Positions 1 to 64,000 of a stretch of 64,000 bases of DNA are shown here, piece by piece. The DNA is from Promethearchaeota archaeon (lineage in GTDB: Archaea; Asgardarchaeota; Lokiarchaeia; Sigyniarchaeales; SOKP01). The notes beneath the pieces are model-generated. The model was given only the letters and a program-made list of their open reading frames with translations, did not search any database and was not told where the DNA came from. The DNA is taken from the NCBI GenBank assembly GCA_029838195.1, contig JALGVJ010000006.1, positions 97,093 to 161,092 on the forward strand. The letters run 5' to 3'. Position 1 is the stretch's first letter. The number at the start of each line of letters is the position of its first letter. Made by a program: the position numbers and the translations under genes.

Positions 1-951
1 GATTTAATCACATCAATAGGGTCGGGAGAAAAAAAAATTATTTTATGTGGTCATTTTGACGTGGTTCCTACAGGAGAGGTTTCTGAATGGAAATTTCCTC
101 CCTTTTCTGCCCATATCGAGGGAGATCTCATGTATGGACGAGGTACTTCTGATATGAAAGGGGGAATTGCTATGTTCTTATGGGTCATGAAAAGTTTAAT
201 GGAAAATACACGGTTTTTGGAAAAATATACCGTGGTATTTGCGGGGACAGCAGATGAAGAGTTAGGAATGACAGGATCATATAAATTAAGAAAAAAAAAG
301 GTGATGAACGATGCGATCTTATTGGTAGTGGGAGAACCTACTTCCTTGGACGTGGGCATCGCTGAAAAGGGGGTGTCTTGGCTCAGGTTAACTCTAAAAG
401 GAAAGGCTGCTCATAGCTCCATGCCTGAAAAAGGAATAAATTCCATTGAATGTGCGGCAAGATTAATTCCAAGGTTACATCAATGTTTAGGAGGGAAATT
501 GAATCCCATTCTTGGTAAATCTTCTTTAAATATTGGCAAGATCGAAGGAGGGAATGTCATAAACGTGGTGCCCGCAAGAACTTCCTTATATTTAGATTAT
601 AGATTAATCCCCGAAGAATCCGCGCAAGATTTGGCAGAAAAAATTAAAAAAATTGACGTGAAACCTTGTAGTATGGAAATTCAAGTATTAAGCGAATTAC
701 CTGCCCTTTATACTGATCCTAATGAGCCAATCATTAAAAATTTACAAGAAACTTTAGAGACCAAGATAATTGGTCTCCCTTATGCTACGGATGGCGCACG
801 TTTAATTGACTCGGCCCGCCCCATTCCTTTTATGATATTTGGTCCGGGTAATCCCGATGTCATTCATAAAATTAATGAAAGCATACATATCCACGATATT
901 TTTAAAGGTGCTGATGCCCTGACGAGAGCTCTTCTGAAAACTTACACCTAA
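1..951 (+). CDS. M20-family amidohydrolase (ArgE/DapE/LysK-like), 5' end missing
   Basis: The reading frame is open from base 1, so the gene starts before the window. It carries the M20 metallopeptidase signatures in order: GHFDVVP (bases 49-69, zinc-binding His and Asp), YGRGTSDMKGG with the bridging Asp, and GTADEELG with the catalytic Glu pair; the dimerisation domain and a C-terminal GPG segment follow. M20 enzymes hydrolyse the amide bond of N-acylated amino acids or peptides in the cytosol. The family includes ArgE, DapE and LysK, the hydrolase that releases lysine or ornithine from the carrier LysW. A LysW gene lies at 18514, so a LysK-like role is possible but unproven. Family assignment is secure; substrate is not. 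Confidence 0.9.
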   Translation, partial: DLITSIGSGEKKIILCGHFDVVPTGEVSEWKFPPFSAHIEGDLMYGRGTSDMKGGIAMFLWVMKSLMENTRFLEKYTVVFAGTADEELGMTGSYKLRKKKVMNDAILLVVGEPTSLDVGIAEKGVSWLRLTLKGKAAHSSMPEKGINSIECAARLIPRLHQCLGGKLNPILGKSSLNIGKIEGGNVINVVPARTSLYLDYRLIPEESAQDLAEKIKKIDVKPCSMEIQVLSELPALYTDPNEPIIKNLQETLETKIIGLPYATDGARLIDSARPIPFMIFGPGNPDVIHKINESIHIHDIFKGADALTRALLKTYT

Positions 952-975
952 TAAGTTTATTTTTACTAATTACTT

Positions 976-2127
976 TTAAAGAGTTTTTAAAAAATCTTCA
1001 ATTCGGTTCATGGCTTCCTCCAGATTCTGCAAGCTCGTAGCATAGGATAGCCGCAACAAGTCATTTGAAAAGCTTCCAAAAATATCTCCAGGAACGATGG
1101 CTACTCCTTTTTCTTTTATCAATTTTTGCGAAAATTTAGAAGCGGACATGTTAAAAGGCTTCACGGAGGGCATGATATAAAATGCTCCTTTAGGTTTCAT
1201 GACGCGAAATCCCAATTCTTCAAGTCTCGAATGAACATAATCTCTACGTTTTTCGAATTCCTTCAAAATCTTATCAAAAAAAGAAGGATCCATTTTTAAG
1301 GCTTCAATAAAACCATATTGCGCCGCATGATTCGTTCCTGCCACCGTGTATTGATGATATGTTTCCATTAAATCCATGATCTCCTTCCTCGCAACGACAT
1401 ATCCTAATCTAAATCCCGTTGCGCTAAACATTTTGCTCATTGCATTGATCGTGATGGTTCTATCAAACATTTCCTCGTGTGAAGCTGGGCTCACGTGCTT
1501 GAGTCCATCATATAAATAATTTTCATACACCTCATCACTAATTAAATAGAGATCGTGTTCTAACACGAAGTCCATGATGGCTTTTAATTCTTTTTCATTA
1601 AGTGCATATCCGGTGGGATTATTTGGAGAGTTAATCAAGATGGCTTTCGTTTTTTCCGTGATTGTCTTTCTCATTTGCTCAAGATTAATGCTAAAATCGT
1701 CATTTCTCTCGATTTCAATCGCCTTGACTCCAAAAAACGCACTGCAATAAAAATAAGAAACGAAATTTGGCGAAGAAAGTAATAGTTCATCTCCGGGATT
1801 AAACACGGACGCCATGGCAAGCGTGATAGCTTGGCTTCCACCATTAGTTACCATAATATTCTCTTTCCAATGGGCATCAATATTATTTCGTTTTCTTATT
1901 CTTTGTTCTATTAATTGAAGTAATTCCGGAACTCCCCGCGTGGGAGCATACATGGTAATTTTATTTTTTAAGGCTCGCATGTTTCCCTCGATGGCGGGCG
2001 CTGGTGTTTCGAAATCAGGCTGCCCAATACCCAGACTAATGATGTCCGTACGACCCGCAGCTAAATCAAATAATTCTCGTATTTTTGATTTGGGTGTTTG
2101 AGAAATTATTCGGGATAATTCTTTCAT
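976..2127 (-). CDS. Class I/II PLP-dependent aminotransferase (aspartate/aromatic type)
   Basis: A 383-residue fold-type I aminotransferase of normal length. Visible residues are NPTG at 170-173, SDEVYENY with Asp198 and Tyr201 contacting the cofactor, and SKMFSATGFRLGY with Lys232 as the Schiff-base lysine. Such enzymes move an amino group between an amino acid and 2-oxoglutarate in the cytosol. The closest family pattern is archaeal aspartate/aromatic aminotransferase (AspC/AraT-like); an alanine or LysN/ArgD-type role cannot be excluded from motifs. It is convergent with the M20 gene, with only about 25 bp between the stop codons. Start is the ATG at 2127, with no better alternative. Confidence 0.93.
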   Translation of the reverse strand: MKELSRIISQTPKSKIRELFDLAAGRTDIISLGIGQPDFETPAPAIEGNMRALKNKITMYAPTRGVPELLQLIEQRIRKRNNIDAHWKENIMVTNGGSQAITLAMASVFNPGDELLLSSPNFVSYFYCSAFFGVKAIEIERNDDFSINLEQMRKTITEKTKAILINSPNNPTGYALNEKELKAIMDFVLEHDLYLISDEVYENYLYDGLKHVSPASHEEMFDRTITINAMSKMFSATGFRLGYVVARKEIMDLMETYHQYTVAGTNHAAQYGFIEALKMDPSFFDKILKEFEKRRDYVHSRLEELGFRVMKPKGAFYIMPSVKPFNMSASKFSQKLIKEKGVAIVPGDIFGSFSNDLLRLSYATSLQNLEEAMNRIEDFLKTL

Positions 2128-2266
2128 GAGTTCACTCCTACCGTTAATTTTTCATGAGGAAAATTTCATTTCTTTAATTTGGAAAAATGAATGATGAAAC
2201 TTTAATACGAATGAACAAGAAGATTTCTATTAAAACTTTGGGAAAAATGCGTTAGCGGCCCCCTGA

Positions 2267-2824
2267 TCATAATTTAATTACCTCTCCTTTTAACAAGAGG
2301 ATTTGTTTTACCAACTTTTCGAATGCTTCCTCAACATTATCACCATATTTAGCGCTGGTTTCCACGAAGTCACTGGCTTGAATGTCCTGCGCTAACTTTT
2401 TTCCTTGTTCCGTCGTAATGACGCGCAAATCTTTTAGATCTATTTTATTACCAATCAAGATAAAAGCCGCTTCTTTTTTCACGAATTTATTAAAATCTCG
2501 CAACCACTTTGAAGTAATATTTTCAAAAGTAATAGGCCGTGTAATATCATATACTAATAACGCTCCTGAACAACCTTGAAAATACATGGAACGAATAGCA
2601 TTATATTTTTCTTGCCCTGCAATATCCCAAATGATTAACCGAACGTTTGCATTCATTTTTTCTAAAAATACATCTTTTCGAATGATATTTGCTCCTAAAG
2701 TCGGCCTGTAATCTTCGGAAAAACTCTCATCAATGTATTGATTAATCAAGCTCGTTTTACCGACTGCAGAATCTCCCAGAAGGATGAGCTTGAACACGAA
2801 TTCTTTAGTTTCTTCTACGGTCAT
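2267..2824 (-). CDS. Ras/Rab-like small GTPase
   Basis: A 185-residue Ras-superfamily GTPase with every G motif in canonical order: GDSAVGKTS (17-25, P loop), Thr42 (G2), WDIAGQ (66-71, with the catalytic Gln), NKID (126-129) and TSAK (156-159). It should bind and hydrolyse GTP as a molecular switch. The C terminus ends in EVIKL, without a prenylation cysteine or a membrane segment, so any membrane attachment must be indirect. Expanded Rab-like families are typical of Asgard genomes; partners such as longin/roadblock proteins occur elsewhere in this window. The cellular process is unknown. Confidence 0.95.
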   Translation of the reverse strand: MTVEETKEFVFKLILLGDSAVGKTSLINQYIDESFSEDYRPTLGANIIRKDVFLEKMNANVRLIIWDIAGQEKYNAIRSMYFQGCSGALLVYDITRPITFENITSKWLRDFNKFVKKEAAFILIGNKIDLKDLRVITTEQGKKLAQDIQASDFVETSAKYGDNVEEAFEKLVKQILLLKGEVIKL

Positions 2825-2902
2825 GAGAAGGGCCTTTTTCGGATTATAATTAAATTTAAGTTCTTTTTCTATTTAAAAGTACTATTTTTTTTTTATTAAT
2901 GG

Positions 2903-3484
2903 TTATTCAATTTTTAACTTGATATAAATCGTATCTTGAGAACGAGATTCCTTATTTATTGCAATCTTGTTTATAGGCATGAAAATAATCTTTTTTTCAG
3001 GTGATAACGTTTTTTCTAAGGAATTAATTAAAAATCCCTTAATTAAATCACAAATTTCATGGGAATTGGAACAAAACACGCAATTTTTAAGAAGCAAATG
3101 GATTTCATTTTTAGTATTTTTAATAATTTTAAGACTCCAATCCGTTTGAATTAATTGGTTGAGTTCTTCAATCGTATCTTCAAAAGAATTGCCAAAAGGA
3201 AATAAATAAAAAGAAAATTTTTTTCCAATCAAGAAAAGCAATTCATGGGTTTGAAATAACAAGATATTTTGAGCGGAAATTATTTTTTTAAAAGAATCTA
3301 ATTTCATGAGCCCCCTTGGATTTAAGGACGTTAAATCGGAGAGAGATTCCATGTTTGCTTCTCTTAAGATGGAACGCATTCCATCCTCATCTAGCAGTTC
3401 ATAATAAGCTTGAAGCAAGGCTCTTACTATTCGATTTCCAACTAAATCCTTAGAGTTTTCATTCAATCTGAGGTACTCCTTCAT
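2903..3484 (-). CDS. V4R-like / ligand-binding domain protein (tentative)
   Basis: A 193-residue soluble protein. The C-terminal part has NCVFC...ICDLIKGFLINSL, the cysteine-plus-amphipathic-helix pattern seen in V4R (4-vinyl reductase-like, also called HNOB-related) domains, where the cysteines usually bind metal. The N-terminal half (VGNRIVRALLQAYYELL...) resembles the helical subdomain of the same fold. V4R domains act as small-molecule sensors or ligand carriers. It lies upstream of, and on the same strand as, the GTPase at 2267, with about 80 bp between, so the two may be cotranscribed. The assignment is by pattern only. Confidence 0.45.
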   Translation of the reverse strand: MKEYLRLNENSKDLVGNRIVRALLQAYYELLDEDGMRSILREANMESLSDLTSLNPRGLMKLDSFKKIISAQNILLFQTHELLFLIGKKFSFYLFPFGNSFEDTIEELNQLIQTDWSLKIIKNTKNEIHLLLKNCVFCSNSHEICDLIKGFLINSLEKTLSPEKKIIFMPINKIAINKESRSQDTIYIKLKIE

Positions 3485-3806
3485 GTGTCTTCTTAAATGG
3501 ATATAACATAGTACTTAATTATGAAGCATATTGGAAGTGAAGGTCACGTGCTTTTAATTCATCGTTGATCGGAATGCGTGGTATTATATTTAAGTGAATG
3601 GAATCATGAACAATTGAGAAAAGCATGCTTGTTCTCATTAAAGATTTTATAGAATTAGTGTAAGTAATAGAAAATCTTATTGGAATCCATGCTTCTAAAG
3701 GATACCATTTTTAAATATTCAACCTTCTTGTATTTAATTCCCTCTTATATTCATAAGTATTATTAGGTTTTATTCTGATTATAAATTTTTTCCTTTAATA
3801 AAGATT
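3485..3806. other. Intergenic spacer, promoter side of the V4R-like gene
   Basis: AT-rich, no ORF with coding character. A TATA-like element (ATATAAC on the + strand, about 3499-3505) lies just upstream of the minus-strand gene starting at 3484. Nothing else recognised. Confidence 0.4.
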
Positions 3807-4238
3807 TTAATTTAAGTCCAAGAGATAAGCATCTTGTTCAAGGTCATGGGTACGTGTTATGATTTGATTGATTTCAAAAATATATACTTCGGCGGTGACG
3901 GAAACCCTACTCGGTCGACTCAGGTGACCGCCTTTCATCCCATAGCCCTCCATTCCAATGGCAACGTGAAGGTGAATCACGGGTTCTCCATTCTTGAAGG
4001 ATATATTACCCAAACAAGAGATTAATTCAATATTTTCATAAAATGTTTTATACCTGTACCGTTTTTGGTCAAGATCGAAATATCCTATAGTTGTAATATT
4101 TAGAGCTCCGATAACGCTAATGAATCCTGCTTTAATTTCATGCCTTTTAACCATTTCCGTAATAGCATCTATTACATCCTCTCCAGGCATGATTCTTCCT
4201 ACAAATGCCCGTCCTATTGTTGTTTCTAAACTTTTCAT
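3807..4238 (-). CDS. PPC (DUF296) domain protein
   Basis: A 143-residue single-domain protein matching the PPC/DUF296 family: an N-terminal VGRIMPGEDVIDAI segment, the GFISVIGAL strand, and the conserved EPVIHLHVAIG...GGHL stretch with the metal-binding-type histidines. In plants the domain is fused to AT-hooks (AHL proteins) and forms trimers; prokaryotic members are stand-alone, often called DNA-binding, but their role is not well established. There is no AT-hook here. It is divergent from the aminopeptidase gene at 4324, sharing an 85-bp promoter region. Confidence 0.85.
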   Translation of the reverse strand: MKSLETTIGRAFVGRIMPGEDVIDAITEMVKRHEIKAGFISVIGALNITTIGYFDLDQKRYRYKTFYENIELISCLGNISFKNGEPVIHLHVAIGMEGYGMKGGHLSRPSRVSVTAEVYIFEINQIITRTHDLEQDAYLLDLN

Positions 4239-4284
4239 GGATAAAAAATTTACTTGCTATCTTCTCATGCGATTTTTTATTAAC

Positions 4285-4299
4285 TATATGCTTAAATAA
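4285..4299 (+). promoter_or_regulatory. Probable TATA box of the M1 aminopeptidase gene
   Basis: The sequence TATGCTTAAATAAG lies with its centre about 30 bp before the ATG at 4324. That spacing would place the transcript start at or next to the start codon, so the mRNA would be leaderless; no Shine-Dalgarno motif precedes the ATG. Inference from spacing only. Confidence 0.4.
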
Positions 4300-4323
4300 G
4301 AAAATTCATGAATTTAAATATAT

Positions 4324-6834
4324 ATGAATGCAAGAAAAAATGAACTCCATCCGATCCATTATAAAATTCATTTAGAATTCGATTTAAGGGAAGAGCATCA
4401 TTTTAACGGGCGTACGGAATTATTGCTCAATTCAGAACGTCCTACAAGTCAGATTATCCTAAATATCGAGAATTTAGCAATTTGGAGTTGTACACTTAAA
4501 AAGAAAGGGGAAATGAAAACTTGTTCTTTTAGAGTAAATCCTTCTAAACAAGAACTTCAAATCATTTTACCGGAAAAGATGAAAAAGGAATTTAGCATTC
4601 GCATTGAATACATGGGAAAATATAGTCCGGATTTGCTAGGAATATATCGATGTAAGTACAAGCATGAAAACACAGAACAATACATGATCTCCACGCAATT
4701 TGAAGAACATTTTGCCCGAAGAGCTTTTCCTTGCTTCGATCATCCCTCAAAAAAAGCTACCTTTGAGATAGAATTTGTTATTGATAAAGATTTAGTTGGA
4801 ATCTCAAATACTAAGATAAAACATGAACACGTGCTTAAAAACCGAAAAAAACTCGTGGTGTTCGAAAAAACGCCAAAAATGTGCACGTATTTACTGTATT
4901 TCGGAGTGGGTCATTTAGAATTTCTTGAAGATGAATCGGGAAAACATCTCGTACGAGTTGTTTCCACGCCAGGAAAATCCAAACACGGTACATTTGCCTT
5001 GGATATTGCAAAAAAATCTTTAGAGTTCATGGAAAAATTCACGAGATTGGCATATCCCCTCTCTAAATGTGATCTAATTGGCGTGCCCGATTTTCCTTTT
5101 GGAGCCATGGAAAATTGGGGCTCTATTGCTTATAGAGAGACCTTTCTATTTTTATATCCTGAGTTTACTTCAAATCGGATAAAAATATTAATTGCGGAAA
5201 TAACGGCTCATGAAATTTCTCATTTCTGGTTTGGCGATTTGGTAAGTCCTCATGATTGGAAAGATATCTGGTTAAATGAATCCTTTGCTTCTTATTTTAC
5301 ACTTGCCATTCCTTCAGAATATTTTCCAGAATGGCGTTCTTGGGAATTTTTCCTCATTGAAGTTTATTCCCCCGCTTTAGAGCGAGATGGCCTCATTGAA
5401 ACTTTTGCCGTCGAATTACCGGGCGATGTGAAAGGGTTCGCAAGTCCTGCGAAAACGGATATCGTATATAAGAAAGGAGCGTCTATCTTGCGCATGTTGG
5501 AAGGTTTTTTAGGAGAACTTCCTTTTCGAAAAGGAATTAATCATTTTCTAAAAAAATATCAATTTGTCTCAGCAAACACGACTCAATATTGGGAAAGCTT
5601 TGAAGAAGCTACCGGAGAACCGGTAAAAGAATTTGCAGAAAGTTGGATTCATCAAGCCGGATATCCCCTCCTCCACGTCAAGCGAGAGAAAAATCTTTTA
5701 ATTTTAGAGCAAGAGGTATTTACCTATTTACCTTGCAAGAATGAGAGAATTTGGATGATTCCAATAGAAATACTACTTTTCCTCGATAATGGAAATACCA
5801 AAAAAATTTCACATCTCATGTCAGATAGAACATTGCATCTTAAAATCCCTAAGGAAACCTCTTGCTTTAAATTAAACGTGGAACAAAAAGGATTTTATCG
5901 CGTAAAATATGAAAAAAAAAATTTAGAACAGTTAGGAGAATTTATAAAACAGGGGAAACTAAGTGCGATAGAGAAACATGGAATTGAAAATGATTTATTT
6001 GCTCTTTTAAAAAGAGGAGATTATTCTCTCGCCGAATATCTGGAGTACCTTTCAAAGTATTTTCTTCAAGAGGAAGAATTCTTACCTTTAATGAGCATTA
6101 ATCCTCATCTTTTGTATTTACATTTAATTATAAATTCACGGGATGAAGAAATTCGAGAAGTCATAAATAAAATTTATTCTATATGGTTCAACAAATTTGG
6201 AATTTTTCCTAAAGATTCACAATCAGAACCCCTTCATCAGAAAATTATACGAGAGGCTTTCCTTTGGAACGCATATTTCATGAAAAATGAAGAAGTTAAG
6301 GAAATGGGAGAAAACTTATTTAAAAAAGCATTAAACGGTGAAAAGATCGACCCTGATTTAGTTTCAAGCGTTTACAAGATTGGTGCGGCAACTCATCATG
6401 AGGCAATGAATTTCTTTTTGAAAAAAATATTCTCCCCTGAAACGTCCGAAATTGAAAAATTGTACATTTTAGAGGCATTAGGATGTTTTGATCAAGAAAA
6501 AAGAATCAAGGAAGCGTTCAAACTCACGATAAAACACGTCCCCTCTTCCAGTCGCCATTATGTTTTTAACTCAATGGGAAGAAATCCCATTGCCTTGAAA
6601 CTAATATGGGATTTATTTTTAAAATATCAGGACGAATTGAAAAAAGAAGGACCTTTAAGCTATTCTCGAGCTCTAGTTTCCTTAATTCCGACCGCAGGAT
6701 TATTCCATGAAAAAGAAGTAAAAGAGTTTCTTGAAGCAGAATTAAAAAATAAAGATCCTTCCTCTGAGGACACTATTAAAATGACCATGGAATTGTTAGA
6801 AATAAATTTAAATCTTCGAAGAAGGAATGAATGA
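4324..6834 (+). CDS. M1-family zinc aminopeptidase (tricorn interacting factor F/APN-like)
   Basis: An 836-residue gluzincin aminopeptidase of full length. The exopeptidase motif GAMENWG is at 260-266, the zinc site HEISH at 296-300, and the third zinc ligand Glu319 follows in the LNESFASYF segment, giving HEXXH-X18-E. The N-terminal beta-saddle domain and the C-terminal helical domain are both present. M1 enzymes remove single residues from peptide N termini; archaeal factors F2/F3 finish peptides made by the proteasome or tricorn. No signal peptide, so it is cytosolic. Its nearest gene is the divergent PPC protein. The family assignment is firm. Confidence 0.97.
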   Translation: MNARKNELHPIHYKIHLEFDLREEHHFNGRTELLLNSERPTSQIILNIENLAIWSCTLKKKGEMKTCSFRVNPSKQELQIILPEKMKKEFSIRIEYMGKYSPDLLGIYRCKYKHENTEQYMISTQFEEHFARRAFPCFDHPSKKATFEIEFVIDKDLVGISNTKIKHEHVLKNRKKLVVFEKTPKMCTYLLYFGVGHLEFLEDESGKHLVRVVSTPGKSKHGTFALDIAKKSLEFMEKFTRLAYPLSKCDLIGVPDFPFGAMENWGSIAYRETFLFLYPEFTSNRIKILIAEITAHEISHFWFGDLVSPHDWKDIWLNESFASYFTLAIPSEYFPEWRSWEFFLIEVYSPALERDGLIETFAVELPGDVKGFASPAKTDIVYKKGASILRMLEGFLGELPFRKGINHFLKKYQFVSANTTQYWESFEEATGEPVKEFAESWIHQAGYPLLHVKREKNLLILEQEVFTYLPCKNERIWMIPIEILLFLDNGNTKKISHLMSDRTLHLKIPKETSCFKLNVEQKGFYRVKYEKKNLEQLGEFIKQGKLSAIEKHGIENDLFALLKRGDYSLAEYLEYLSKYFLQEEEFLPLMSINPHLLYLHLIINSRDEEIREVINKIYSIWFNKFGIFPKDSQSEPLHQKIIREAFLWNAYFMKNEEVKEMGENLFKKALNGEKIDPDLVSSVYKIGAATHHEAMNFFLKKIFSPETSEIEKLYILEALGCFDQEKRIKEAFKLTIKHVPSSSRHYVFNSMGRNPIALKLIWDLFLKYQDELKKEGPLSYSRALVSLIPTAGLFHEKEVKEFLEAELKNKDPSSEDTIKMTMELLEINLNLRRRNE

Positions 6835-7251
6835 ATAAATAAATAAAATTTTTTAGAAGTTTGGTTTTTTTAAATTAATTTATCCCATGTTTGGGCATCC
6901 TCATTCATGTTAACTAAAAAACGTCGAGAACTTGTTATTTATTCATATATGGAACTCCCACAAACACACAATTCCGAGAAATGAAAAAACCTTAAATCCT
7001 TTTTTAATCTCATGTGACTAACATTTAGTCATACTGCATCATGAAGAAAGATTTTCTTATTTTCGATTATTTTATCATCAAAATCTTACCTTGAATCATG
7101 TTTAAGTTATTTTAAAAAGAAGTAAAATAGTGCAACTTTAGATTTTAACTTAGTAGAAAACAAAAGAAATAAAAAATAAAATAAGAATGAAAAAACAATG
7201 CTAAATTTTAATAAATAATACACGTATCTAAACAGAAAATATAAAACAAAT
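6835..7251. other. Convergent intergenic region with a short inverted repeat
   Basis: This spacer lies between the 3' ends of the M1 aminopeptidase and Tes-like genes. It holds a perfect 7-bp inverted repeat, TGACTAA (7015-7021) and TTAGTCA (7025-7031), with a 3-bp spacer, after a T-rich run at about 7000-7005. Given the convergent setting it may be a terminator or protein site; I see no coding sequence. Confidence 0.4.
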
Positions 7252-8952
7252 TTATTTATCGATGGAATCAATAAGACTTTCTATCTTATTTTGAATTACC
7301 TCTGGTTTTTCTGCTTCTTGATCTGCTAGTGCCAATCGTTTTTCTATGTTCTCTCTGTGCAAGGTATTATGTGCACAAAAGGGTATTTCTAATACTCGAT
7401 TCGGATTATCAGGATCGATTACACCGTAATGTACCAAGCATTTGCAAACTCGGTCAAGATCAAAATTATATGCATCTTGAAAGTGCATAGAAGAAATCAT
7501 GAGATTCTTAGTTTGTAAGAAGTTTCCCGCCGATGCTAAGTTAGGAGAGAATACCAAGCGTGCAAAGGATTGATAAGTCTTGTTTGTAAAGATTTTTTGA
7601 GGATTTTTGATGTATTTCACGGCACCCGCAAAAAAATAAGCTTTCATCATCTGTCTATAGCTTAAATCCGTCATGTCATCCACAAATTTTCCGATGGTCT
7701 GAGCAATCGCTCCAAAGTTCTCTAATTTGATTCCTTTTAATAATCCCGTTGGTCTTGGTACTTTTCTTTCGATTACCATGTCATAGACTTTATTTGCCCA
7801 TTTAATTAACCCCTCCACATCAAAAAAATTCTCAATCGGCTCCCATTCATTCTCATCATTGATAACAGCAATGGTCGCAAAACCGCAATCCGAATGACTG
7901 AGCATGGAAAAGGGAGGCTGGTTGTCAAACCAAGCTAATAATTTCGTGAATTTTGAAGTCGTGGCAATGGGATAAAATTTTGTAATGACATTATTAGTAT
8001 GTTTATTTATTGCTATTTTTAAATCGGAAGTGGTATAGCGAAGATCCATGAGCTCTTCATAATTAATTCTACCACATAGGGAAACTGGCTGAAATACAAT
8101 CCCAGCAACCACATCTGCATTATCCCGAGCAAAATCTAAAATATTACCAACTTGATCATCATTGATCCCTTTCGCAATCGTGGGCACTAATATGACCCCC
8201 TTGAATCCTGCTTTCCGGCAATTCTCTATTACTCGCTTTTTTAAAGGCCATAAATTTACGCCCCTTACCTTTTTCCATATCTCTGGAGCATCCGTGGCGT
8301 CAAATTGTAAATAAAGAGCATCCATTCCCGCATCTACCAATTCTTTAACGTATTCTGCTGATTTTCCCATGCGTACTCCATTGCTCGTGACCATTACTTC
8401 AACAAATCCCAATTCTTTTCCTTTTCGGATGATCTCGGGCAAATCTTCTCGAACGGTAGGCTCTCCTCCTGAAATCTGTAATAATACGGCAGAAACAGGC
8501 TGCATGGATCGAAAGTGAGTCATGATCTGAACAATCTGCTCAAATGTCGGCTCCACCACGTATCCTTTCGCACTAGCGTTAGCAAAACATATTGGGCACG
8601 CCAAATTGCAACGATTAGTGATGTCTATTAAGGCAATGCATGGAGCATTCTTATGATTCTGGCAAATCCCACAATCATAAGGACATCCACTTTCAGTAGG
8701 TTTAATCCCGGATAATACGTATTCTGGTTTGGTAGACACATTAATGGTGGACCCGATATCATCCGTAAAGCTCTGCGCCCACATATATTCCTCAGGATCG
8801 ATGGAAATCTTATCTTTAAAATCTCCATGAGCATCACAATGTTTCCTCATCATGACCCAATTTTTCTCTCCATCAACATAAATTTCTGCCGGAATTGGTT
8901 CTAAACATTCGGGACATAAGCTAGTAGTCTTGCGAATTATTTTATCCGTCAT
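7252..8952 (-). CDS. Radical SAM protein, tetraether lipid synthase (Tes)-like
   Basis: A 566-residue radical SAM enzyme. Residues Cys115, Cys119 and Cys122 form the CX3CX2C [4Fe-4S] site in TNRCNLACPICFANA. An N-terminal CPEC (13-16) with a further Cys39, a second cluster-like set Cys90, Cys94, Cys97, and C-terminal CKCLVHYG and FCAHN segments are present. This multi-cluster layout and the ICFANA motif match the MJ0619/MA_1486 family, shown to be the enzyme that joins two archaeol chains into the C40 tetraether GDGT. The assignment to Tes itself, rather than a related radical SAM lipid or pterin enzyme, is by recalled family pattern. A divergent or operon partner is absent. Confidence 0.75.
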   Translation of the reverse strand: MTDKIIRKTTSLCPECLEPIPAEIYVDGEKNWVMMRKHCDAHGDFKDKISIDPEEYMWAQSFTDDIGSTINVSTKPEYVLSGIKPTESGCPYDCGICQNHKNAPCIALIDITNRCNLACPICFANASAKGYVVEPTFEQIVQIMTHFRSMQPVSAVLLQISGGEPTVREDLPEIIRKGKELGFVEVMVTSNGVRMGKSAEYVKELVDAGMDALYLQFDATDAPEIWKKVRGVNLWPLKKRVIENCRKAGFKGVILVPTIAKGINDDQVGNILDFARDNADVVAGIVFQPVSLCGRINYEELMDLRYTTSDLKIAINKHTNNVITKFYPIATTSKFTKLLAWFDNQPPFSMLSHSDCGFATIAVINDENEWEPIENFFDVEGLIKWANKVYDMVIERKVPRPTGLLKGIKLENFGAIAQTIGKFVDDMTDLSYRQMMKAYFFAGAVKYIKNPQKIFTNKTYQSFARLVFSPNLASAGNFLQTKNLMISSMHFQDAYNFDLDRVCKCLVHYGVIDPDNPNRVLEIPFCAHNTLHRENIEKRLALADQEAEKPEVIQNKIESLIDSIDK

Positions 8953-9351
8953 TGTAGTTTCCTCTATTTAATTATTATTTGATTAGATTATTTTAAAATT
9001 TATTTGATTAAAAAACCATCTATTTAATTTAAGTTTTATAAGATTGCTCATATTATCTTAAATCTTAAATATTTAATTTTTCAAGTGAAGACAATGCCAC
9101 ACTCTTGCTTTTTAGCAGAAAATTTTCTTGTTCCTGGATAGGTTTATGAACATGAGAAAACTTTATACCGTACCATTGGACAGCCGGAATTTAAATTTGC
9201 CAGCTAAAAGAATTCTTCAGTTCACGGAATTTCTTACTGAAATAGGCTTTTAAAGCCTCAGAGATTTTAAAGGAGTAACTCTGGTAAAATATTGAATTAT
9301 TACATGGGAGAGCTTCAAGCAAGAGGATATAATTTTTTCCTAGGATAGTTT
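8953..9351. other. Intergenic region with a possible short or decayed ORF
   Basis: Upstream (promoter) side of the Tes-like gene. On the + strand, bases 9153-9254 read as a 33-codon ORF (MRKLYTVPLD... ending in IGF-stop) that is followed in another frame by coding-like text, suggesting a decayed gene of unknown family. Three adjacent stem-loops can also be drawn (9216-9241, 9244-9258, 9259-9283), so a structured transcript is the alternative. I cannot decide between them. Confidence 0.3.
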
Positions 9352-9575
9352 TTCCTCACTTTTTTACTACAACTTGAGGAGATTAATAGGTATAAAGTGA
9401 GCGTAAGTGTCGCAACCAGAAAGGGTGACTCTCTCCTAAACGGGCAAAAGGGGCCAAACGAGCGGGCCCACGCAAACGAAAAAGGGGAAGGAGGGCGAAT
9501 AACAGCGTAAATTTTTACGCTAACCAAAAGACAAAAATCCAGGTTTCCCAGTTTAGGAGAGGAGTCTTATTTTTT
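9352..9575 (+). ncRNA. Candidate structured non-coding RNA, family not recognised
   Basis: This segment is clearly richer in G and C than the surrounding spacer, which in an AT-rich archaeon often marks a structural RNA. A long stem closes it: GACTC-TCTCCTAAAC (9427-9441) pairs with GTTTAGGAGA-G-GAGTC (9551-9566), 15 pairs with one bulged G. Inside are GGGCC/GGCCC (9451-9455 with 9465-9469) and AGCGTAA/TTACGCT (9504-9521). A leading hairpin CCTCA/TGAGG spans 9354-9379. A T-run follows at 9570-9576, and a TATA-like GATATAATT lies at 9326-9334, about 25 bp before the proposed start. I looked for the RNase P core (GAGGAAAGTCC) and the SRP helix 8 motif (GGAAG...AGCAGC) and found neither. Ends are approximate. 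Confidence 0.5.
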
Positions 9576-9986
9576 TACATTTTATCTCACATGGGTGTTC
9601 TATTTCACGTATTTTATTTTTTGGGTTTGACTTTTATTTATAATGTCGTGCTATTGTGTATTAATTAAATTTTACCTTTTTGCGTGTTTTTTTCAATTTT
9701 TGTTTTTTCTTTTTAATAGATGTTATTTATAAGATTATTTAAATTTTTCTCCAAGAGAACATTAATATTCTTCTTGCATTTGGTTAAATTTAAATATTTT
9801 TTGACAATTTAAAATTCTTATCTTATTAAAGTAATAGGAATGAAAGTATTTAAATAAATCGAACCCGCCGCATGTTCATTTTAAAAAGGAAAAAAGGATG
9901 ACAAGGATGATTCAAGGAGGGGGGTAAAAATAGAGAAATCGTTAAAAAACGAGAGAGGGAGAGAAAGATGTAGGGGAAACTTAGGC

Positions 9987-10301
9987 ATGATATTTTTCTT
10001 GATAATCGGAACCATTATATCATGGATAAACATGGTACTTATTTTACGATCAATGAAGGTGTGGGCTTACTTGACAATAATATTTACAACGATTATGCCT
10101 TGCGTGGGCATTGGGTTAAAGAATAGGCGATGGGCTTATGGATACATGGCAGGCTTTTCTCTTGCCGGAATTCCCTTCATGGTGTTTGTTGATTTATTTA
10201 TAGGAGGATATACTAGTATTACCACTTTTTTCATATTTTTGATAATATGGCTTATATTTTGGAAGATATGGCGAACTGGTTCAATAAGGACGGTGGGCTA
10301 A
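9987..10301 (+). CDS. Small membrane protein, unknown
   Basis: A 104-residue protein that is almost entirely hydrophobic, with about four membrane segments (roughly residues 1-20, 24-42, 52-70 and 78-95) linked by short basic turns. It has no family I recognise. It begins at the ATG at 9987 in GGCATGATATTTTTC; a very purine-rich stretch (AGGAGGGGGGT, 9915-9925) lies about 60 bp upstream, too far to be its ribosome site. It follows the candidate RNA at 9352-9575 on the same strand, about 410 bp away. Confidence 0.6.
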   Translation: MIFFLIIGTIISWINMVLILRSMKVWAYLTIIFTTIMPCVGIGLKNRRWAYGYMAGFSLAGIPFMVFVDLFIGGYTSITTFFIFLIIWLIFWKIWRTGSIRTVG

Positions 10302-10489
10302 AAGGAAAAGTGGTGGAAATTTTCTCTGTTGAACTTCGGGAAAGATATTTGGGAATAAAATTATTAACCGGTGAAAGTTCTGTAAGAAGAACGAATTAAG
10401 GATGGTGGACTGAATTGGACGGGGTAAAAAACATTAAATTTCAAGAAATTCATCGCCATGGTAATATTACGTTCGGCTTTAAGGGTAGA

Positions 10490-10951
10490 TCAGAAGAGAG
10501 CCCGCACGTTTTCAATGAACACGTTCGTGATATTTGGGACTTCCATGAATTTATCTTTAATGGTTTGAGCCGTTAATTGGCCACTCTCGATTAAATCAGC
10601 AGTGAGATAGGTTTCGTAGAAACACTTTTCCAAGTCATAGCATAGACCCGTGGTATGTAAGATATTGTTGCTGAGGTTAAGGTCATTTAATACTTTAGAA
10701 ATACCTTTTACGAGATCGGGAGAGAATTCTTTGAGCTTGATAAGAATTTTTTTAACATTAGCTTTATCGGTTGGGAAGCAACTTACTTTCACTACATCTT
10801 CCCGAGAGATATAAATAAGGAGATAATAGGGAGCATTCATGATTTCCTCTTTAATTTCGTCGGGAAAGAAGGGGTTTTCAAATAATTGTTGGTTCGTGAT
10901 GAGCAAGCCGACGGAGATTTTATTCTTTTCTTCATTATCCTTTAATACCAT
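10490..10951 (-). CDS. Hypothetical protein with ACT-like pattern
   Basis: A 153-residue soluble protein. The middle, VVKVSCFPTDKANVKKILIKL followed by two helices and NNILHTTGLCYD, has the beta-alpha-beta spacing of ACT or related regulatory domains, which bind small ligands such as amino acids. The N-terminal part (SVGLLITNQQLFE) looks like another strand-helix unit. There is no catalytic motif and no membrane segment. I do not recognise a named family; the ACT suggestion is weak. It is convergent with the 104-residue membrane protein gene. Confidence 0.5.
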   Translation of the reverse strand: MVLKDNEEKNKISVGLLITNQQLFENPFFPDEIKEEIMNAPYYLLIYISREDVVKVSCFPTDKANVKKILIKLKEFSPDLVKGISKVLNDLNLSNNILHTTGLCYDLEKCFYETYLTADLIESGQLTAQTIKDKFMEVPNITNVFIENVRALF

Positions 10952-11235
10952 TTTGAATCACGCTAAAAAAACATTTTTGAAACAATCAAGTTAGATATTT
11001 GAGATTATTAAAATATATGATTTTTAAGATATAAATATTGTACATTTATTCAATTCGAGAAATTTTTTGCTAAAGGGTAAAATGAGGGGATCGAGGAAAA
11101 AACTTTAGGAGTAATTTAAATATGCTCGTGTAAAATAGGTATTATTATCGTAATATTAACATTTTATATCGAGAGAAATCTCCTTTTATTACATGAAATA
11201 AAAAGATAATAGAAGGAGAAAAAATATTTGGTTAA

Positions 11236-11727
11236 ATGGTCATGTCAACTAAACAAGATGAGCATGGGCATGGATTCCAATTAAAGGATTTAAATGGAAA
11301 TGAGAATGGGGCGCTATTTCATGCGATATATTTTATTGATGAATTCACGGGTTCCTTGTTAGTGAGCAGGAATAACCCTTATACCACGGGCTTTTTCGCA
11401 GAAAAGAAGGAAGATCTCATTTCAAGTTTTTTAAGTGCCATGAACATGTTCATTAATGAGATCAAGAAAGATGGACTTCGAGAAGAGATTCAAGAGATTA
11501 ATTTTAAAGACACGAGACTTTTATATCAGAGAAAAGGACGGATTCTTTGCATAGGTATTTCTAATAAGCAAGATTTAGAGGTAGAACGAGCTTTATTAAA
11601 TAAAATCATGAATGATTTCTACTATCGATTTGAAATACAAATTAATACATTTAATGGAGTCATTGATCCCGCAATTCAGCGTTATTCCCATGAATTAGAA
11701 CGGTTTTTAATGACCACTCTTCGATAG
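11236..11727 (+). CDS. Longin-like domain protein
   Basis: A 163-residue protein with the fold pattern of Asgard longin/roadblock-type proteins: a first strand HAIYFIDEFTG, a second strand SLLVSRNN, then the helix DLISSFLSAMNMFINEI, and paired strands around EINFKDTRLLYQRKGRILCIGISN. Longin domains sit on small GTPases or act as their regulators in eukaryotic trafficking, and Asgard genomes carry many. A role as GTPase partner is therefore likely but not shown. The ATG at 11242 (MSTKQ) is an equally good start. GGAG at 11214-11217 is rather distant. Confidence 0.65.
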   Translation: MVMSTKQDEHGHGFQLKDLNGNENGALFHAIYFIDEFTGSLLVSRNNPYTTGFFAEKKEDLISSFLSAMNMFINEIKKDGLREEIQEINFKDTRLLYQRKGRILCIGISNKQDLEVERALLNKIMNDFYYRFEIQINTFNGVIDPAIQRYSHELERFLMTTLR

Positions 11728-11870
11728 ATCTTTCAATATAATAAGGTTTTATTCTTTATTCCTGAATGACTAATAACACGGAAGGGTATAAAAATAATAG
11801 TACTTCCCCTCTTCTAATTAGTAAAACCTTTTTGACCCCAAACCTTTCCATTAAAAAGGAAAACACTCAT

Positions 11871-12614
11871 TTATTTAATGGGAATTGGTTCACATGAATC
11901 GTTCTCCAATGAATCTTCCAAGCTAAGCAAAACCAATTTCATGGTACACATTTCTTTAACTTCTTGGAAGATTTCACTACAGTCTTGAGTATCTTTCGAA
12001 ATCCCGTGTTTTTCGAGTAATTCATTAAATTTTTTTTCCAATTGGTTGGTAAGTTCCTCTTGATTGTCCAAGTCAAGGGATACGGAATTTAACCATTCGT
12101 GAATCTCGTTTTTTATTTCAAGTTCTATGTCGCTTAAATGAACATATTCTACTTCGATTTCTTTAAGTTTTTCCATGGAATTAAGATAAGCCTCATCCTG
12201 ATAAAGGGGTTTTACTAATAATCCGAGGTTTAGAATCAAGGGTTGTGCATCTAATCGTTCCAATGAGGTGGTTAATAGATCTAATACTTGATTTTTTTGA
12301 GAAAGATTACTATATTTAATATATTCTTCAATCAAATGCAATAATGTAATTTTTATTAATAATTCACCGAGAAAATCTAAAGATTCGAAATTAAATTCAA
12401 GAGCTCTCACCACGCACGCATGAATTACTTGCATGAAGGGTTGAATATTTTTAAATATTTCAAAATAATGAATGAATTGAGAGATTTTATTTATTACAGT
12501 GAGCTTTTCGGACTCCGAGCTGAATTTTCTTTCGAGAATATTGTCCAGCTCTTTATTTTCAAAGGGAATCCACAAAAATTTTTTAATATTCCATAATTTC
12601 GTTTCAAGGTCCAT
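11871..12614 (-). CDS. Hypothetical helical protein
   Basis: A 247-residue, acidic, soluble protein predicted to be nearly all alpha-helical, rich in Leu, Glu and Lys. It has no signal peptide, membrane segment, cysteine motif or nucleotide-binding site that I can see. The repeated long amphipathic helices could form a helical bundle or a short coiled coil (about 150-205). The family is not recognised. It is convergent with the longin-like gene at 11236, 143 bp away. Confidence 0.55.
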   Translation of the reverse strand: MDLETKLWNIKKFLWIPFENKELDNILERKFSSESEKLTVINKISQFIHYFEIFKNIQPFMQVIHACVVRALEFNFESLDFLGELLIKITLLHLIEEYIKYSNLSQKNQVLDLLTTSLERLDAQPLILNLGLLVKPLYQDEAYLNSMEKLKEIEVEYVHLSDIELEIKNEIHEWLNSVSLDLDNQEELTNQLEKKFNELLEKHGISKDTQDCSEIFQEVKEMCTMKLVLLSLEDSLENDSCEPIPIK

Positions 12615-13108
12615 TACATTAAATATTAGAGAATAAGGTTAATAAATATTTTTAATAAATTCATTAATTATTTTATTTATTAAATAGTCATTCAAGTAAA
12701 AAATTGGCATGTTTTATCATTAAATTTAGAGTAAGTAGTATATTTGTTTAGATTCTTGTAAATTCTTGGAAATTTTCCAGCACTTCAACATTTTCTTAAT
12801 TGGGTTTTAAAAATTGAAGACGATTAATTTTAAAAAATCGTGTAAATAATGATCACGAGATAATTTTTTGCCGTTCTCGAGTAACATGAACTTACAAGCG
12901 TATAAATTGATTCTGCCGATTCATTTCCACAATAAAAATGAAAAGATCATTCCCAAGGAATTTAAAAGAGAGAGTGAACCCCTTTTTTGACTTATTTTTA
13001 AAAAAGAGAAAAAAATTCCTTGCGAACTAATGTTCGCTTCTAATCACTAAAATTTTTTCCTTTAATTATAAGATGGATTATATCAAGGGAAAAAAAAATA
13101 AAAAAATT
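12615..13108. other. Intergenic spacer
   Basis: Very AT-rich sequence between two minus-strand genes. It should hold the promoter of the 247-residue protein gene near 12640-12680. No ORF, tRNA or clear repeat seen. Confidence 0.4.
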
Positions 13109-14437
13109 TTATAAAGGTGTTAAAGCCGTACTGCCATTTTTTACAGCTTCATCTACTAAAGCCATCAATTCATTTGGAGGAATGGGTACCAAATCAAATA
13201 CCGTCATGCCGGCCAGCTTGAGTTCTGCTTTCACGGTTTCTGCTAAATTATTACAATCTCTTGAAAAGAAGACTTTCCGCTTTCCAAATGCCTTTTGCAG
13301 CTTTTCGCCCACTTCTTCAATTGCGCAATATCCCGCCACGAGACCTTTCGTATAACCTTCTGCTTTCAGTTTCTCAACCAAATCGGGATCGTGCCCCTTC
13401 CCCATGACAATGAACCATCCTCCCTTGAATTTTTCGGGATAATCATACGCAAAACCTTGTAAGGTTGCCAAGGGATTATTTTGACACCCTTCAATGCACA
13501 AAAGCTCCTTTCCTTTTACAATTTTTACATTGTCAGGAAATTCTGGTAATAAATTCCATTCGTATTTTTCTTTAAACTCATCCAAACTTTTCCCGATAAC
13601 GTTGATTTTATTCAGATCTCCTTCTCCTAATCCCCGTTCATGGGCGATTTTTAAATGTGGCACCTCATCAATGGTTAAGCCAAACACTCTTGCTCCTACG
13701 ACATCGACAGCAACAGTATCTCTTCCACCAATTAGAATATTGAACTTTTTAACAAGTCGGTCTACAAAAGCTGTAGGAGGGTAATGCCCATGGATGGTTC
13801 CTTCAATTCCATCGATGATTGTAATATCAGGGCGAATGTATTCATAAACATCCACGATTTTAGAGTGCAAATTGAAGTTATGGTCTTTTCCACGATCCTC
13901 ATGGATGGGAAAGCCCCATTGGTTTTTTATACCGAGAGTGACTCTTGCCATGGAGTGAGTCTTTAATTTTGGAATATTAATATAGGTGAATTTTTCTCGA
14001 TTTTTAATGATTTTAACCACGGTTTTGGGCAATCTAAAATTTTTTAATATGTATCCTTTTGGATCTTCTTTATTAGATGGTTTTCCTTTAAATTCAAATA
14101 TTTCTGACTCTTCTTCATCCAGGTAAATCACGCTTGCTCCAGTTCGCTTGCAGACTTCTTCATAACCGGTAATTGCAAACACCACCCTCGTCATATTGGC
14201 TTGCGTGGAATTTTCCATTACATGAACTTTCGCTCCTAGATCATTTAAATAATTAATGACAGCTTCTAATACCTCGGGAGAAGTATGCACGTGTTTTTTA
14301 AAATCGATTCCATTTACTTTGATGTACACCTCCTTGGAGCTTGTTAAAATGGGACCCTCTTTTTCTAAATGAGCGAACATTTCTTTAACGGAAGCTTGCA
14401 AGCCTTGATTCGTATCCATAATATAAACATTTGTCAT
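13109..14437 (-). CDS. DUF362 domain protein
   Basis: A 442-residue protein with the DUF362 signature: an N-terminal KVNGIDFKKHVHTSPEVL region, GAKVHVMEN, then NIPKLKTHSMARVTLGIKNQWG (the conserved LKTH...T...KN.G core) and DITIIDGIEG. DUF362 proteins are common in anaerobes, often fused to ferredoxin domains; their biochemical role is not settled. Here there is no ferredoxin domain, only an isolated CIEGC motif near residue 313. No membrane segment. It is divergent from the hydrolase gene at 14882 with a 444-bp spacer. Confidence 0.85.
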   Translation of the reverse strand: MTNVYIMDTNQGLQASVKEMFAHLEKEGPILTSSKEVYIKVNGIDFKKHVHTSPEVLEAVINYLNDLGAKVHVMENSTQANMTRVVFAITGYEEVCKRTGASVIYLDEEESEIFEFKGKPSNKEDPKGYILKNFRLPKTVVKIIKNREKFTYINIPKLKTHSMARVTLGIKNQWGFPIHEDRGKDHNFNLHSKIVDVYEYIRPDITIIDGIEGTIHGHYPPTAFVDRLVKKFNILIGGRDTVAVDVVGARVFGLTIDEVPHLKIAHERGLGEGDLNKINVIGKSLDEFKEKYEWNLLPEFPDNVKIVKGKELLCIEGCQNNPLATLQGFAYDYPEKFKGGWFIVMGKGHDPDLVEKLKAEGYTKGLVAGYCAIEEVGEKLQKAFGKRKVFFSRDCNNLAETVKAELKLAGMTVFDLVPIPPNELMALVDEAVKNGSTALTPL

Positions 14438-14881
14438 GTAAATTTTTCACCCACTTAATTTTCATGCTATTTCATATTCATGGGAAACATCTTTTTTTTA
14501 TAAATTTGTTGCTTTAGTTAGAATTGTTTTAAACTATTGTCGGAAGCGTTGATTTTTTTATCGCATTCATGAATATTTTACCAAATAGATAAAAACCTGC
14601 ATTATCCTCCTTCTGAAAAATGATTGGGAAAAATTGGGCTACTATTAACTACTATTATTAACTACTACTATTAACTACCAATATGAAATTATATAAAAGA
14701 TTTAAACTTGAGACGAGAAAGTTTAAGTGGCCTAAAAATCAAGTTTTTTCTTTTTCTCACGCGGTTCCAAGCATTATTTTTTTTAATCGAAGGTCAATAT
14801 CATCTTAATTGTTCTAATTAATTTTTTTTTTAATTCATTATTTATAAATTCAAAAATCAAGAAAGCAGTTTATAATAGAAT
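14438..14881. other. Divergent promoter region
   Basis: AT-rich spacer between the divergent DUF362 and hydrolase genes, holding a short microsatellite (listed separately). A TATA-like TTTATAAATT lies around 14840-14850, about 35 bp before the hydrolase ATG at 14882. No gene seen. Confidence 0.4.
14640..14681. repeat. ACTATTAACT microsatellite
   Basis: Short imperfect tandem array of ACTA and TTAACTACTA units within the divergent spacer. Likely replication slippage; no function inferred. Confidence 0.75.
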
Positions 14882-15661
14882 ATGCCGTTCATTCAATATG
14901 AAAATAAAAACGTATTTTACATGCTGAAAACCCCAGGCACCATGGAATCGCCTAAGCGAGCACTAATTTTCATTCACGGGTCGGGAGGAAGTTCTAATAC
15001 TTGGAAATATCAGTTGAATGCCTTGAATTTAAACATGAATTTGATTGCGTTAGATCTTCCTTCCCATGCGAATTCCGACCCATTTGAAGAACTTTCTCTC
15101 GAGTTGTACGTCGATGTGGTAAAAAAATTAATCGAAGAATTAGAGCTGGAGGAGGTAATTTTATGCGGACATTCATTAGGAGGAGCTATTATTCAATCAT
15201 TTTATTTCACGTATCCGAAAAAAGTAAAGGGATTGATTTTAGTGGGGACAGGAGGGCGATTGCGTGTGAGTCCCCTGATTCTGGACTCTTTAGCTAGTAA
15301 TTACCAAAAATTTTTGGAAGAACTCCCTTCAGGAGCGTTTTATAGGAAAATCCCCCGGAAAATCATTGAAGAATACGTGGCAGAAACTTCGCAAATACCC
15401 TCGAGCGTGGCCCTTGCCGATTTTCAAATTTGTGATGCGTTTGATACATTGGACAAGACGGAAACCATTGATGTCCCTTGTCTGATCATCTGCGGGAAGC
15501 AAGACCACCTCACGCCCGTAAAGTATTCCAACTATTTTCATGATAAAATAAACATTTCCGAATTAGTAATAATTAATGGAGCCGGGCACATGGTCATATT
15601 GGAAAAACCAAAAGAATTTAATAGTGCTATTGAATCATTTATTAAAAAATATTTTTCATGA
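14882..15661 (+). CDS. Alpha/beta hydrolase
   Basis: A 259-residue alpha/beta-hydrolase-fold protein of normal length. The oxyanion strand IFIHGSGGSS is at 29-38, the nucleophile elbow GHSLGG has Ser98, an acid lies in CGKQDHLTP, and the catalytic His is in GAGHMVILEKP near the C terminus. It should hydrolyse an ester or related bond in the cytosol; the substrate cannot be read from the sequence. Its TGA overlaps the ATG of the downstream radical SAM gene (ATGA), so the two are translationally coupled. Confidence 0.9.
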   Translation: MPFIQYENKNVFYMLKTPGTMESPKRALIFIHGSGGSSNTWKYQLNALNLNMNLIALDLPSHANSDPFEELSLELYVDVVKKLIEELELEEVILCGHSLGGAIIQSFYFTYPKKVKGLILVGTGGRLRVSPLILDSLASNYQKFLEELPSGAFYRKIPRKIIEEYVAETSQIPSSVALADFQICDAFDTLDKTETIDVPCLIICGKQDHLTPVKYSNYFHDKINISELVIINGAGHMVILEKPKEFNSAIESFIKKYFS

Positions 15662-16473
15662 ACTGGAACTTCATGGTTAGAGAATATACATACGGGCCGT
15701 TTCCTAGTCGCCGTTTAGGGCTTTCTTTGGGCGTTGATATTCTTTTAAGAAAAAAAACGTGCTCGTTTAATTGCGTGTATTGTGAAATTGGTCCTACATT
15801 AAGAAATAATTGGGTATCTCCTTTTCATGAAGTTAAAAGAAAGCCTTCACCTAATTTTAGGAAAGAATTATCATCAATTTTGAGATATTATCCCCACTTG
15901 GATTCGATCACGTTTGGTTATAATGGAGAACCGACATTAAATCCTCATGTAGACGAATATCGGAGGATTGCAAGTAGCGTGAGAGAGGAATTTTCGTGGC
16001 AAAAAACCCCTCCAAAAATAACATTATTCACGAACTCCAGCACCTTATTTCGAGAGGAGGTTCGGGAGAAAATTATACATTTTGATTTAATTTTAGCAAA
16101 ATTAGATGCTGCGAATGAGGTAGATTTTCAAGAAACAAACCAGCCTCATGAAGAAGTGCCTTCAATTCATGAGATCATTGATTCTTTAGCTCTTTTAAGA
16201 AAAGAATTGCCTCCTGGCAAGGAATTGGTGCTTCAATGCTTATTTTTTAATTCCTATAGAAAAGATCGTCCTTCTAATAATAATTCCAGGAACCTCCAGT
16301 CCTTGATTAAAGCTATCAAAAAAATTAAACCTTCACGAGTTCAAATCTACACCATTGGAAGAATCCCTTCAGAGCCTCACGTGCATGCGCTCTCTCCCGT
16401 TGAAATTTTTAATATTGCAGAAACGATTGAGCGAGGAATAGAAGATAAATCAATAATAATAAAGCCCTATTAA
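15658..16473 (+). CDS. Radical SAM protein (COG0731 type)
   Basis: A 271-residue radical SAM protein. It opens with YGPFPSRRLGLSLGVDIL, the hallmark of the COG0731 family of Fe-S oxidoreductases, followed by the cluster site TCSFNCVYCE with Cys35, Cys39 and Cys42. A GNGEPTL-like strand is present as YNGEPTLNPH. Radical SAM chemistry cleaves S-adenosylmethionine to a 5'-deoxyadenosyl radical; the substrate of this family is not known to me, although TYW1, the tRNA wyosine enzyme, is a distant relative. The start may be the ATG at 15673 rather than 15658. It overlaps the hydrolase gene by 4 bp. Confidence 0.88.
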   Translation: MNWNFMVREYTYGPFPSRRLGLSLGVDILLRKKTCSFNCVYCEIGPTLRNNWVSPFHEVKRKPSPNFRKELSSILRYYPHLDSITFGYNGEPTLNPHVDEYRRIASSVREEFSWQKTPPKITLFTNSSTLFREEVREKIIHFDLILAKLDAANEVDFQETNQPHEEVPSIHEIIDSLALLRKELPPGKELVLQCLFFNSYRKDRPSNNNSRNLQSLIKAIKKIKPSRVQIYTIGRIPSEPHVHALSPVEIFNIAETIERGIEDKSIIIKPY

Positions 16474-16717
16474 ACTAAGGCCTTGATTAAAAGTTTCAAA
16501 AATGAAAGCAGGACAATACGAGTTCAAAGTAAGCACACGTTAAAAGCACATGAGCCCATCATGTCATTCAAATTTATATACGCTCGTTATCAATTGCAAT
16601 TAGTACTAATTAACACGTAAGGAGCAAAGGCAAAGGGATAATTTCATAAAACCAAAATTTAATATGAAGAAAAAAATTCCTCTATGACATTAGAGCAATA
16701 AATAACTCAGAAGAGCC

Positions 16718-17731
16718 ATGAACGATAGGAATTATTTCATTGGTGCGGATATAGGGGGTACATGGATTCGGGTAGGGGCGTGTACTTCTGATTTAAAAGA
16801 AGAGAATTTGACTATCAAAACAGCTCCTACTCTTAAAGAGAATAAATTCTCGATTAGTAGTACGGTATGTGAATTGATCTCGGAGATCATGGAAGAGAAG
16901 GGAATTTCTAAAGAAAATATTGCTGGAATTGGAGTAGCAACGGCGGGACCCATCGATATGGAAAAAGGGGAGGTCTTTAATAATGCAAATTTGGGGTTTA
17001 AAATAATTCCCTTGAAAGAGCCCATTACGGGAACATTTCCAGGCATTCCTTTTTTCATCATTAATGATTGTAATGCTGCCGTGTTAGGAATACATTATTT
17101 TGAAGCGGAAGAGAGGGAAAAAGATAATATCGTGTACATCACGGTATCCACGGGAATTGGAGGAGGTGTAATATGTAATTCTCATTTATTATTAGGCAAG
17201 GAAGGAAATGCCGCAGAGATAGGACACGGAAAGGTCGCTCCAAAGAGTCCTCATCTTTGCAATTGTGGAGCCAGGGGATGTTGGGAGGTATATAGCTCCG
17301 GTACAGGTGTACGAAATAGAGCTTTAGAACAACTTGAAGAAGGAATTTACAATTCCGAAATCTTATTAAAAATAGTGGAGGGCGAAGTTTCAAAAATAAC
17401 GGCTAAAGAAATCTTTCAAGCAGCTCGAGAAGGAGATGAATTGTCAAAAAAAATTGTTGATGATTGCATTTTCTACATGATGGTAGGAATTGGCCTTGTA
17501 AATAATTTTTACGATTGTTCTACCATTTTTTTCGGAGGAGCCATGATGAAAGATAGTGAGCAACTCCTGCCTCCCATTATCAAGCAATTCGAAGAAGATC
17601 CCATACAATTCACGATTAATCATCCGCCAAAACTTAAATTAACCCGATTAGGAGATGAAGTAGGCTTAAGAGGAGCATTAACGCTAGTAAAATATAAATT
17701 AGAGAAAAATCCCATAGTTCCCTTGGAGTAA
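16718..17731 (+). CDS. ROK-family sugar kinase (glucokinase-like)
   Basis: A 337-residue ROK kinase. The phosphate-binding DIGGT is at 11-15, the second phosphate motif is in YITVSTGIGGGVI, the conserved EIGHGKV carries the first zinc ligand, and the ROK zinc site reads CNCGARGCWE. ROK kinases phosphorylate glucose, N-acetyl sugars or related hexoses with ATP. The length and zinc motif fit a glucokinase or N-acetylmannosamine/glucosamine kinase; specificity is not readable. No DNA-binding domain, so it is an enzyme and not a repressor. It stands alone. Confidence 0.92.
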   Translation: MNDRNYFIGADIGGTWIRVGACTSDLKEENLTIKTAPTLKENKFSISSTVCELISEIMEEKGISKENIAGIGVATAGPIDMEKGEVFNNANLGFKIIPLKEPITGTFPGIPFFIINDCNAAVLGIHYFEAEEREKDNIVYITVSTGIGGGVICNSHLLLGKEGNAAEIGHGKVAPKSPHLCNCGARGCWEVYSSGTGVRNRALEQLEEGIYNSEILLKIVEGEVSKITAKEIFQAAREGDELSKKIVDDCIFYMMVGIGLVNNFYDCSTIFFGGAMMKDSEQLLPPIIKQFEEDPIQFTINHPPKLKLTRLGDEVGLRGALTLVKYKLEKNPIVPLE

Positions 17732-17855
17732 TTTAAAGAACTCTATTATGTTACGTCGTATTATTTAAAAGATTTTACATTACCGCTGAACATGAACTCC
17801 AGTACACCAACTTCATGCGTTAAGTTTTAAGAGGTTTTTTAATTAATTTTACATT

Positions 17856-18029
17856 AATTCATGGAAAACTGATACTAAAGAGATTATTCTCAAGAAATTA
17901 ACAAAACATTGAATGAACAATATAGTTCTGAAAATCTAATTAAATTCATGGAAAACTGATACTAAAGAGATTATTCTCAAGAAATTAACAAAACATTGAA
18001 TGAACAATATAGTTCTGAAAATCTAATTA
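17856..18029. repeat. Two tandem copies of an 87-bp unit
   Basis: Unit 1 (17856-17942) and unit 2 (17943-18029) are essentially identical; both begin AATTCATGGAAAACTG. The unit includes the remains of the 5' end of a GNAT gene, so the duplication happened inside or beside that pseudogene and, given near-identity, recently. Confidence 0.9.
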
Positions 18030-18341
18030 AATTGGCAAAAGACTATCATTCTATCGTAATGGAAACAAAAGGTAAGGTTGTTGGAACGATAGATTTAAGG
18101 AAGATTTAATTAGTACTTTATTTATACATCCTATCTTCATGAAACAAGGTATTGGACGCAAATTAATGAAAAAAATTGGTGAAGGTTTTCCACGATAAAA
18201 CCATGTAAGAATTTATAGTTATTTTAAAGTTTGACTGCTAAAAATTTTTATTTAAAATTAGGATATAAACTCATGGAGAAAAATGTAGAGGAGAGTCTAG
18301 GAATTAGGCCCTTAATGAAAAAGATTATAGAAATTAATTAA
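17861..18341 (+). pseudogene. Decayed GNAT-family N-acetyltransferase
   Basis: Translation in shifting frames recovers the parts of a GNAT acetyltransferase: an N-terminal segment NEQYSSENLIKLAKDYHS, the strand KGKVVGTIDL, then after a stop and frameshift the acetyl-CoA loop LFIHPIFMKQGIGRKLMKKI (Q/RxxGxG/A type), then FYLKLGYKLMEKNV, and a final in-frame GIRPLMKKIIEIN before the stop at 18339-18341. At least two frameshifts and internal stops break the gene, and its start region is duplicated. Intact GNATs move an acetyl group from acetyl-CoA to an amine. This copy cannot make a full protein. Confidence 0.8.
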
Positions 18342-18513
18342 AGGGAATTTATCTTCTATTTTGTTTAATAGTTTAAATTTTTTAACACGTGATTGAGAGT
18401 AAAATTCTTAAATAGGTATTATCGTGATTTTAAGGAAAAATTTTTTTAGTCATGTTAAATATAAAATAGTATTCAAGAGTTTGAAAATGAAATAAATAGA
18501 GGAATATTAAAAA

Positions 18514-18690
18514 ATGGCAAAGGCAGAATGTCCCTCGTGCTTCTTTGAATTTGAGCTAGATGAGGGAACGATTGTTGGCGAAGTTATTCCTTGTCCTGAC
18601 TGCGGCGTAGACCTTGAAATAATTGAAATTCAGGGGGACGTGGCAAAAGTGGAAGAGGCAGAAATGGCAGAAGAAGATTGGGGAGAATAA
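18514..18690 (+). CDS. lysW: LysW, amino-group carrier protein
   Basis: A 58-residue acidic protein. It has a zinc site formed by Cys6-Cys9 (CPSC) and Cys27-Cys30 (CPDC), and ends in EDWGE, the invariant C terminus of LysW. In archaea and Thermus the alpha-amino group of 2-aminoadipate (or glutamate) is attached to the terminal Glu by LysX or ArgX, which protects it while lysine or ornithine is built. LysX, LysZ, LysY and LysJ are not in this window; an M20 hydrolase (1-951) could be LysK. A ribosome site GAGG (18499-18502) and a TATA-like TTAAATATAAAATAG (18455-18469) precede it. Confidence rests on the C-terminal motif. Confidence 0.92.
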   Translation: MAKAECPSCFFEFELDEGTIVGEVIPCPDCGVDLEIIEIQGDVAKVEEAEMAEEDWGE

Positions 18691-18774
18691 GGAATTTATC
18701 GAAAGAGGCTCGATGAATAGAAGCAATTAACCACCAAGTGGACATTTAATTTTAAGGAATAAAGATCTCTTTTC

Positions 18775-20613
18775 TCAAGCTTTTTTATTTAATTTTTTAA
18801 TTATTTCTCCAGCAACTTTTTTATTTACTACGCTCGTTAATTCTTCAAAAGAGGCTTTTTTAATCCCTTCCAAGCTTCCAAAGGTCATCAGTAGTTTATT
18901 TCTGGTAGCGGGACCAATTCCTTTTATTTCGTCCAAAATTGAGCCCGTTATTTTTTTCTTTCGTTTAATTTCATGAAGTCGTTTAGCAAAACGATGGGCT
19001 TCATCCCGAATTCTCTGAAATAATTTTAAAACTGGTGAGTTTTCCGGTAATAGAATCGGATCTTGCTTATTGGGAAGATAGATCTCTTCTAATTTTTTGG
19101 CAAGTCCAATGATGGGAATGGATAAGTTTAATTCCTTTAATACTTCCAACCCAGCATTTAATTGGGGTTTTCCTCCATCTACTAAAATTAAATCTGGTAA
19201 CTCTTTATTTTTCTTTAAAAGGGACATGTATCTTCGTTTAATTATTTCTTTCATCATGGCTACATCATCAGGCGTGGATTTTGACACCACGTTATAATGA
19301 CGATAATTTTTTTTATCGGATTTTCCGTCTAGAAAATATACCATAGAACCAGTAGCGTTTTTCCCTTCAATATTAGAAATATCAAATCCCTCGATTCTTC
19401 TGGGGATGGTGGGCAAGTCTAAAAGTTCTTTAATTTTTTCTAAAATAGTATTGATATTTTCTTCTTCTTTTTCTTGAATGGCATCCATTTGTATTTGTTG
19501 TTCTACCATGACCCGAGCGTTTTTATGAGCAATTCGTACTAATGCTTCTTCTTTTTCATCACGTGACACGCGTAATTTAACGTTTTTCTTGGTCTCAAGC
19601 AAGAGTTCCTTTAATAAGGTAAAGTGCTCGTTCCATTGTGGAAGGATGATAGTATCAGGGACCAGATGATTTTCATCTTGATAATATTGTTCTAATAAGT
19701 GACTCAAGATTTCTTCTCTCAAAACGATTTTATCTTTTAAATCAATAAGAAAGGCACTCTTGTTAGACATGCGGCCATCTCTAACGTGAAGGATTACTAA
19801 TGCGAAATATCTATTTTGCTCATCAAGAAAATAATTGATTATATCTTTGTTCGCTTGAGAATCTAATAAAACGTTTTGTTTCGTGGTCGAATGATTGATG
19901 GATTCTATTTTATCCCTCCAAAATGCGGCGAGTTCATAATTCTGAGATCCTGCAGCGTTTAACATCTTTTCTTGAAGTTCATTGATTAATTTAGCGGTAT
20001 TTCCTTTTAAAAATAATTCAATCCCTTTAATATTTTCAAGGTAAGCTTCTTTAGAAATCGCATTAATGCAAGGCCCCGGACATAATTTAATTTGATAATA
20101 TAAGCACGGTCGCTCTCTTCTTTTAACCTTTTTTTTACAAGAACAATAGGGAAAGATCTTTCTCAAATCCCGTAATATTCTCTGAATTTCTTTTTTATCG
20201 GTATAAGGTCCGAGTAGCGTGTTGTTCTTTGCAAATTTTTCTGGTCCCCGAATGATGCGAATGCGTGGAAATTCTTCAGAATAAAAAATACAGATCCATG
20301 GATAAGATTTTGAATCTCGCATGATAACATTAAATCGAGGATAATGCTTCTTTATTTGAAGATTTTCAAGAATGAGTGCCTCTTTTTCATTTTGCGTTAC
20401 TATATATTCAATGGAGTGAATGTTTTTGACCATTTCTCTTATTTTTTCTTCATAATAAGGATCATTATAAGTAGATTTTCCAAAATATTGAGAAACCCTG
20501 CTTCTCAAGTTTTTTGCTTTTCCCACGTAAATGATTTCATTATTTTTATTTTTGAACATGTAAATGCCGGGATCTTTCGGCAAGCTCTTTCTTTGCAATT
20601 CTAAATCTGACAT
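18775..20613 (-). CDS. uvrC: UvrC, excinuclease ABC subunit C
   Basis: A 612-residue UvrC of normal length and order: N-terminal GIY-YIG nuclease (GIYMF...IYVGKAKNLRSR, about 16-43) for the 3' incision, a cysteine-rich loop CSCKKKVKRRERPCLYYQIKLC, a UVR (UvrB-binding) helix pair near 200-235, the RNase H-like domain for the 5' incision (IEGFDISNIEG..., LILVDGGKPQLN), and C-terminal HhH motifs (GIGPATRNKLL). It cuts on both sides of damaged DNA together with UvrAB, which are not in this window. UvrABC in archaea is considered bacterial in origin. It is transcribed alone. Confidence 0.97.
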   Translation of the reverse strand: MSDLELQRKSLPKDPGIYMFKNKNNEIIYVGKAKNLRSRVSQYFGKSTYNDPYYEEKIREMVKNIHSIEYIVTQNEKEALILENLQIKKHYPRFNVIMRDSKSYPWICIFYSEEFPRIRIIRGPEKFAKNNTLLGPYTDKKEIQRILRDLRKIFPYCSCKKKVKRRERPCLYYQIKLCPGPCINAISKEAYLENIKGIELFLKGNTAKLINELQEKMLNAAGSQNYELAAFWRDKIESINHSTTKQNVLLDSQANKDIINYFLDEQNRYFALVILHVRDGRMSNKSAFLIDLKDKIVLREEILSHLLEQYYQDENHLVPDTIILPQWNEHFTLLKELLLETKKNVKLRVSRDEKEEALVRIAHKNARVMVEQQIQMDAIQEKEEENINTILEKIKELLDLPTIPRRIEGFDISNIEGKNATGSMVYFLDGKSDKKNYRHYNVVSKSTPDDVAMMKEIIKRRYMSLLKKNKELPDLILVDGGKPQLNAGLEVLKELNLSIPIIGLAKKLEEIYLPNKQDPILLPENSPVLKLFQRIRDEAHRFAKRLHEIKRKKKITGSILDEIKGIGPATRNKLLMTFGSLEGIKKASFEELTSVVNKKVAGEIIKKLNKKA

Positions 20614-20834
20614 TCTTAATACGTGCGGATTATTTTTGATTCAACACCAAGCCGATTGTATATATTTTATTACGATAAACATCTCTCAACTAATAAATAA
20701 TTAAATTTCCATGAGTTTAAATTTATTTGTTATAAAACCATGCATCTTGTTAAGAAACAAGGTTTTTTTATCAAGAACACTTGATGTTTACATGAGTATT
20801 TTTTAAATGATTATCGGAAAGGATTTACTTTTCC

Positions 20835-21029
20835 ATGAAAAAAATTAAAATTTGCCCGAAATGCAAAAGCTCGCGGTTAAAAGCCGCCATGAACGTGAGT
20901 GGATGGCTTGCTCCGGACTTGTATGAATGCTGGGATTGTAATTACGTGGGGCCCCTTTATCTTGAAATGGATCTGGAAGAATATGAACAATTAAGAAAGA
21001 AAGAACAAGAAAAAAATAATAAAGATTAA
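20835..21029 (+). CDS. Small zinc-ribbon protein
   Basis: A 64-residue protein with one zinc ribbon: CPKC (near residue 8) and CWDC (near residue 33), then an acidic, Lys/Glu-rich tail. Such stand-alone ribbons are common in archaea and often bind nucleic acid or other proteins; no specific role can be given. It lies between divergent uvrC and convergent rbcL. Confidence 0.7.
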   Translation: MKKIKICPKCKSSRLKAAMNVSGWLAPDLYECWDCNYVGPLYLEMDLEEYEQLRKKEQEKNNKD

Positions 21030-21080
21030 ACCTAAATCTTTACAATTTTAAAAAGTATTATTTTAAAAAAAATCAACCTT

Positions 21081-22394
21081 TCAACTCCATTTCGATAGTG
21101 CTTTAGCTAATTCGTCATGAGTCTTTGCATGGTCTTCCAGGGACGTGCCTTTTAGAGTGGCTTCTAACGCTTGTACTATTGCTTTAGCACCTGCTTTCGT
21201 TCCATCCGGATGGCCATGACAACCTCCTCCAAATTGGTATACCATGTCGATTCCCAAAATATCTATTAAAGCAGGAACGTGTAAAGGACTTAATCCACCA
21301 GAGGCCACGGGAAGAACCGGCTTAATTACCCCCCAATCTTGGTCTAAACGAGTTAAATCATTCCCTATTATTATTTGCTGAGTAATGGTTTCATTAATCT
21401 CCAGCACTTCCTTTTTTCCGCCTTCCATTTTCCCGATGATTGTACCTGTATGGAGTTGGTCCATGCCGATTAGACGCATTATTTTTGCCAACACGAGCAT
21501 GGTTAAACCGTGTTTTTTATTGCGCGTGAGAGCTGCGTGGAGAGCTCTATGTGCATGAATGACAAGGTTTTTATCCTCTAAATAATCCCGCAATTCTTGT
21601 AAAGCGGAAAATCCAACGGTGAGAATATCGACCATGACATATTCTCCTCCATTATCTGCCACGAAATCAGCCCGTTTTTTCATGATGCTCATTTTTGCCG
21701 TGATATTTGGCATATAAATTTTTTTATCCCCCGTTTCATTTTCTATTTTATCCCGAATTTTTAGTGTTTCCTCGATTCGTTTTTCGAACCGATTAAAAGT
21801 CATGTTCGTGAGATTTTCATCATCTTTTACGATATCCAAGCCTCCCTCCCAGGCTTCTCCACAGACTCTGGCGTGTTCCGTTTCATTCAATCCTACTTTT
21901 GGCTTCACGATAGTGCCAAGGAGCGGTCTTCCATGAACTTTTAAGGTGTTGCGTATGCCTTCTATACCAAATTTTGGCCCCTTATAGGAATTTACGATGT
22001 CTCTTGGAAAAGAGATATCTAATAATCTCAAATTTTGTAAGGCTTTCATGCCAAAGATATTCCCTGCGACGGCACTGAGTATTTGAGGCATGTTATCCAT
22101 CTCAAAAAGTTCCTTAGTATAGGCGATTTTTATGACTTGATTTTCTTTATCGATGTAAAAAACCGATGGTTTCAATCGTTTGGCGATTTCTGGAGAAAGC
22201 GTTACAATATCCGTCCACGTGCCGATAGAACTTTCTTTTGCGATTTCCATGCTGGCGTGTTCTAGACTTTTACAAGAAGGTGCCTTTTCCACATGATACA
22301 TGGCAATTAATTCGTTCTCATCGGGCACGTGATCTAAATCTACATAATCAATAACTTGTATCACCTCTTTCTTCAAAAAGAGGGAAAATAACAA
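21081..22394 (-). CDS. rbcL: RuBisCO large subunit, archaeal form III
   Basis: A 437-residue RuBisCO large chain. Active-site elements are all visible: GTIVKPKVGL (substrate Lys), GGLDIVKDDE with the carbamylated Lys and the Mg-binding Asp and Glu, HAHRALHAA (His294 equivalent), QLHTGTIIGKMEG (His327 and loop-6 Lys334 equivalents), ASGG (Ser379) and FGGG. Form III enzymes act in the archaeal AMP salvage pathway, turning ribulose-1,5-bisphosphate and CO2 into two 3-phosphoglycerates. No small subunit or AMP phosphorylase is nearby. The start may be the TTG at 22394 or the GTG at 22364; the AGAGGTGAT stretch between them complicates the choice. Divergent from eL22. Confidence 0.95.
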   Translation of the reverse strand: MLFSLFLKKEVIQVIDYVDLDHVPDENELIAMYHVEKAPSCKSLEHASMEIAKESSIGTWTDIVTLSPEIAKRLKPSVFYIDKENQVIKIAYTKELFEMDNMPQILSAVAGNIFGMKALQNLRLLDISFPRDIVNSYKGPKFGIEGIRNTLKVHGRPLLGTIVKPKVGLNETEHARVCGEAWEGGLDIVKDDENLTNMTFNRFEKRIEETLKIRDKIENETGDKKIYMPNITAKMSIMKKRADFVADNGGEYVMVDILTVGFSALQELRDYLEDKNLVIHAHRALHAALTRNKKHGLTMLVLAKIMRLIGMDQLHTGTIIGKMEGGKKEVLEINETITQQIIIGNDLTRLDQDWGVIKPVLPVASGGLSPLHVPALIDILGIDMVYQFGGGCHGHPDGTKAGAKAIVQALEATLKGTSLEDHAKTHDELAKALSKWS

Positions 22395-22436
22395 AAATTT
22401 TATCTTATCTTTAATTCTCTAGCTCGTGATTATATC

Positions 22437-22736
22437 ATGAGCTCGGATACCAAAAAAATGATAAAAGTCGATCTTAAAGACTTGCTTTTCAAGGGAGAAC
22501 AACACGTAGAAGATCTCGTGCGATTTTTAAATGAAGCTCTGCCTCTCGTTGAAATCACCCGAAATGGGAATGTTTTAGAGTTAAATGTACATTCAACTTT
22601 ATCAAAGCGGGCAGTGAAGCTAAGATTAAAAAAATTCTTTCATAAAAACAAATTGAAAGATGATTTACGGGCCATCTCTTTTCCAGAAGGATATATCATA
22701 AAGGAAAAAAAGCGCCCGGAATTAACCTATTATTAA
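22437..22736 (+). CDS. Ribosomal protein eL22 homologue
   Basis: A 99-residue basic protein. The segment VEDLVRFLNEAL corresponds to the helix near the start of eukaryotic L22e, and LSKRAVKLRLKKFFHKNKLKD matches the most conserved eL22 part ([24 protein letters not shown] in eukaryotes), followed by the LRAIS strand. Eukaryotic eL22 sits on the large subunit; it was long regarded as eukaryote-only, but homologues have been reported in Asgard archaea. The acidic C-terminal tail of the eukaryotic protein is missing. It is divergent from rbcL with only 42 bp between the annotated starts. Confidence 0.78.
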   Translation: MSSDTKKMIKVDLKDLLFKGEQHVEDLVRFLNEALPLVEITRNGNVLELNVHSTLSKRAVKLRLKKFFHKNKLKDDLRAISFPEGYIIKEKKRPELTYY

Positions 22737-22791
22737 TTCGTTTCTATTATTAGGGACATAGAAATTAATAACTTAATTTCTTATTTTAAAT

Positions 22792-23760
22792 GTGGATTTT
22801 AGAAAATCATGTCTCATGATAAGCTCATTGAATGACGTGATACGATGTTCTACCCTGGCAAGCTTGCTAGAAATTGCGGGATGGCCCAAGCCGGGAAACG
22901 TGCATCGCACGAGAGATTTTAAAGACGCTCGGTATGAACATTTTTTAGCGGGAGTTGTTGCCATGCAACCTTGTTTTAGGACATTTTGCGAAAGAATTTT
23001 TAAGAATTGTTCAGAAAAAGATAAAGGATTGGAACGAGTCAAACTTGGTAATTTCTATAAGGAAGCGGCAGAAGCGATGATGATATGGCAAAAAGGAGGC
23101 AATGTATTATTAGGCCATGTTTTGATCTTGGCTCCTTTAGTAGCATCTGCTGTTTTATGTCTGAAATTTAATGAAAGGGATTTATTCTCCTTTAGAAAGT
23201 ACTTGGGGAATGTTATCAAAAGCGCTACTGTCGAAGACACTATTAATCTTTATGAAGCTATTCACATTTGTAACCCCGGTGGATTAGGTAAAGTTGAAAA
23301 ATATGATATAAATGATCCGGACGTTATTCATCAGTTAAAAGAAGATAATATCACGTTAAAGGGTATTTTTGAGTATTCGAAAGATTACGATCTCATCAGT
23401 CGTGAGTACGTGACGAATTTTAAAATCATTTTAGAAGAAGGATTACCATATTTTCTTGATATTTTTCACGAAACTGGCGATATTAATATTGCCACGGTTA
23501 ATACTTATTTGAAATTACTTGCTTCTCATCTTGATACCTTGGTAATTAGAAAATCGGGACATGAGGCTGCGAGGATGATTTCTAATGAAGCCTTGAAAAT
23601 TTTAAAACATGAAGGGATAATGACTAGAAAGGGAAGGATCTTGACAAAAAAATTAGACAAGAAACTACAAGCGCAGAATGGAAGAATGAATCCCGGAACT
23701 ACGGCAGATTTAGTCTCCGGAATAATTTTCATTGCACTAGCGCTTGGCATTAAATTTTAA
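22792..23760 (+). CDS. CitG/MdcB-like triphosphoribosyl-dephospho-CoA synthase family protein
   Basis: A 322-residue protein with the CitG family signatures: LASLLEIAGWPKPGNVHRTRDFKDARY near the N terminus (substrate loop KPGNVHR) and QKGGNVLLGHVLILAPL in the middle (GGN.LLG). Bacterial CitG makes the prosthetic group of citrate lyase from dephospho-CoA and ATP. Archaeal homologues occur without citrate lyase, and no lyase gene is present here, so the real substrate may differ. An alternative start is the ATG at 22816. It follows eL22 on the same strand by 55 bp. Confidence 0.88.
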   Translation: MDFRKSCLMISSLNDVIRCSTLASLLEIAGWPKPGNVHRTRDFKDARYEHFLAGVVAMQPCFRTFCERIFKNCSEKDKGLERVKLGNFYKEAAEAMMIWQKGGNVLLGHVLILAPLVASAVLCLKFNERDLFSFRKYLGNVIKSATVEDTINLYEAIHICNPGGLGKVEKYDINDPDVIHQLKEDNITLKGIFEYSKDYDLISREYVTNFKIILEEGLPYFLDIFHETGDINIATVNTYLKLLASHLDTLVIRKSGHEAARMISNEALKILKHEGIMTRKGRILTKKLDKKLQAQNGRMNPGTTADLVSGIIFIALALGIKF

Positions 23761-23833
23761 AGGGAAAAAGAAAAAAATTTTTTTGAAACGATGCTTTATT
23801 TAATCATAAATCGATAAAAGGGGTTGAGCGAAG

Positions 23834-24184
23834 CTGGTAAAATTCTGTGAATGTGGAGGATTAATGCTTCCTACTACCATTGACGGGAAAAAAGTGTTCA
23901 AATGTAAATGCGGAGCAGTCGAGCCATTTAATGATCAAGAAAGTAATTCCTATGTCCTCACGACTAAAGTCAAGCATTCCGCACGGGAAGAAATCATGAA
24001 TGCGGCGGAAATACTTAAATGGAAAGAAGAGAATCTAAGAAGCTCGATCAAAAATTTCAGGTGCCCTAAATGCGGTTATGATAAATGCCAATTAGAAACC
24101 AGGCAAACTCGTCGTGCGGATGAAGGAATGACCCATTTCATTATTTGTTTAAAATGCGGAAAAATGATTAAAATTGGGTCATGA
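23834..24184 (+). CDS. Transcript cleavage factor TFS / TFIIS-like, start codon unclear
   Basis: The C-terminal zinc ribbon reads CPKCGYDKC...QTRRADEGMTHFIICLKCG, with the Asp-Glu pair that stimulates RNA cleavage by RNA polymerase in TFIIS and archaeal TFS. The usual N-terminal ribbon is also there, but its first half (KFCECGGLM) lies before the first ATG at 23864; its second half is FKCKCG. The frame is open only from 23828 (a TGA lies at 23825-23827), and the only near-cognate start is CTG at 23834. So either a rare CTG start or a frameshift or sequence error near 23830 is involved. TFS rescues backtracked polymerase. Confidence 0.85.
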   Translation: MVKFCECGGLMLPTTIDGKKVFKCKCGAVEPFNDQESNSYVLTTKVKHSAREEIMNAAEILKWKEENLRSSIKNFRCPKCGYDKCQLETRQTRRADEGMTHFIICLKCGKMIKIGS

Positions 24185-24186
24185 AT

Positions 24187-24486
24187 TTACTGCTTGATTA
24201 TTTTATGAATGAGCTCATTTTCGGTAATTTTTCCTGGAAAATGAATCTTCACGATTTTATCTCGTGAGCGTATTCCGGCGATAATTTGAATATTTTTGGA
24301 GCTGATCCTTAATTTTTTTCTCAAAAGGGTTATTAATTCTTTGTTTGCTCTAAATTTCTGGGGAGAAGAAGTGAGAGTTATTTTTATTTTTTCTTCTTCA
24401 AGAGAAATGGATTTATTTTTAGAGCCTGCAATCACGTGGCATTTTAAGTGAAATTCGTGTTCGGATTTTTTTTCAATACCTTTCAT
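24187..24486 (-). CDS. DUF167 (YggU/UPF0235) family protein
   Basis: A 99-residue protein with the DUF167 pattern: a first strand HLKCHVIAGSKNKSI, the central KITLTSSPQKFRANKELITLLRKKL (the conserved P...KANk.L segment), and IIAGIRSRDKIVKIHF (G..SR.K). The family fold is a small alpha/beta domain of unknown function found in all domains of life. It ends 3 bp from the convergent TFS gene, and its start lies 15 bp from the stop of the DHH gene upstream, so it is probably cotranscribed with it. Confidence 0.85.
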   Translation of the reverse strand: MKGIEKKSEHEFHLKCHVIAGSKNKSISLEEEKIKITLTSSPQKFRANKELITLLRKKLRISSKNIQIIAGIRSRDKIVKIHFPGKITENELIHKIIKQ

Positions 24487-24501
24487 GTTTTTTAAAAATG
24501 G

Positions 24502-25899
24502 TTATATAAAATCATTGATTTGTTCTTTTAATCTATTATAAGAAGGAATGGAAAGTCGAATTCCTCCTGCCAGCTTATGACCGCCACCAATTCCTCCAAG
24601 TTCTTTTTTAATTCGAGCTATGATTTGATTCACGCCCACGCCGTTATTTTTTTCCAAAAATTTTCGTGAACAACGAATACTTAATTTAATCATGTGATTT
24701 TTCTTTTCTTCTCCTCCTAAAAAGAGAATTTTATGGGGATCCAAGAGTTCGTTTACGGAACAAAAACTCGTGGTGTCCGACCAATTACTTGGAGGCAACC
24801 TATCTCCCACTTCAATGAATATAGCTTTTTCAGTTTCCGTTTTAGGAAGATTTAGCACTTCTTTTAAATTATGAGTCAAATTAGAAATATATTCTTGATA
24901 GAGACTTTTAGCTTGCCGGGAGGGAGATTTTTGTCCCGTTATAGAGAGAGCATGATGGATGTTTTTAAAGCAGAGGATATTCAATAAAAGGGCATGTTCA
25001 AAAGCAAAACTCAATAATCCACTTTTTTTTGGAAGGAGGCAATAATGGCCTCGGTTCTCCAATCCAATTTCTTGCTGAATTTTCTCGATTTCCGCATTAC
25101 TTAAATTTATAACTTTTTTATTCGGATCGATATTTAAATTTCTTAGAAATTTCTTGATCTTTGCATCTTCTTCTCCTCCCAAATCTTTAATGAAGGGCAA
25201 AATGCTATATTTTAATCCATTTTTAATGGTTTCGTGCATGGCGCCAAATAAAATCAAGCCTTCTTTATCTTCGACTATTTGTTCACGTACTAATTCTTCA
25301 TATACTTCCCGGTTAAATGATTCCAGCTTGTCCATGGGTCTCAAGGAATCTCCCGCAATTCCAATGGCAGTTAGCCAACCTTGAGCGAGGATGCTGGGAT
25401 CAACTTTACGGGCGAATAGATAAACCAGAGTAGCGCCTGCGATGTGGTCTAACCCATCAAATCCAAAAAGAGTAGGATTTAAGAAATGGAGATTTTCCGG
25501 ATGGGTTTTTATTTTATCGTAGGATTCGACTTCATGATGATCTAAAATGAAATAATGTTCATATGGGGTCTCTTCTATGATTGGTAATAATTCTTCAAGG
25601 TTTGAACCGATATCCGTGAGAAATAAAGTAGTCTCCTTGGCTTTTTTGGAATCTTTTTTAGGCAGTATTCCTTTTAAATATTCTGCCCATGAGACGGATC
25701 GATTATAGATGAAATAATCAAACTCTAAATGTTTTTTAAATAATAAATTTTGGATGAGGTGTAAACTGGAGATGCCATCTGCATCATTATGACTGATTAA
25801 AATAACATTATTTCCGCATTGATCTAAAAAGTGATTTACGGTATTATCCAATTCTGTTAAAAATTTCTCAAGATCAGGTTCTGAAGCCATTAATATCAA
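24502..25899 (-). CDS. DHH-family phosphoesterase (RecJ-like/GAN-type)
   Basis: A 465-residue DHH-DHHA1 protein. The motifs are SHNDADG (37-43, metal-binding Asp residues), LTDIGSN, FILDHHEVES (the DHH motif) and GIAGDS; the C-terminal DHHA1 substrate-binding motif is GIGGGHKLAGG near 437-447. This is the layout of archaeal RecJ homologues, single-strand-specific nucleases that in some archaea bind GINS in the replisome (GAN) or act in Okazaki or recombination processing. An oligoribonuclease role is the main alternative. It starts at 25899; a second ATG lies four codons in. Confidence 0.9.
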   Translation of the reverse strand: MILMASEPDLEKFLTELDNTVNHFLDQCGNNVILISHNDADGISSLHLIQNLLFKKHLEFDYFIYNRSVSWAEYLKGILPKKDSKKAKETTLFLTDIGSNLEELLPIIEETPYEHYFILDHHEVESYDKIKTHPENLHFLNPTLFGFDGLDHIAGATLVYLFARKVDPSILAQGWLTAIGIAGDSLRPMDKLESFNREVYEELVREQIVEDKEGLILFGAMHETIKNGLKYSILPFIKDLGGEEDAKIKKFLRNLNIDPNKKVINLSNAEIEKIQQEIGLENRGHYCLLPKKSGLLSFAFEHALLLNILCFKNIHHALSITGQKSPSRQAKSLYQEYISNLTHNLKEVLNLPKTETEKAIFIEVGDRLPPSNWSDTTSFCSVNELLDPHKILFLGGEEKKNHMIKLSIRCSRKFLEKNNGVGVNQIIARIKKELGGIGGGHKLAGGIRLSIPSYNRLKEQINDFI

Positions 25900-26106
25900 T
25901 CTAAATGCTTTTTAATTAAAAGAGGAAGGATGATGATGATGTACAAAATTATACACAAATCCATGTTACATTTTATATAGAAATTTGAAAATTTATCTTT
26001 TCTTTTTTAGAGAGAGCATGAATTATAAAATTTAAAATCTGAGAAATAATTATTTGATCTATATTATTATTTTAAGCTTCCATGTATGAAAATGGATTAA
26101 AAAAGG

Positions 26107-27840
26107 ATGAGAAAAGAGCATTTACTTAGAAAAATCGTTTACTTTCTGATAATCACGAGCCTCCTCTTAACATGTTTTAACAACATTAGGGGAGAAGGAG
26201 ATAATAGAATATCTTCTCTAAAAATTTCCCCCCAAGAACCTGTCCTGGAGCCTCAATTATTTTCCAAGGAGGATTTCGAGCCAATTCTTGAGGAAGAACG
26301 ACAAGGGTTGGGCTCTGTATCCATTACCAATCTTTTATTTAATGAATCGGGGTTTTTCAACCATTCCGAACAATATCCTGCTTATGATCTAGATCTGAGG
26401 ACTAAAGCGCTCAATATCAGTTATGAGAAAACGGAACTCATTAGAACCGTGAAAGAAGCAACCGTGGATGCTTTTGAAGAAGTATCACCGTCGTCTAATA
26501 TCATCACGGTGGAATTAAACGAAAGCCTAAGGGTGAAGTATGATACTTCCATCGATCTATTAGAAGGCTATTTAGTATACGGTCCACGATTATATCCCTG
26601 TCTATTAAATCGCTTGTACGCTCATAATGCCTCTTCTTCAATAAAAGAAGTTTATGAGGGAAATTATACCATCGATGATAGGAAAAACGTGATTTTTTAT
26701 TATTCCACCTTCTTTAACGGAGCTGAACAAGGAGATTTCAAGTTATATCTTATATGGCATTATAATATCACCTTAGAAGATTGGACGATAAATCAAGTAA
26801 AAGAAGAGGACCTTTTCATGAGCAGTTCCGAACAAAACATCACGGCTACCTTCAATTATAATTTTAACGTGTTAGGAAAGAAATTAAAAGGAGAAAAATT
26901 AACAGGAGCCTATCCATTCACCAGTTTACAAGTGGCCGCTGATAATTTAAACGTCACGTTAAGGATCAACATGCCAGATAGAGAATTGCTGGAAAATCAT
27001 GCATTTACCGGCCAAGGATATGTAGGATCCAATAACATCATATATGCCTCTTTTTCCGTTAATAATAGCTTATTCGACATGGATTTCGATGCCACCTTTA
27101 CCATAGAATTTTTAGACCCGGTCAACGTCACATGGGCAATTGATAGATTGATAGAAGGAACGAATTATCGGGAAAGAATCTATTTTCCAAACATCACCTG
27201 GGGGCCCGAACAATTATTCTTAAAATACGTGAAAATTGAAGAAAGAACGATCAGCATCGATCAAATAAAGGAAGTAACCTCTCAATTTGGACGTGTGGTG
27301 GAATATGTCGAAAAAAATTTCACGGAATTTCAACAAGTTGAAGAAAATAGCTTGATTTTTACCGAAAAAGTCATTCAGAGAAGGGGATTAGAAATTACCC
27401 TCCCTTATTTTATTAAAGGAGAAACATGCCCATTTCGAATCAAGTACGAGCCCTCTGAAGATTTGCGCGTGATCATCACGGATAATATTCGCATGCCCCT
27501 TCGAAATGTGGAAGTTAAAATCCTCTATTATGGCAGGGTTTTCGGCACGTATATTTCTAACACCTTCATTCAACCAACGTCAATTACTAAAACCGATGAG
27601 AACGGAGAAATTTTCATCCAAAATGTTCCTAACGGAGATTATACTGTAATTCTATACGAGCAAGGGACGCCCGTTTACAACTCAACAGTAATGGCTTACA
27701 AGAGGGTAAACTACGTTATAACTGATATATCTCATTTTCCTTTAGTCATTCTTTCCTTTTTAATTCCTAGTGCGATTTTTCTAATCTTGGGCGTGTTAAT
27801 ATATCTTCATTATAAAAAAGAGCGTGAAACTCGTACTTGA
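26107..27840 (+). CDS. Secreted, membrane-anchored protein of unknown function
   Basis: A 577-residue protein with an N-terminal hydrophobic signal or anchor (residues 10-25, YFLIITSLLLTCF), a long extracellular part rich in Asn-X-Ser/Thr sites and beta-strands, and a C-terminal membrane segment (about 545-568, PLVILSFLIPSAIFLILGVLIYL) followed by a basic tail. A late segment (ENGEIFIQNVPNGDYTVILYEQG) looks like a carboxypeptidase-regulatory or prealbumin-like beta-sandwich. No enzyme motif is visible. A surface structural or adhesion protein is likely. The ORF downstream overlaps its stop by 3 bp. Confidence 0.7.
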   Translation: MRKEHLLRKIVYFLIITSLLLTCFNNIRGEGDNRISSLKISPQEPVLEPQLFSKEDFEPILEEERQGLGSVSITNLLFNESGFFNHSEQYPAYDLDLRTKALNISYEKTELIRTVKEATVDAFEEVSPSSNIITVELNESLRVKYDTSIDLLEGYLVYGPRLYPCLLNRLYAHNASSSIKEVYEGNYTIDDRKNVIFYYSTFFNGAEQGDFKLYLIWHYNITLEDWTINQVKEEDLFMSSSEQNITATFNYNFNVLGKKLKGEKLTGAYPFTSLQVAADNLNVTLRINMPDRELLENHAFTGQGYVGSNNIIYASFSVNNSLFDMDFDATFTIEFLDPVNVTWAIDRLIEGTNYRERIYFPNITWGPEQLFLKYVKIEERTISIDQIKEVTSQFGRVVEYVEKNFTEFQQVEENSLIFTEKVIQRRGLEITLPYFIKGETCPFRIKYEPSEDLRVIITDNIRMPLRNVEVKILYYGRVFGTYISNTFIQPTSITKTDENGEIFIQNVPNGDYTVILYEQGTPVYNSTVMAYKRVNYVITDISHFPLVILSFLIPSAIFLILGVLIYLHYKKERETRT

Positions 27841-28154
27841 TTGTCATATTCGTCGATATGTTGGAAGATTTTTTAAGATTCTTAGAACAACGCATTATGG
27901 ATGAGGTTTTTTATGAATACAAAGAGCGCACGAGCTCGGATTTATCAATAAATAATAAAATCGAGATCGTGCTTCACTTCCTCTCGAAATTAGAAAATTT
28001 TCTCGTCCTTTACGAAACAAAATTAACCTTGGAAAATTTCACGCCTTCAGATATAGACCAGCAAATTATCAGGAAATTAAAAGAAGTTTTCAAGAAACAC
28101 GAGATTAAATTAATCAAAGGAAAAATACGGGAAATCTTTCTCTCTTACTCGTGA
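27837..28154 (+). CDS. Hypothetical small helical protein
   Basis: A 105-residue charged protein, predicted to be mostly helical (MLEDFLRFLEQRI..., NKIEIVLHFLSKLENFLVLYET, IIRKLKEVFKKHEIKLIKGKIREIF). No motif or family recognised. It follows the secreted protein: the TTG at 27837 overlaps that gene's TGA, while the ATG at 27858 (MLEDF) is the more ordinary start. It is convergent with the aIF2-gamma gene, about 100 bp away. Confidence 0.5.
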   Translation: MIVIFVDMLEDFLRFLEQRIMDEVFYEYKERTSSDLSINNKIEIVLHFLSKLENFLVLYETKLTLENFTPSDIDQQIIRKLKEVFKKHEIKLIKGKIREIFLSYS

Positions 28155-28255
28155 ATTTTTTGGTAGCCATCGGAAGATCCTTAGGAGCTTTTGAAGATAT
28201 CGAGTTCCTTAATATTATTATCATGCTAAGGTTCATTCACGCTAGTTTAGAACAA

Positions 28256-29794
28256 TCAGCTGGCTTCATCTACTTCCATACCATAACCAATCAATCGATA
28301 CCGCTGGTTTATCACGCGGGAAATGGCGTAAATAAATCCCTTAGGAGGACAAATCGGGGGATTTAATTTTATCTCGTAGGAATCTTTTAAGATCCTGCTT
28401 ACTACGCCTCCCGTCTTTTCTGTCCCGACCACTATCAATAACCTTTCATTATGCTTTAGGGGGTGCACTTTTAACTGCAATTCGCTTCCAATTACCTTAT
28501 CAAATAAAGTAATCTTTAGCTTCACCTTATCCTTAATTTCCGGTAAAGCACCTATTTTCCCCGCAATGTTTCCACTTAACGAATCACCCTTCGTCAGAGA
28601 GGGATCCAGCTTTGTACCAATCCCTATTAGCCCTCCTGGCTTGGCTTTCTCTAATAGATTCCTCCCTTGACTTATACTGGTAACAATGGTTCGAATGGGT
28701 TGATATCCATCTTTTAATCGTAATCCCGGTCGAATTTCTATTTCCTCTCCTACCGAAATCGTGCCTTTTAACACGGAACCCCCTATTACCCCTCCTCTTA
28801 AATCTTCTATGGACGTTCCCGGCTTATTAATGTCAAAAGACCGGGCCACCAAGAATTGAAAATCCTCATTTTCATCCAATTTCGGTGTAGGTATGATTTC
28901 CTCGAATGCCTTCACTACTAATTCCATGTTGGCTCCAAACACCGCCGATACCGGAATGATCGGAGCGTTCTCGGCTATAGTTCCTTTGACGAATTTTTTT
29001 ATTTGATCCCGATTGCGTAAAGCCTGTTCTCTCGACACCGCATCAATTTTATTCTGAATGATGATGATCTTGTCAATCTTCGCAATTTCTAACGCTGCCA
29101 AATGCTCTCTCGTCTGCGGCTGCGGACAGTCCTCATCCGCCGCGATTAATAAACACGCACCGTCCATTAAGGATGCTCCACTTAACATGGTAGCCATTAA
29201 AATTTCATGACCGGGCGCATCCACGAATGAGATGTTCCTTTTAAATTCTAACTTGCCCTTGCAATTTGGACACGTGAACCGTGGTTGGCCTTTTTCTCTT
29301 TTTTGTTCCGCCATATAGTCGGTTAAATATAAATCGCAAGCAGGACAATATAAAATGGTCGTGTTTGAATATCCTAATTTGATGGAAATTCCACGTTCCT
29401 GCTCTTCTGAATGTCTATCCGTCCAATCTCCGGTAAGAGCTTTTACCAGAGTAGTTTTTCCGTGGTCTACATGTCCTACTAATCCAATATTACATTCAGC
29501 TTGAGATTTCATCAATTCTTTTATATTGGTCTTTCTCTTCTCTTTCTTTTCTTTTTTTTTTGTTTTTACTTTTTCTTTTGGTTTTACCATTTCCCCTTGT
29601 TCATTTTCTATTTGTTTAAGGTAATTTTTTGCGTTTTCAATGTATTTTTGAGCGGTAGATTCGCGGATTCCCTTGATTTTAAGGAGGGTTTCTATTGAGG
29701 CGGAGGCGAGGTCTTCGATGGTATTGATTCCCGCTTTTTTTAGGATTTGGGCGGTTTTTTTTCCAATTCCACTGATTTCTTCTAGAGAGGCCAT
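28256..29794 (-). CDS. Translation initiation factor aIF2 gamma with N-terminal HhH domain
   Basis: A 512-residue protein, about 100 residues longer than usual aIF2-gamma. Residues 1-62 form a helix-hairpin-helix pair (ISGIGKKTAQILKKAGI and IKGIRESTAQKYI); 70-92 is a Lys/Glu linker; the GTPase core then begins at MKSQAECNIGLVGHVDHGKTT, where normal aIF2-gamma starts. P loop 107-114, a zinc knuckle (CPAC...CPNC), DAPGH, NKID and the two beta-barrel domains are all present. The factor carries initiator tRNA to the small ribosomal subunit. HhH units bind nucleic acid, so the extension may touch RNA. A start at the internal Met95 is possible, but the upstream frame is well conserved HhH. Confidence 0.95.
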   Translation of the reverse strand: MASLEEISGIGKKTAQILKKAGINTIEDLASASIETLLKIKGIRESTAQKYIENAKNYLKQIENEQGEMVKPKEKVKTKKKEKKEKRKTNIKELMKSQAECNIGLVGHVDHGKTTLVKALTGDWTDRHSEEQERGISIKLGYSNTTILYCPACDLYLTDYMAEQKREKGQPRFTCPNCKGKLEFKRNISFVDAPGHEILMATMLSGASLMDGACLLIAADEDCPQPQTREHLAALEIAKIDKIIIIQNKIDAVSREQALRNRDQIKKFVKGTIAENAPIIPVSAVFGANMELVVKAFEEIIPTPKLDENEDFQFLVARSFDINKPGTSIEDLRGGVIGGSVLKGTISVGEEIEIRPGLRLKDGYQPIRTIVTSISQGRNLLEKAKPGGLIGIGTKLDPSLTKGDSLSGNIAGKIGALPEIKDKVKLKITLFDKVIGSELQLKVHPLKHNERLLIVVGTEKTGGVVSRILKDSYEIKLNPPICPPKGFIYAISRVINQRYRLIGYGMEVDEAS

Positions 29795-29927
29795 GGTTAA
29801 AATTTAAATATAGTAATATTCTTTTAATAGTGAAACTTTTCTCACGCTTTCTATTGTAATGTAATGTGATATTTTTTATTAATTTATTTAAAAACTTAAA
29901 GCTATTTTGTTGAGGGTCGTAAGTTCT

Positions 29928-30167
29928 TTAGCTAATTGTATGGATGGTTTTGATTTTTTGTCCTTGTTTCACCTCTTTTTTATAGGATTCTTTATAACTC
30001 ACCTGTAAGAGACTATCGAAGTAAAAAGTGGAGGTTTGATTGCATGCATCATCGGCATGATGGATGTAGACGGGGGCGGGATAACGACTCGTATCAAGAT
30101 CTTTTGATTCGATTTTAAAAATTATTTTTTTATTACACGCAGGGCAAGTATTAAATCGTATGGGCAC
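29928..30167 (-). CDS. Small CPAC zinc-finger-like protein
   Basis: A 79-residue protein with CPAC near residue 8 and IHHADDAC near residue 37, giving a likely Cys2-His-Cys zinc site, followed by a basic tail. The proline/tyrosine-rich middle (SRYPAPVYIHH) is unusual. I do not recognise the family. It lies 133 bp upstream of the aIF2-gamma start on the same strand. Confidence 0.55.
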   Translation of the reverse strand: MPIRFNTCPACNKKIIFKIESKDLDTSRYPAPVYIHHADDACNQTSTFYFDSLLQVSYKESYKKEVKQGQKIKTIHTIS

Positions 30168-30391
30168 TTCTTGTTCTCTTGTTTAGTTTTAAATGTATTT
30201 TATAAAGAAATAATTGTTTGATTAATTATTAATTTTTTGAGCATTTAGAAAGATTCATGGATTTTTCATGGCATGATTATAAAAAATTGACTGGAGAGGA
30301 TTCCCTCTTTTAATTTCAAAAAAAATGATATTAAATTAGTGTGTAATTATTTTACATTATATTGGAGAAAATATTTCATCCATGATTTAAT

Positions 30392-32566
30392 ATGAACCGT
30401 ATTTGCCGGAAAAGAAGTATTCTATTCTGTCTCGTTGTACTTATTTTAATGGGTTTCTTAATAATTCCCGAATGGGGCAAAAAAAAAGAAATAATTGGTC
30501 CAGCTACGGCAAGTCAAGGAGTTAGTTTATTTACTGGAACGGAGACTAATGCCATTTCCATTAATGCAAGCGTATTGCCAAAAATAAATAATAGTGCGTT
30601 AAATTCTGCTTGGAAAGACACTACCATTGATATGATAATTATTACACCCGATAAATCTGGATTCATAAATGCCATTACTCCCCTCATGGAATGGAAAAAT
30701 CAAAAAGGCGTGACAACAATAATTTTATCTAATTTCTCTAAATATGAAGGGAAAGATACTTCGGAAAAAATTAGGAACATGATAAAATTCTATCATGAAA
30801 ATCATGGTACTCAATGGGTCTTACTGGCTGGCGATGCGGAAGAAGATTTAATTCCTATTAGAAAAGTATATAATCCGGACGTCGTGGAAGTTGGTCAAGG
30901 AGAAAGCGAATATGATGATTGGAGTGATTATTATAAACCTACCGATTTCTATTATGCGGATTTAGATGGTACGTGGGATGATAATGGAAATGGAAAATAT
31001 GGTGAATCCGCTCTCTATACAGGAAGTCAAGATGAGATAGAATGGACGCCTGATGTTTACGTGGGAAGATTTCCCGCAAGCAGTGCGAGTGACTTGGAAA
31101 AAATGGTAAATAAGACCCTCCAATATGAGAAGAATCCTTATGTGGGAACATGGATGAGTCGGATGTTATTAGCAGGAGGAGTTTCCTCCCTTTCGCCCTT
31201 GGAAGATGAGGCAAAATTAACAACGTATATTTGGCAACAACAAGTTCTTTCTGAAATGAATTTCACTCATTTATATCGCACGTCTTCTCCCTATGATCCT
31301 CCCACTCCTCCGGAGCCCAATCAACAACAGGGCTTGACGAGTAATAGCTTTAAAAATCATTTAAATCTGGGCTATTCTACTATTTTAATCGCGGGCCATG
31401 GCTTGCCCACCAAATTTAATGATTATTTTGGCGATATTTATACCAGTTCGGATACCAGCACTAATTATTACATGCCCTCCTTGATCTATTCGGACGCCTG
31501 CTCAACAGCCTCCTATGATAAAACTGACAACAATTTAGGAGAAATTCTTATTAAACGAGTAAATTCTGGCGCCATTGGATTCATTGGGGCCTTGAGAATC
31601 ACGTGGTATTTTGAAAATGATGAAGATTTTGAAATGCTAAATCGAGGAAATGCTAAATTATTCTGGGAAGAATTTTTCCTAAATGAAAAATATCAACCGG
31701 GAAGAGCCTTATATGATTCAAAAGTAGCCTACATGAATAGTTCTTACTTCACGGAAGGAAGAGCCTCCATGAATGATGAGTGGGAGAGAAAAAACGTGTT
31801 ATCCTATTGTTTATTAGGAGATCCCGAGATAGACATTTACACGGATCTTCCCATCGGCATAAAAAACCCCTTTAAGGGAACGATTTATGAATGCGAGCGG
31901 CTGTCGGTGGTGATCAGAAATGAGCGAAATGAAATCGTTCCGGATGCAAGAGTGCACATCTATACTGCTGATGGATATTCCCGAACTTTTTATTCAGATG
32001 CTCAAGGAAGAATTGAATTTCAATTACCTGCTGGAAGAAAATTATATAACGTGACCATTACCGGTCATGATATCCTTGCGTCCCACTTCAATTTTCGCAC
32101 TACCTCCGATAAGATCTCTCCAGAATGCGAAAATCCCATTCTCCAGCCTGTAAATCCCACGGTCTCCGATAATATAACTTTAGGAATCAACGCCGAAGAT
32201 CTACAAACGGGTATTGAAAGTGTTCATGCCGTGCTCTCCAGCGATAATTTCAAGAGTTATACTCTCCATGAATTACACCATGCCTCTAACAATTCTAATG
32301 ATGATTATTATCAAGGTAATATCGATAAATTAAAACCCGGAGAATACTCCATCTTAATATTAGCTCGAGATTTCGCCAATAATACCGAAATATATTACAA
32401 CCAATCCCTCATCCTCTCCATTCCAACCCCTATCATTCAACACGTGTTAAATAACTCGGTATATTTCATGTTTGGCTTTTTAGCACTCTCGCTCTATCTA
32501 ATTTATCACCACCTTAAAGCGTTCAAGAGATTTCAAGAAGAACTACCGGAAACCTCAACACCATGA
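30392..32566 (+). CDS. Secreted C25 (gingipain)-family cysteine protease
   Basis: A 724-residue protein with an N-terminal signal or anchor (about 10-25), a C25 peptidase domain and a C-terminal membrane segment (about 688-706). The domain starts with MIIITPDKSGFINAITPLMEWKNQKG, continues with WVLLAGDAEEDLIP, and has the His-Cys dyad in ILIAGHGLPTKF and LIYSDACSTASYD. C25 proteases are secreted caspase-clan (CD) enzymes. Ig-like beta domains follow (after 495). The layout places the protease outside the cell, anchored at its C terminus, where it could digest external proteins. Asgard genomes often carry such proteins. Confidence 0.9.
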   Translation: MNRICRKRSILFCLVVLILMGFLIIPEWGKKKEIIGPATASQGVSLFTGTETNAISINASVLPKINNSALNSAWKDTTIDMIIITPDKSGFINAITPLMEWKNQKGVTTIILSNFSKYEGKDTSEKIRNMIKFYHENHGTQWVLLAGDAEEDLIPIRKVYNPDVVEVGQGESEYDDWSDYYKPTDFYYADLDGTWDDNGNGKYGESALYTGSQDEIEWTPDVYVGRFPASSASDLEKMVNKTLQYEKNPYVGTWMSRMLLAGGVSSLSPLEDEAKLTTYIWQQQVLSEMNFTHLYRTSSPYDPPTPPEPNQQQGLTSNSFKNHLNLGYSTILIAGHGLPTKFNDYFGDIYTSSDTSTNYYMPSLIYSDACSTASYDKTDNNLGEILIKRVNSGAIGFIGALRITWYFENDEDFEMLNRGNAKLFWEEFFLNEKYQPGRALYDSKVAYMNSSYFTEGRASMNDEWERKNVLSYCLLGDPEIDIYTDLPIGIKNPFKGTIYECERLSVVIRNERNEIVPDARVHIYTADGYSRTFYSDAQGRIEFQLPAGRKLYNVTITGHDILASHFNFRTTSDKISPECENPILQPVNPTVSDNITLGINAEDLQTGIESVHAVLSSDNFKSYTLHELHHASNNSNDDYYQGNIDKLKPGEYSILILARDFANNTEIYYNQSLILSIPTPIIQHVLNNSVYFMFGFLALSLYLIYHHLKAFKRFQEELPETSTP

Positions 32567-32689
32567 ATGGTGTTAACCGGTTATCCCCTTGTGTAAAAAT
32601 TATTTGCCTTGAACATCACGATTTCGTCCTTTCCTCTTTCTTGATCATGACAAGGTCTCCCCTTACCTCAATTATTTATCGCACGGGAT

Positions 32690-32704
32690 AAAGTTTAATA
32701 AATA
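32690..32704 (+). promoter_or_regulatory. Probable TATA box of the permuted 5S rRNA gene
   Basis: AAAGTTTAATAAATA has an archaeal TATA box (TTTAATAAAT, 32693-32702) lying about 30-35 bp before the first base (32731) of the leader stem. Transcription would then start at about 32722-32731, just at the base of the stem. Supports transcription on the + strand. Confidence 0.6.
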
Positions 32705-32730
32705 TCATGTATTTTAATCCTCATAATAAT

Positions 32731-32910
32731 TACCACACTACACGGCACTTAGCAAGCGTCTGGAAGTTAAACCTTTTCGCGTTGATTCAGTACTGCGATT
32801 GAAAATTCGTGGGAAATATCAAATCTGTAAATTCGTTTACGGTCATAGCGAAGAGGGATAATACCTGGTCCCATCCCGAACCCAGAAAACGCTGGAACTG
32901 TCGTGTGGTA
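32731..32910 (+). ncRNA. 5S rRNA precursor: leader/trailer stem with bulge-helix-bulge-like junction
   Basis: Leader and trailer of the permuted 5S pair with each other. The outer stem TACCACAC (32731-32738) matches GTGTGGTA (32903-32910) perfectly; GGCA/TGTC (32744-32747 with 32899-32902) and AGCGT/ACGCT (32755-32759 with 32889-32893) continue it. Then comes a 3-nt bulge AAA (32886-32888), a 4-bp helix CTGG/CCAG (32760-32763 with 32882-32885), and on the other strand a bulge AA(G) (32764-32766) before GTT/AAC. Bulge, 4-bp helix, bulge is the substrate of the archaeal tRNA splicing endonuclease; the second bulge is 2 or 3 nt, so this is a near-canonical or relaxed form. Cutting after the second base of each bulge joins CCCAGAA to GTTAAACC. 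Confidence 0.8.
32766..32887 (+). rRNA. 5S rRNA, circularly permuted gene (3' half before 5' half)
   Basis: The 3' half (GTTAAACCTTTTCGCG..., 32766-32831) precedes the 5' half (TTTACGGTCATAGCG...CCCATCCCGAACCCAGAA, 32836-32887). All five 5S helices form: helix I CTGTAAA/TTTACGG (32825-32831 with 32836-32842) closed by a TTCG loop (32832-32835); helix II GCGAAGAGG/CCTTTTCGC (32848-32856 with 32772-32780); helix III CTGG/CCAG around loop C (32865-32868 with 32882-32885); helix V TTGAT/ATCAA (32782-32786 with 32818-32822); helix IV CTGCGA/TTCGTGG-type with wobble pairs. Joining 32887 to 32766 rebuilds GAACCCAGAAGTTAAACC, the canonical archaeal loop C/helix III text. The mature product is inferred to be circular, about 122 nt. 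The 5S identity is certain from conserved loops; circularity is inference. Confidence 0.93.
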
Positions 32911-32930
32911 AAAATTCCTTTCATTTTAAA

Positions 32931-32950
32931 GATTTTTATATATTTTTTTC
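32931..32950 (+). terminator. T-rich run after the 5S gene
   Basis: GATTTTTATATATTTTTTTC follows the trailer stem by about 20 bp. Oligo-T runs end transcription by archaeal RNA polymerase, so this is the likely 3' end of the 5S precursor. Confidence 0.55.
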
Positions 32951-33141
32951 TCATAAAGTGTATCTTTCTTTTTTCCCAAATATTTTTTAGATGCGTATCT
33001 AGAGTTATTGAATTTAAAGAGGATAAGAATATTTATTTAAGAATAAAATATAAAAACCAATGAATTTAACGTGAATGCTTAATTATTAAACGATAATAAT
33101 AATCAAGTCCGAGAAAAAATGCCGTTAGAAAGGGCCTTTTC

Positions 33142-33654
33142 ATGTCAAACAAAGTAATTATATTTTTTAAATCCATGGGAAGATATTGGTTTCTTTTCTT
33201 ACTTCTTGCTTCCCTCATCGTCTTGTTTTATCATCAACAAGCAGCCTTTATCATGGGTATTATCACGGTTAGCCTTTACTTTCTTTCATTCATGCCTTCT
33301 CTGATTTTTCGGTTTCGCCTCTTAAAAAAAATGAAAAAACACGCAAAAATCGATGATGTCACGTTAGCCAGAATTTCTAAAAAACGCCTTAAGAAAATAA
33401 AAAATTTAATGTTTAAACTGGCAAACCATCAAGAAAAAAAGAGATGGTTGATAATTTATTTTAATAAAAGCTACGTGTTTTATGCTCCTTCCACCGTCAA
33501 GAAAATTAGAGAGCTTCTTCTTGAAGAGGGGGAAAAAAAAGATGAATCGCAAATCTTAAGCAAGTTAAAAGCGCATGATATTAAATCGAAAGAAGAATTA
33601 AGAGCAATTAAAGAAACTCTCATGAAGTTTAAAAAATTAGGGAACAATAAATAA
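33142..33654 (+). CDS. Membrane protein with cytoplasmic helical tail, unknown
   Basis: A 170-residue protein with two membrane segments near the N terminus (about 12-30 and 34-56), then a very basic region and a helical, Lys-rich cytoplasmic part (residues 60-170; ISKKRLKKIKNLMFKLANHQEKK). The tail could bind nucleic acid or the membrane surface by charge. No family is recognised. It follows the 5S rRNA gene on the same strand, about 190 bp after its T-run. Confidence 0.6.
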   Translation: MSNKVIIFFKSMGRYWFLFLLLASLIVLFYHQQAAFIMGIITVSLYFLSFMPSLIFRFRLLKKMKKHAKIDDVTLARISKKRLKKIKNLMFKLANHQEKKRWLIIYFNKSYVFYAPSTVKKIRELLLEEGEKKDESQILSKLKAHDIKSKEELRAIKETLMKFKKLGNNK

Positions 33655-33694
33655 AAGGAAAAGGGAAAGGAAAAAAATAAGCAAGAAAGGGTTC

Positions 33695-34168
33695 TTAAGC
33701 CTTTTTCTTCTTTCTTTTAACTGTTTCTTGAAACTCAAGCAATAAACCAAGAGTATCTTCGGTATCGAAATAAGCAAATCGCTGCTTTCCAATCTGCCCT
33801 TGGTTAATCACATCAAATCCACATCGTTTAAATTCTTCAATGTAGGGATCTAACTCATCGACGAAGAAACTCACGTGCTGGAGTCCTTCTCTTCCTTCAT
33901 CTAAAAAATCTTTATAAATGCACTCACCTTCTTTCCATTCAATTAATTCTATTTGCATGTCAAAAAATCGACTGAATCCCAATTTCAGATTAATTTGCGA
34001 TTTTACGTCCCGATTCATGATCTCATGTCTCACATCATCCATGAAGGTAAATTTCGGCATGCCATAGATCTCTTCCATGAGCTTTGCTTTACTCTCGATA
34101 TCCTTGAACACGAATCCTAATTGAGCAATTTTTAATTCTCCGAGGTTTAAATTTAATTTTTTTTTCAT
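33695..34168 (-). CDS. VOC (glyoxalase/epimerase-like) protein
   Basis: A VOC-superfamily protein of about 157 residues from the preferred ATG at 34168 (MKKKLNLN). It has KIAQLGFVFKDIESKAKLMEEIYGM at the start of the first betaalphabetabetabeta unit and EGLQHVSFFVDELDPYIEEFKRCG at the start of the second, ending in LGLLLEFQE with the usual metal-binding Glu. The first-position His is replaced by Gln in AQLGF, so the metal site may be incomplete. The layout resembles methylmalonyl-CoA epimerase but the substrate is unknown. The frame opens further upstream (34243), but those 25 residues look non-conserved, and GAAGGG lies about 10 nt before 34168. Confidence 0.8.
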   Translation of the reverse strand: MKKKLNLNLGELKIAQLGFVFKDIESKAKLMEEIYGMPKFTFMDDVRHEIMNRDVKSQINLKLGFSRFFDMQIELIEWKEGECIYKDFLDEGREGLQHVSFFVDELDPYIEEFKRCGFDVINQGQIGKQRFAYFDTEDTLGLLLEFQETVKRKKKKA

Positions 34169-34350
34169 GATATTTTTCCCTTCATTCATTTTATTAAGTA
34201 AAATGATATCAAGCATTCTTTTTATATTGATGCGTTTTGGCATGTCTTCTTTCGATTATTTTTTTTTTGGCCGTTGAAAAACGAAATTTTTAATATTCTT
34301 CACCTCATATGTTCATTCATTTAATAATAAATTATTTGCAAGTGAAGTGA

Positions 34351-35562
34351 ATGATCGAATTAAAAACTCATCAAAATTTTCGATATCTCATTTTTGCGAT
34401 TATTTACGTCCATCAAGGGTTCATAGAGGTGTTCATGGCTATTTACATGTCCCTTTATTTAACCAGCCATGGCGTTAGCATCCTATACGTTGGCTTGACT
34501 TTAACCATTGGAAACTCGCCATGGATCGTAAAGATCTTTTATGGCATTCTCTCGGACAGGAAAAAAATAGGGAGAATGGGCAGGAGAATTCCTTACATGA
34601 TCATTGGAAGCATTGCCGCCGCCATATTATTTTTCTTGTTAATTCCTGTAAATCCTCTCTCGAATTGGGCGATTTTCGTATTGTTGATTGCCTTAGCTAA
34701 TTTTTTTAATGCCGTTGCGGATACTTCTACTGATGGCCTGGTCGTAGATACCACGCCCCCCGAAAAGAGCGGTTCAGCCCAGAGTGTATGTTGGGGAAGT
34801 AAATTCGTGGGATATTTAATTGCCTCCATTTTAGTAGGCTTTATCGTGGAATTATTTAGTTGGAGCATTTATTTCATTTTCATGGGATTATTCTTGCTCA
34901 TCCCCATGCCCTTATTATTTATTGCTCAAGAGCCACCCTATGAAATTCCGGAACGATTCCCATGGAACGATCTAAAAGAAACGTTTAAAAAGAGACTCGT
35001 GTGGATCGTGGTGGCCATGTTCATCCTCTCGGAAACGGGATTATATTGCGTCTTATCCATGTTACCGCTTTTTTTATCCTTGGATCTCGGATTAAACATT
35101 AGTATGGTGGGAATCGTCATGTCATTAGGAAGTGCTGGCTTCTTGACCGGATGTCTCATTTCAGGACCGTTGTTAGACAAGCTTTCCCGTCGAATGAGCA
35201 TTGGATTTTCCATGACTTTTCTTGCCTTGATGTTGTTTATTGTTTCTCTGGTTCAAGGGCTTTTGATGGCGTTTATTATCGTGGTAATTGCGGGAATTGC
35301 TTGGGGTTTTCTTCAAATCGCAGAAATGATTCTTTCCATGGATTTATGCAAGCCTTCCATTAGTGCTACCATGTTTTCCGTGTACATGAGCATCATCAAC
35401 ATTGGAATCATGCTAGGGCCTCTATTGGGTGCCGTGTTAGTCGAAACCGTCAGTTTTCGCCCTACTTTCATCATTGCAGCGCTCATCGTGCTTTCTAACA
35501 TCATTTTCATCATTTTCATTAAAGGCACGGAAACCCTCTTTAAAAAAGAGATTGCCATTTAA
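34351..35562 (+). CDS. MFS transporter
   Basis: A 403-residue integral membrane protein with about 12 hydrophobic segments. The cytoplasmic loop between segments 2 and 3 reads YGILSDRKKIGRMGRRIPYM, the MFS signature (GxLsDrxGRR), and its counterpart GPLLDKLSRRMSIG lies between segments 8 and 9. NAVADTSTDGLVVDTTPP in segment 4-5 resembles the AmpG/nucleotide-sugar permease type of MFS, so an AmpG-like or unassigned solute carrier is likely. Substrate not readable. It is divergent from the VOC gene. Confidence 0.9.
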   Translation: MIELKTHQNFRYLIFAIIYVHQGFIEVFMAIYMSLYLTSHGVSILYVGLTLTIGNSPWIVKIFYGILSDRKKIGRMGRRIPYMIIGSIAAAILFFLLIPVNPLSNWAIFVLLIALANFFNAVADTSTDGLVVDTTPPEKSGSAQSVCWGSKFVGYLIASILVGFIVELFSWSIYFIFMGLFLLIPMPLLFIAQEPPYEIPERFPWNDLKETFKKRLVWIVVAMFILSETGLYCVLSMLPLFLSLDLGLNISMVGIVMSLGSAGFLTGCLISGPLLDKLSRRMSIGFSMTFLALMLFIVSLVQGLLMAFIIVVIAGIAWGFLQIAEMILSMDLCKPSISATMFSVYMSIINIGIMLGPLLGAVLVETVSFRPTFIIAALIVLSNIIFIIFIKGTETLFKKEIAI

Positions 35563-35571
35563 GACAATTAA

Positions 35572-35621
35572 AAATGAAATAATATAAATACATATCAAAT
35601 GAGATGATATAAATTTATATC
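35572..35621. repeat. Imperfect 25-bp tandem repeat
   Basis: Two 25-bp units (35572-35596 and 35597-35621), AAATGAAATAATATAAAT... and AAATGAGATGATATAAAT..., differ at only a few bases. They lie just after the MFS stop codon in a convergent spacer (35563-35879), which otherwise shows only a T-run at about 35645-35656 and no gene. Confidence 0.7.
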
Positions 35622-35879
35622 AAGTAGACCAATAACTTCCCTCTTTTTTTTTTTTATTGCCATTCTTTCCCCGGCAACAGCCGTTTTTTTGAGCAAGAGA
35701 GGAAAACAGGAAAAATCATGAAACCTCGTATTAATAGCTCTTGGTGCGAAAACATATTGCTAACGCTTCAATGCCTCATTTCTCGGAAAAAATAAAATAT
35801 CATCAATAAATACCATTAAAAAAGGATTAAAAAAAAGAAATTATAGAATAAAATCACGAAGGAAAATAAAAAAAAACCT

Positions 35880-36164
35880 TTAAATTTTATCTATATCTAA
35901 ATCTCCGAAATTGTAATATTTCCTCACGGGCTTCTTGACTTTCCACGTGCATTTTAACCCCTTGGGAAATTGAACAAGATCCCCCTTCTTAAATTCAATT
36001 TTCTCCCCATTTTCAGCAATGACTTCGACCTCACCATCTAAAATATAACATGTCTCCGTGTCGCCATAGGACCACGGAAATTCACTGACTTCCTTCTCCC
36101 ATACTCCCCACGATTCCACGTTTAATTTTTTTAATTCTTCTTCCGTTGGCTTTTTCTTTTTCAT
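35880..36164 (-). CDS. Cupin domain protein (DUF861 type)
   Basis: A 94-residue single-cupin protein: an N-terminal SWGVWEKEVSEFPWSYGDTETCYILDGEVEV and IEFKKGDLVQFPKGLKCTWKV correspond to the two cupin strands of the Cupin_3 (DUF861, EutQ/ureidoglycine-like) family. The usual first-motif histidines are missing (Thr-Glu-Thr instead of HxH), which is normal in this subfamily. Function is unknown. Confidence 0.85.
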   Translation of the reverse strand: MKKKKPTEEELKKLNVESWGVWEKEVSEFPWSYGDTETCYILDGEVEVIAENGEKIEFKKGDLVQFPKGLKCTWKVKKPVRKYYNFGDLDIDKI

Positions 36165-36264
36165 GGTTTTTACCTCTTTTTAAAAATCATGCTTGAAGTG
36201 TTTTTCTCTTGCTTTAATAATAATAAATCTCCCCATTCTTATAATTTTTTCCCTTTCCCGTGTC

Positions 36265-36723
36265 TCACGTGAAATCTATCTCCAATTTTTTCTCTTGCCG
36301 CAAATAAATGAGATTGACCTTGACTTCACGAGCTTGTTTTCGCAACCTCTTATCATTCGTGGCAAGAAACACTCGTAAATTCGCCGATTTTAATTCCTTT
36401 ACCTTGCGAAGCAAGAACTCATCCGTTATCTCTTCTGCCATCTTTCTCTCTTTGGACTCAACGCAAATGTCATAGCGAGATTTCATTTCCTCCAAATACC
36501 TCAACCCCGCATCATACTGCAAGGCAAATTTCCTTCCCTTCCACCTTCTTCGTTTCGAATTTAACTCATCCAAGACCTGCTGATATATAATAAATCGAAC
36601 AGAGCCTTCTAATTTATCCTCAATCTCTTCTAAATAATTAATCCTATATTGAAAAGGGAGTAAAATAAAATTAGAATCAACAACAACAAGATTTATTGGC
36701 TCTTTCTTTCCTCTTTGCCTCAT
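36265..36723 (-). CDS. PIN-domain nuclease, FCF1/VapC9-like
   Basis: A 152-residue PIN domain: VVDSNFILLPFQY carries the first acidic residue, YQQVLDELN the second, and ATNDKRLRKQAREVKVNLIYLRQ the C-terminal acidic and LRQ motif. This arrangement is that of the archaeal group related to eukaryotic Fcf1/Utp24, which cut pre-rRNA. No antitoxin gene is adjacent, which argues for an RNA-processing role and against a toxin. It is 30 bp from the start of the GTPase transcribed on the same strand upstream, so the two may be cotranscribed. Confidence 0.82.
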   Translation of the reverse strand: MRQRGKKEPINLVVVDSNFILLPFQYRINYLEEIEDKLEGSVRFIIYQQVLDELNSKRRRWKGRKFALQYDAGLRYLEEMKSRYDICVESKERKMAEEITDEFLLRKVKELKSANLRVFLATNDKRLRKQAREVKVNLIYLRQEKKLEIDFT

Positions 36724-36752
36724 TGTCGTTCAAGCGTGCACGTGTTCATGTC

Positions 36753-37274
36753 TCATGGGTTTAAACGCTCCAATATCTTTTCCGTTATTTTCTTGAACAC
36801 GAGCTCCACGTTCTCGCCCGTCTTCGAAGATACTTTCACGTAATCAAACAAATTATATTGCTCCAAAAAAGAACGGGCATAATCATCATCTACCATGATT
36901 TCATCCACTAAATCTAACTTAGTCCCGACAAATAATATTGGTAAATTTGGATCATGTTTCCGACAAATGCTTACCCATTCGCCCAAATTATCCAATGTCA
37001 TCGGGCGCGTGAGATCGAACATGAGCAAGGCACCTTTCGCCCCCAAGACATAATTTTCTAATAAAAAGCGGAATCGCTCTTGTCCTCCAAAATCCCATAG
37101 CTGGAGGGTGCAGTTGGCATCGCCCATCTCTATTTCCTGGAGGAAAAATTCCACTCCTATTGTCATTTTCGTGTCTTGAACGAATGAATTCGTGACATAC
37201 CGGTGTAAAAGCGTGGTTTTTCCCACGCCACCTTCACCAGCTGTCAAAATCTTCAAAATAAATTTTTTGGGCAT
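36753..37274 (-). CDS. Ras/Rab-like small GTPase (WDFGGQ subtype)
   Basis: A 173-residue GTPase: GEGGVGKT (13-20), Thr38, WDFGGQ (60-65), TKLD (118-121) instead of NKxD, and VSSKTGENVE (G5). It belongs to the Asgard small GTPases whose switch II reads FGGQ, and is close in sequence to the protein at 37977. The replacement of the G4 Asn by Thr is typical of some Arf/Rag-like members and does not by itself abolish GTP binding. No lipid-modification site. Followed by the PIN gene. Confidence 0.93.
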   Translation of the reverse strand: MPKKFILKILTAGEGGVGKTTLLHRYVTNSFVQDTKMTIGVEFFLQEIEMGDANCTLQLWDFGGQERFRFLLENYVLGAKGALLMFDLTRPMTLDNLGEWVSICRKHDPNLPILFVGTKLDLVDEIMVDDDYARSFLEQYNLFDYVKVSSKTGENVELVFKKITEKILERLNP

Positions 37275-37976
37275 CAGTTAGAAAGAAATTTTATTTTCGA
37301 TTAAATTCTTTTTGATTATTCCTCTTGAAATAAATTTTAAATGGGAGCACGATATTATAATTTTTTTCTTTTTAAGAATATACATGCTTTTTCAAGATAT
37401 ATATGGAGAAATTTAAGATTATAATAAATCTTTTTTCATATTGATTTAATTCTTTATAAATTTATAATAAGGTTTGTCATTATAAATATATTCAATTAAT
37501 TAATTTCTTAATAAATGAACGAATCCTTCATATCATGCACGTATCGAAAAAGGTCAAGTGCGCTTTAGAGAGGCGATTTTTCTTTAGCTCAAAAGCCATT
37601 ATCCAACAGAAGAAAAAAATTCAAGTTGCGTGGGCTAAAAAATGATTCTATGTACGTCCCCTTGGAAAAAATTTAAAGCTAAAGCTATAATTCATTTATC
37701 CCATCATTAATAGGTAATAAATAGAGCTAACATTTCTCAACATGGTTTCTTTTGAAGAAAGATCTGAACATTAAATCTTGAGAAAAAATGATCATGATTC
37801 CTAATCTTACGATCCCCTCTAAAGAGCTCAAGAGAATGAAGAGTCAGCCCATTGGAGGGATAGTTATCAAAATATAAACATTTTTCTATTTTAACTTTTT
37901 TTTAGATATCATAATATACTCATTTTTATTTTTATTAAATTCATGAAAAATTCGACTCGTGAAATAGAAAAATATC
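37275..37976. other. Divergent promoter region between paralogous GTPases
   Basis: A 702-bp AT-rich spacer between two GTPase genes that read away from each other. No ORF of coding quality, tRNA or repeat is seen. It must carry both promoters; TATA-like stretches occur near 37305-37345 (minus side) and 37905-37920 (plus side). Confidence 0.45.
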
Positions 37977-38498
37977 ATGCCGAAACCGATCGTTCTTAAA
38001 ATAATCTTGGCGGGAGATGGAGGAACAGGAAAAACTACTCTGCTACATCGATATATTTCTTCAAAATTTATTGAAAACTTAAAAATGACCATTGGGGTTG
38101 AATTTTTCTTGCAAGAACTTATAATGAACGATAAAAACGTTGTATTGCAGATCTGGGACTTCGGAGGGCAGGATCGATTCCGTTTTCTGCTGGAAAAATA
38201 TGTATTGGGTGCAAAAGGTGCCTTGCTCATGTTCGATCTCACGCGTCCGATGACACTTGAAAGCATTGAGGATTGGGTTCGCATTTTACGAAAATATGAT
38301 TCGAATCTTCCCATAATATTTATAGGGTCAAAGTTAGATTTAATGGACAAGAGCATGATCGATGAGGAATATATTGATGATTTAAGGGAGCAATTTAAAT
38401 TATCCGATTATATCAAGGTATCCTCGAAAACGGGAGAGAACGTGGAACTTGCGTTCAAGAAATTAACTGAAAAGATAATATATCGTTTAGGAATTTAA
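37977..38498 (+). CDS. Ras/Rab-like small GTPase, paralogue of the 36753 protein
   Basis: A 173-residue GTPase of the same length as its divergent neighbour and similar in most positions: GDGGTGKT (13-20), Thr38, WDFGGQ (60-65), SKLD as G4, VSSKTGENVELAFKK as G5. The clear likeness, equal length and head-to-head arrangement indicate a duplication with inversion. It begins with ATGCCGAAACCG, and a TATA-like element lies upstream. The function is unknown; a regulatory GTPase is inferred from the family. Confidence 0.93.
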   Translation: MPKPIVLKIILAGDGGTGKTTLLHRYISSKFIENLKMTIGVEFFLQELIMNDKNVVLQIWDFGGQDRFRFLLEKYVLGAKGALLMFDLTRPMTLESIEDWVRILRKYDSNLPIIFIGSKLDLMDKSMIDEEYIDDLREQFKLSDYIKVSSKTGENVELAFKKLTEKIIYRLGI

Positions 38499-38695
38499 CA
38501 AAAAGGGGGATAAATTCCTTCTTTGGAAGGATATTAAAAGAAAGGTTTATCTTATTTTTGGATTTTTAGCAAGAAGCGTGTTTTAATGGGCAAAAGGTTT
38601 CTTGTTATTCAAGCATCATGGGGGAGGGGTATATATAAATTTATTATTGGGAGCAAATTATTATTAATAAAAACTCATGAAGAGAGGTTAAATTC

Positions 38696-39034
38696 ATGAA
38701 GAGAGTACATGAAAAAGATATTGAATATAGAAAGAAGACATCGGGCGTAAAATATCTCATGCGGGGGCCGAGCATCGATTGGGGAATCATTTTATTGAAG
38801 CCGGGGGAGTACATGGGGGGAAAACCTCACGGGCACAAGTACATTGATGAGACCTTTTATTTCGTGGAAGGTGATGGAGTTATGATCGTGGATGGAAAAG
38901 AATATCCGGCGCCCGAGGGCAGTGTTTTTCTGGTCGAGCCTGGGGAAATGCATGACATTCGAAATGATTCTTCTAAAGATATCAAGATCATTTTTATCAA
39001 GGGCGAATATCGACCGGATGATAAGATTGAATGA
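38696..39034 (+). CDS. Cupin domain protein
   Basis: A 112-residue cupin_2 protein. The first cupin motif reads KPHGHKYIDETFYFVEGDG with two His and a Glu as metal ligands, and the second reads EPGEMHDIRNDS with the last His. It is a single metal-binding beta-barrel. Such proteins act as isomerases, oxygenases or sensors of sugar and amino-acid derivatives; the specific role is not readable. It is followed by the aIF1A gene after 98 bp. Confidence 0.87.
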   Translation: MKRVHEKDIEYRKKTSGVKYLMRGPSIDWGIILLKPGEYMGGKPHGHKYIDETFYFVEGDGVMIVDGKEYPAPEGSVFLVEPGEMHDIRNDSSKDIKIIFIKGEYRPDDKIE

Positions 39035-39132
39035 TGAAGAAAGAGTGAATGATTGATGATTTAAAATGGAAGTTTGAAACCGGAAAAGGAATGATAAATA
39101 ATAAAATGTATCCATTCTTTTATTAAGATATC

Positions 39133-39495
39133 ATGCCAAAAAAGAAACGAAGAAAAGGAGCGGAAGAACCGGTAATTCGAAGGGTGAAGCTTCCTAACAG
39201 GAGCATTGGCGAAATGTTTGCCCGGGTGGTGGACATTTATGGCAACGACAGGATGCGCGTGTTTTGCGAGGATGGCAAGCATCGAATTGGCAGGATTCGG
39301 GGGAAGATAAAAAAACGGGTGTGGATTCGGAAAGGAGACTTGGTGATCGTTAATCCGTGGGAATTTGAAACCGAAACTGCCGATAAATTGGGAAAATGCG
39401 AGATCACGTGGCGATATCCCAATGCGGAGATCTCGTGGTTGGAACGGAATAATCGCATTCCGGAGATCTTGGATATCAATAACGTGCCTTTATGA
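39133..39495 (+). CDS. Translation initiation factor aIF1A
   Basis: A 120-residue protein: a basic N-terminal tail, then the OB fold with GEMFARVVDIYGNDRMRVFCEDG (S1-like RNA-binding core), RIGRIRGKIKKRVWIRKGDLVIVNPWEF and DKLGKCEITWRY, which is the aIF1A/eIF1A signature. It helps open the ribosomal A site and select the start codon. It lies on the same strand as, and 180 bp upstream of, the Spt5 gene, forming a small information-processing cluster. Confidence 0.95.
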   Translation: MPKKKRRKGAEEPVIRRVKLPNRSIGEMFARVVDIYGNDRMRVFCEDGKHRIGRIRGKIKKRVWIRKGDLVIVNPWEFETETADKLGKCEITWRYPNAEISWLERNNRIPEILDINNVPL

Positions 39496-39675
39496 AGAGG
39501 AGGGAGGCTTTTCGGCATTTTTCTTCCCATGAAATTATGAAAAAGGAAGAAACTTCAAGGAGCCCTTGAGAGAAGAAAAGCACAAATTTTATTATTTAGA
39601 ATTACCTATTATTACTTGATTCTTTTTTTATGAATTTTTAACCCATCCCAAATTCAAATAGGAAGTGTGAGAAAA

Positions 39676-40452
39676 ATGGATGACCCCCAAGAAAAGATGG
39701 ACCAAGAAGTAAGCGGAAGCACGGATCTCGATGACGATCTCCTCGGTCTGGATATAGAGGAGTCGGAAGAGATGACCACCTTGTTTGCTGTGCGTACCAC
39801 GATCAATCAAGAGAGTAATGTATTACGACAAATTTTTTACCGCTTTCGTATATTGGACGTGATTCCGGACATCCGAGCCATGCTCATTTCTCCGATGCTA
39901 CCGGGGTACGTGTTTTTTGAGGCACCCCAGAAACACGATGTACAAATCGCCGTGCAGGGGATCCCCCATATCAAGGGAAGAATTGTTCAAAATATTACCT
40001 TAGGAGAATTGAAACACGTTCTCTTGCCGAGAAGCGTGACGGAATTCATTTCCGTGGGAGATACTGTGGAAATTGTGAGCGGCGTGTTTGAAGGGGCAAG
40101 AGCTGTGGTTATGCGCATGCCTCATGACACATCAAGTAGCGAAGAAGTCGTCGTGAGGCTGCTTCAAGAAGAAACGCCCATTACTATTAAAATTCACGGC
40201 GATTATCTGAAACTCGTGGAAAAGAAACGAGAAGAAAAGAAAGTAGCAACAGCCCCTGCACCTGCTGAAAAACCAACGGTTCAGGCGACCGTTACCGATT
40301 TGGAGAAAGCCATCAGCTTCGATGACGATTTCGAATCCGAATACGCGGAAGAATATGGAGAGGAGCTGGAAGAAGAGTACGAAGAAGAGCTGGAATACGA
40401 GGAAGAAGAAGAGGAAGAAGAAGATGAATGGTCCAAATTCGATGGTTTTTAA
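39676..40452 (+). CDS. spt5: Transcription elongation factor Spt5 with acidic tails
   Basis: A 258-residue Spt5 from the ATG at 39676 (the GTG at 39667 is an alternative). An acidic N-terminal segment (about 1-35, DDDLLGLDIEESEEM) is followed by the NGN domain (TTLFAVRTTINQES...LLPGYVFFEA) and one KOW domain (FISVGDTVEIVSGVFEGARAVV). The C-terminal 70 residues are very acidic (Asp/Glu/Tyr, ending EDEWSKFDGF). Usual archaeal Spt5 is about 150 residues. Spt5 with Spt4 keeps RNA polymerase in its closed clamp form. An acidic N terminus is a feature of eukaryotic Spt5. Confidence 0.95.
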   Translation: MDDPQEKMDQEVSGSTDLDDDLLGLDIEESEEMTTLFAVRTTINQESNVLRQIFYRFRILDVIPDIRAMLISPMLPGYVFFEAPQKHDVQIAVQGIPHIKGRIVQNITLGELKHVLLPRSVTEFISVGDTVEIVSGVFEGARAVVMRMPHDTSSSEEVVVRLLQEETPITIKIHGDYLKLVEKKREEKKVATAPAPAEKPTVQATVTDLEKAISFDDDFESEYAEEYGEELEEEYEEELEYEEEEEEEEDEWSKFDGF

Positions 40453-40672
40453 ATTTTTTTTCATGAATTTTTTGATTTTTTTAGTCCATGTCTAATATAT
40501 CTCATGCCTTACCAGGATATATTAATTAGGCCGTTGCGGATCTATCCTCAAGTTTCAAATCTTTCCCCGACTAAAGAATGCGTACATTTTTATATTTAAA
40601 AGATCATTAAATTACTTGTATTAGTCAGAGTTCTTCCCTAATAACTAATTACCCTCCGAATGATTTTTTCCA

Positions 40673-41425
40673 ATGATTAAAAGCATTTTCATATTAAAAG
40701 GAAACACCGGAGAATTAATATTCTACAAGTCCTATGAGGAAATTTTCAATATCAATCTCACCGGTAGCTTCCTAAGTGCTATTTTCTCCTTTCTCAAGCA
40801 CTCCTTAAAAACCGAACAACTCTCGGAAATTGAGGTCGGCCCCTTCCGGTTCATCTTCGAAATCGAACGAATTAACAAAGATGAACTCATGTTCGCCATT
40901 TTTTGCGATCGAACGGACAACCTCGTCGAATTGCGCTCCCAACTAAAGCAAATTAAAGACCAATTCCTCAAAAAATTCGATATTAATGATTTAACCAATG
41001 ATTTTGACGGAGAAATTACCAAGTACTATGAATTTGAACACAACATCCACGATATTGTTGAAAAGAAAAAAGAATTGATCTCAAGAGAGATTGAAAAAGA
41101 ATTGATGGATGTTTTCAACGAACTCCACTCCTTCTCCAACATGGTCATCTCTTCCGCCCTTCTCACCCAAACTGGAAGAGTTATCGTCTCTTTCCTCCAT
41201 CCTTCCATCCTCTCCGAAATCATCCGCCTCCTCGAAGGACGCTTCATCTCCGGAAATTACAAGGTTAAAGAACTCATCTCTCTCGAAGATTTCGGCATCC
41301 TCTCCTTAAAAGGCATCGATGAAAATTACCTAGCCGTCATCATCTTCAAGAACAATTGCCCCTTCGAAACCAGCCTAATCATTACCAAGAAATTCACCCA
41401 ACGCCTCGAAAATATCATCCTTTAA
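40673..41425 (+). CDS. Longin-like plus roadblock-like two-domain protein
   Basis: A 250-residue protein. The N-terminal part has the longin-type pattern IKSIFILKGNTGELIFYKSY, then a helix SFLSAIFSFLKHSLK and strands EIEVGPFRFIFEIERI. The C-terminal part starts with a long helix (ISREIEKELMDVFNEL) and continues with strands NMVISSALLTQTGRVIVSFL, as in roadblock/LC7 domains. Both domain types regulate small GTPases in eukaryotes, and their combination is typical of Asgard proteins. A GTPase partner role is likely. Domain calls rest on pattern alone. Confidence 0.65.
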   Translation: MIKSIFILKGNTGELIFYKSYEEIFNINLTGSFLSAIFSFLKHSLKTEQLSEIEVGPFRFIFEIERINKDELMFAIFCDRTDNLVELRSQLKQIKDQFLKKFDINDLTNDFDGEITKYYEFEHNIHDIVEKKKELISREIEKELMDVFNELHSFSNMVISSALLTQTGRVIVSFLHPSILSEIIRLLEGRFISGNYKVKELISLEDFGILSLKGIDENYLAVIIFKNNCPFETSLIITKKFTQRLENIIL

Positions 41426-41966
41426 TGGAATCCCATTCCCAGCGCAATCAATGTCCGTATTAATCCTCGTTTTTTTATTACCCTATTTTCTTTCCACGCT
41501 TGATTAAAGACAATCTCCTTCCTCTCTTTTATTCCTTTTCATTTTCTTCTTTTCCCTTCATTTTCCTTCGTTTCCTTTTATTTCCATTCGATTTCCCATC
41601 ATTTCCATTGTCTTACCTTCCATTTTATTGCCCTTATTTCTCACGATAATTTGCCCAACTAATTTTCATTAGCCACCTGCTTTCTAAAAATCACACAATC
41701 TCTATATTAAATACACCCTTTCATTGACCCTCTCCCAACCTTTCGATCCCAACCTTTTCTAAAATTGCATGCACGCACGAAAAATTTCCCACATCTAGAT
41801 TGCAAAAATCCTTCATTTCTACCCCATTCTAACATCCCCATATGTTTTAATGCTAATCTCAGTACACCCCTTCATGAATGCCGATAAAAAAATTATTAAG
41901 AATTACCATGTTTCCCAAATTATAATTTATAATTTTATACATCAAATAAAAAAAAAGGAATTTCAA
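41426..41966. other. Intergenic region with a polypyrimidine tract
   Basis: The + strand from about 41515 to 41645 is made almost wholly of C and T, with repeated TTCCTT/TTTCC words. No gene is seen. The first 39 codons of the longer frame at 41850 (MLISVHPFMN...) show no similarity to the paralogue and are likely non-coding. Confidence 0.6.
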
Positions 41967-43274
41967 ATGTCAGAACCAGGAAAAAAAAGAAAATTTGTCA
42001 CCCAAGCCATTAATGACGAAATTCTCGAAAAATTAAGCCTAAAAAACCGCTATAACTTCCTTAATAATAACCTCATGTCAATTTTAACGCCCCAACAATT
42101 CAACTTCCTCAAATCCGTCCAGAAATTCTGCCTCCGCTATGAAAAAAAAAATAACATCACCCACGGGCCCGATGAGGACGTCTACAATTGGATTCCAGAC
42201 TTTGGAAAGGAAGGATATATCACCAGGGCTCATAACTTTGAAATGGTAGATGTCAACTATGACTATTGGGGCGCTTGCGCTGACTTCATGCGATACTTGG
42301 CCATCGACTTGTTCGATACGCAATTCGCGATGGGCTCCGGCGCTACCGTCCTCGCCATTAATCCTATATACGATCACCATGACAACGTGCCCGTGCGCCT
42401 TGAAGCGTTAAAAGAATTAGTCACAGGACAAGCCGCAGGATGCATTTTAATAACAGAGCCCGAGAGAGGGTCGGACGCCGTTCACCAATTAACTACTTGT
42501 ACTGAACAGGAAGATGGAAGCTTCATTCTAAATGGAGATAAAATCTTTAATACTAATGCACCTCGAGCCAAATGGGCCATCACTTATGCTACTGCAGAAA
42601 AAAACAATGGAAACATGATGGCTCAATTCCTCGTAAATACCTCCTGGGAAGGATGGAACTGCGAACGTGTTTTCATCCCATGGGTGCCCAAACTTTATCT
42701 TGGCAGGGAAAAATTGGTCAACCTTCGCGTGCCTAAAGAATACGTCCTTGGCGGTGTCGGGAAAGGGCGCGAACATCTCTTCGAAGGCCTAATTCCCGAG
42801 AGAATTGGAATAGCTGTAGGAGCCATTTCCCAATGCTGGGGCGCGCTCTCTCATGCCGTGATTTACGCAAACCTTCGGAAACAGTTTGACCAAGAAATCC
42901 TAAAATTTCAAGGTGTTGGCTTCACCTTAACCGATTTATGGGCTCGAACAACTAATTTGACCCTAGGCTTGCTCAAGTTCTGCGAAAGCTATGATGAAAA
43001 ATTTGAAAAATTCGGTGGCAAACTTCCTAAGAACATTTCCCAAGCCATGGTGGCTTCCGCAAGTCAATTCAAGTATCATACAACGAGTCTATCAAAAGAT
43101 GTCTGTTACGAATGTGCTAACCTAATGGGAGGTGCCGGGCTCTGCGACAATACCATGACTCATGATTACCTGAACATCTCAAGAATCCAAGAAATAGTCG
43201 GCGGCTCAAGGCAAATACAGCAATACATCATGAGCATGGCCTTGCGCACCTTATACAAAATGTCCGTAATGTAA
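41967..43274 (+). CDS. Acyl-CoA dehydrogenase (FAD)
   Basis: A 435-residue acyl-CoA dehydrogenase from the ATG at 41967 (MSEPGKKRKF), chosen because the paralogue at 44423 starts at the same point and because AAGGAA precedes it. Family features: LITEPERGSDAVHQLTT (FAD and substrate loop), QEDGSFILNGDKIFNTN, the helical C-terminal domain with KFQGVGFTLTDLWARTT and NLMGGAGLCDN, and IVGGSRQIQQYIMSMALR at the end. It oxidises an acyl-CoA to enoyl-CoA, passing electrons to ETF. No ETF gene is near. Substrate chain length is unknown. Confidence 0.93.
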   Translation: MSEPGKKRKFVTQAINDEILEKLSLKNRYNFLNNNLMSILTPQQFNFLKSVQKFCLRYEKKNNITHGPDEDVYNWIPDFGKEGYITRAHNFEMVDVNYDYWGACADFMRYLAIDLFDTQFAMGSGATVLAINPIYDHHDNVPVRLEALKELVTGQAAGCILITEPERGSDAVHQLTTCTEQEDGSFILNGDKIFNTNAPRAKWAITYATAEKNNGNMMAQFLVNTSWEGWNCERVFIPWVPKLYLGREKLVNLRVPKEYVLGGVGKGREHLFEGLIPERIGIAVGAISQCWGALSHAVIYANLRKQFDQEILKFQGVGFTLTDLWARTTNLTLGLLKFCESYDEKFEKFGGKLPKNISQAMVASASQFKYHTTSLSKDVCYECANLMGGAGLCDNTMTHDYLNISRIQEIVGGSRQIQQYIMSMALRTLYKMSVM

Positions 43275-43705
43275 TGGTGTGAACGTAGGAAAAAACATAT
43301 CTTAAAAAATTTATTCTTTTTTTTGTTCATTTCATTCCCCTTTTTTATCTTGAGGAATAGTATCGCTTAATTTTTTTTAGGCATTAGTAAAAAGGAATCG
43401 TGTTAATCATTTATTTTTGAGTGCAATTTCTTTGTAATCTTGTCGTATAGAATGAGATATAGTAGAGTTCTTTTAAAAATAAAAAATTTTTAATACGTGA
43501 GAGTTTTTCTACTTATTTTAAAAGAATTTTTTCAAGTCTCCTTGAGAAATCATATTAATCTGTTTAAAATTTATTTTTTAGAATGTTGCTTGAATGAAAA
43601 AATCATGATTTTCATAAAAATATTAAATCGTGCAAAAACCAAACAAGCTTCATTTGGAGAGAAAGGGAGTTAATTTGATACGATTTTCTTAAAATTTTTA
43701 AATTC
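43275..43705. other. Spacer between the acyl-CoA dehydrogenase genes
   Basis: AT-rich sequence with T-runs just after the first dehydrogenase (43315-43325, 43370-43380), likely its terminator. Nothing else recognised. Confidence 0.4.
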
Positions 43706-44290
43706 TTGATATCTCAAATCGGCAAGTTTATTCTGAATGATCTTACAAAAATATTAAAAGAAATGGATGATAGTTCTTTTTTTAAATTCGAGAGAAAAAA
43801 GCTTTTAATTTTATTATATGAGAATCAAAAAAAAAAGGAGATTTTTGCTTCTCTACAAAAAGAAGATAATGAGTTTTTAGCTTTAAATTGGGATGGTAAA
43901 ACTATCATCCATTAGGCAAAAACACTACTATTTAAGAAAAAAATTATTATTGGAGATTATAAAAAAAGACATTCTATTCATGTAAAATTAAGGATGTTTA
44001 TATGAGCCAAAGAGAAATGGACGAGTTGTTAATTTATTAAAAAATTGTAAAATACGATTCAGTGAAAAAAGGATTGAAGTACATGACCTAACATCAATGG
44101 ATTTATTTCAATGTTCAGGTCAGGTTAGCTTTTGATATATACCATGGATATTTTATAATTAAACATGTTCATGACATCCAGCTCGTGAAAAAACCACGGA
44201 TACAACGAGATTTGAACATTGGAAAAAGAAAAATTTAAGGGATGTGTTAAAAATTCTTAGGAAGGAAAAACCAAACTACCTCTTTTAAAA
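43706..44290 (+). pseudogene. Decayed gene of unknown family
   Basis: A 69-codon ORF (43706-43915, TTG start) ends at a TAG, but coding-like text continues: in the same frame after the stop (AKTLLFKKKIIIGDYKKRHS), then in another frame (GRVVNLLKNCKIRFSEKRIEVHDLTSMDL), then another (YHGYFIIKHVHDIQLVKKPRIQRDL) and DVLKILRKEKPNYLF. This looks like one gene broken by at least two frameshifts and several stops. I do not recognise the family. It sits between two convergent dehydrogenase paralogues. Confidence 0.45.
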
Positions 44291-44422
44291 TTTGAGAGTC
44301 AAGAGATTTTGTCCATCATGCCTTTTAGATTTAAAATTCTATATTCAATTAAAACCTTCAAAAAGAAAAATAAGATGCAATTTTAACGGAAAATAAAAAA
44401 AAAATAATTAAAGTTAAAGATT

Positions 44423-45730
44423 TTAAAATACACTCATTTTATAAAGATTTCTCAATGCCATGCTCATGATGTATTGCTGTATTTGCCTTGAGCCGCCGAC
44501 TATTTCTTGGATTCTTGAAATGTTCAAATAATCGTACATCAGAGTGTTGTCACACAAGCCTGCACCTCCCATTAGGTTAGCACATTCATAACAGACATCT
44601 TTTGACAGCTGAGTACAGACGTACTTGAATTGTGAGGCGCCTGCGACCATGGCTTGAGATATATTTTTTGGAATTTCACCACCGAATTTTTCTTTTTTCT
44701 CATCATAGCTTTCGCAAAATTTGAGCAATCCGAAGGTAAGAGCCGTGGTGCGAGCCCAATAATCCGCGAGTGAAAATCCTACGCCCTGGAATTTTAAAAT
44801 TTCTTGGTCAAACTGTTTTCTGAGGTTTACATAAATTCCTGCATGAGCTAAAGCCCCCCATGCTTCAGCTACACTCATCGCAGCAATGCAGATGCGTTCA
44901 GGCACGAGGCCCTCGAATAAGTGTTCTCGTCCTTTCCCGACACCGCCAAGGATATATTCTTTAGGCACGCGCACGTTTTTTAAGGTTTCTTTTCCGAGAT
45001 ATAATTTAGGTACCCAAGGAATGTTGACACGTTCCACGTGAAATCCTTCCCATGAAGTGTTGATGAGGAATTGAGCCATTTTATTGCCGTTATTCTGTTC
45101 AGCCGTTGCATAGCATATCACCCATTTAGATCTGGGAGCGTTCGTGTTATAAATTTTTACTCCATTTAACAAGAAGCTTCCATCTTCTTGTTCATCGCAG
45201 GTGGTCAATTGGTGGACGGCGTCCGACCCCCGTTCGGGTTCTGTTATTAAGATTGCACCAGGGGATTTTCCCGTTAAGAGTTCTTTTAGTGCTTCGAGGC
45301 GCACGGGCACGTTGTCATGGTGATCGTATATGGGATTAATGGCGAGGACGGTAGCGCCGCCTCCCATTGCGAATTGAGGGTCAAACATATCAATGGCAAG
45401 GTTTCGGACGAAATCCATGGCAAGCCCATATTCGGCATAATCCAAGTCGACGCATTTTCCATCGTGTTGGCGAGTTATATAGCCTTTTTCGCCGAAGGCG
45501 GGTACCCAGTCGTAGATATCCTCGTCCGGCCCGTGGGTGATTTTATTTTTTTTTTCGAAGCGGAGGCAGAATTTTTGGACTTCACGGAAGAAGGCATTTT
45601 GTTCCTTAGTGAGGAGGTTTCCGAGGTTGTTATTTACCCAGTTGTATCGATTTTTGAGGGAGAGTTTACCGAGGATTTCGTCGTTGATGGCTTGTACTTT
45701 AAATTTTCTCTTTTTTTCTTCGTTGGACAT
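44423..45730 (-). CDS. Acyl-CoA dehydrogenase (FAD), paralogue
   Basis: A 435-residue acyl-CoA dehydrogenase closely related along its whole length to the protein at 41967, with which it is convergent. It starts MSNEEKKRKFKVQAIND and shows the same motifs: ILITEPERGSDAVHQLTT, DGSFLLNGVKIYNTN, KFQGVGFSLADYWARTT, NLMGGAGLCDN and the IVGGSRQIQQYIMSMALR end. It should have the same reaction with a perhaps different acyl chain. Retention of two copies suggests different substrates or expression. The promoter side (above 45731) is polypurine on + (polypyrimidine on its own strand), as in the first copy. Confidence 0.93.
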   Translation of the reverse strand: MSNEEKKRKFKVQAINDEILGKLSLKNRYNWVNNNLGNLLTKEQNAFFREVQKFCLRFEKKNKITHGPDEDIYDWVPAFGEKGYITRQHDGKCVDLDYAEYGLAMDFVRNLAIDMFDPQFAMGGGATVLAINPIYDHHDNVPVRLEALKELLTGKSPGAILITEPERGSDAVHQLTTCDEQEDGSFLLNGVKIYNTNAPRSKWVICYATAEQNNGNKMAQFLINTSWEGFHVERVNIPWVPKLYLGKETLKNVRVPKEYILGGVGKGREHLFEGLVPERICIAAMSVAEAWGALAHAGIYVNLRKQFDQEILKFQGVGFSLADYWARTTALTFGLLKFCESYDEKKEKFGGEIPKNISQAMVAGASQFKYVCTQLSKDVCYECANLMGGAGLCDNTLMYDYLNISRIQEIVGGSRQIQQYIMSMALRNLYKMSVF

Positions 45731-46135
45731 TTAATTTTCCTTTCTTGTTTTTAATTTTTACCTGATGAATATATATTTTTATACATGTATGGAAATATAG
45801 ATTAATTTTTTAATTTAATTGAAATGGGAAAGAGTGGGGAATCATGGGATTGGGGTCCATGCATAGAAGGGGAGTGTAGGGGAGCGGACGAATTAACCAT
45901 GAAAAAGAGGTGATTAAAATTGGGAATAAAAGGGGGAAGAATAAGAGAGAGCAGAAAGCGCGAAGGAGCAATGTTAAAGATAATGAGGATTCAAGGGAAA
46001 AAAAAATAGAATAAAGGGGAAAAAAGAGAGATGGGAGCAGTAGATATGCTGGGAAGGAGGAGCTCAATAAATTAACGACCTAAGAACGAGGGTAAAGAAG
46101 AAAGCAAGGAAGCGAGAGCAAGGGAACATTGAAAC
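45731..46135. other. Intergenic region with a polypurine tract
   Basis: From about 45890 to 46130 the + strand is rich in A and G (runs such as GGGGGAAGAATAAGAGAGAG). Read on the minus strand this is a polypyrimidine tract upstream of the dehydrogenase gene at 44423-45730. No gene recognised. Confidence 0.55.
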
Positions 46136-46453
46136 TTAATTGGAGAGGATTTTCAAGATTTCAAGAGTGGAGGGGTGGATGTAAAATTTAATTTTTTTAA
46201 GCTTGGTGGGATTGGAGGGTGTTGATTCGTGTTTAACCATTGTAATGGCGTAAAGTGGGTCATTTTTTGGATCATGATCATTAAAGTTCATTTTCCAAGA
46301 GAAAAAGTGAGGATATTCTTTTCTCAGGCGTTGAAATTCCTTCCAGGAAATCTTTTTTACTAGAAATTGGACGTGGCATGCATCTTGGAGGAATTCTTGG
46401 GTGCGCGGGTGAGACAAGATTTTTTCTTGTAAATTTTTGGGGAGAGAATACAT
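46136..46453 (-). CDS. Hypothetical small basic protein
   Basis: A 105-residue soluble, basic protein (MYSLPKNLQEKILSHPRTQEFLQDACHV...). It has a helical N terminus and strand-like C terminus, no cysteine motif and no membrane segment. The family is not recognised. It is a lone gene; the spacing and codon pattern look like a real gene, but the evidence is modest. Confidence 0.5.
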   Translation of the reverse strand: MYSLPKNLQEKILSHPRTQEFLQDACHVQFLVKKISWKEFQRLRKEYPHFFSWKMNFNDHDPKNDPLYAITMVKHESTPSNPTKLKKIKFYIHPSTLEILKILSN

Positions 46454-46700
46454 TATCTTTCACTATAATTGGGCATGATTAATGTTTTTTAATAGGCATT
46501 TGAAGGACTAGATTAAAAGAGATTCACGTGAAGAAAGAAAGATCATCTTTCTATTTAAGTATTTTGATTTGAGAACGATAATTTAAGGGAATTAAGAATA
46601 GAGGGATTGGAAAAAACGATGAGGTATTTCAGAATGAGGAAATCTTAAGGATCGTGTATTGAATCGCTTTTTAAAGCGTTTGGTCTTGTTTCTGATTCAT

Positions 46701-46913
46701 TTATTCCTCGTCTTCTTTTTCAGCTCGGAGCGTTTCGATTTTATTTTCGATTTCTTCAATTTTTTCATCGATTTGGGTAATTTGGTCGTACACCTTACAG
46801 GTTTCACAGCCATCATCTTTTTCACATTGAGGGAGCATATCGCATTTTTCTTCGAGTCTATCTCTTTTTTCCATTAATTTATCGCGTTCTTTTTCGAGTT
46901 CTGAAAGGCTCAT
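46701..46913 (-). CDS. Small coiled-coil protein with a cysteine loop
   Basis: A 70-residue, very acidic/basic mixed protein: two heptad-type helices (SELEKERDKLMEKRDRLEEK and ITQIDEKIEEIENKIETL) separated by a loop CDMLPQCEKDDGCETC with four cysteines. It looks like an antiparallel coiled coil whose turn may bind zinc. Name and role unknown. It is divergent from the SWIM/HD gene. Confidence 0.6.
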   Translation of the reverse strand: MSLSELEKERDKLMEKRDRLEEKCDMLPQCEKDDGCETCKVYDQITQIDEKIEEIENKIETLRAEKEDEE

Positions 46914-47040
46914 AATGAAACTATCTCAAATCAATTTTATTAGATATTATTAATGATGCCTTAATTATTTTTTTTATCATCCACCATTTAAAATTATTCA
47001 TTGAAATGAAATTTATATAGGAAAAATAAATGATGTAACC

Positions 47041-48036
47041 ATGCCATTAGATCCGGAGTTTGAAGAGGTGATCCGGAGTTTTTCGGATGAGAACACGATA
47101 CAGCGTGCGCAGCTCATAGCTTCGCATCGAGTGGAAATTATTAAACAAGATTTTGAAGCGGGATTCATTGAGGCACGCATTCGCGGTTCAGAACTCATAC
47201 CTTACAAGATCACTATAGATCTCAAGCAAGAAGGATTTCATGAGCGCCTGTATCATGACTGTCCGGATTTCTTGAGGCGACGTCGGGTTAATCAAGAATT
47301 TTGTAAGCACGTGATTAAACTTTTTGCTATTTTGTGGACAATTAATAAGGCAGCCACGAGGAAAATATTGGAGCAATTGGAATTAACAAGGAACAAGGAG
47401 ACGGGAAATGCAAATGTGATGATGGAAAATGATGATTTAAATTCATTTATTAATCCTTCCATCGAATCACGTTTAAATTTTGAGGTAAAAGGATTTGATT
47501 TTTTTTTTGATTTGATAAAATTAGATGAGTCCTCCCGGGAAAAGATTCGCCTGATTTTAAAGGAAGCGAGAAGATTTCCGGCAGCATTAATGGGCCATCA
47601 TGGTGCCCATGAGGGAGGATTATTTGATCACATCTTATTGGTCACGAATTATACTTATTATTTATATAACTCCATGAGAAGCATGTTGAAACTAAAAAAA
47701 GCGATTTTAACGGCAATTTATCATGATTTTGGAAAGATTTCTTATTATTCCCATAAGAAAAACGTGAAGGAGAGCATGGTAAGAGTAAAAAGAGAGGAGA
47801 TTTTCGATACAAGCCTCTTCCTCCAGCAAAAATTTGGATTAGAAGGGAGGGATTATCACGTGGAAGAAGGAATTACCGTGTTAAAAAAATTTAACTTGTT
47901 TATTGATGATGAGATGTGCTTGGGTATCATCTTTCACCACGGGTCGTGGTCAAAATATCGTCCATTAAAGATGAATGAATTGGCGACACTCATTCACGTT
48001 GCAGATATGATGGCCTCCCATGTTCATTTTATTTAG
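47041..48036 (+). CDS. SWIM-like zinc finger plus HD-domain phosphohydrolase
   Basis: A 331-residue protein with two parts. The N-terminal region (about 40-105) has YHDCPDFLRRRRVNQEFCKHVIKLF, a SWIM-type zinc finger (C...CxH) with one Cys of the first pair replaced by His. The C-terminal region is an HD domain: GHHGAHEGGLFDHILLVTN (first His pair), AIYHDFGK (the HD) and IIFHHGSW (later His). HD proteins cleave phosphoester bonds, often in nucleotides or RNA; the SWIM part suggests nucleic-acid or protein binding. YhaM-type RNase or a dNTPase-like enzyme are the best guesses. Confidence 0.82.
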   Translation: MPLDPEFEEVIRSFSDENTIQRAQLIASHRVEIIKQDFEAGFIEARIRGSELIPYKITIDLKQEGFHERLYHDCPDFLRRRRVNQEFCKHVIKLFAILWTINKAATRKILEQLELTRNKETGNANVMMENDDLNSFINPSIESRLNFEVKGFDFFFDLIKLDESSREKIRLILKEARRFPAALMGHHGAHEGGLFDHILLVTNYTYYLYNSMRSMLKLKKAILTAIYHDFGKISYYSHKKNVKESMVRVKREEIFDTSLFLQQKFGLEGRDYHVEEGITVLKKFNLFIDDEMCLGIIFHHGSWSKYRPLKMNELATLIHVADMMASHVHFI

Positions 48037-48432
48037 CAATGGGGCAATACAGCATCATTTTTTCATTTTCAGGTATTTTTCCTGGAATGCACGCTCTATT
48101 CATTAAAAAATAGAGAAGCCAATATGGGTTGATCAAGCTATAGATTATAAGAATATAAATATAATCAAGATTAGGTCAAGTAATTGAAGTATTTCAGTTT
48201 TCCCCTATCCTTTGGCATTACATGGCATCAAAATAATTAATAACTCGTCATGAAGTAAAGAGCACGTGAATATTTTGAATTCGGATGATCCTAACTATTT
48301 AAGAAATAATTTTTCTTTTATCTGCCTTAATCGCTACTTTTCCTTAATTTTAGGACCAAGACAAGATGAAGAGGAGGAAAAAAATGATTCAATTAGCTAA
48401 GGCATGGCAGCAGATTAAAAAAACAAATGAAC
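48037..48432. other. Convergent intergenic region
   Basis: Between the 3' ends of the SWIM/HD gene and the ferredoxin gene. A 19-codon ORF (48384-48443) after a strong purine stretch GAGGAGG is likely chance. No RNA or repeat recognised. Confidence 0.4.
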
Positions 48433-48993
48433 TTATTTCTTGAGTTTGGGTTTAAAAGTTATTGCTGGTTTTGTTCTTTCTGAGTAAGTGAATTTAACAG
48501 CCTCTTTAACGTCGCCATATCTTTTTTTTAATTCTTCTAATGGTCCAGCATCCAGCGCTCTTGTTCTACACGCTTCAACGCAAATGGGCTTGAGATCTAG
48601 AGCAAAACGATCCGCACAAAAATTGCATTTTTGCATTATGGAGCCGGGTTCAGCTCCGAATTGAGGAGCATCATAAGGACACGCTTTCAAGCATTTTGAA
48701 TCACATTCTTCGTTGCCAAGACATTTGCTTGAATCTACCAAAACAATGCCATCTTTTTCTCGCTTAAAAATGGCCTTGACAGGACAGACGGCTAAGCAAA
48801 CGGGATCAATACAATGATAACACGGTTGAATGAGATAACTCACGAACACATTAGGAAACGTTCCTTCTTCGTTATATAATACTCGAATCCATTTCATTGG
48901 CCCTGCAGGAATGTCATGCCAGTCTTTACAGCTTATCTCACACGCATGGCATCCCGTGCAGCGTGTTTGGTCGAAATAAAAGCCGACTTGCAT
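48433..48993 (-). CDS. Ferredoxin subunit of molybdopterin oxidoreductase (DmsB-like)
   Basis: A 186-residue polyferredoxin with four [4Fe-4S] sites: CTGCHACEISC (12-22), CYHCIDPVCLAVCP, CLGNEECDSKCLKACP and CNFCADRFALDLKPICVEAC. This is the DmsB/NrfC/HybA-type electron-transfer subunit. Its ATG overlaps the TAA of the catalytic gene by one base (TAATG), so the two are translated together and form one complex. It shuttles electrons between the molybdenum cofactor subunit and an outside partner. There is no membrane-anchor gene behind it. Confidence 0.95.
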   Translation of the reverse strand: MQVGFYFDQTRCTGCHACEISCKDWHDIPAGPMKWIRVLYNEEGTFPNVFVSYLIQPCYHCIDPVCLAVCPVKAIFKREKDGIVLVDSSKCLGNEECDSKCLKACPYDAPQFGAEPGSIMQKCNFCADRFALDLKPICVEACRTRALDAGPLEELKKRYGDVKEAVKFTYSERTKPAITFKPKLKK

Positions 48994-51221
48994 TAAATAT
49001 CGCCTCCCTCATATTTTTTAACTTCAGCAAGGCAAGATTTCAATGCTGAAGCGCCACATAGCGCATGAGAATCATTTGTCAATACATTAACACATCCACC
49101 TCTATCTATTCCATTTTCATCCGGGTCGTACCAAGCACCTTCGTAAATACTGATAACGCCGGGAATGATTCTTTCCGTTAGCCAAGCAGGAATGAGTAAT
49201 TTACCCCTATCGTTGAACACGAGCACCATATCACCATCTTGAATTCCTCGTTTTTTTGCATCGATATGGTTGATCCAAACACGGTGGGGTTCAACTTCTC
49301 GCAACCAATCGACGAGATACATTTCTGAATGAACCCTGTTGGGGGGATGAGGTGAGAGCACTTGCAGGGGATATTTTTTGATGAGAGGATCGAAGCGATC
49401 TTCTGGGGTTCTCATATATTTTGGAATGGGCGGATTATTTGGATCATTTAAATCAGCAATGCGTTGGGAAAAAATCTCGATTTTCCCGGAAGGCGTTTGA
49501 AAAGGGTGGTTTTCGGGATCTTCAATTTCTTTTCTAAACGCCACGTATGGTTCCTCTAGCTCCAAGCGATGAATGCCTTCTTCCTTGAATTTTCTATAAT
49601 TTCGTATATTTTTACGGGTGTCAGCCGGCATTTTTAATAAAGCTTTTAAGGCTTTATCCACATCGGGATACTTAACAAAATCCTCGATTCCCAATTCATC
49701 CGCTAATTCTTCGGCGATTCTTAAATCCGATTTACATTCTCCTAAGGGCTCAATGGCTTGATTCATGAACGTAAAATAAGGACCTGAAGGCCATGGGCGC
49801 GCCAAATCACTTCTTTCTGCCATTGTCGTGACGGGTAATACAATATCAGCATATCTCGCCGTGGGAGTCAAGAAAATTTCTGAAGAGACCATGTATTCTA
49901 ACTTCTTAAGAGCTTCTGCAGCCTTATTAGTGTTTCCTAACTGATTTAAGAAATTATTATTCACGAACCAGGCAAATTTTACATCGAATGGATAACCGCC
50001 CTTGGTACCTTTTAAAATCGCGTCGAAAATTTTATTAGTATGACAACGAGTGATGAATCGATCCTGAAGATTAACAGATCCTCGCACTGACCTTCCCGTA
50101 TCTTCTACGGGATTCTTGTAAGGTGGGGGGATGCGAGCGCCAAAAAACATGTGGCCGTAAGGAATTCCCATTAAGCCGCCAGCTGCACTGCCACCAGGAC
50201 GTCCAATATTTCCGGTCATGGCTGTCAGGGTGATGGCACAGCGGTTATAAAGACTCCCAACTGCGCTGCGTGCGGGACCTTGGCAATCCATTAAAGCAGC
50301 TGGTTTCGTGGTGGCATATTCTCTTGCTAAATTTGTAATGGTTTCGGCAGGAACGGAAGTAATTTGTTCCGCCCATTCAGGCGTTTTAGGAATGCCATCC
50401 TCCTTTCCCATGACATATTCTTTGAACTTATCAAACCCAACCGTGTATTTATCCAAAAATGCTTGGTCATGTAAATTTTCCTTTATCATCACGTATGCCA
50501 TGCTGACCATCATCGCTGTATCCGTTCCGGGATAAATGGGAATCCATTGATCTGCTAATAACACTGCTGTGTCATGATAGCGGGGGTCAATACAAATTAT
50601 TTTTATCCCTGCTTCCTTGGCTTTCACTAAATTATAAATGGTATCGCTACCAGAAATCATTCTGGCAGGATCCCATCCCCAAAGGATGATTAATTTCGAA
50701 TTCAAGAGATCTTCTCGACTATGGCCGACAAAGGGTGAGCCATACATGACTTTCGTGGCATAAACCGCTCCTTCTGAAGAAACATTTCCGTAATGAGTAG
50801 AATAGCCCCCAAATTGGGTGAATAATCTCATAAGAGCAAACATTCCATCATGAAACGCCCCTAAATAGCCGCCACCCATAGCAAGAAAAATGCTTTTATT
50901 ACCATAAGTTTCCTTTATTTCTTTTAGCTTTTGGGCTATCTCTTTTAAAGCTTCATCCCAAGTAATTCGTTTAAATTCTCCCTTTCCTTTTGGCCCCACC
51001 CGTTTCAAGGGATATTTTAATCGCTTGGGATGATAAATGTACTGACGCAAGGCACGGCATCGCATGCAAGCCCTGAGTTGTCTTGGTTCTTCCCCATCAT
51101 CCCCTTCAATCTTGATAATTTTGCCGCCTTTTACATGAAATTTTAAGGGACAGCGCCCTCCACAATCAAACGCAGAACTCGTGCGGATGATTCTTTCAGA
51201 ATCATTTTTTATTTCCTCCAT
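48993..51221 (-). CDS. Molybdopterin oxidoreductase catalytic subunit (DMSO reductase family)
   Basis: A 742-residue member of the DMSO reductase family. Cys20, Cys24 and Cys52 mark the N-terminal [4Fe-4S] site; then come the molybdopterin domains (IILWGWDPARM, KIICIDPRYHDTAVLADQWIP-type segments, PALMDCQGPARSA) and the C-terminal molydopterin-dinucleotide domain (LQVLSPHPPNRVHSE...). There is no Tat signal (it starts MEEIKNDSERIIRTSS), so it acts in the cytoplasm. Substrate cannot be told: DMSO/polysulfide-like reductase, transhydroxylase or acetylene-hydratase-like enzymes share these features. Coupled to the ferredoxin gene downstream. Confidence 0.93.
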   Translation of the reverse strand: MEEIKNDSERIIRTSSAFDCGGRCPLKFHVKGGKIIKIEGDDGEEPRQLRACMRCRALRQYIYHPKRLKYPLKRVGPKGKGEFKRITWDEALKEIAQKLKEIKETYGNKSIFLAMGGGYLGAFHDGMFALMRLFTQFGGYSTHYGNVSSEGAVYATKVMYGSPFVGHSREDLLNSKLIILWGWDPARMISGSDTIYNLVKAKEAGIKIICIDPRYHDTAVLLADQWIPIYPGTDTAMMVSMAYVMIKENLHDQAFLDKYTVGFDKFKEYVMGKEDGIPKTPEWAEQITSVPAETITNLAREYATTKPAALMDCQGPARSAVGSLYNRCAITLTAMTGNIGRPGGSAAGGLMGIPYGHMFFGARIPPPYKNPVEDTGRSVRGSVNLQDRFITRCHTNKIFDAILKGTKGGYPFDVKFAWFVNNNFLNQLGNTNKAAEALKKLEYMVSSEIFLTPTARYADIVLPVTTMAERSDLARPWPSGPYFTFMNQAIEPLGECKSDLRIAEELADELGIEDFVKYPDVDKALKALLKMPADTRKNIRNYRKFKEEGIHRLELEEPYVAFRKEIEDPENHPFQTPSGKIEIFSQRIADLNDPNNPPIPKYMRTPEDRFDPLIKKYPLQVLSPHPPNRVHSEMYLVDWLREVEPHRVWINHIDAKKRGIQDGDMVLVFNDRGKLLIPAWLTERIIPGVISIYEGAWYDPDENGIDRGGCVNVLTNDSHALCGASALKSCLAEVKKYEGGDI

Positions 51222-51311
51222 CTCTATCTCTTTTCTTTCTTTTATTTCGAAATATTCATTAATTTCTATTATAAATAAGTAAATTAAAACAAAATTTCAT
51301 GAAAAAAAAAA

Positions 51312-52511
51312 TTATTTAAGTTTTGGAGGTGGAATTCTCACTACTTTTATTTCAGGCAATTTCCTCAGCGCAATGGCATTTTCTGGACAAAAATGAGCAC
51401 ATGTTCCGCACCCGATACAATAATCTCCCATTATTTCTGCTTTACTTTCATTATTTAATTCAATAACGCTTGTATGGCAATGTTCCACGCATGTACCGCA
51501 TCCCACGCAGAGCTCTTGATTAATTTCTGCTTGAAAATTAGTGGCATTCACGGTGGGGGCAATTAAATTGGTACTTGCTTGTCCACAACAGCAAGTACAG
51601 CAATTACAAATGCTCGTTTCATCTCTACTCAAGTCAAAATTGGGATGATAAGCTTTATGCACGAGGCCATCTTTTTCCGATTGTTTCATTATTTCTAAAG
51701 CTTCACTTTTCGAGATTAACCTACCGAAGCCATTTTCAGCCACGTGGCGGGCAGATTTTCCAAAAGTAAAACAATTTTCTCTGAGAGCCGTTTGCTTGCA
51801 GGGCTCTCCTATGGCATCTTTATGGTTTCGACAAAAACAATGACCCACTGCGATGACATCGAACTTTTCAATCAATTCTTCAATGGTTTGGGAGGGTAAA
51901 ATTTGTTGAGTTGGGACTTCTAAATCTTGATCAACGATTATTTCGATTTCCTTCCCCGTCGGCTCGTTGTCATAGAAAGGAATGGTTCTGTCAATGGGCG
52001 GTTGTTTTTCCATCATTTTAAGAATGGCATCATAATTATTTTGGGCAAATTCTCTTAATTCTTGCTGTAATTCCAAAAATAATAGTGCTAATTTCTTGTT
52101 TTCAGGAGTTAATTCAAGCTTTTTCATGAAAAGATATTCAAACAGGCCGACATTAACGAAGGGGAGGACTCTATAGACCATGATTCCCTTGCTACTGGGT
52201 TGATTAAACATGATGCCTTTTTTTGCTAAAGCAGCGGCTTTTTTTTTGATCTCTTCTTCCGATAATTTACTTGATTTTTTTAATTCTTCCATAGTTTGAG
52301 ATTTTTTCCTTTTAAACGCCATGAGAAAGTCCAAGTCTTCTGGGGTGGCTACATGTTTTAAAATAGCCATCACTTTATCAGTTATTGGGAGGGGGGTTCC
52401 GCCTGCTCCTGCGATGATTTGAGCCACTTTTTTATATTTAGATTCAGTTTCATCATTATGAGTTATAGCCATATTATATTTTTCTTTTGGAGAAAATAAA
52501 TAGTTTTTCAA
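51312..52511 (-). CDS. Multi-cluster Fe-S protein with N-terminal helical (wHTH-like) domain
   Basis: A 399-residue protein. The N-terminal third is helical (KRKKSQTMEELKKSSKLSEEEIKKKAAALAKKG), a winged-helix-like pattern. A central cysteine-rich part (GHCFCRNHKDAIGEPCKQTALRENC, and later ICNCCTCCCG) is followed by two ferredoxin sites, CVGCGTCVEHCHTSVIEL and CIGCGTCAHFCPENAIAL. Such proteins occur beside anaerobic redox enzymes. It lies 90 bp upstream of, and on the same strand as, the molybdopterin genes, so it may donate or accept electrons for them or sense redox state. An alternative start is the ATG at 52472. Confidence 0.8.
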   Translation of the reverse strand: MKNYLFSPKEKYNMAITHNDETESKYKKVAQIIAGAGGTPLPITDKVMAILKHVATPEDLDFLMAFKRKKSQTMEELKKSSKLSEEEIKKKAAALAKKGIMFNQPSSKGIMVYRVLPFVNVGLFEYLFMKKLELTPENKKLALLFLELQQELREFAQNNYDAILKMMEKQPPIDRTIPFYDNEPTGKEIEIIVDQDLEVPTQQILPSQTIEELIEKFDVIAVGHCFCRNHKDAIGEPCKQTALRENCFTFGKSARHVAENGFGRLISKSEALEIMKQSEKDGLVHKAYHPNFDLSRDETSICNCCTCCCGQASTNLIAPTVNATNFQAEINQELCVGCGTCVEHCHTSVIELNNESKAEIMGDYCIGCGTCAHFCPENAIALRKLPEIKVVRIPPPKLK

Positions 52512-52597
52512 TGGTTAGATTTTCCATTTTTACCTTCCCTTGTCAAATAGGGAGGGATTTATAAAAAGAAGCATGGCATTATTTCATTGATTTCAAA

Positions 52598-53449
52598 TCA
52601 AGAAGAAGACACGAATAAGAATAAGAGAAGGAGTAACACTACGATAAGAATGAGTGGAATGATTAAATATATTTTTTTTGAGGTAAACTTAATTTTTTCG
52701 TGATGTTGATTTTCATTAAAGTCTTGAGTATTGGTGTTCATGTCTGCGGAAAAATAACTAATCTCTTCGCGAGGAAGCATTTCTTCTTTATTGAGAGGTG
52801 CCTGAGAAATAAGCTGTTTTTCATGTTTTTTATATTTTGATATTGCTTTTTGAATTATTGCTTGCGCTTCGGGGGGGAGATCGTGCTCATCTACCTCGAT
52901 CCCCTTAGATAGGAGGTCCAAGCCAACGGTTAAATTATAATCATGACTAAAGTCTAAATTAATGAATCTCTTGATCAAAGATGATTTTCCTACTGCTGCT
53001 GGTCCGGCAAGAATGATTTTAAATCGAAAGGAACGACTACCATTCTCAGATTTTTGCATTTCTCCGAGGCGAGGTTTTAAATCCAAGAGCGCTGCGATGG
53101 AAAGCCGATAAAATAAGGTATTTACATTTATATTTTTGAGAGCCGAAGTTTCTATATATTCTAATAAATTAAATTTATTTACTTTCTGTACGATTTGTTC
53201 CCGTGAAATTATTTCTCCTACTTGTTCTTTGAGATCCTGCTTATTTCCCACCAATATAATGGGAATATTTCCCGCACGCTTTCTAATTTCTTGAAAATAT
53301 TGATCAATGGCATCAAATGTTTCGGGACGGGTCAAATCAAAAACTGCAGCCACGGCAGCCGTACCTTTAAGGAAATCTGATTTGAGAAAATCAAATCTTT
53401 TTTGTCCGGCTATATCCCACAAGCTCAGGGAGATTCGGGTTTTTATCAT
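52598..53449 (-). CDS. Circularly permuted Ras-like GTPase with C-terminal membrane anchor
   Basis: A 283-residue protein with all GTPase motifs once each but in the order G3-G4-G5-G1-G2: WDIAGQ (11-16), NKQD (69-72), TSAL (101-104), GPAAVGKSS (149-157), Thr174 in LTVGLD. The protein begins at strand beta3 (RISLSLWDIAG) and the GTPase fold ends at beta2 (LDLLSKGIEVD, to about 187), so the cut is in the beta2-beta3 turn; residues 120-140 join alpha5 to beta1. A hydrophilic linker (190-255) then leads to a C-terminal membrane segment (260-280). The 206 bp upstream has no G1/G2 coding, so truncation or frameshift of a normal GTPase is unlikely. Function unknown. Confidence 0.85.
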   Translation of the reverse strand: MIKTRISLSLWDIAGQKRFDFLKSDFLKGTAAVAAVFDLTRPETFDAIDQYFQEIRKRAGNIPIILVGNKQDLKEQVGEIISREQIVQKVNKFNLLEYIETSALKNINVNTLFYRLSIAALLDLKPRLGEMQKSENGSRSFRFKIILAGPAAVGKSSLIKRFINLDFSHDYNLTVGLDLLSKGIEVDEHDLPPEAQAIIQKAISKYKKHEKQLISQAPLNKEEMLPREEISYFSADMNTNTQDFNENQHHEKIKFTSKKIYLIIPLILIVVLLLLLFLFVSSS

Positions 53450-53655
53450 TATATTGCGTGCTTTTTTCTTTACTTCGAATTAGAAATGAAATTCATTATT
53501 AAATGGATGAGGAGATTCTTCATGGATAATTAATAAAAAAATCATGCTGCATGAAAGTGTTAATGGTTTGATAGGAGATAGAAATTATTAGAGATATATA
53601 AAAACTATTATTAATATTGGAAAAAAATAAAAAATAAAATAGAGATGATAGGGAG

Positions 53656-55737
53656 TTAATTAAAATCTAAGGCATTAATTTTTTCTTCTACATGTTGTTC
53701 TAACTCATTTATTTCTTGTTCCAGGGCTTTTAATTCACGACTGATTTCTTCAAATCGTTGTTCTTGGCGGCTTAATTTTTGAACATAATTTTCTCTTAAC
53801 CGATTTTCTTGGGTAGAAGTACCTAAAACAGAAATATTTTCTCTTAATCTTTCTTGTTCCTTACTCATTTGTCCCCTTTCATTTTCGAGAGTAGATTTTT
53901 TTTTCAATAAGAGGTTTTTCTTTCCCAGTAATTCACTAATAATTTTCAATTTAGATTCTAATTCAGCATCAATAAATTTCTGGTTTGTATAAAAAGCGAT
54001 TTTGCTCATGAAATAGTCTTGATCCCAATTCCATAGATAATGGCTGTAGTAATTTTCCTTTTGTTCTTTAATCTTGAAAGAAAGAGCCTCTTTCGGCTTT
54101 AATTCGAGTTTAAATCGCCAGTAATTAGGAGTTTCTTCAGGTTCGACGGGGCTTTCTTTAATTTGGTATCCCGAAGTTTTAGGATGATCGAGATATAATA
54201 ATTTATTCTCGTCCGTTTTATTTTTAATCTTGTAGGTCGAATAAGTATTTGAGTAATAATATTCGTAGCAATAAGCTCCTTTAAAAGAAATCTTATGAAT
54301 TTTAAGATCTTGGGAAGTTTCTTCGTGAAATATTACAATGGCTTGCTCAATCGCATAATTGAGGATGCGAACATCACACTTGTTTAAAAATGGAATGATT
54401 GCTTCCCCTGCTAGATTATTATCGTAAATAATGGTGACAGGCCCTCGTTCAATGGCTAATTCCGTATTATTTTCAATTTCTAAACACGCATTTGGATGTT
54501 CCTCGCACTCTAATTTATTATAAAGAAGAATTCTTTTAGCTTTAATCTCTTCCGTCAGAATAGGTACTAAGGCGCTCTGTTTTCGTAAAATTGTAACAGG
54601 AGTAGTTATATTATATTCAAATAATTCTCCCAATGCCTTGGTTTTTGCAGAAGTTTGAGCTGCCAATTTATCACGTAAAGTTTTATCATCCATCGCCATT
54701 AAAGGCTTGGGAGCGGGCGGTGGAGCGGGTTTCGGAGCCATTGCTCCTGTCGCTATCTTAGCTTTTTCTAAAGCGCGTTTTTTACGGGGCATGTATTCCG
54801 CTTCTGCTTTCATTTCATAATCCATGAATTCTTCAGCTTCATATCCTTCTTCTATCTCCGTAGGGCGTGCGCCATGAACTTTTGGTGGTGCTATTTTGGG
54901 TCTTTCAATAAAGATGGGATGATAAAAATCATAGATAAAAGAGACGGGCATTCCGGCAATTAAAGTAATTTCAATATCTTCCCAATCATCATTTGTAGTG
55001 TTTTCTATTAAGGCATATCCCGCTAAAAGACATTTTTCTTCTTGAGCTTGTTTCTTGCTCATGATAATTCTATAACTAGTTTTCCAAATCGGCGTTTCTC
55101 TCAAATAGCTTACTAAAATTTCCCGTTCAACTGAATCCTCTCCATGGGTTTTACAATGGATAGTAATCTTTTTTGAATCCTTTTTCTTGCTGGCTATAGA
55201 AGCGTCCAGAAAAAATTTTAACTCTTTATTTAGATCCTCATTTAAAATTTTCAAGGAAGAAATCTCTGAAAAAGGTATTTTTGCAATGGTATTATCTTCT
55301 TGTAAAATAATTAGCAATTTTTCCATTATCGTCTCCTCTCTAATAACTTTTTTTATCATCTCAAGGCCCATTATCGTTCCGCGAATAGATTGGGACGTAC
55401 CAATGCGTAATTGTATGGGGGCACCTTTAATTTGAGTAATTAAAGAGGAAAAGCTATCGATATCAGGAATATCCAACATTATAGATTTTAATAATTGAGA
55501 AGCCTCTAAAGCGGCATCATAAGAAATAAAAGAGATATAACCCTTATCGCTCGTATCAAGGGCAAAAAGACTCTTTAATACATCATTCATTTCTTCAACT
55601 TTAAATTCTAATTCGAAAATACCATTTCCCTTTATTTTTCCTTGATGGATAAAATATGAGATGCCATGTTTGAAAATAATGAGCTTGACAAACTTGAGTT
55701 TATTTTGTTCTGCCATGAAAAATATATAAAAGACCAT
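53656..55737 (-). CDS. DUF4139 domain protein
   Basis: A 693-residue soluble protein. An N-terminal beta-rich domain (1-200) is followed by the DUF4139 pattern: VSYLRETPIWKTSYRIIM, YALIENTTNDDWEDIEITLIAGMP, and LFEYNITTPVTILRKQSALVPIL (conserved YE...PVT...SAL.P). A proline/alanine-rich linker (about 300-345, APKPAPPPAPKP) splits the domain, and the last 100 residues form a coiled coil (KLKIISELLGKKNLLLKKKSTLEN...). DUF4139 proteins are poorly understood, mucoidy-inhibitor-like. Met8 (55716) is another start. Confidence 0.8.
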   Translation of the reverse strand: MVFYIFFMAEQNKLKFVKLIIFKHGISYFIHQGKIKGNGIFELEFKVEEMNDVLKSLFALDTSDKGYISFISYDAALEASQLLKSIMLDIPDIDSFSSLITQIKGAPIQLRIGTSQSIRGTIMGLEMIKKVIREETIMEKLLIILQEDNTIAKIPFSEISSLKILNEDLNKELKFFLDASIASKKKDSKKITIHCKTHGEDSVEREILVSYLRETPIWKTSYRIIMSKKQAQEEKCLLAGYALIENTTNDDWEDIEITLIAGMPVSFIYDFYHPIFIERPKIAPPKVHGARPTEIEEGYEAEEFMDYEMKAEAEYMPRKKRALEKAKIATGAMAPKPAPPPAPKPLMAMDDKTLRDKLAAQTSAKTKALGELFEYNITTPVTILRKQSALVPILTEEIKAKRILLYNKLECEEHPNACLEIENNTELAIERGPVTIIYDNNLAGEAIIPFLNKCDVRILNYAIEQAIVIFHEETSQDLKIHKISFKGAYCYEYYYSNTYSTYKIKNKTDENKLLYLDHPKTSGYQIKESPVEPEETPNYWRFKLELKPKEALSFKIKEQKENYYSHYLWNWDQDYFMSKIAFYTNQKFIDAELESKLKIISELLGKKNLLLKKKSTLENERGQMSKEQERLRENISVLGTSTQENRLRENYVQKLSRQEQRFEEISRELKALEQEINELEQHVEEKINALDFN

Positions 55738-56006
55738 CCATATATTTTTTTTTATAATTTCTTTCTCTGCGAAAAATCTGAGGAATTATTCAGTTTTCAA
55801 TAAAGAGAGAGAAATAAAAGAAAAATACATGAAAAAACAAGTTGAAAATCATGAATCATCATGACATTTTCAATAAAAAATTAAATCGCCTATAAAGGAG
55901 GGGGAAATTTTTATAATATTTTAAGAAAAATAGATCCCGATGAAAAATACGTGATTTGCTGGATAAGTATTCATTCGAAGGATTTAAAGAGAGACTTAAA
56001 TTATCT

Positions 56007-56393
56007 TTATTTTAAGGTAATTTTTTTTTTAATGAGCATGATATGAATCGAAACTCCTATTGCTATTAATAACAATAAAAGTTGGATCCATGAAATGGAA
56101 ATCATTAACATTGAGAATATTATTGTCGCCTATAAAAAACTAATAGTATATATTTAAAACTTTAATGAGAGGCCTTTACCTGACTGATAATCACGTAATA
56201 TTTTCCCGAATAATTTATTATTTAAAAGCTAATCATGCATTTTCCTTGAACTCCTTGCATGACACGCAGCAGGTAATATTAAAAAAGGGGTTGTTGGTAA
56301 TATGGGTAAAACCAAGCCAATGATTCCTAATATTAAAAAGAATGCGCCTCCAATTTGATATAACCATTTTAATATTCGCTTTTTTAAGGGATG
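56007..56393 (-). pseudogene. Decayed DUF454 (YbaN-like) membrane protein gene
   Basis: The minus strand reads [52 protein letters not shown], then TAG, then in frame LLNNKLFGKILRDYQSGKGLSLKF and a stop; after a frame change IIFSMLMISISWIQLLLLLIAIGVSIHIM follows. [18 protein letters not shown] and LLNNKLFGKILRDY are the hallmarks of DUF454. The amber codon stands where the family has Trp (TGG to TAG). There is no start codon in frame and a frameshift near the C-terminal membrane segment, so the gene is dead rather than recoded. Confidence 0.8.
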
Positions 56394-56457
56394 ACGTTCT
56401 TATGAATATTGATTTTCTCTTTAATTTTTATCTCTTCTGAAATTGTAATTTTTTTCA

Positions 56458-56518
56458 TTTTTTTGTAGTTATTAGATTTTTTCACCTTTATTTTTTTGTA
56501 GTTATTAGATTTTTTCAC
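56458..56518. repeat. 28-bp direct repeat, period 33
   Basis: TTTTTTTGTAGTTATTAGAT plus TTTTTCAC occurs at 56458-56485 and 56491-56518. The second copy covers the stop codon of the thioredoxin-like gene. It may be a duplicated terminator (T-rich only on the + strand, A-rich on the gene's own strand, so this is uncertain). Confidence 0.8.
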
Positions 56519-57027
56519 GCTTGATCTTTCAGGATGGCGAAAATTTCCTCCTCCAAGGTCGAATTTTCTTTCGGACCTTCAATAATTCTTCCTAAAAATT
56601 CTCCTCTTGAATTAAAGAGATAAAAGGTCGGAATGGCTTGTAAATCGAATTTTGGATCGAGGGCTTCTGGAGGGGAACGTTTTTCATGCCATGGAATCTC
56701 TCCTTTTTTATGAAAAGCATTTACCATGATACCATAAAGGATTCTCAATTCAACTTTAACTTCATGCTGTAAATTTTCAACAATTTTTATCATGCGGGGA
56801 ACATTTAAAATACAATCCTTACACCATTCTGCACCTAATGCGGCAATTCTCAATGATTCCCCTTTAGTCTTCAATAATTTAATAATTTCGTCCATTATTT
56901 CCTTTTTCGGTTCATAAGATTCATGATTTTTCCTTATTACTTCCTTTTCACCATATTTTTCTTTATAATCTTCAAGGGATATCATCGGAGAAGTAAGATC
57001 TGACCATTTTAATGAGGGAACTTTCAT
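56515..57027 (-). CDS. Thioredoxin-like protein
   Basis: A 170-residue thioredoxin-fold protein. The redox site is EWCKDC in IAALGAEWCKDCILNVPRM (around residues 70-72), and FDLQAIPTFYLFNSRGEFLGRIIEGP has the cis-Pro and the last strands of the fold. CxxC proteins of this kind reduce or form disulfides. There is no signal peptide, so it is cytosolic, and it is of the thioredoxin_9/bacillithiol-like type seen near many small anaerobe genes. Alone, downstream of the GTPase at 57127. Confidence 0.83.
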   Translation of the reverse strand: MKVPSLKWSDLTSPMISLEDYKEKYGEKEVIRKNHESYEPKKEIMDEIIKLLKTKGESLRIAALGAEWCKDCILNVPRMIKIVENLQHEVKVELRILYGIMVNAFHKKGEIPWHEKRSPPEALDPKFDLQAIPTFYLFNSRGEFLGRIIEGPKENSTLEEEIFAILKDQA

Positions 57028-57126
57028 CGTGGTTTTATAATAAAAGTGGAAACAAAAATCTTATATTTATAAATTATAAGAAGAAGTGCACGCAGAGAAG
57101 TGAAATTTTACCCCTTATAGAACTAT

Positions 57127-57660
57127 TTAATAAGGAGATTGATAATCAAGAATCAGCTTTATGATGGAATCAAAAACTTTTTCCACATTTTCGCCCGTCC
57201 TGCTTGAACATTCTATAAAATCATCCGTACCCCTTGATTCTGCTATAATTTTTGCCTCTTCACTTACTACTTCTCGAAATTCATTCAAATCGGATTTACC
57301 CCCCACTACTATGATGGGGATCTTTGGTCGTTTCTTTCCATCAAATATTTTATTCACGATGAGCAACCAATCATCAATATGTGTTAAAGTAGAATAGTTA
57401 GTGATGTCATACATGAAAATACCTCCACTAGCACCGAGTATATAAGAAGGAAAGAGAAATCGGAATCTCTCTTCGCCACCAAAATCCCAGATTTGCAGTT
57501 TTATTTCATTATTGGCTATCTTCATGGTTTTTACATGAAAGTCTACACCAATCGTTATTTTTATATCTTCTATGAATTGATTTGTCATGTATCTATGCAT
57601 TAAACTGGTTTTACCCGTTCCAGAATCACCAAAAATTACTATTTTAATCGTTTCTAACAA
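57127..57660 (-). CDS. Ras/Rab-like small GTPase, switch II Gln replaced by Glu
   Basis: A 177-residue GTPase: GDSGTGKTS (11-19), Thr37-type G2 (ITIGVDF), WDFGGEERF with Glu in place of the catalytic Gln, GKSD in place of NKxD, and SSRTGENVE as G5. The Gln-to-Glu change should slow intrinsic GTP hydrolysis or change GAP use. No lipid-modification site. It belongs to the same FGG subtype as the 36753 and 37977 proteins. The thioredoxin-like gene follows on the same strand about 100 bp on. Confidence 0.92.
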   Translation of the reverse strand: MLETIKIVIFGDSGTGKTSLMHRYMTNQFIEDIKITIGVDFHVKTMKIANNEIKLQIWDFGGEERFRFLFPSYILGASGGIFMYDITNYSTLTHIDDWLLIVNKIFDGKKRPKIPIIVVGGKSDLNEFREVVSEEAKIIAESRGTDDFIECSSRTGENVEKVFDSIIKLILDYQSPY

Positions 57661-58056
57661 GTTGAGTCTAACACCATGAAGGGGTTTAAACGTATTAGAT
57701 AGAATAAAATTATTAGTTAATAAAGTTTAATATTTTGATTTAAATTTTGTTATTTCCTCTTATTAATTCCGTAGTTTATATGATAACTAATTGAGGAGAA
57801 AGAAGCATGATGTAATAAAAGAAGGAAAAAGAATTTTTTTAATGAGTTTCCCATCTACAGACCATGAAAATAAATGGAGATAGTTTTGGATCATGAATAT
57901 AAGCCGTGGTTTTTCCAAATTAATGGTGTTATTATCCTGAATAACTTAATAACCATTTTGAGCAATAAAAGAGGTTTTTAATTAACTCTTAATCATAAGA
58001 GATCATAGGAACTTTATTTATTTAGCATGTGAAAGAAAAATTTTAAGGTTCATGAG
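57661..58056. other. Intergenic region
   Basis: AT-rich. Holds the promoter of the GTPase gene (TATA-like TTTAAACG/AATAAAATTA near 57685-57710 on the minus side) and the 3' end of the helicase gene. No gene recognised. Confidence 0.4.
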
Positions 58057-60360
58057 TTAAACTTTAAGAATTTTTTCCAAGAGAAATAGTGATCCATTTT
58101 TATCCAATGGTTCATTTAAATTTCCGCATTTAGGAGAGATTATGCAACCGGGACAGCCATTTGGAGCCGTGCATTTACATTTTTTTATTAAATTGTACGT
58201 CATGTTAAATAATTCATTAATATTTTCAAATAGCATTTCTGAAATGCCAATCCCTCCTCGAAATGCATCATAAATGTATATAATGGGTTGTTGCTTTACG
58301 GGATCAAATTCAATGGATACGCCTCCTAAATCCCAACGGGAAATTTGGGCTAAAGTAGGCGCAATCGCAATCATGGCATGCTCTATGGCATGGATGGAGC
58401 CTCCAAGATCATGTCCTTTCAATTCTAATTCTTTTTGAAAGCTAAATGGGATTAAGAACCAAAAAGCTTGCGTATCGAATTCGATAAGGGGAATATTTTC
58501 TAATGGGTTGCGAGCAAGGATTTCTTGAGTCATTGAATCAATGATCTTATAAGAATAATATTGATGCTCCACCTTAACATTTCCAAAAAAACTTTCAATA
58601 TCCTCACGAGGACCAGCATTTTTAGATGAAAGAATTTCCAGCGTGGTAATGTCCGTGTGTTTAAGAGATTGCGTGTAAAAATCCACATCCGCTTTCGTTA
58701 TATAGACCCTTTTATTGTCAATATCCAAATATTCCACTAAATAAGTTTCTGCCTCATATAAATAGACTGCTCCTTGGTGCAAGTCTCGAAACACGTAGCT
58801 CTCATCTTCCAAAGTAAGCACGCTTTCCTTATTTCCGGATTTCAATATAATTTTATAACTCCTATTAGAAAGATTATTTAAACCATAGCGAGCGTTAGGA
58901 AAGAACTTGCCATTCCAATAATATTTCCCACCTCTCTTTATTAAAAGAGATTCTTCTTCCAATTCTTTTAAGTAATTCAAATAGGTTTCTTTATCTTCAA
59001 TTCCAAGCACGTCATACTCATTTTCTTGTAAAGGAATTTCTTTAGCAGCACAACAGAGATTATTTTTAATAATATATTTATTTTTTAAGGAGATCAATAC
59101 CTCTTCTTTAATGGGTCCAAAAAGCACCTCGGGATTATGAATGTAGAAGAAATCTAACGGGTTTTGCATGGGAATTAATGTGGAGATGGAAAGCTCTTCT
59201 CCCCTTCCGGAACGTCCTATTTGTTGATAAAAGCTGGAGATCGTCCCGGGAAATCCAGAGCAAATCGTAGCATCAAGAGTCCCTATATCGATGCCCAATT
59301 CTAACGCATTCGTGGAACTGATTCCCAAGATTTCCCTGTTTTTAAATTGAGACTCAATTTTTCTCCTGGTTGCCTTGCTAATTCCTGCTCGATAACTCGT
59401 GATTTTATCGCTCAGCTGGGGGAGCGCCTTTTTACTCCACATTGCTAATAATTCAGCCATTTTACGTGATAACGTGAAGGTTAAGGTCTGAATATCGTGT
59501 TTTAAATGAGAAATGAACAAATTTTTAGTTTCTTGATGGGGAGAGCGATATTTTTGGGAATATTCATCGAAGGGTAAGTCCCATAAAACCACGTATTTTG
59601 CGCCAGAAGGTGAATCATCTTCATCTATCACGTGAAATGTTTCGCCGGTCAATTTCTCGGCAAATTTTTTAGGATTATTAATGGTTGCACTTGATAAAAT
59701 CCACGTGGGAGTACAATTATAAGATTTTAGAATTCGTTTTAATCTTCTCAAGAGAAAAGCAAAATTAGATCCAAATATGCCTCGATACACGTGGATCTCA
59801 TCCAAGACGATATATTTTAAATTTTTCATGATTCTGGTCCATTTTTGGCGGAACCACGATAAATAATAATGCAAGCCATAAGGATTAGTAATGATGATAT
59901 TTGCTTCCTGGAGTACCTTCCGTTTTTCAGCAGGCTCTATATCTCCATCATAAACACCCACTCTGCTAGTTTTAATGCGAGTATCAGCCATGAGCGCCTT
60001 TAACACGTTAAATTGATCCCGGGCTAACGCTTTCGTGGGAAATATATAAATTGCTGTCATGTTTTCATCTTGTAAAAGCGAGTGAAGCACGCACAGATTA
60101 TAGCAGAGAGATTTTCCAGAAGCCGTAGAAGTGGAGATAACGCAGTTTTTCCCTTCGAGAATGAGATTAATAGCTTTAGCTTGATGCCCCCATAATTCGA
60201 TTTGATTATTTTTCAACCAACGAGAAAGCCGAGGATCTAAGGGTTTTTCCAAAGTTCCATATCTTGCTTTTTTGGGTGGAAAATACTGAACATGGGTGAT
60301 TTGATCGGCATAATACTCTTCAAATTTAATCGCCTCAAGGAATTGTTTGACATCGACCAT
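58057..60360 (-). CDS. DEAD/DEAH-box helicase of the MrfA/Hrq1 type (DUF1998)
   Basis: A 767-residue SF2 helicase. Motif I is STASGKSL, motif II is LDEIH (DEIH), motif III is SSAT, and the second RecA domain has TNALELGIDIG and QQIGRSGRG. The C-terminal region carries the DUF1998 cysteines (CKCTAPNGCPGCIISPKCG). This is the layout of bacterial MrfA and fungal Hrq1, DNA helicases that act in mitomycin or crosslink repair. It stands alone. The N-terminal residue block YFPPKKARYGTLEKPL is usual for the archaeal members. Confidence 0.92.
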   Translation of the reverse strand: MVDVKQFLEAIKFEEYYADQITHVQYFPPKKARYGTLEKPLDPRLSRWLKNNQIELWGHQAKAINLILEGKNCVISTSTASGKSLCYNLCVLHSLLQDENMTAIYIFPTKALARDQFNVLKALMADTRIKTSRVGVYDGDIEPAEKRKVLQEANIIITNPYGLHYYLSWFRQKWTRIMKNLKYIVLDEIHVYRGIFGSNFAFLLRRLKRILKSYNCTPTWILSSATINNPKKFAEKLTGETFHVIDEDDSPSGAKYVVLWDLPFDEYSQKYRSPHQETKNLFISHLKHDIQTLTFTLSRKMAELLAMWSKKALPQLSDKITSYRAGISKATRRKIESQFKNREILGISSTNALELGIDIGTLDATICSGFPGTISSFYQQIGRSGRGEELSISTLIPMQNPLDFFYIHNPEVLFGPIKEEVLISLKNKYIIKNNLCCAAKEIPLQENEYDVLGIEDKETYLNYLKELEEESLLIKRGGKYYWNGKFFPNARYGLNNLSNRSYKIILKSGNKESVLTLEDESYVFRDLHQGAVYLYEAETYLVEYLDIDNKRVYITKADVDFYTQSLKHTDITTLEILSSKNAGPREDIESFFGNVKVEHQYYSYKIIDSMTQEILARNPLENIPLIEFDTQAFWFLIPFSFQKELELKGHDLGGSIHAIEHAMIAIAPTLAQISRWDLGGVSIEFDPVKQQPIIYIYDAFRGGIGISEMLFENINELFNMTYNLIKKCKCTAPNGCPGCIISPKCGNLNEPLDKNGSLFLLEKILKV

Positions 60361-60607
60361 GGTTTTTTAAAAAAAATTTTATTAAAATTATAAAGATAGA
60401 AACCTCACGAGTTTTTTGATTTTTTTATTTTGATCCAAAATAAGCAAATTAAATCTCATGATAAAATAATCAAGGAAGAATTTTGAATTTTTGTCCCTTT
60501 CTATTTGAAATTTGCTGATTTGTTCTTCAAATCATGGCATTTACCGGGAAAAAAATGAATGAAATGGAAAATAAAAATATAAGAATCTGAATTTATTTTA
60601 AACATAC

Positions 60608-61669
60608 ATGATAAAAAAGGCGTGGGTAAAATATGATATAGAGGATTTCCTAAAACGTCATGACGTGAATTTTGTTGTTGAAAATGCCCCTCAAATAAAA
60701 TATTCGATGAGAGAAAAGGAGCATGTCGCATATTCTTCTCTCTGGGGTGCTCTCATTTTAATTAGTTTACTTATCATTTTTATCATCGCTTGGTTTTCTT
60801 TTTTCTTCCAAGACATTTTATTTTTATACGCGTTTATTTTTGTTGGGGCGCTTTCGGGCATTTTAATTCCGACTTTTTTAAGAAATTATTTTAAGTCGAA
60901 CATTTCTATAATACCTCTCCAATGTTGGCTGGAGATTCATGAAGCAAAGCTAAACGATGAAGAGAGTTATACCTGTCTTAGTTATTATCCCATATTTTCT
61001 GGGAAACGTCATCCGAACAGAGCGAAAGATATTTTACTTAAATTATATCGAGATGAAATATACGGTAATAGAATTGACATTACTCAAGTAGAAATATATT
61101 TTAGAAAAGAGAACAAGGAGGGAAATAAATTAAAAAAAATAGGATATTTTTTCCAATACGGAAAAAATAGTTCTTTTTGGGAAGAAAATGTACTGGAAAA
61201 TCCGTGGAGATTTTTTCCCGCTGAAAATTATCCTGAAAATTGTTGTCTCATCCTCTCGAATTGGATGCATCAATATGAATGGGAAAAAGATTTATTATTA
61301 AATCCTGCCAAGGAAGAAGAAATGTCGCCATGGAACATTAAAACGTGGAAAAGCAATGAGATAAAACCCCTCACGGAAGAGTTCAAGAAAAAAATTTATT
61401 GGAAAGAAAGAGGGATGGATTCTTATCCTAAATTAAAGCCGTGGAAAAATGATTTTGAAGAAGCTGTTATTGAACTACCACTTATTCAGAGGGAATTAAA
61501 AGTGATAGAAGATGCCATAGAAAAAATTATGGGTAATAAAGCGGAAATAAATATTTTATCTGATATCGATCCCTATTTATCTCAATTCAAAACGTATTTT
61601 AGAGATCTAAACTTTCAGAAAACGATAATTAAAAGAGATGTTCTACGATCGAATCAATTTTTTGAGTAA
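60608..61669 (+). CDS. Membrane protein, unknown
   Basis: A 353-residue protein with two membrane segments near residues 47-70 and 75-98 (LWGALILISLLIIFIIAWFSFFF and LFLYAFIFVGALSGILIP) and long hydrophilic N- and C-terminal parts. No signal peptide or known motif. The C-terminal part is rich in Trp, Lys and Glu. Divergent from the helicase gene with a 247-bp spacer. Confidence 0.65.
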   Translation: MIKKAWVKYDIEDFLKRHDVNFVVENAPQIKYSMREKEHVAYSSLWGALILISLLIIFIIAWFSFFFQDILFLYAFIFVGALSGILIPTFLRNYFKSNISIIPLQCWLEIHEAKLNDEESYTCLSYYPIFSGKRHPNRAKDILLKLYRDEIYGNRIDITQVEIYFRKENKEGNKLKKIGYFFQYGKNSSFWEENVLENPWRFFPAENYPENCCLILSNWMHQYEWEKDLLLNPAKEEEMSPWNIKTWKSNEIKPLTEEFKKKIYWKERGMDSYPKLKPWKNDFEEAVIELPLIQRELKVIEDAIEKIMGNKAEINILSDIDPYLSQFKTYFRDLNFQKTIIKRDVLRSNQFFE

Positions 61670-61687
61670 TGAAAACCATGATTCTGA

Positions 61688-62587
61688 TTAAAGCGGTTTG
61701 CTTAAAAAATTCCAGAATTCTTTTTTCAATTTTAAGAGTGGCTTGCCCTTTAATTTTAGAACATGAATGTTTCTTTTCGCTACAAAAGGAGACCCCTCCA
61801 AGGGAATAATTTTTACTAAGCCGCCGTCTTCAGCTTTTTTAGCTACGATTTTACTAATAACGGAGATATAATTAGAAGTATTTACTGCTGTTATGATGGA
61901 ATCATTATCATTAATGACTAATTTCTGCTGGAGGTGGTTAAACTCCTTAAAATTCTTCTCAAAAACATCCCTTGTTCCGGAGCCTTCTTCTCTATTAATA
62001 AAGGGATATTTCAATATATCCTTGATTTTAATTTTCTCGTTTTTTGATTTTAAAATTTCATGAGAGGGCGAACAAATGAACACCAACTCATCCTCCGCCA
62101 ACGTCACAACATCGAATAAATCTTCCGATTGATCCATGAAACTTCCCACGCCGGCAAAATCCACCCGTTCTTTCTTTAATAATTCAATAGATTTTTGAGA
62201 ATTATTTATCAAAATATTAAATTCCACGTTAGGGTGCTTGGTTTTAAAGGAGGTAATGAATTTTGGTAAAATATAAGAACCGGGAATGGTTGATGAGCTA
62301 ATCGTGATTTCAGTGATCCTATTACTTCTCAAATCCATGAGTTCTTGCTGGCAACTATCAAATAATTCGAGAATCTTCTTGCCATATTTTAACACGATTT
62401 CTCCTTCTCTTGTTGGTTTAAATCTTTTCGTGGTTCTTTCAATTAAAGTGATATTACCAAAGTCTTTTTCTAATTGAGAAATTCTATGAGAGAGGGTACT
62501 CTGAGAAATGGTTAAATCTTTGGCTAATTTAGAAAAGTTTCTATATTCACATAATTTTATAAAATCCCGTAAATAATCGAGCCTCAT
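61688..62587 (-). CDS. LysR-type transcriptional regulator
   Basis: A 299-residue LysR regulator of full length. The N-terminal winged HTH reads LRDFIKLCEYRNFSKLAKDLTISQSTLSHRISQLEKDFG, followed by the linker helix and the two-lobed periplasmic-binding-like effector domain from about 90 (ITISSSTIPGSYILPKFI). LysR proteins bind a small ligand and activate a divergent promoter. Here the divergent genes are DsrE and TusA (62849-63457), which is the usual arrangement for the target. Such regulators are bacterial in style and rarer in archaea. Confidence 0.93.
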   Translation of the reverse strand: MRLDYLRDFIKLCEYRNFSKLAKDLTISQSTLSHRISQLEKDFGNITLIERTTKRFKPTREGEIVLKYGKKILELFDSCQQELMDLRSNRITEITISSSTIPGSYILPKFITSFKTKHPNVEFNILINNSQKSIELLKKERVDFAGVGSFMDQSEDLFDVVTLAEDELVFICSPSHEILKSKNEKIKIKDILKYPFINREEGSGTRDVFEKNFKEFNHLQQKLVINDNDSIITAVNTSNYISVISKIVAKKAEDGGLVKIIPLEGSPFVAKRNIHVLKLKGKPLLKLKKEFWNFLSKPL

Positions 62588-62848
62588 TCAAGTCACGAGA
62601 AAATATTTTTCGTTTTTAAAAACATGTCACGCTTTTTATATCGAGATCCATGCATTTGACATGAATTCAAATTAATTCAATCTCTTTTTGTTATGCATGA
62701 AAATATCTATTAAAAAATTTAAGTCTGATATTAAGGAAAAAAGGAATTCAATTTTATTAATAAATGAAATTGAAAATATTGATAAATGGTATTGAATTAT
62801 TTAATAATATATATTGAAAAGTTTAATTATTTAAAAAAAAAAAGTACC

Positions 62849-63208
62849 ATGTCCAAGGAGAAAAAAACCTTTACGATTGCAATTGGTTCGGGACAATATA
62901 CAAAAGAACGACCCTTTACCATGCTAAGATTTGCATATACGGCGCTTTTAGAGGGACATGAAATTAACATTTTTCTTGTAGAAGATGGAATCTGGGTAGC
63001 AAAAAAAAATCAAGATCCCTCAACTTATGATAATGTGGGAAAATGGTTAAAAGATGTAATAAATGAAGGAGCTAAAGTATTAGCTTGTGGAGTTTGCATG
63101 AAAGCTCGTGGTATGTCTGAAAAGGAGCTGATGGAAGGGGTTAAAAAAACGACGATGAATGGTTTTTTAGAAATGTGTGAAGAATCAGATAATATTATTT
63201 TTGCTTAA
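62849..63208 (+). CDS. DsrE/DsrF-family sulfur-transfer protein
   Basis: A 119-residue protein from the ATG at 62849 (MSKEKK); a longer frame to 62786 looks non-coding. It has the DsrE fold pattern: TIAIGSGQYTKERPFTMLRFA, GHEINIFLVEDGIW, and ACGVCMKARGM, whose Cys pair includes the usual sulfur-carrying Cys. DsrE, TusD and relatives pass sulfur atoms as persulfide. The next gene (TusA-like) starts 21 bp after its stop, so the two form an operon and likely a sulfur relay. The LysR gene is divergent. Confidence 0.9.
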   Translation: MSKEKKTFTIAIGSGQYTKERPFTMLRFAYTALLEGHEINIFLVEDGIWVAKKNQDPSTYDNVGKWLKDVINEGAKVLACGVCMKARGMSEKELMEGVKKTTMNGFLEMCEESDNIIFA

Positions 63209-63229
63209 AAAAAGAGGCGCAACAGCATT

Positions 63230-63457
63230 ATGGAAAAAGTGAAAATTTTGGATTGTTCCGGGTTGGTTTGCCCTCAGCCTGTGGCTAAAACTAAAAAAAT
63301 GCTGGAAATCATTAATCCTGGAGAAATAATTGAAATAAAAGGAGATTTTTGCGAAGCCGGGGAAAATATCAAAAGATACGCTGAAAAACACGGTCATGAA
63401 GTACTTGAATTTCAGGTTAAAGGAGATAACTATTTAATAAAAATACGAAAAAAATGA
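63230..63457 (+). CDS. tusA: TusA/SirA-family sulfur carrier protein
   Basis: A 75-residue protein with the TusA/SirA motif: LDCSGLVCPQPVAKTKKML, where the Cys of CPxP carries sulfur, then INPGEIIEIKGDFCEAGENIKRYAEKHGHEVL. A second Cys lies in DFCEAG. TusA carries persulfide sulfur to tRNA thiolation, cofactors or oxidation pathways. Joined to the DsrE gene in an operon. The stop is followed by a run of T residues (63460-63470), probably a terminator. Confidence 0.93.
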   Translation: MEKVKILDCSGLVCPQPVAKTKKMLEIINPGEIIEIKGDFCEAGENIKRYAEKHGHEVLEFQVKGDNYLIKIRKK

Positions 63458-63654
63458 TTTTTTATTTTATTTTTCATCTTCTAAGTAATAATCAATCTAA
63501 AGAGTAAGTTCCCTCACACGCTGTATCAAACTTATCATTATTTCTTTTATTTTATTTAGAAGGGGGAAGTTCTTATCTTTCATTCATGAGTATTTCAGGA
63601 AAAAATCCAAAGTAAATTTTTAAGTAGAACATCATATCGCAAGAAAGATTAATT

Positions 63655-64000
63655 TTAGTGTTCTTTTGTCATTTGATTAAAAAAATTTTCAAGTTTATCT
63701 ATTTCTACGTCTTTTTTATTGTTTTCTTGAACATGAGGAGATAGAATAGGGATTACTTGATTAACTTGAGGATGATTTTCTAAAAATTCATGTTCTGAAT
63801 TGTTTAATAAAATTTTTTTGCCAGATTTTCTTTTTGAAAAATTAAATTGATGCATTATGGCTTGATTATTTAGTTCAATTAATTCTCGAGATATCCATTT
63901 ACGTTTTACTAACGGAATCTCTAAAACGAAAGGTGTTTCAATGGAATTCACTCGCAAGATGCACGTGCCTTTCTTTAGCATGGAAAGATAGCTCTTTTGC
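63655..64000 (-). CDS. C-terminal part of a protein, possibly HerA/VirB4-like ATPase
   Basis: The frame is open to base 64000, so this is the C-terminal part of a longer protein that begins beyond the window. The first visible residues, SYLSMLKKGTCILRVNSIETPFVLEIPL, resemble the C-terminal end of HerA/VirB4-type ATPases (LpkGeaivR...P). The last 80 residues are hydrophilic, with no motif. An internal ATG at 63979-63981 would give a 108-residue ORF, but the in-frame extension makes an internal start unlikely. The family is a guess. Confidence 0.45.
   Translation of the reverse strand, partial: QKSYLSMLKKGTCILRVNSIETPFVLEIPLVKRKWISRELIELNNQAIMHQFNFSKRKSGKKILLNNSEHEFLENHPQVNQVIPILSPHVQENNKKDVEIDKLENFFNQMTKEH

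Follow-up and report, generated by a model that had tools for sequence, protein, structure and literature searches.

At positions 32766–32887 the window, by which we mean the whole stretch of 64,000 nucleotides analysed, holds a full archaeal 5S rRNA gene whose parts are permuted: the 3′ half is read first, followed by TTCG and then the 5′ half. The leader and trailer of this gene form a bulge-helix-bulge (BHB), in which AGCGT-CTGG-[AAG] (32755–32766) faces CCAG-[AAA]-ACGCT (32882–32893). On either side of the gene lie open reading frames, one ending at 32566 and the other beginning at 33142; an 84-residue frame that overlaps the gene (32809–33063) is probably due to chance. By eye only, an AT-rich element, TTTAATAAAT, is seen ∼ 30 nt upstream of the leader stem. 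The features are as follows.

32731–32759, forward strand: leader arm; starts TACCACAC (32731–32738), the perfect complement of 32903–32910, and ends AGCGT
32755–32759, forward strand: AGCGT, leader strand of the outer BHB helix (from sequence and fold)
32760–32763, forward strand: CTGG, leader strand of the central 4 bp BHB helix, pairing with CCAG 32882–32885
32764–32766, forward strand: three-base bulge AAG; predicted endonuclease cut at 32765/32766
32766–32831, forward strand: 3′ half of 5S, encoded first; starts GTTAAACC, ends CTGTAAA; holds the 3′ strands of loop B and helix II, helices IV and V, and the 3′ strand of helix I
32832–32835, forward strand: TTCG tetraloop that closes helix I and connects the two natural ends (3′ to 5′) directly
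32836–32887, forward strand: 5′ half of 5S, encoded second; starts TTTACGGTCATAG, ends CCCGAACCCAGAA; holds the 5′ strands of helices I and II, and helix III with loop C
32882–32885, forward strand: CCAG; in the precursor the second strand of the central BHB helix, after maturation the 3′ strand of helix III
32886–32888, forward strand: three-base bulge AAA; predicted cut at 32887/32888, with sliding possible within AAAA 32886–32889
32889–32910, forward strand: trailer arm; begins with ACGCT (32889–32893), its strand of the outer helix, and continues as the 3′ side of the stem to GTGTGGTA (32903–32910)

The Rfam model RF00001 recognizes only the two halves in the window, at 26.1 bits (5′ half) and 18.4 bits (3′ half), both below its cut-off of 38 bits, and gives no full-length match in the ordinary order at ≥ 38 bits at the locus. 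We therefore used a covariance model (R2) made from seven ordinary Asgard 5S genes (L002–L008, from related genomes) that were re-ordered in silico at the same place. Since R2 is built from ordinary genes only, it tests the identity of the locus without circular reasoning. R2 matches 32766–32887 at 80.8 bits (E = 6e-15), the sole match in the window at E ≤ 1, and on the seven ordinary loci themselves it scores at most 44.5 bits, with halves only. With order disregarded, the locus thus has the sequence and the structure of a 5S rRNA, including helices changed on both sides. A second model (R1), made from 21 permuted loci, scores 137.6 bits here, the window locus being part of its training set. 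The preliminary description of this DNA had placed the 3′ half (32766–32831) before the 5′ half (32836–32887), had the TTCG joining the natural ends on helix I without a linker and had called for a covariance search with a re-ordered model; direct reading and the R2 match bear out this arrangement. Its outer limits, 32731 and 32910, are the ends of the leader/trailer stem, not of the 5S, and it did not mention the BHB at the outer ends. That the locus is a circularly permuted 5S rRNA gene is practically certain.

Helix I (CTGTAAA/TTTACGG) is a hairpin closed by TTCG, which makes this a 5S molecule without natural ends. As a 122 nt circle the sequence folds better than 299 of 300 shuffles (z = −3.0), and the precursor folds at −55.1 kcal/mol, better than 199 of 200 shuffles (z = −3.16). 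All five helices had been said to form. For helices I (7 bp plus TTCG), II, III and IV this holds in the lone-sequence fold of the circle, where 32783–32785 pair with 32843–32845 instead of forming the native helix V; the strands of helix V (32782–32786 with 32818–32822) are nevertheless fully complementary and the helix is kept in an alignment fold of the 21 loci. In that fold 21 of 32 pairs have changes on both sides, every helix being represented.

The permuted locus is the only 5S gene detected in its genome (G000). The preliminary description had pointed to an ordinary 5S gene elsewhere in the genome, or a rearrangement during assembly, as evidence that would count against it. RF00001, which gave a match in 11 of 14 control genomes, was run against all 94 contigs of the genome (4.5 Mb) and returned no ordinary 5S gene (0 matches); a hidden ordinary copy was rejected on this basis. 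A recent chance rearrangement was likewise rejected, because BLAST of the window locus finds matches in 22 of 56 genomes, its own included. There remains the suspicion of a pseudogene or an assembly artefact, with the true 5S gene in an unassembled or undetected place; the assembly is indeed a draft of 94 contigs with a completeness of 96.61 and a contamination of 7.87. Against this stand 124 genomes with R1 matches of ≥ 48 bits, the changes on both sides of pairs in every helix noted above, and seven single-contig assemblies that carry the permuted gene and no 5S above the RF00001 cut-off: G056 (98% complete), G065 (92%; 3,326,783 bases), G106 (70%), G107 (71%), G108 (96%), G142 (81%) and G143 (90%). 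Three extra ordinary 5S genes that occur beside permuted ones (in G021, G098 and G150) were rejected as second true genes, since each lies 43–135 nt behind a match to LSU_rRNA_bacteria. Rearrangement in assembly is thus very unlikely, and an artefact or pseudogene is barely credible. An origin in an organelle, as for the permuted mitochondrial 5S, does not apply to a 4.5 Mb archaeal genome, whose relatives carrying this gene are recorded as Lokiarchaeota. The three ordinary loci (L001, L189 and L188, respectively) are pieces of bacterial 23S–5S binned into archaeal assemblies; the 23S of L001 contains a group I intron (RF00028, 65.2 bits).

Of 227 genomes of the phylum, at least 131 have the permuted gene in the comparison with related genomes that had been suggested; they represent 22 of the 29 families, with 57 of 65 genomes in the window's own family. 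R1 matched 129 of the 227 genomes at E ≤ 1e-3. Five of these (G040, G042, G070, G211 and G215) scored 30–35 bits with an RF00001 ordinary-order gene at the same place and were set aside, leaving the 124. The permuted gene of G065 (L176) was found only with the filters off, and six more genomes were added when 30 of the 98 without a match were searched under laxer filters. The count of 131 is a lower bound, as the model search misses true cases (G065 was missed twice with filters on). RF00001 gives matches above cut-off in 64 of the 227 genomes. Three with the gene behind a bacterial 23S (G021, G098 and G150), one with an intron (G070) and one in which the match, at 38.4 bits, overlaps the permuted gene (G087) were removed, which leaves 59 genomes with an ordinary gene: 43 in family f8, seven in f21, six in f2, two in f27 and one in f28. 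Among the 227 genomes no family holds both true forms, the G070 contig excepted, and in 36 neither form was found with these leaky filters. By these searches the permuted gene is the commonest form of 5S in this archaeal phylum. We also scanned 84,980 species genomes with a pattern in the permuted order, which fits no break site but the commonest. It picked out 38 stretches, recorded as Lokiarchaeota/Lokiarchaeia (34), Odinarchaeia (1), Baldrarchaeum (1), Heimdallarchaeota (1) and ‘archaeon’ (1); many of the stretches come from assemblies already among the 227 and are not independent.

The BHB suggests how such a gene could give a functional RNA. The archaeal splicing endonuclease, known from tRNA introns, cuts a BHB after the second base of each bulge. 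Cutting and ligation at these standard positions would give …GAACCCAGAA|GTTAAACC…, an ordinary 5S sequence, and the joint CCCGAACCCAGAA|GTTAAACC has the usual loop B sequence of archaea (L007, an ordinary gene, reads GAACACGGTAATTAAGC). Both activities are encoded in the genome, the splicing endonuclease (PF01974) at three places (best E = 1.7e-28) and RtcB (PF01139) with E = 5.9e-166. The unconstrained minimum of the precursor contains the BHB, with a centre of 4 or 5 bp owing to the slide within AAAA; its outer helix is short in the window (4–5 bp), and further out the free-energy minimum pairs 32737–32747 with 32899–32909 rather than 32731–32738 with 32903–32910. The idea that the leader CTGGAAG is left over from a tandem duplication was rejected: a leftover would read CCAGAAG, and the leader is the complement. 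Because CTGG is the complement of the helix III 3′ strand and not a copy of it, we regard it as a pairing strand. By its gene order the locus belongs not with RF00001 but among the BHB-processed permuted RNA genes, with which it shares the 3′ part first, a 3 nt/4 bp/3 nt motif, and a genome that encodes the endonuclease and RtcB.

We propose that leader and trailer of the transcript pair into the BHB, and that the tRNA-splicing endonuclease would cut at AA|G (32765/32766) and AA|A (32887/32888). RtcB ligase would then join 32887 to 32766. As the natural ends are already fused, this ligation is predicted to yield a covalently closed circular 5S rRNA of 122 nt. CCAG would exchange partners, pairing with the leader CTGG before the cut and with helix III's own CTGG, within the 5′ half, after ligation. 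Since the natural ends form a closed tetraloop with no flanking sequence to trim, the circle would need no later opening and would itself serve the ribosome. Judged from sequence, splicing of the transcript at the BHB is very probable, and the circle is probably the main mature form of 5S; for the explanation as a whole, from permuted gene through BHB cleavage and ligation to a predicted circular 5S, we put the probability at roughly 84%.

Comparative data argue for the BHB. We tested the five outer and four inner pairs for covariation in 21 aligned loci (20 distinct sequences). Of the cells in these pairs 85.6% are paired, compared with 66.1% after shuffling (20 distinct sequences; the shuffle ignores relatedness), and covariation is 0.557 versus 0.215 (500 shuffles, kinship again ignored). 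On four of five measures none of the 500 shuffles was as high; the fifth, pairs changed on both sides (6 versus 4.5), was equalled by 69. Controls in which the BHB was slid along gave 19–41% paired. In the outer helix all five pairs have changes on both sides and 80% of cells are paired (20 distinct sequences), and in the central helix 92.5% are paired, one of the four pairs swapping C-G for U-A and the other three being near-invariant.

A strict search for a 3 nt bulge, a 4 bp helix and a 3 nt bulge was made in 48 loci from 20 families with the break at the common site. Behind the strict motif the outer helix has a mean length of 6.1 bp, compared with 2.3 bp in 1,912 between-family swaps of leaders and trailers, and it reaches ≥ 7 bp in 37.5% of the 48 loci versus 1.1% of swaps. 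A canonical joint together with at least two outer pairs is present in 32 of the 48 (the window and 31 others; joints read by eye), the joints being …GAACCCGGAA|GTTAAAC, …CACGGA|AGTTAAG or small variants. The clearest outer helices, of 10–15 bp, are found among others in L119, L121, L122, L123, L135, L136, L138, L140 and L141, the last from the family of an Odinarchaeia genome. The remaining 16 loci fail the strict search and are weaker cases. One (L115) has a canonical joint without an outer helix; the other 15 have no canonical joint by the strict rule (L022, L035, L116, L117, L120, L124, L125, L130, L132, L137, L139, L147, L176, L186 and L187). By eye several of these come near a fit at the right place (L132 as a tie, L120 in another register), and some fall short of the 4/4 rule alone or have an equally good place elsewhere. 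The fit is poor in family f4, and in family f15 the outer stem appears, by eye, to be set apart by a leader hairpin (e.g. CTAATGGCA/TGCCATTAG in L176).

The break is not at the same place everywhere. Most families examined have it in loop B after helix III; in G038 (family f3, L114) it lies on the other strand of loop B, and in five members of the window's own family, f1 (G143, G026, G033 and G031, L143–L146; G013, L027), it lies 5′ of loop C. By eye only, these shifted breaks are accompanied by motifs of the BHB kind.

In the permuted mitochondrial 5S the mature RNA is linear and permuted, with its break at loop B. A transcript that is trimmed and never ligated would likewise leave a permuted linear 5S broken at loop B, and this mitochondrial RNA has been given as an example from nature (Valach 2014, as referenced in PMC10085705). 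Such an outcome would, however, leave unexplained both the covariation of the BHB and its placement, whose joint restores the canonical loop B, and where the break has shifted (L143–L146, L114) fitting motifs are again seen by eye; we consider it highly improbable. Somewhat less so, though still unlikely, is that the circle, once formed, is opened again in the helix I loop to give an ordinary linear 5S, in the manner of permuted tRNAs, whose transcripts are described as circularized and then cleaved to the standard form (PMC10085705). The helix I loop has 4 nt in 34 of the 48 loci and is TTCG in 21, as picked by an automatic script that errs in a few rows (e.g. L019, L035, L132 and L185). Two things speak against reopening: in these loci the natural ends are separated by the 4 nt loop alone, where neither leader nor trailer offers a processing site, and the loop is often of the stable UUCG type. 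Genus g5 (L034, L036 and L147) has a hairpin of ∼ 30 nt in place of the tetraloop, and a loop of this size (L034) would be long enough for cutting.

The closest precedent for the proposed circular 5S comes from Thermoproteus tenax and T. uzoniensis, whose SRP RNA is permuted and circular (PMC4731332). Rearranged parts, a canonical gene that seemed ‘missing’, a BHB of leader and trailer and a proposed role of the tRNA-splicing machinery are common to both, as is a circular product (predicted for the 5S). The SRP RNA is a different RNA from two species, whereas the permuted 5S occurs in 22 families; the SRP circle (reads, Northern) and the endonuclease cleavage are reported as experimental findings (PMC4731332), whereas the 5S circle is predicted.

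Permuted tRNA genes resemble the permuted 5S in having the 3′ half before the 5′ half and a BHB at the outer ends. Their circle is cut once more at the natural ends and becomes linear, whereas the natural ends of the 5S here form a short loop. The permuted mitochondrial 5S is the same RNA, also permuted, but it is organellar and of bacterial descent, and we know of no BHB in it. Permuted tRNA genes are described from archaea and algae (PMC10085705). Circles of archaeal pre-16S and pre-23S rRNA are reported to arise via a BHB, EndA and ligation, with circular 23S in ribosomes and with circular 16S and 23S transcripts in Asgard archaea, and the background given there excepts 5S from this processing (PMC12918454). 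Those circles, as described, come from genes in ordinary order and are excised from an operon transcript, whereas the 5S gene is permuted. Circular 5S molecules were detected in Halobacterium and Sulfolobus, but that report treats the genes as ordinary, finds variable ends and suggests that the circles belong to degradation (PMC12558985).

To our knowledge no cellular (non-organelle) 5S in permuted order and no rRNA for which the order of the gene itself implies a circle has been known, and the present gene would be the first of each. Our literature search, with preprints and most subscription journals outside its scope, found no permuted 5S gene in archaea. Wu et al. report that 5S could not be predicted in two closed Heimdallarchaeum genomes (PMC8813620), and the permuted order likely explains why that 2022 study failed to find 5S in the phylum. 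Gene finders and ribosome models for the phylum need a permuted 5S model. With this gene one can test whether ribosomes put up with an endless 5S or draw benefit from it; the gene also opens the question of how a gene permutation spreads in an essential RNA and bears on the make-up of the ribosome in the archaea closest to eukaryotes.

In a tree of partial RpoB from 33 genomes (23 permuted, nine ordinary, one with an intron) ordinary 5S appears in five separate places, requiring at least five changes of state; the tree is of one gene, midpoint-rooted and with some weak nodes, and its well-supported branches alone force three changes for the ordinary group. We tentatively suggest, at slightly below even odds, that in Asgard archaea a circular 5S, which the tRNA-splicing machinery produces from a permuted gene, is ancestral and prevailing and that the linear gene was regained several times, five on the best tree here. 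If this is true, Asgard ribosomes carry a 5S without ends, and the linear gene was presumably regained toward eukaryotes too, if that line left from within the phylum.

The G070 contig (L177/L224, G070:C117:8277-8414) carries an ordinary-order archaeal 5S with a 23 nt BHB intron, CACG-[GAA]-CAGTC…GACTG-CGTG-[AAA], exactly at the common permutation site. A permuted gene may be what remains of an L177-like gene that was cut at the intron and re-joined at its ends. In the case of SRP RNA, PMC4731332 proposes descent from an ancestor that had a simple BHB intron. We do not accept L177 as proof of the path, because the intron-bearing 5S occurs in one of the 227 genomes (G070) and its host is uncertain, the RpoB of its contig being long-branched.

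Permutation classically arises by way of tandem copies. In G042, from a family of the same order, three ordinary 5S genes with the same score lie in tandem, 374–375 nt apart (L004, L014 and L016; G042:C1:1399892-1400758). Two permuted genes lie in tandem, 157 nt apart, at L133 (G111:C510:3670-3961). In G087 and G089 several contigs begin or end at or inside a permuted 5S gene (L180–L183), which suggests multiple copies that break the assembly. Five permuted loci (L023, L024, L030, L033 and L035) have an insert of ∼ 30 nt in loop C, which in most can be read as an extended hairpin (TCCGAA…TTCGGGA) and could be an expansion or an intron. A 152 nt ordinary 5S match, L148 (G211:C15:39893-40044), contains by eye an insert of ∼ 30 nt between loop B and helix II, again an intron or an expansion.
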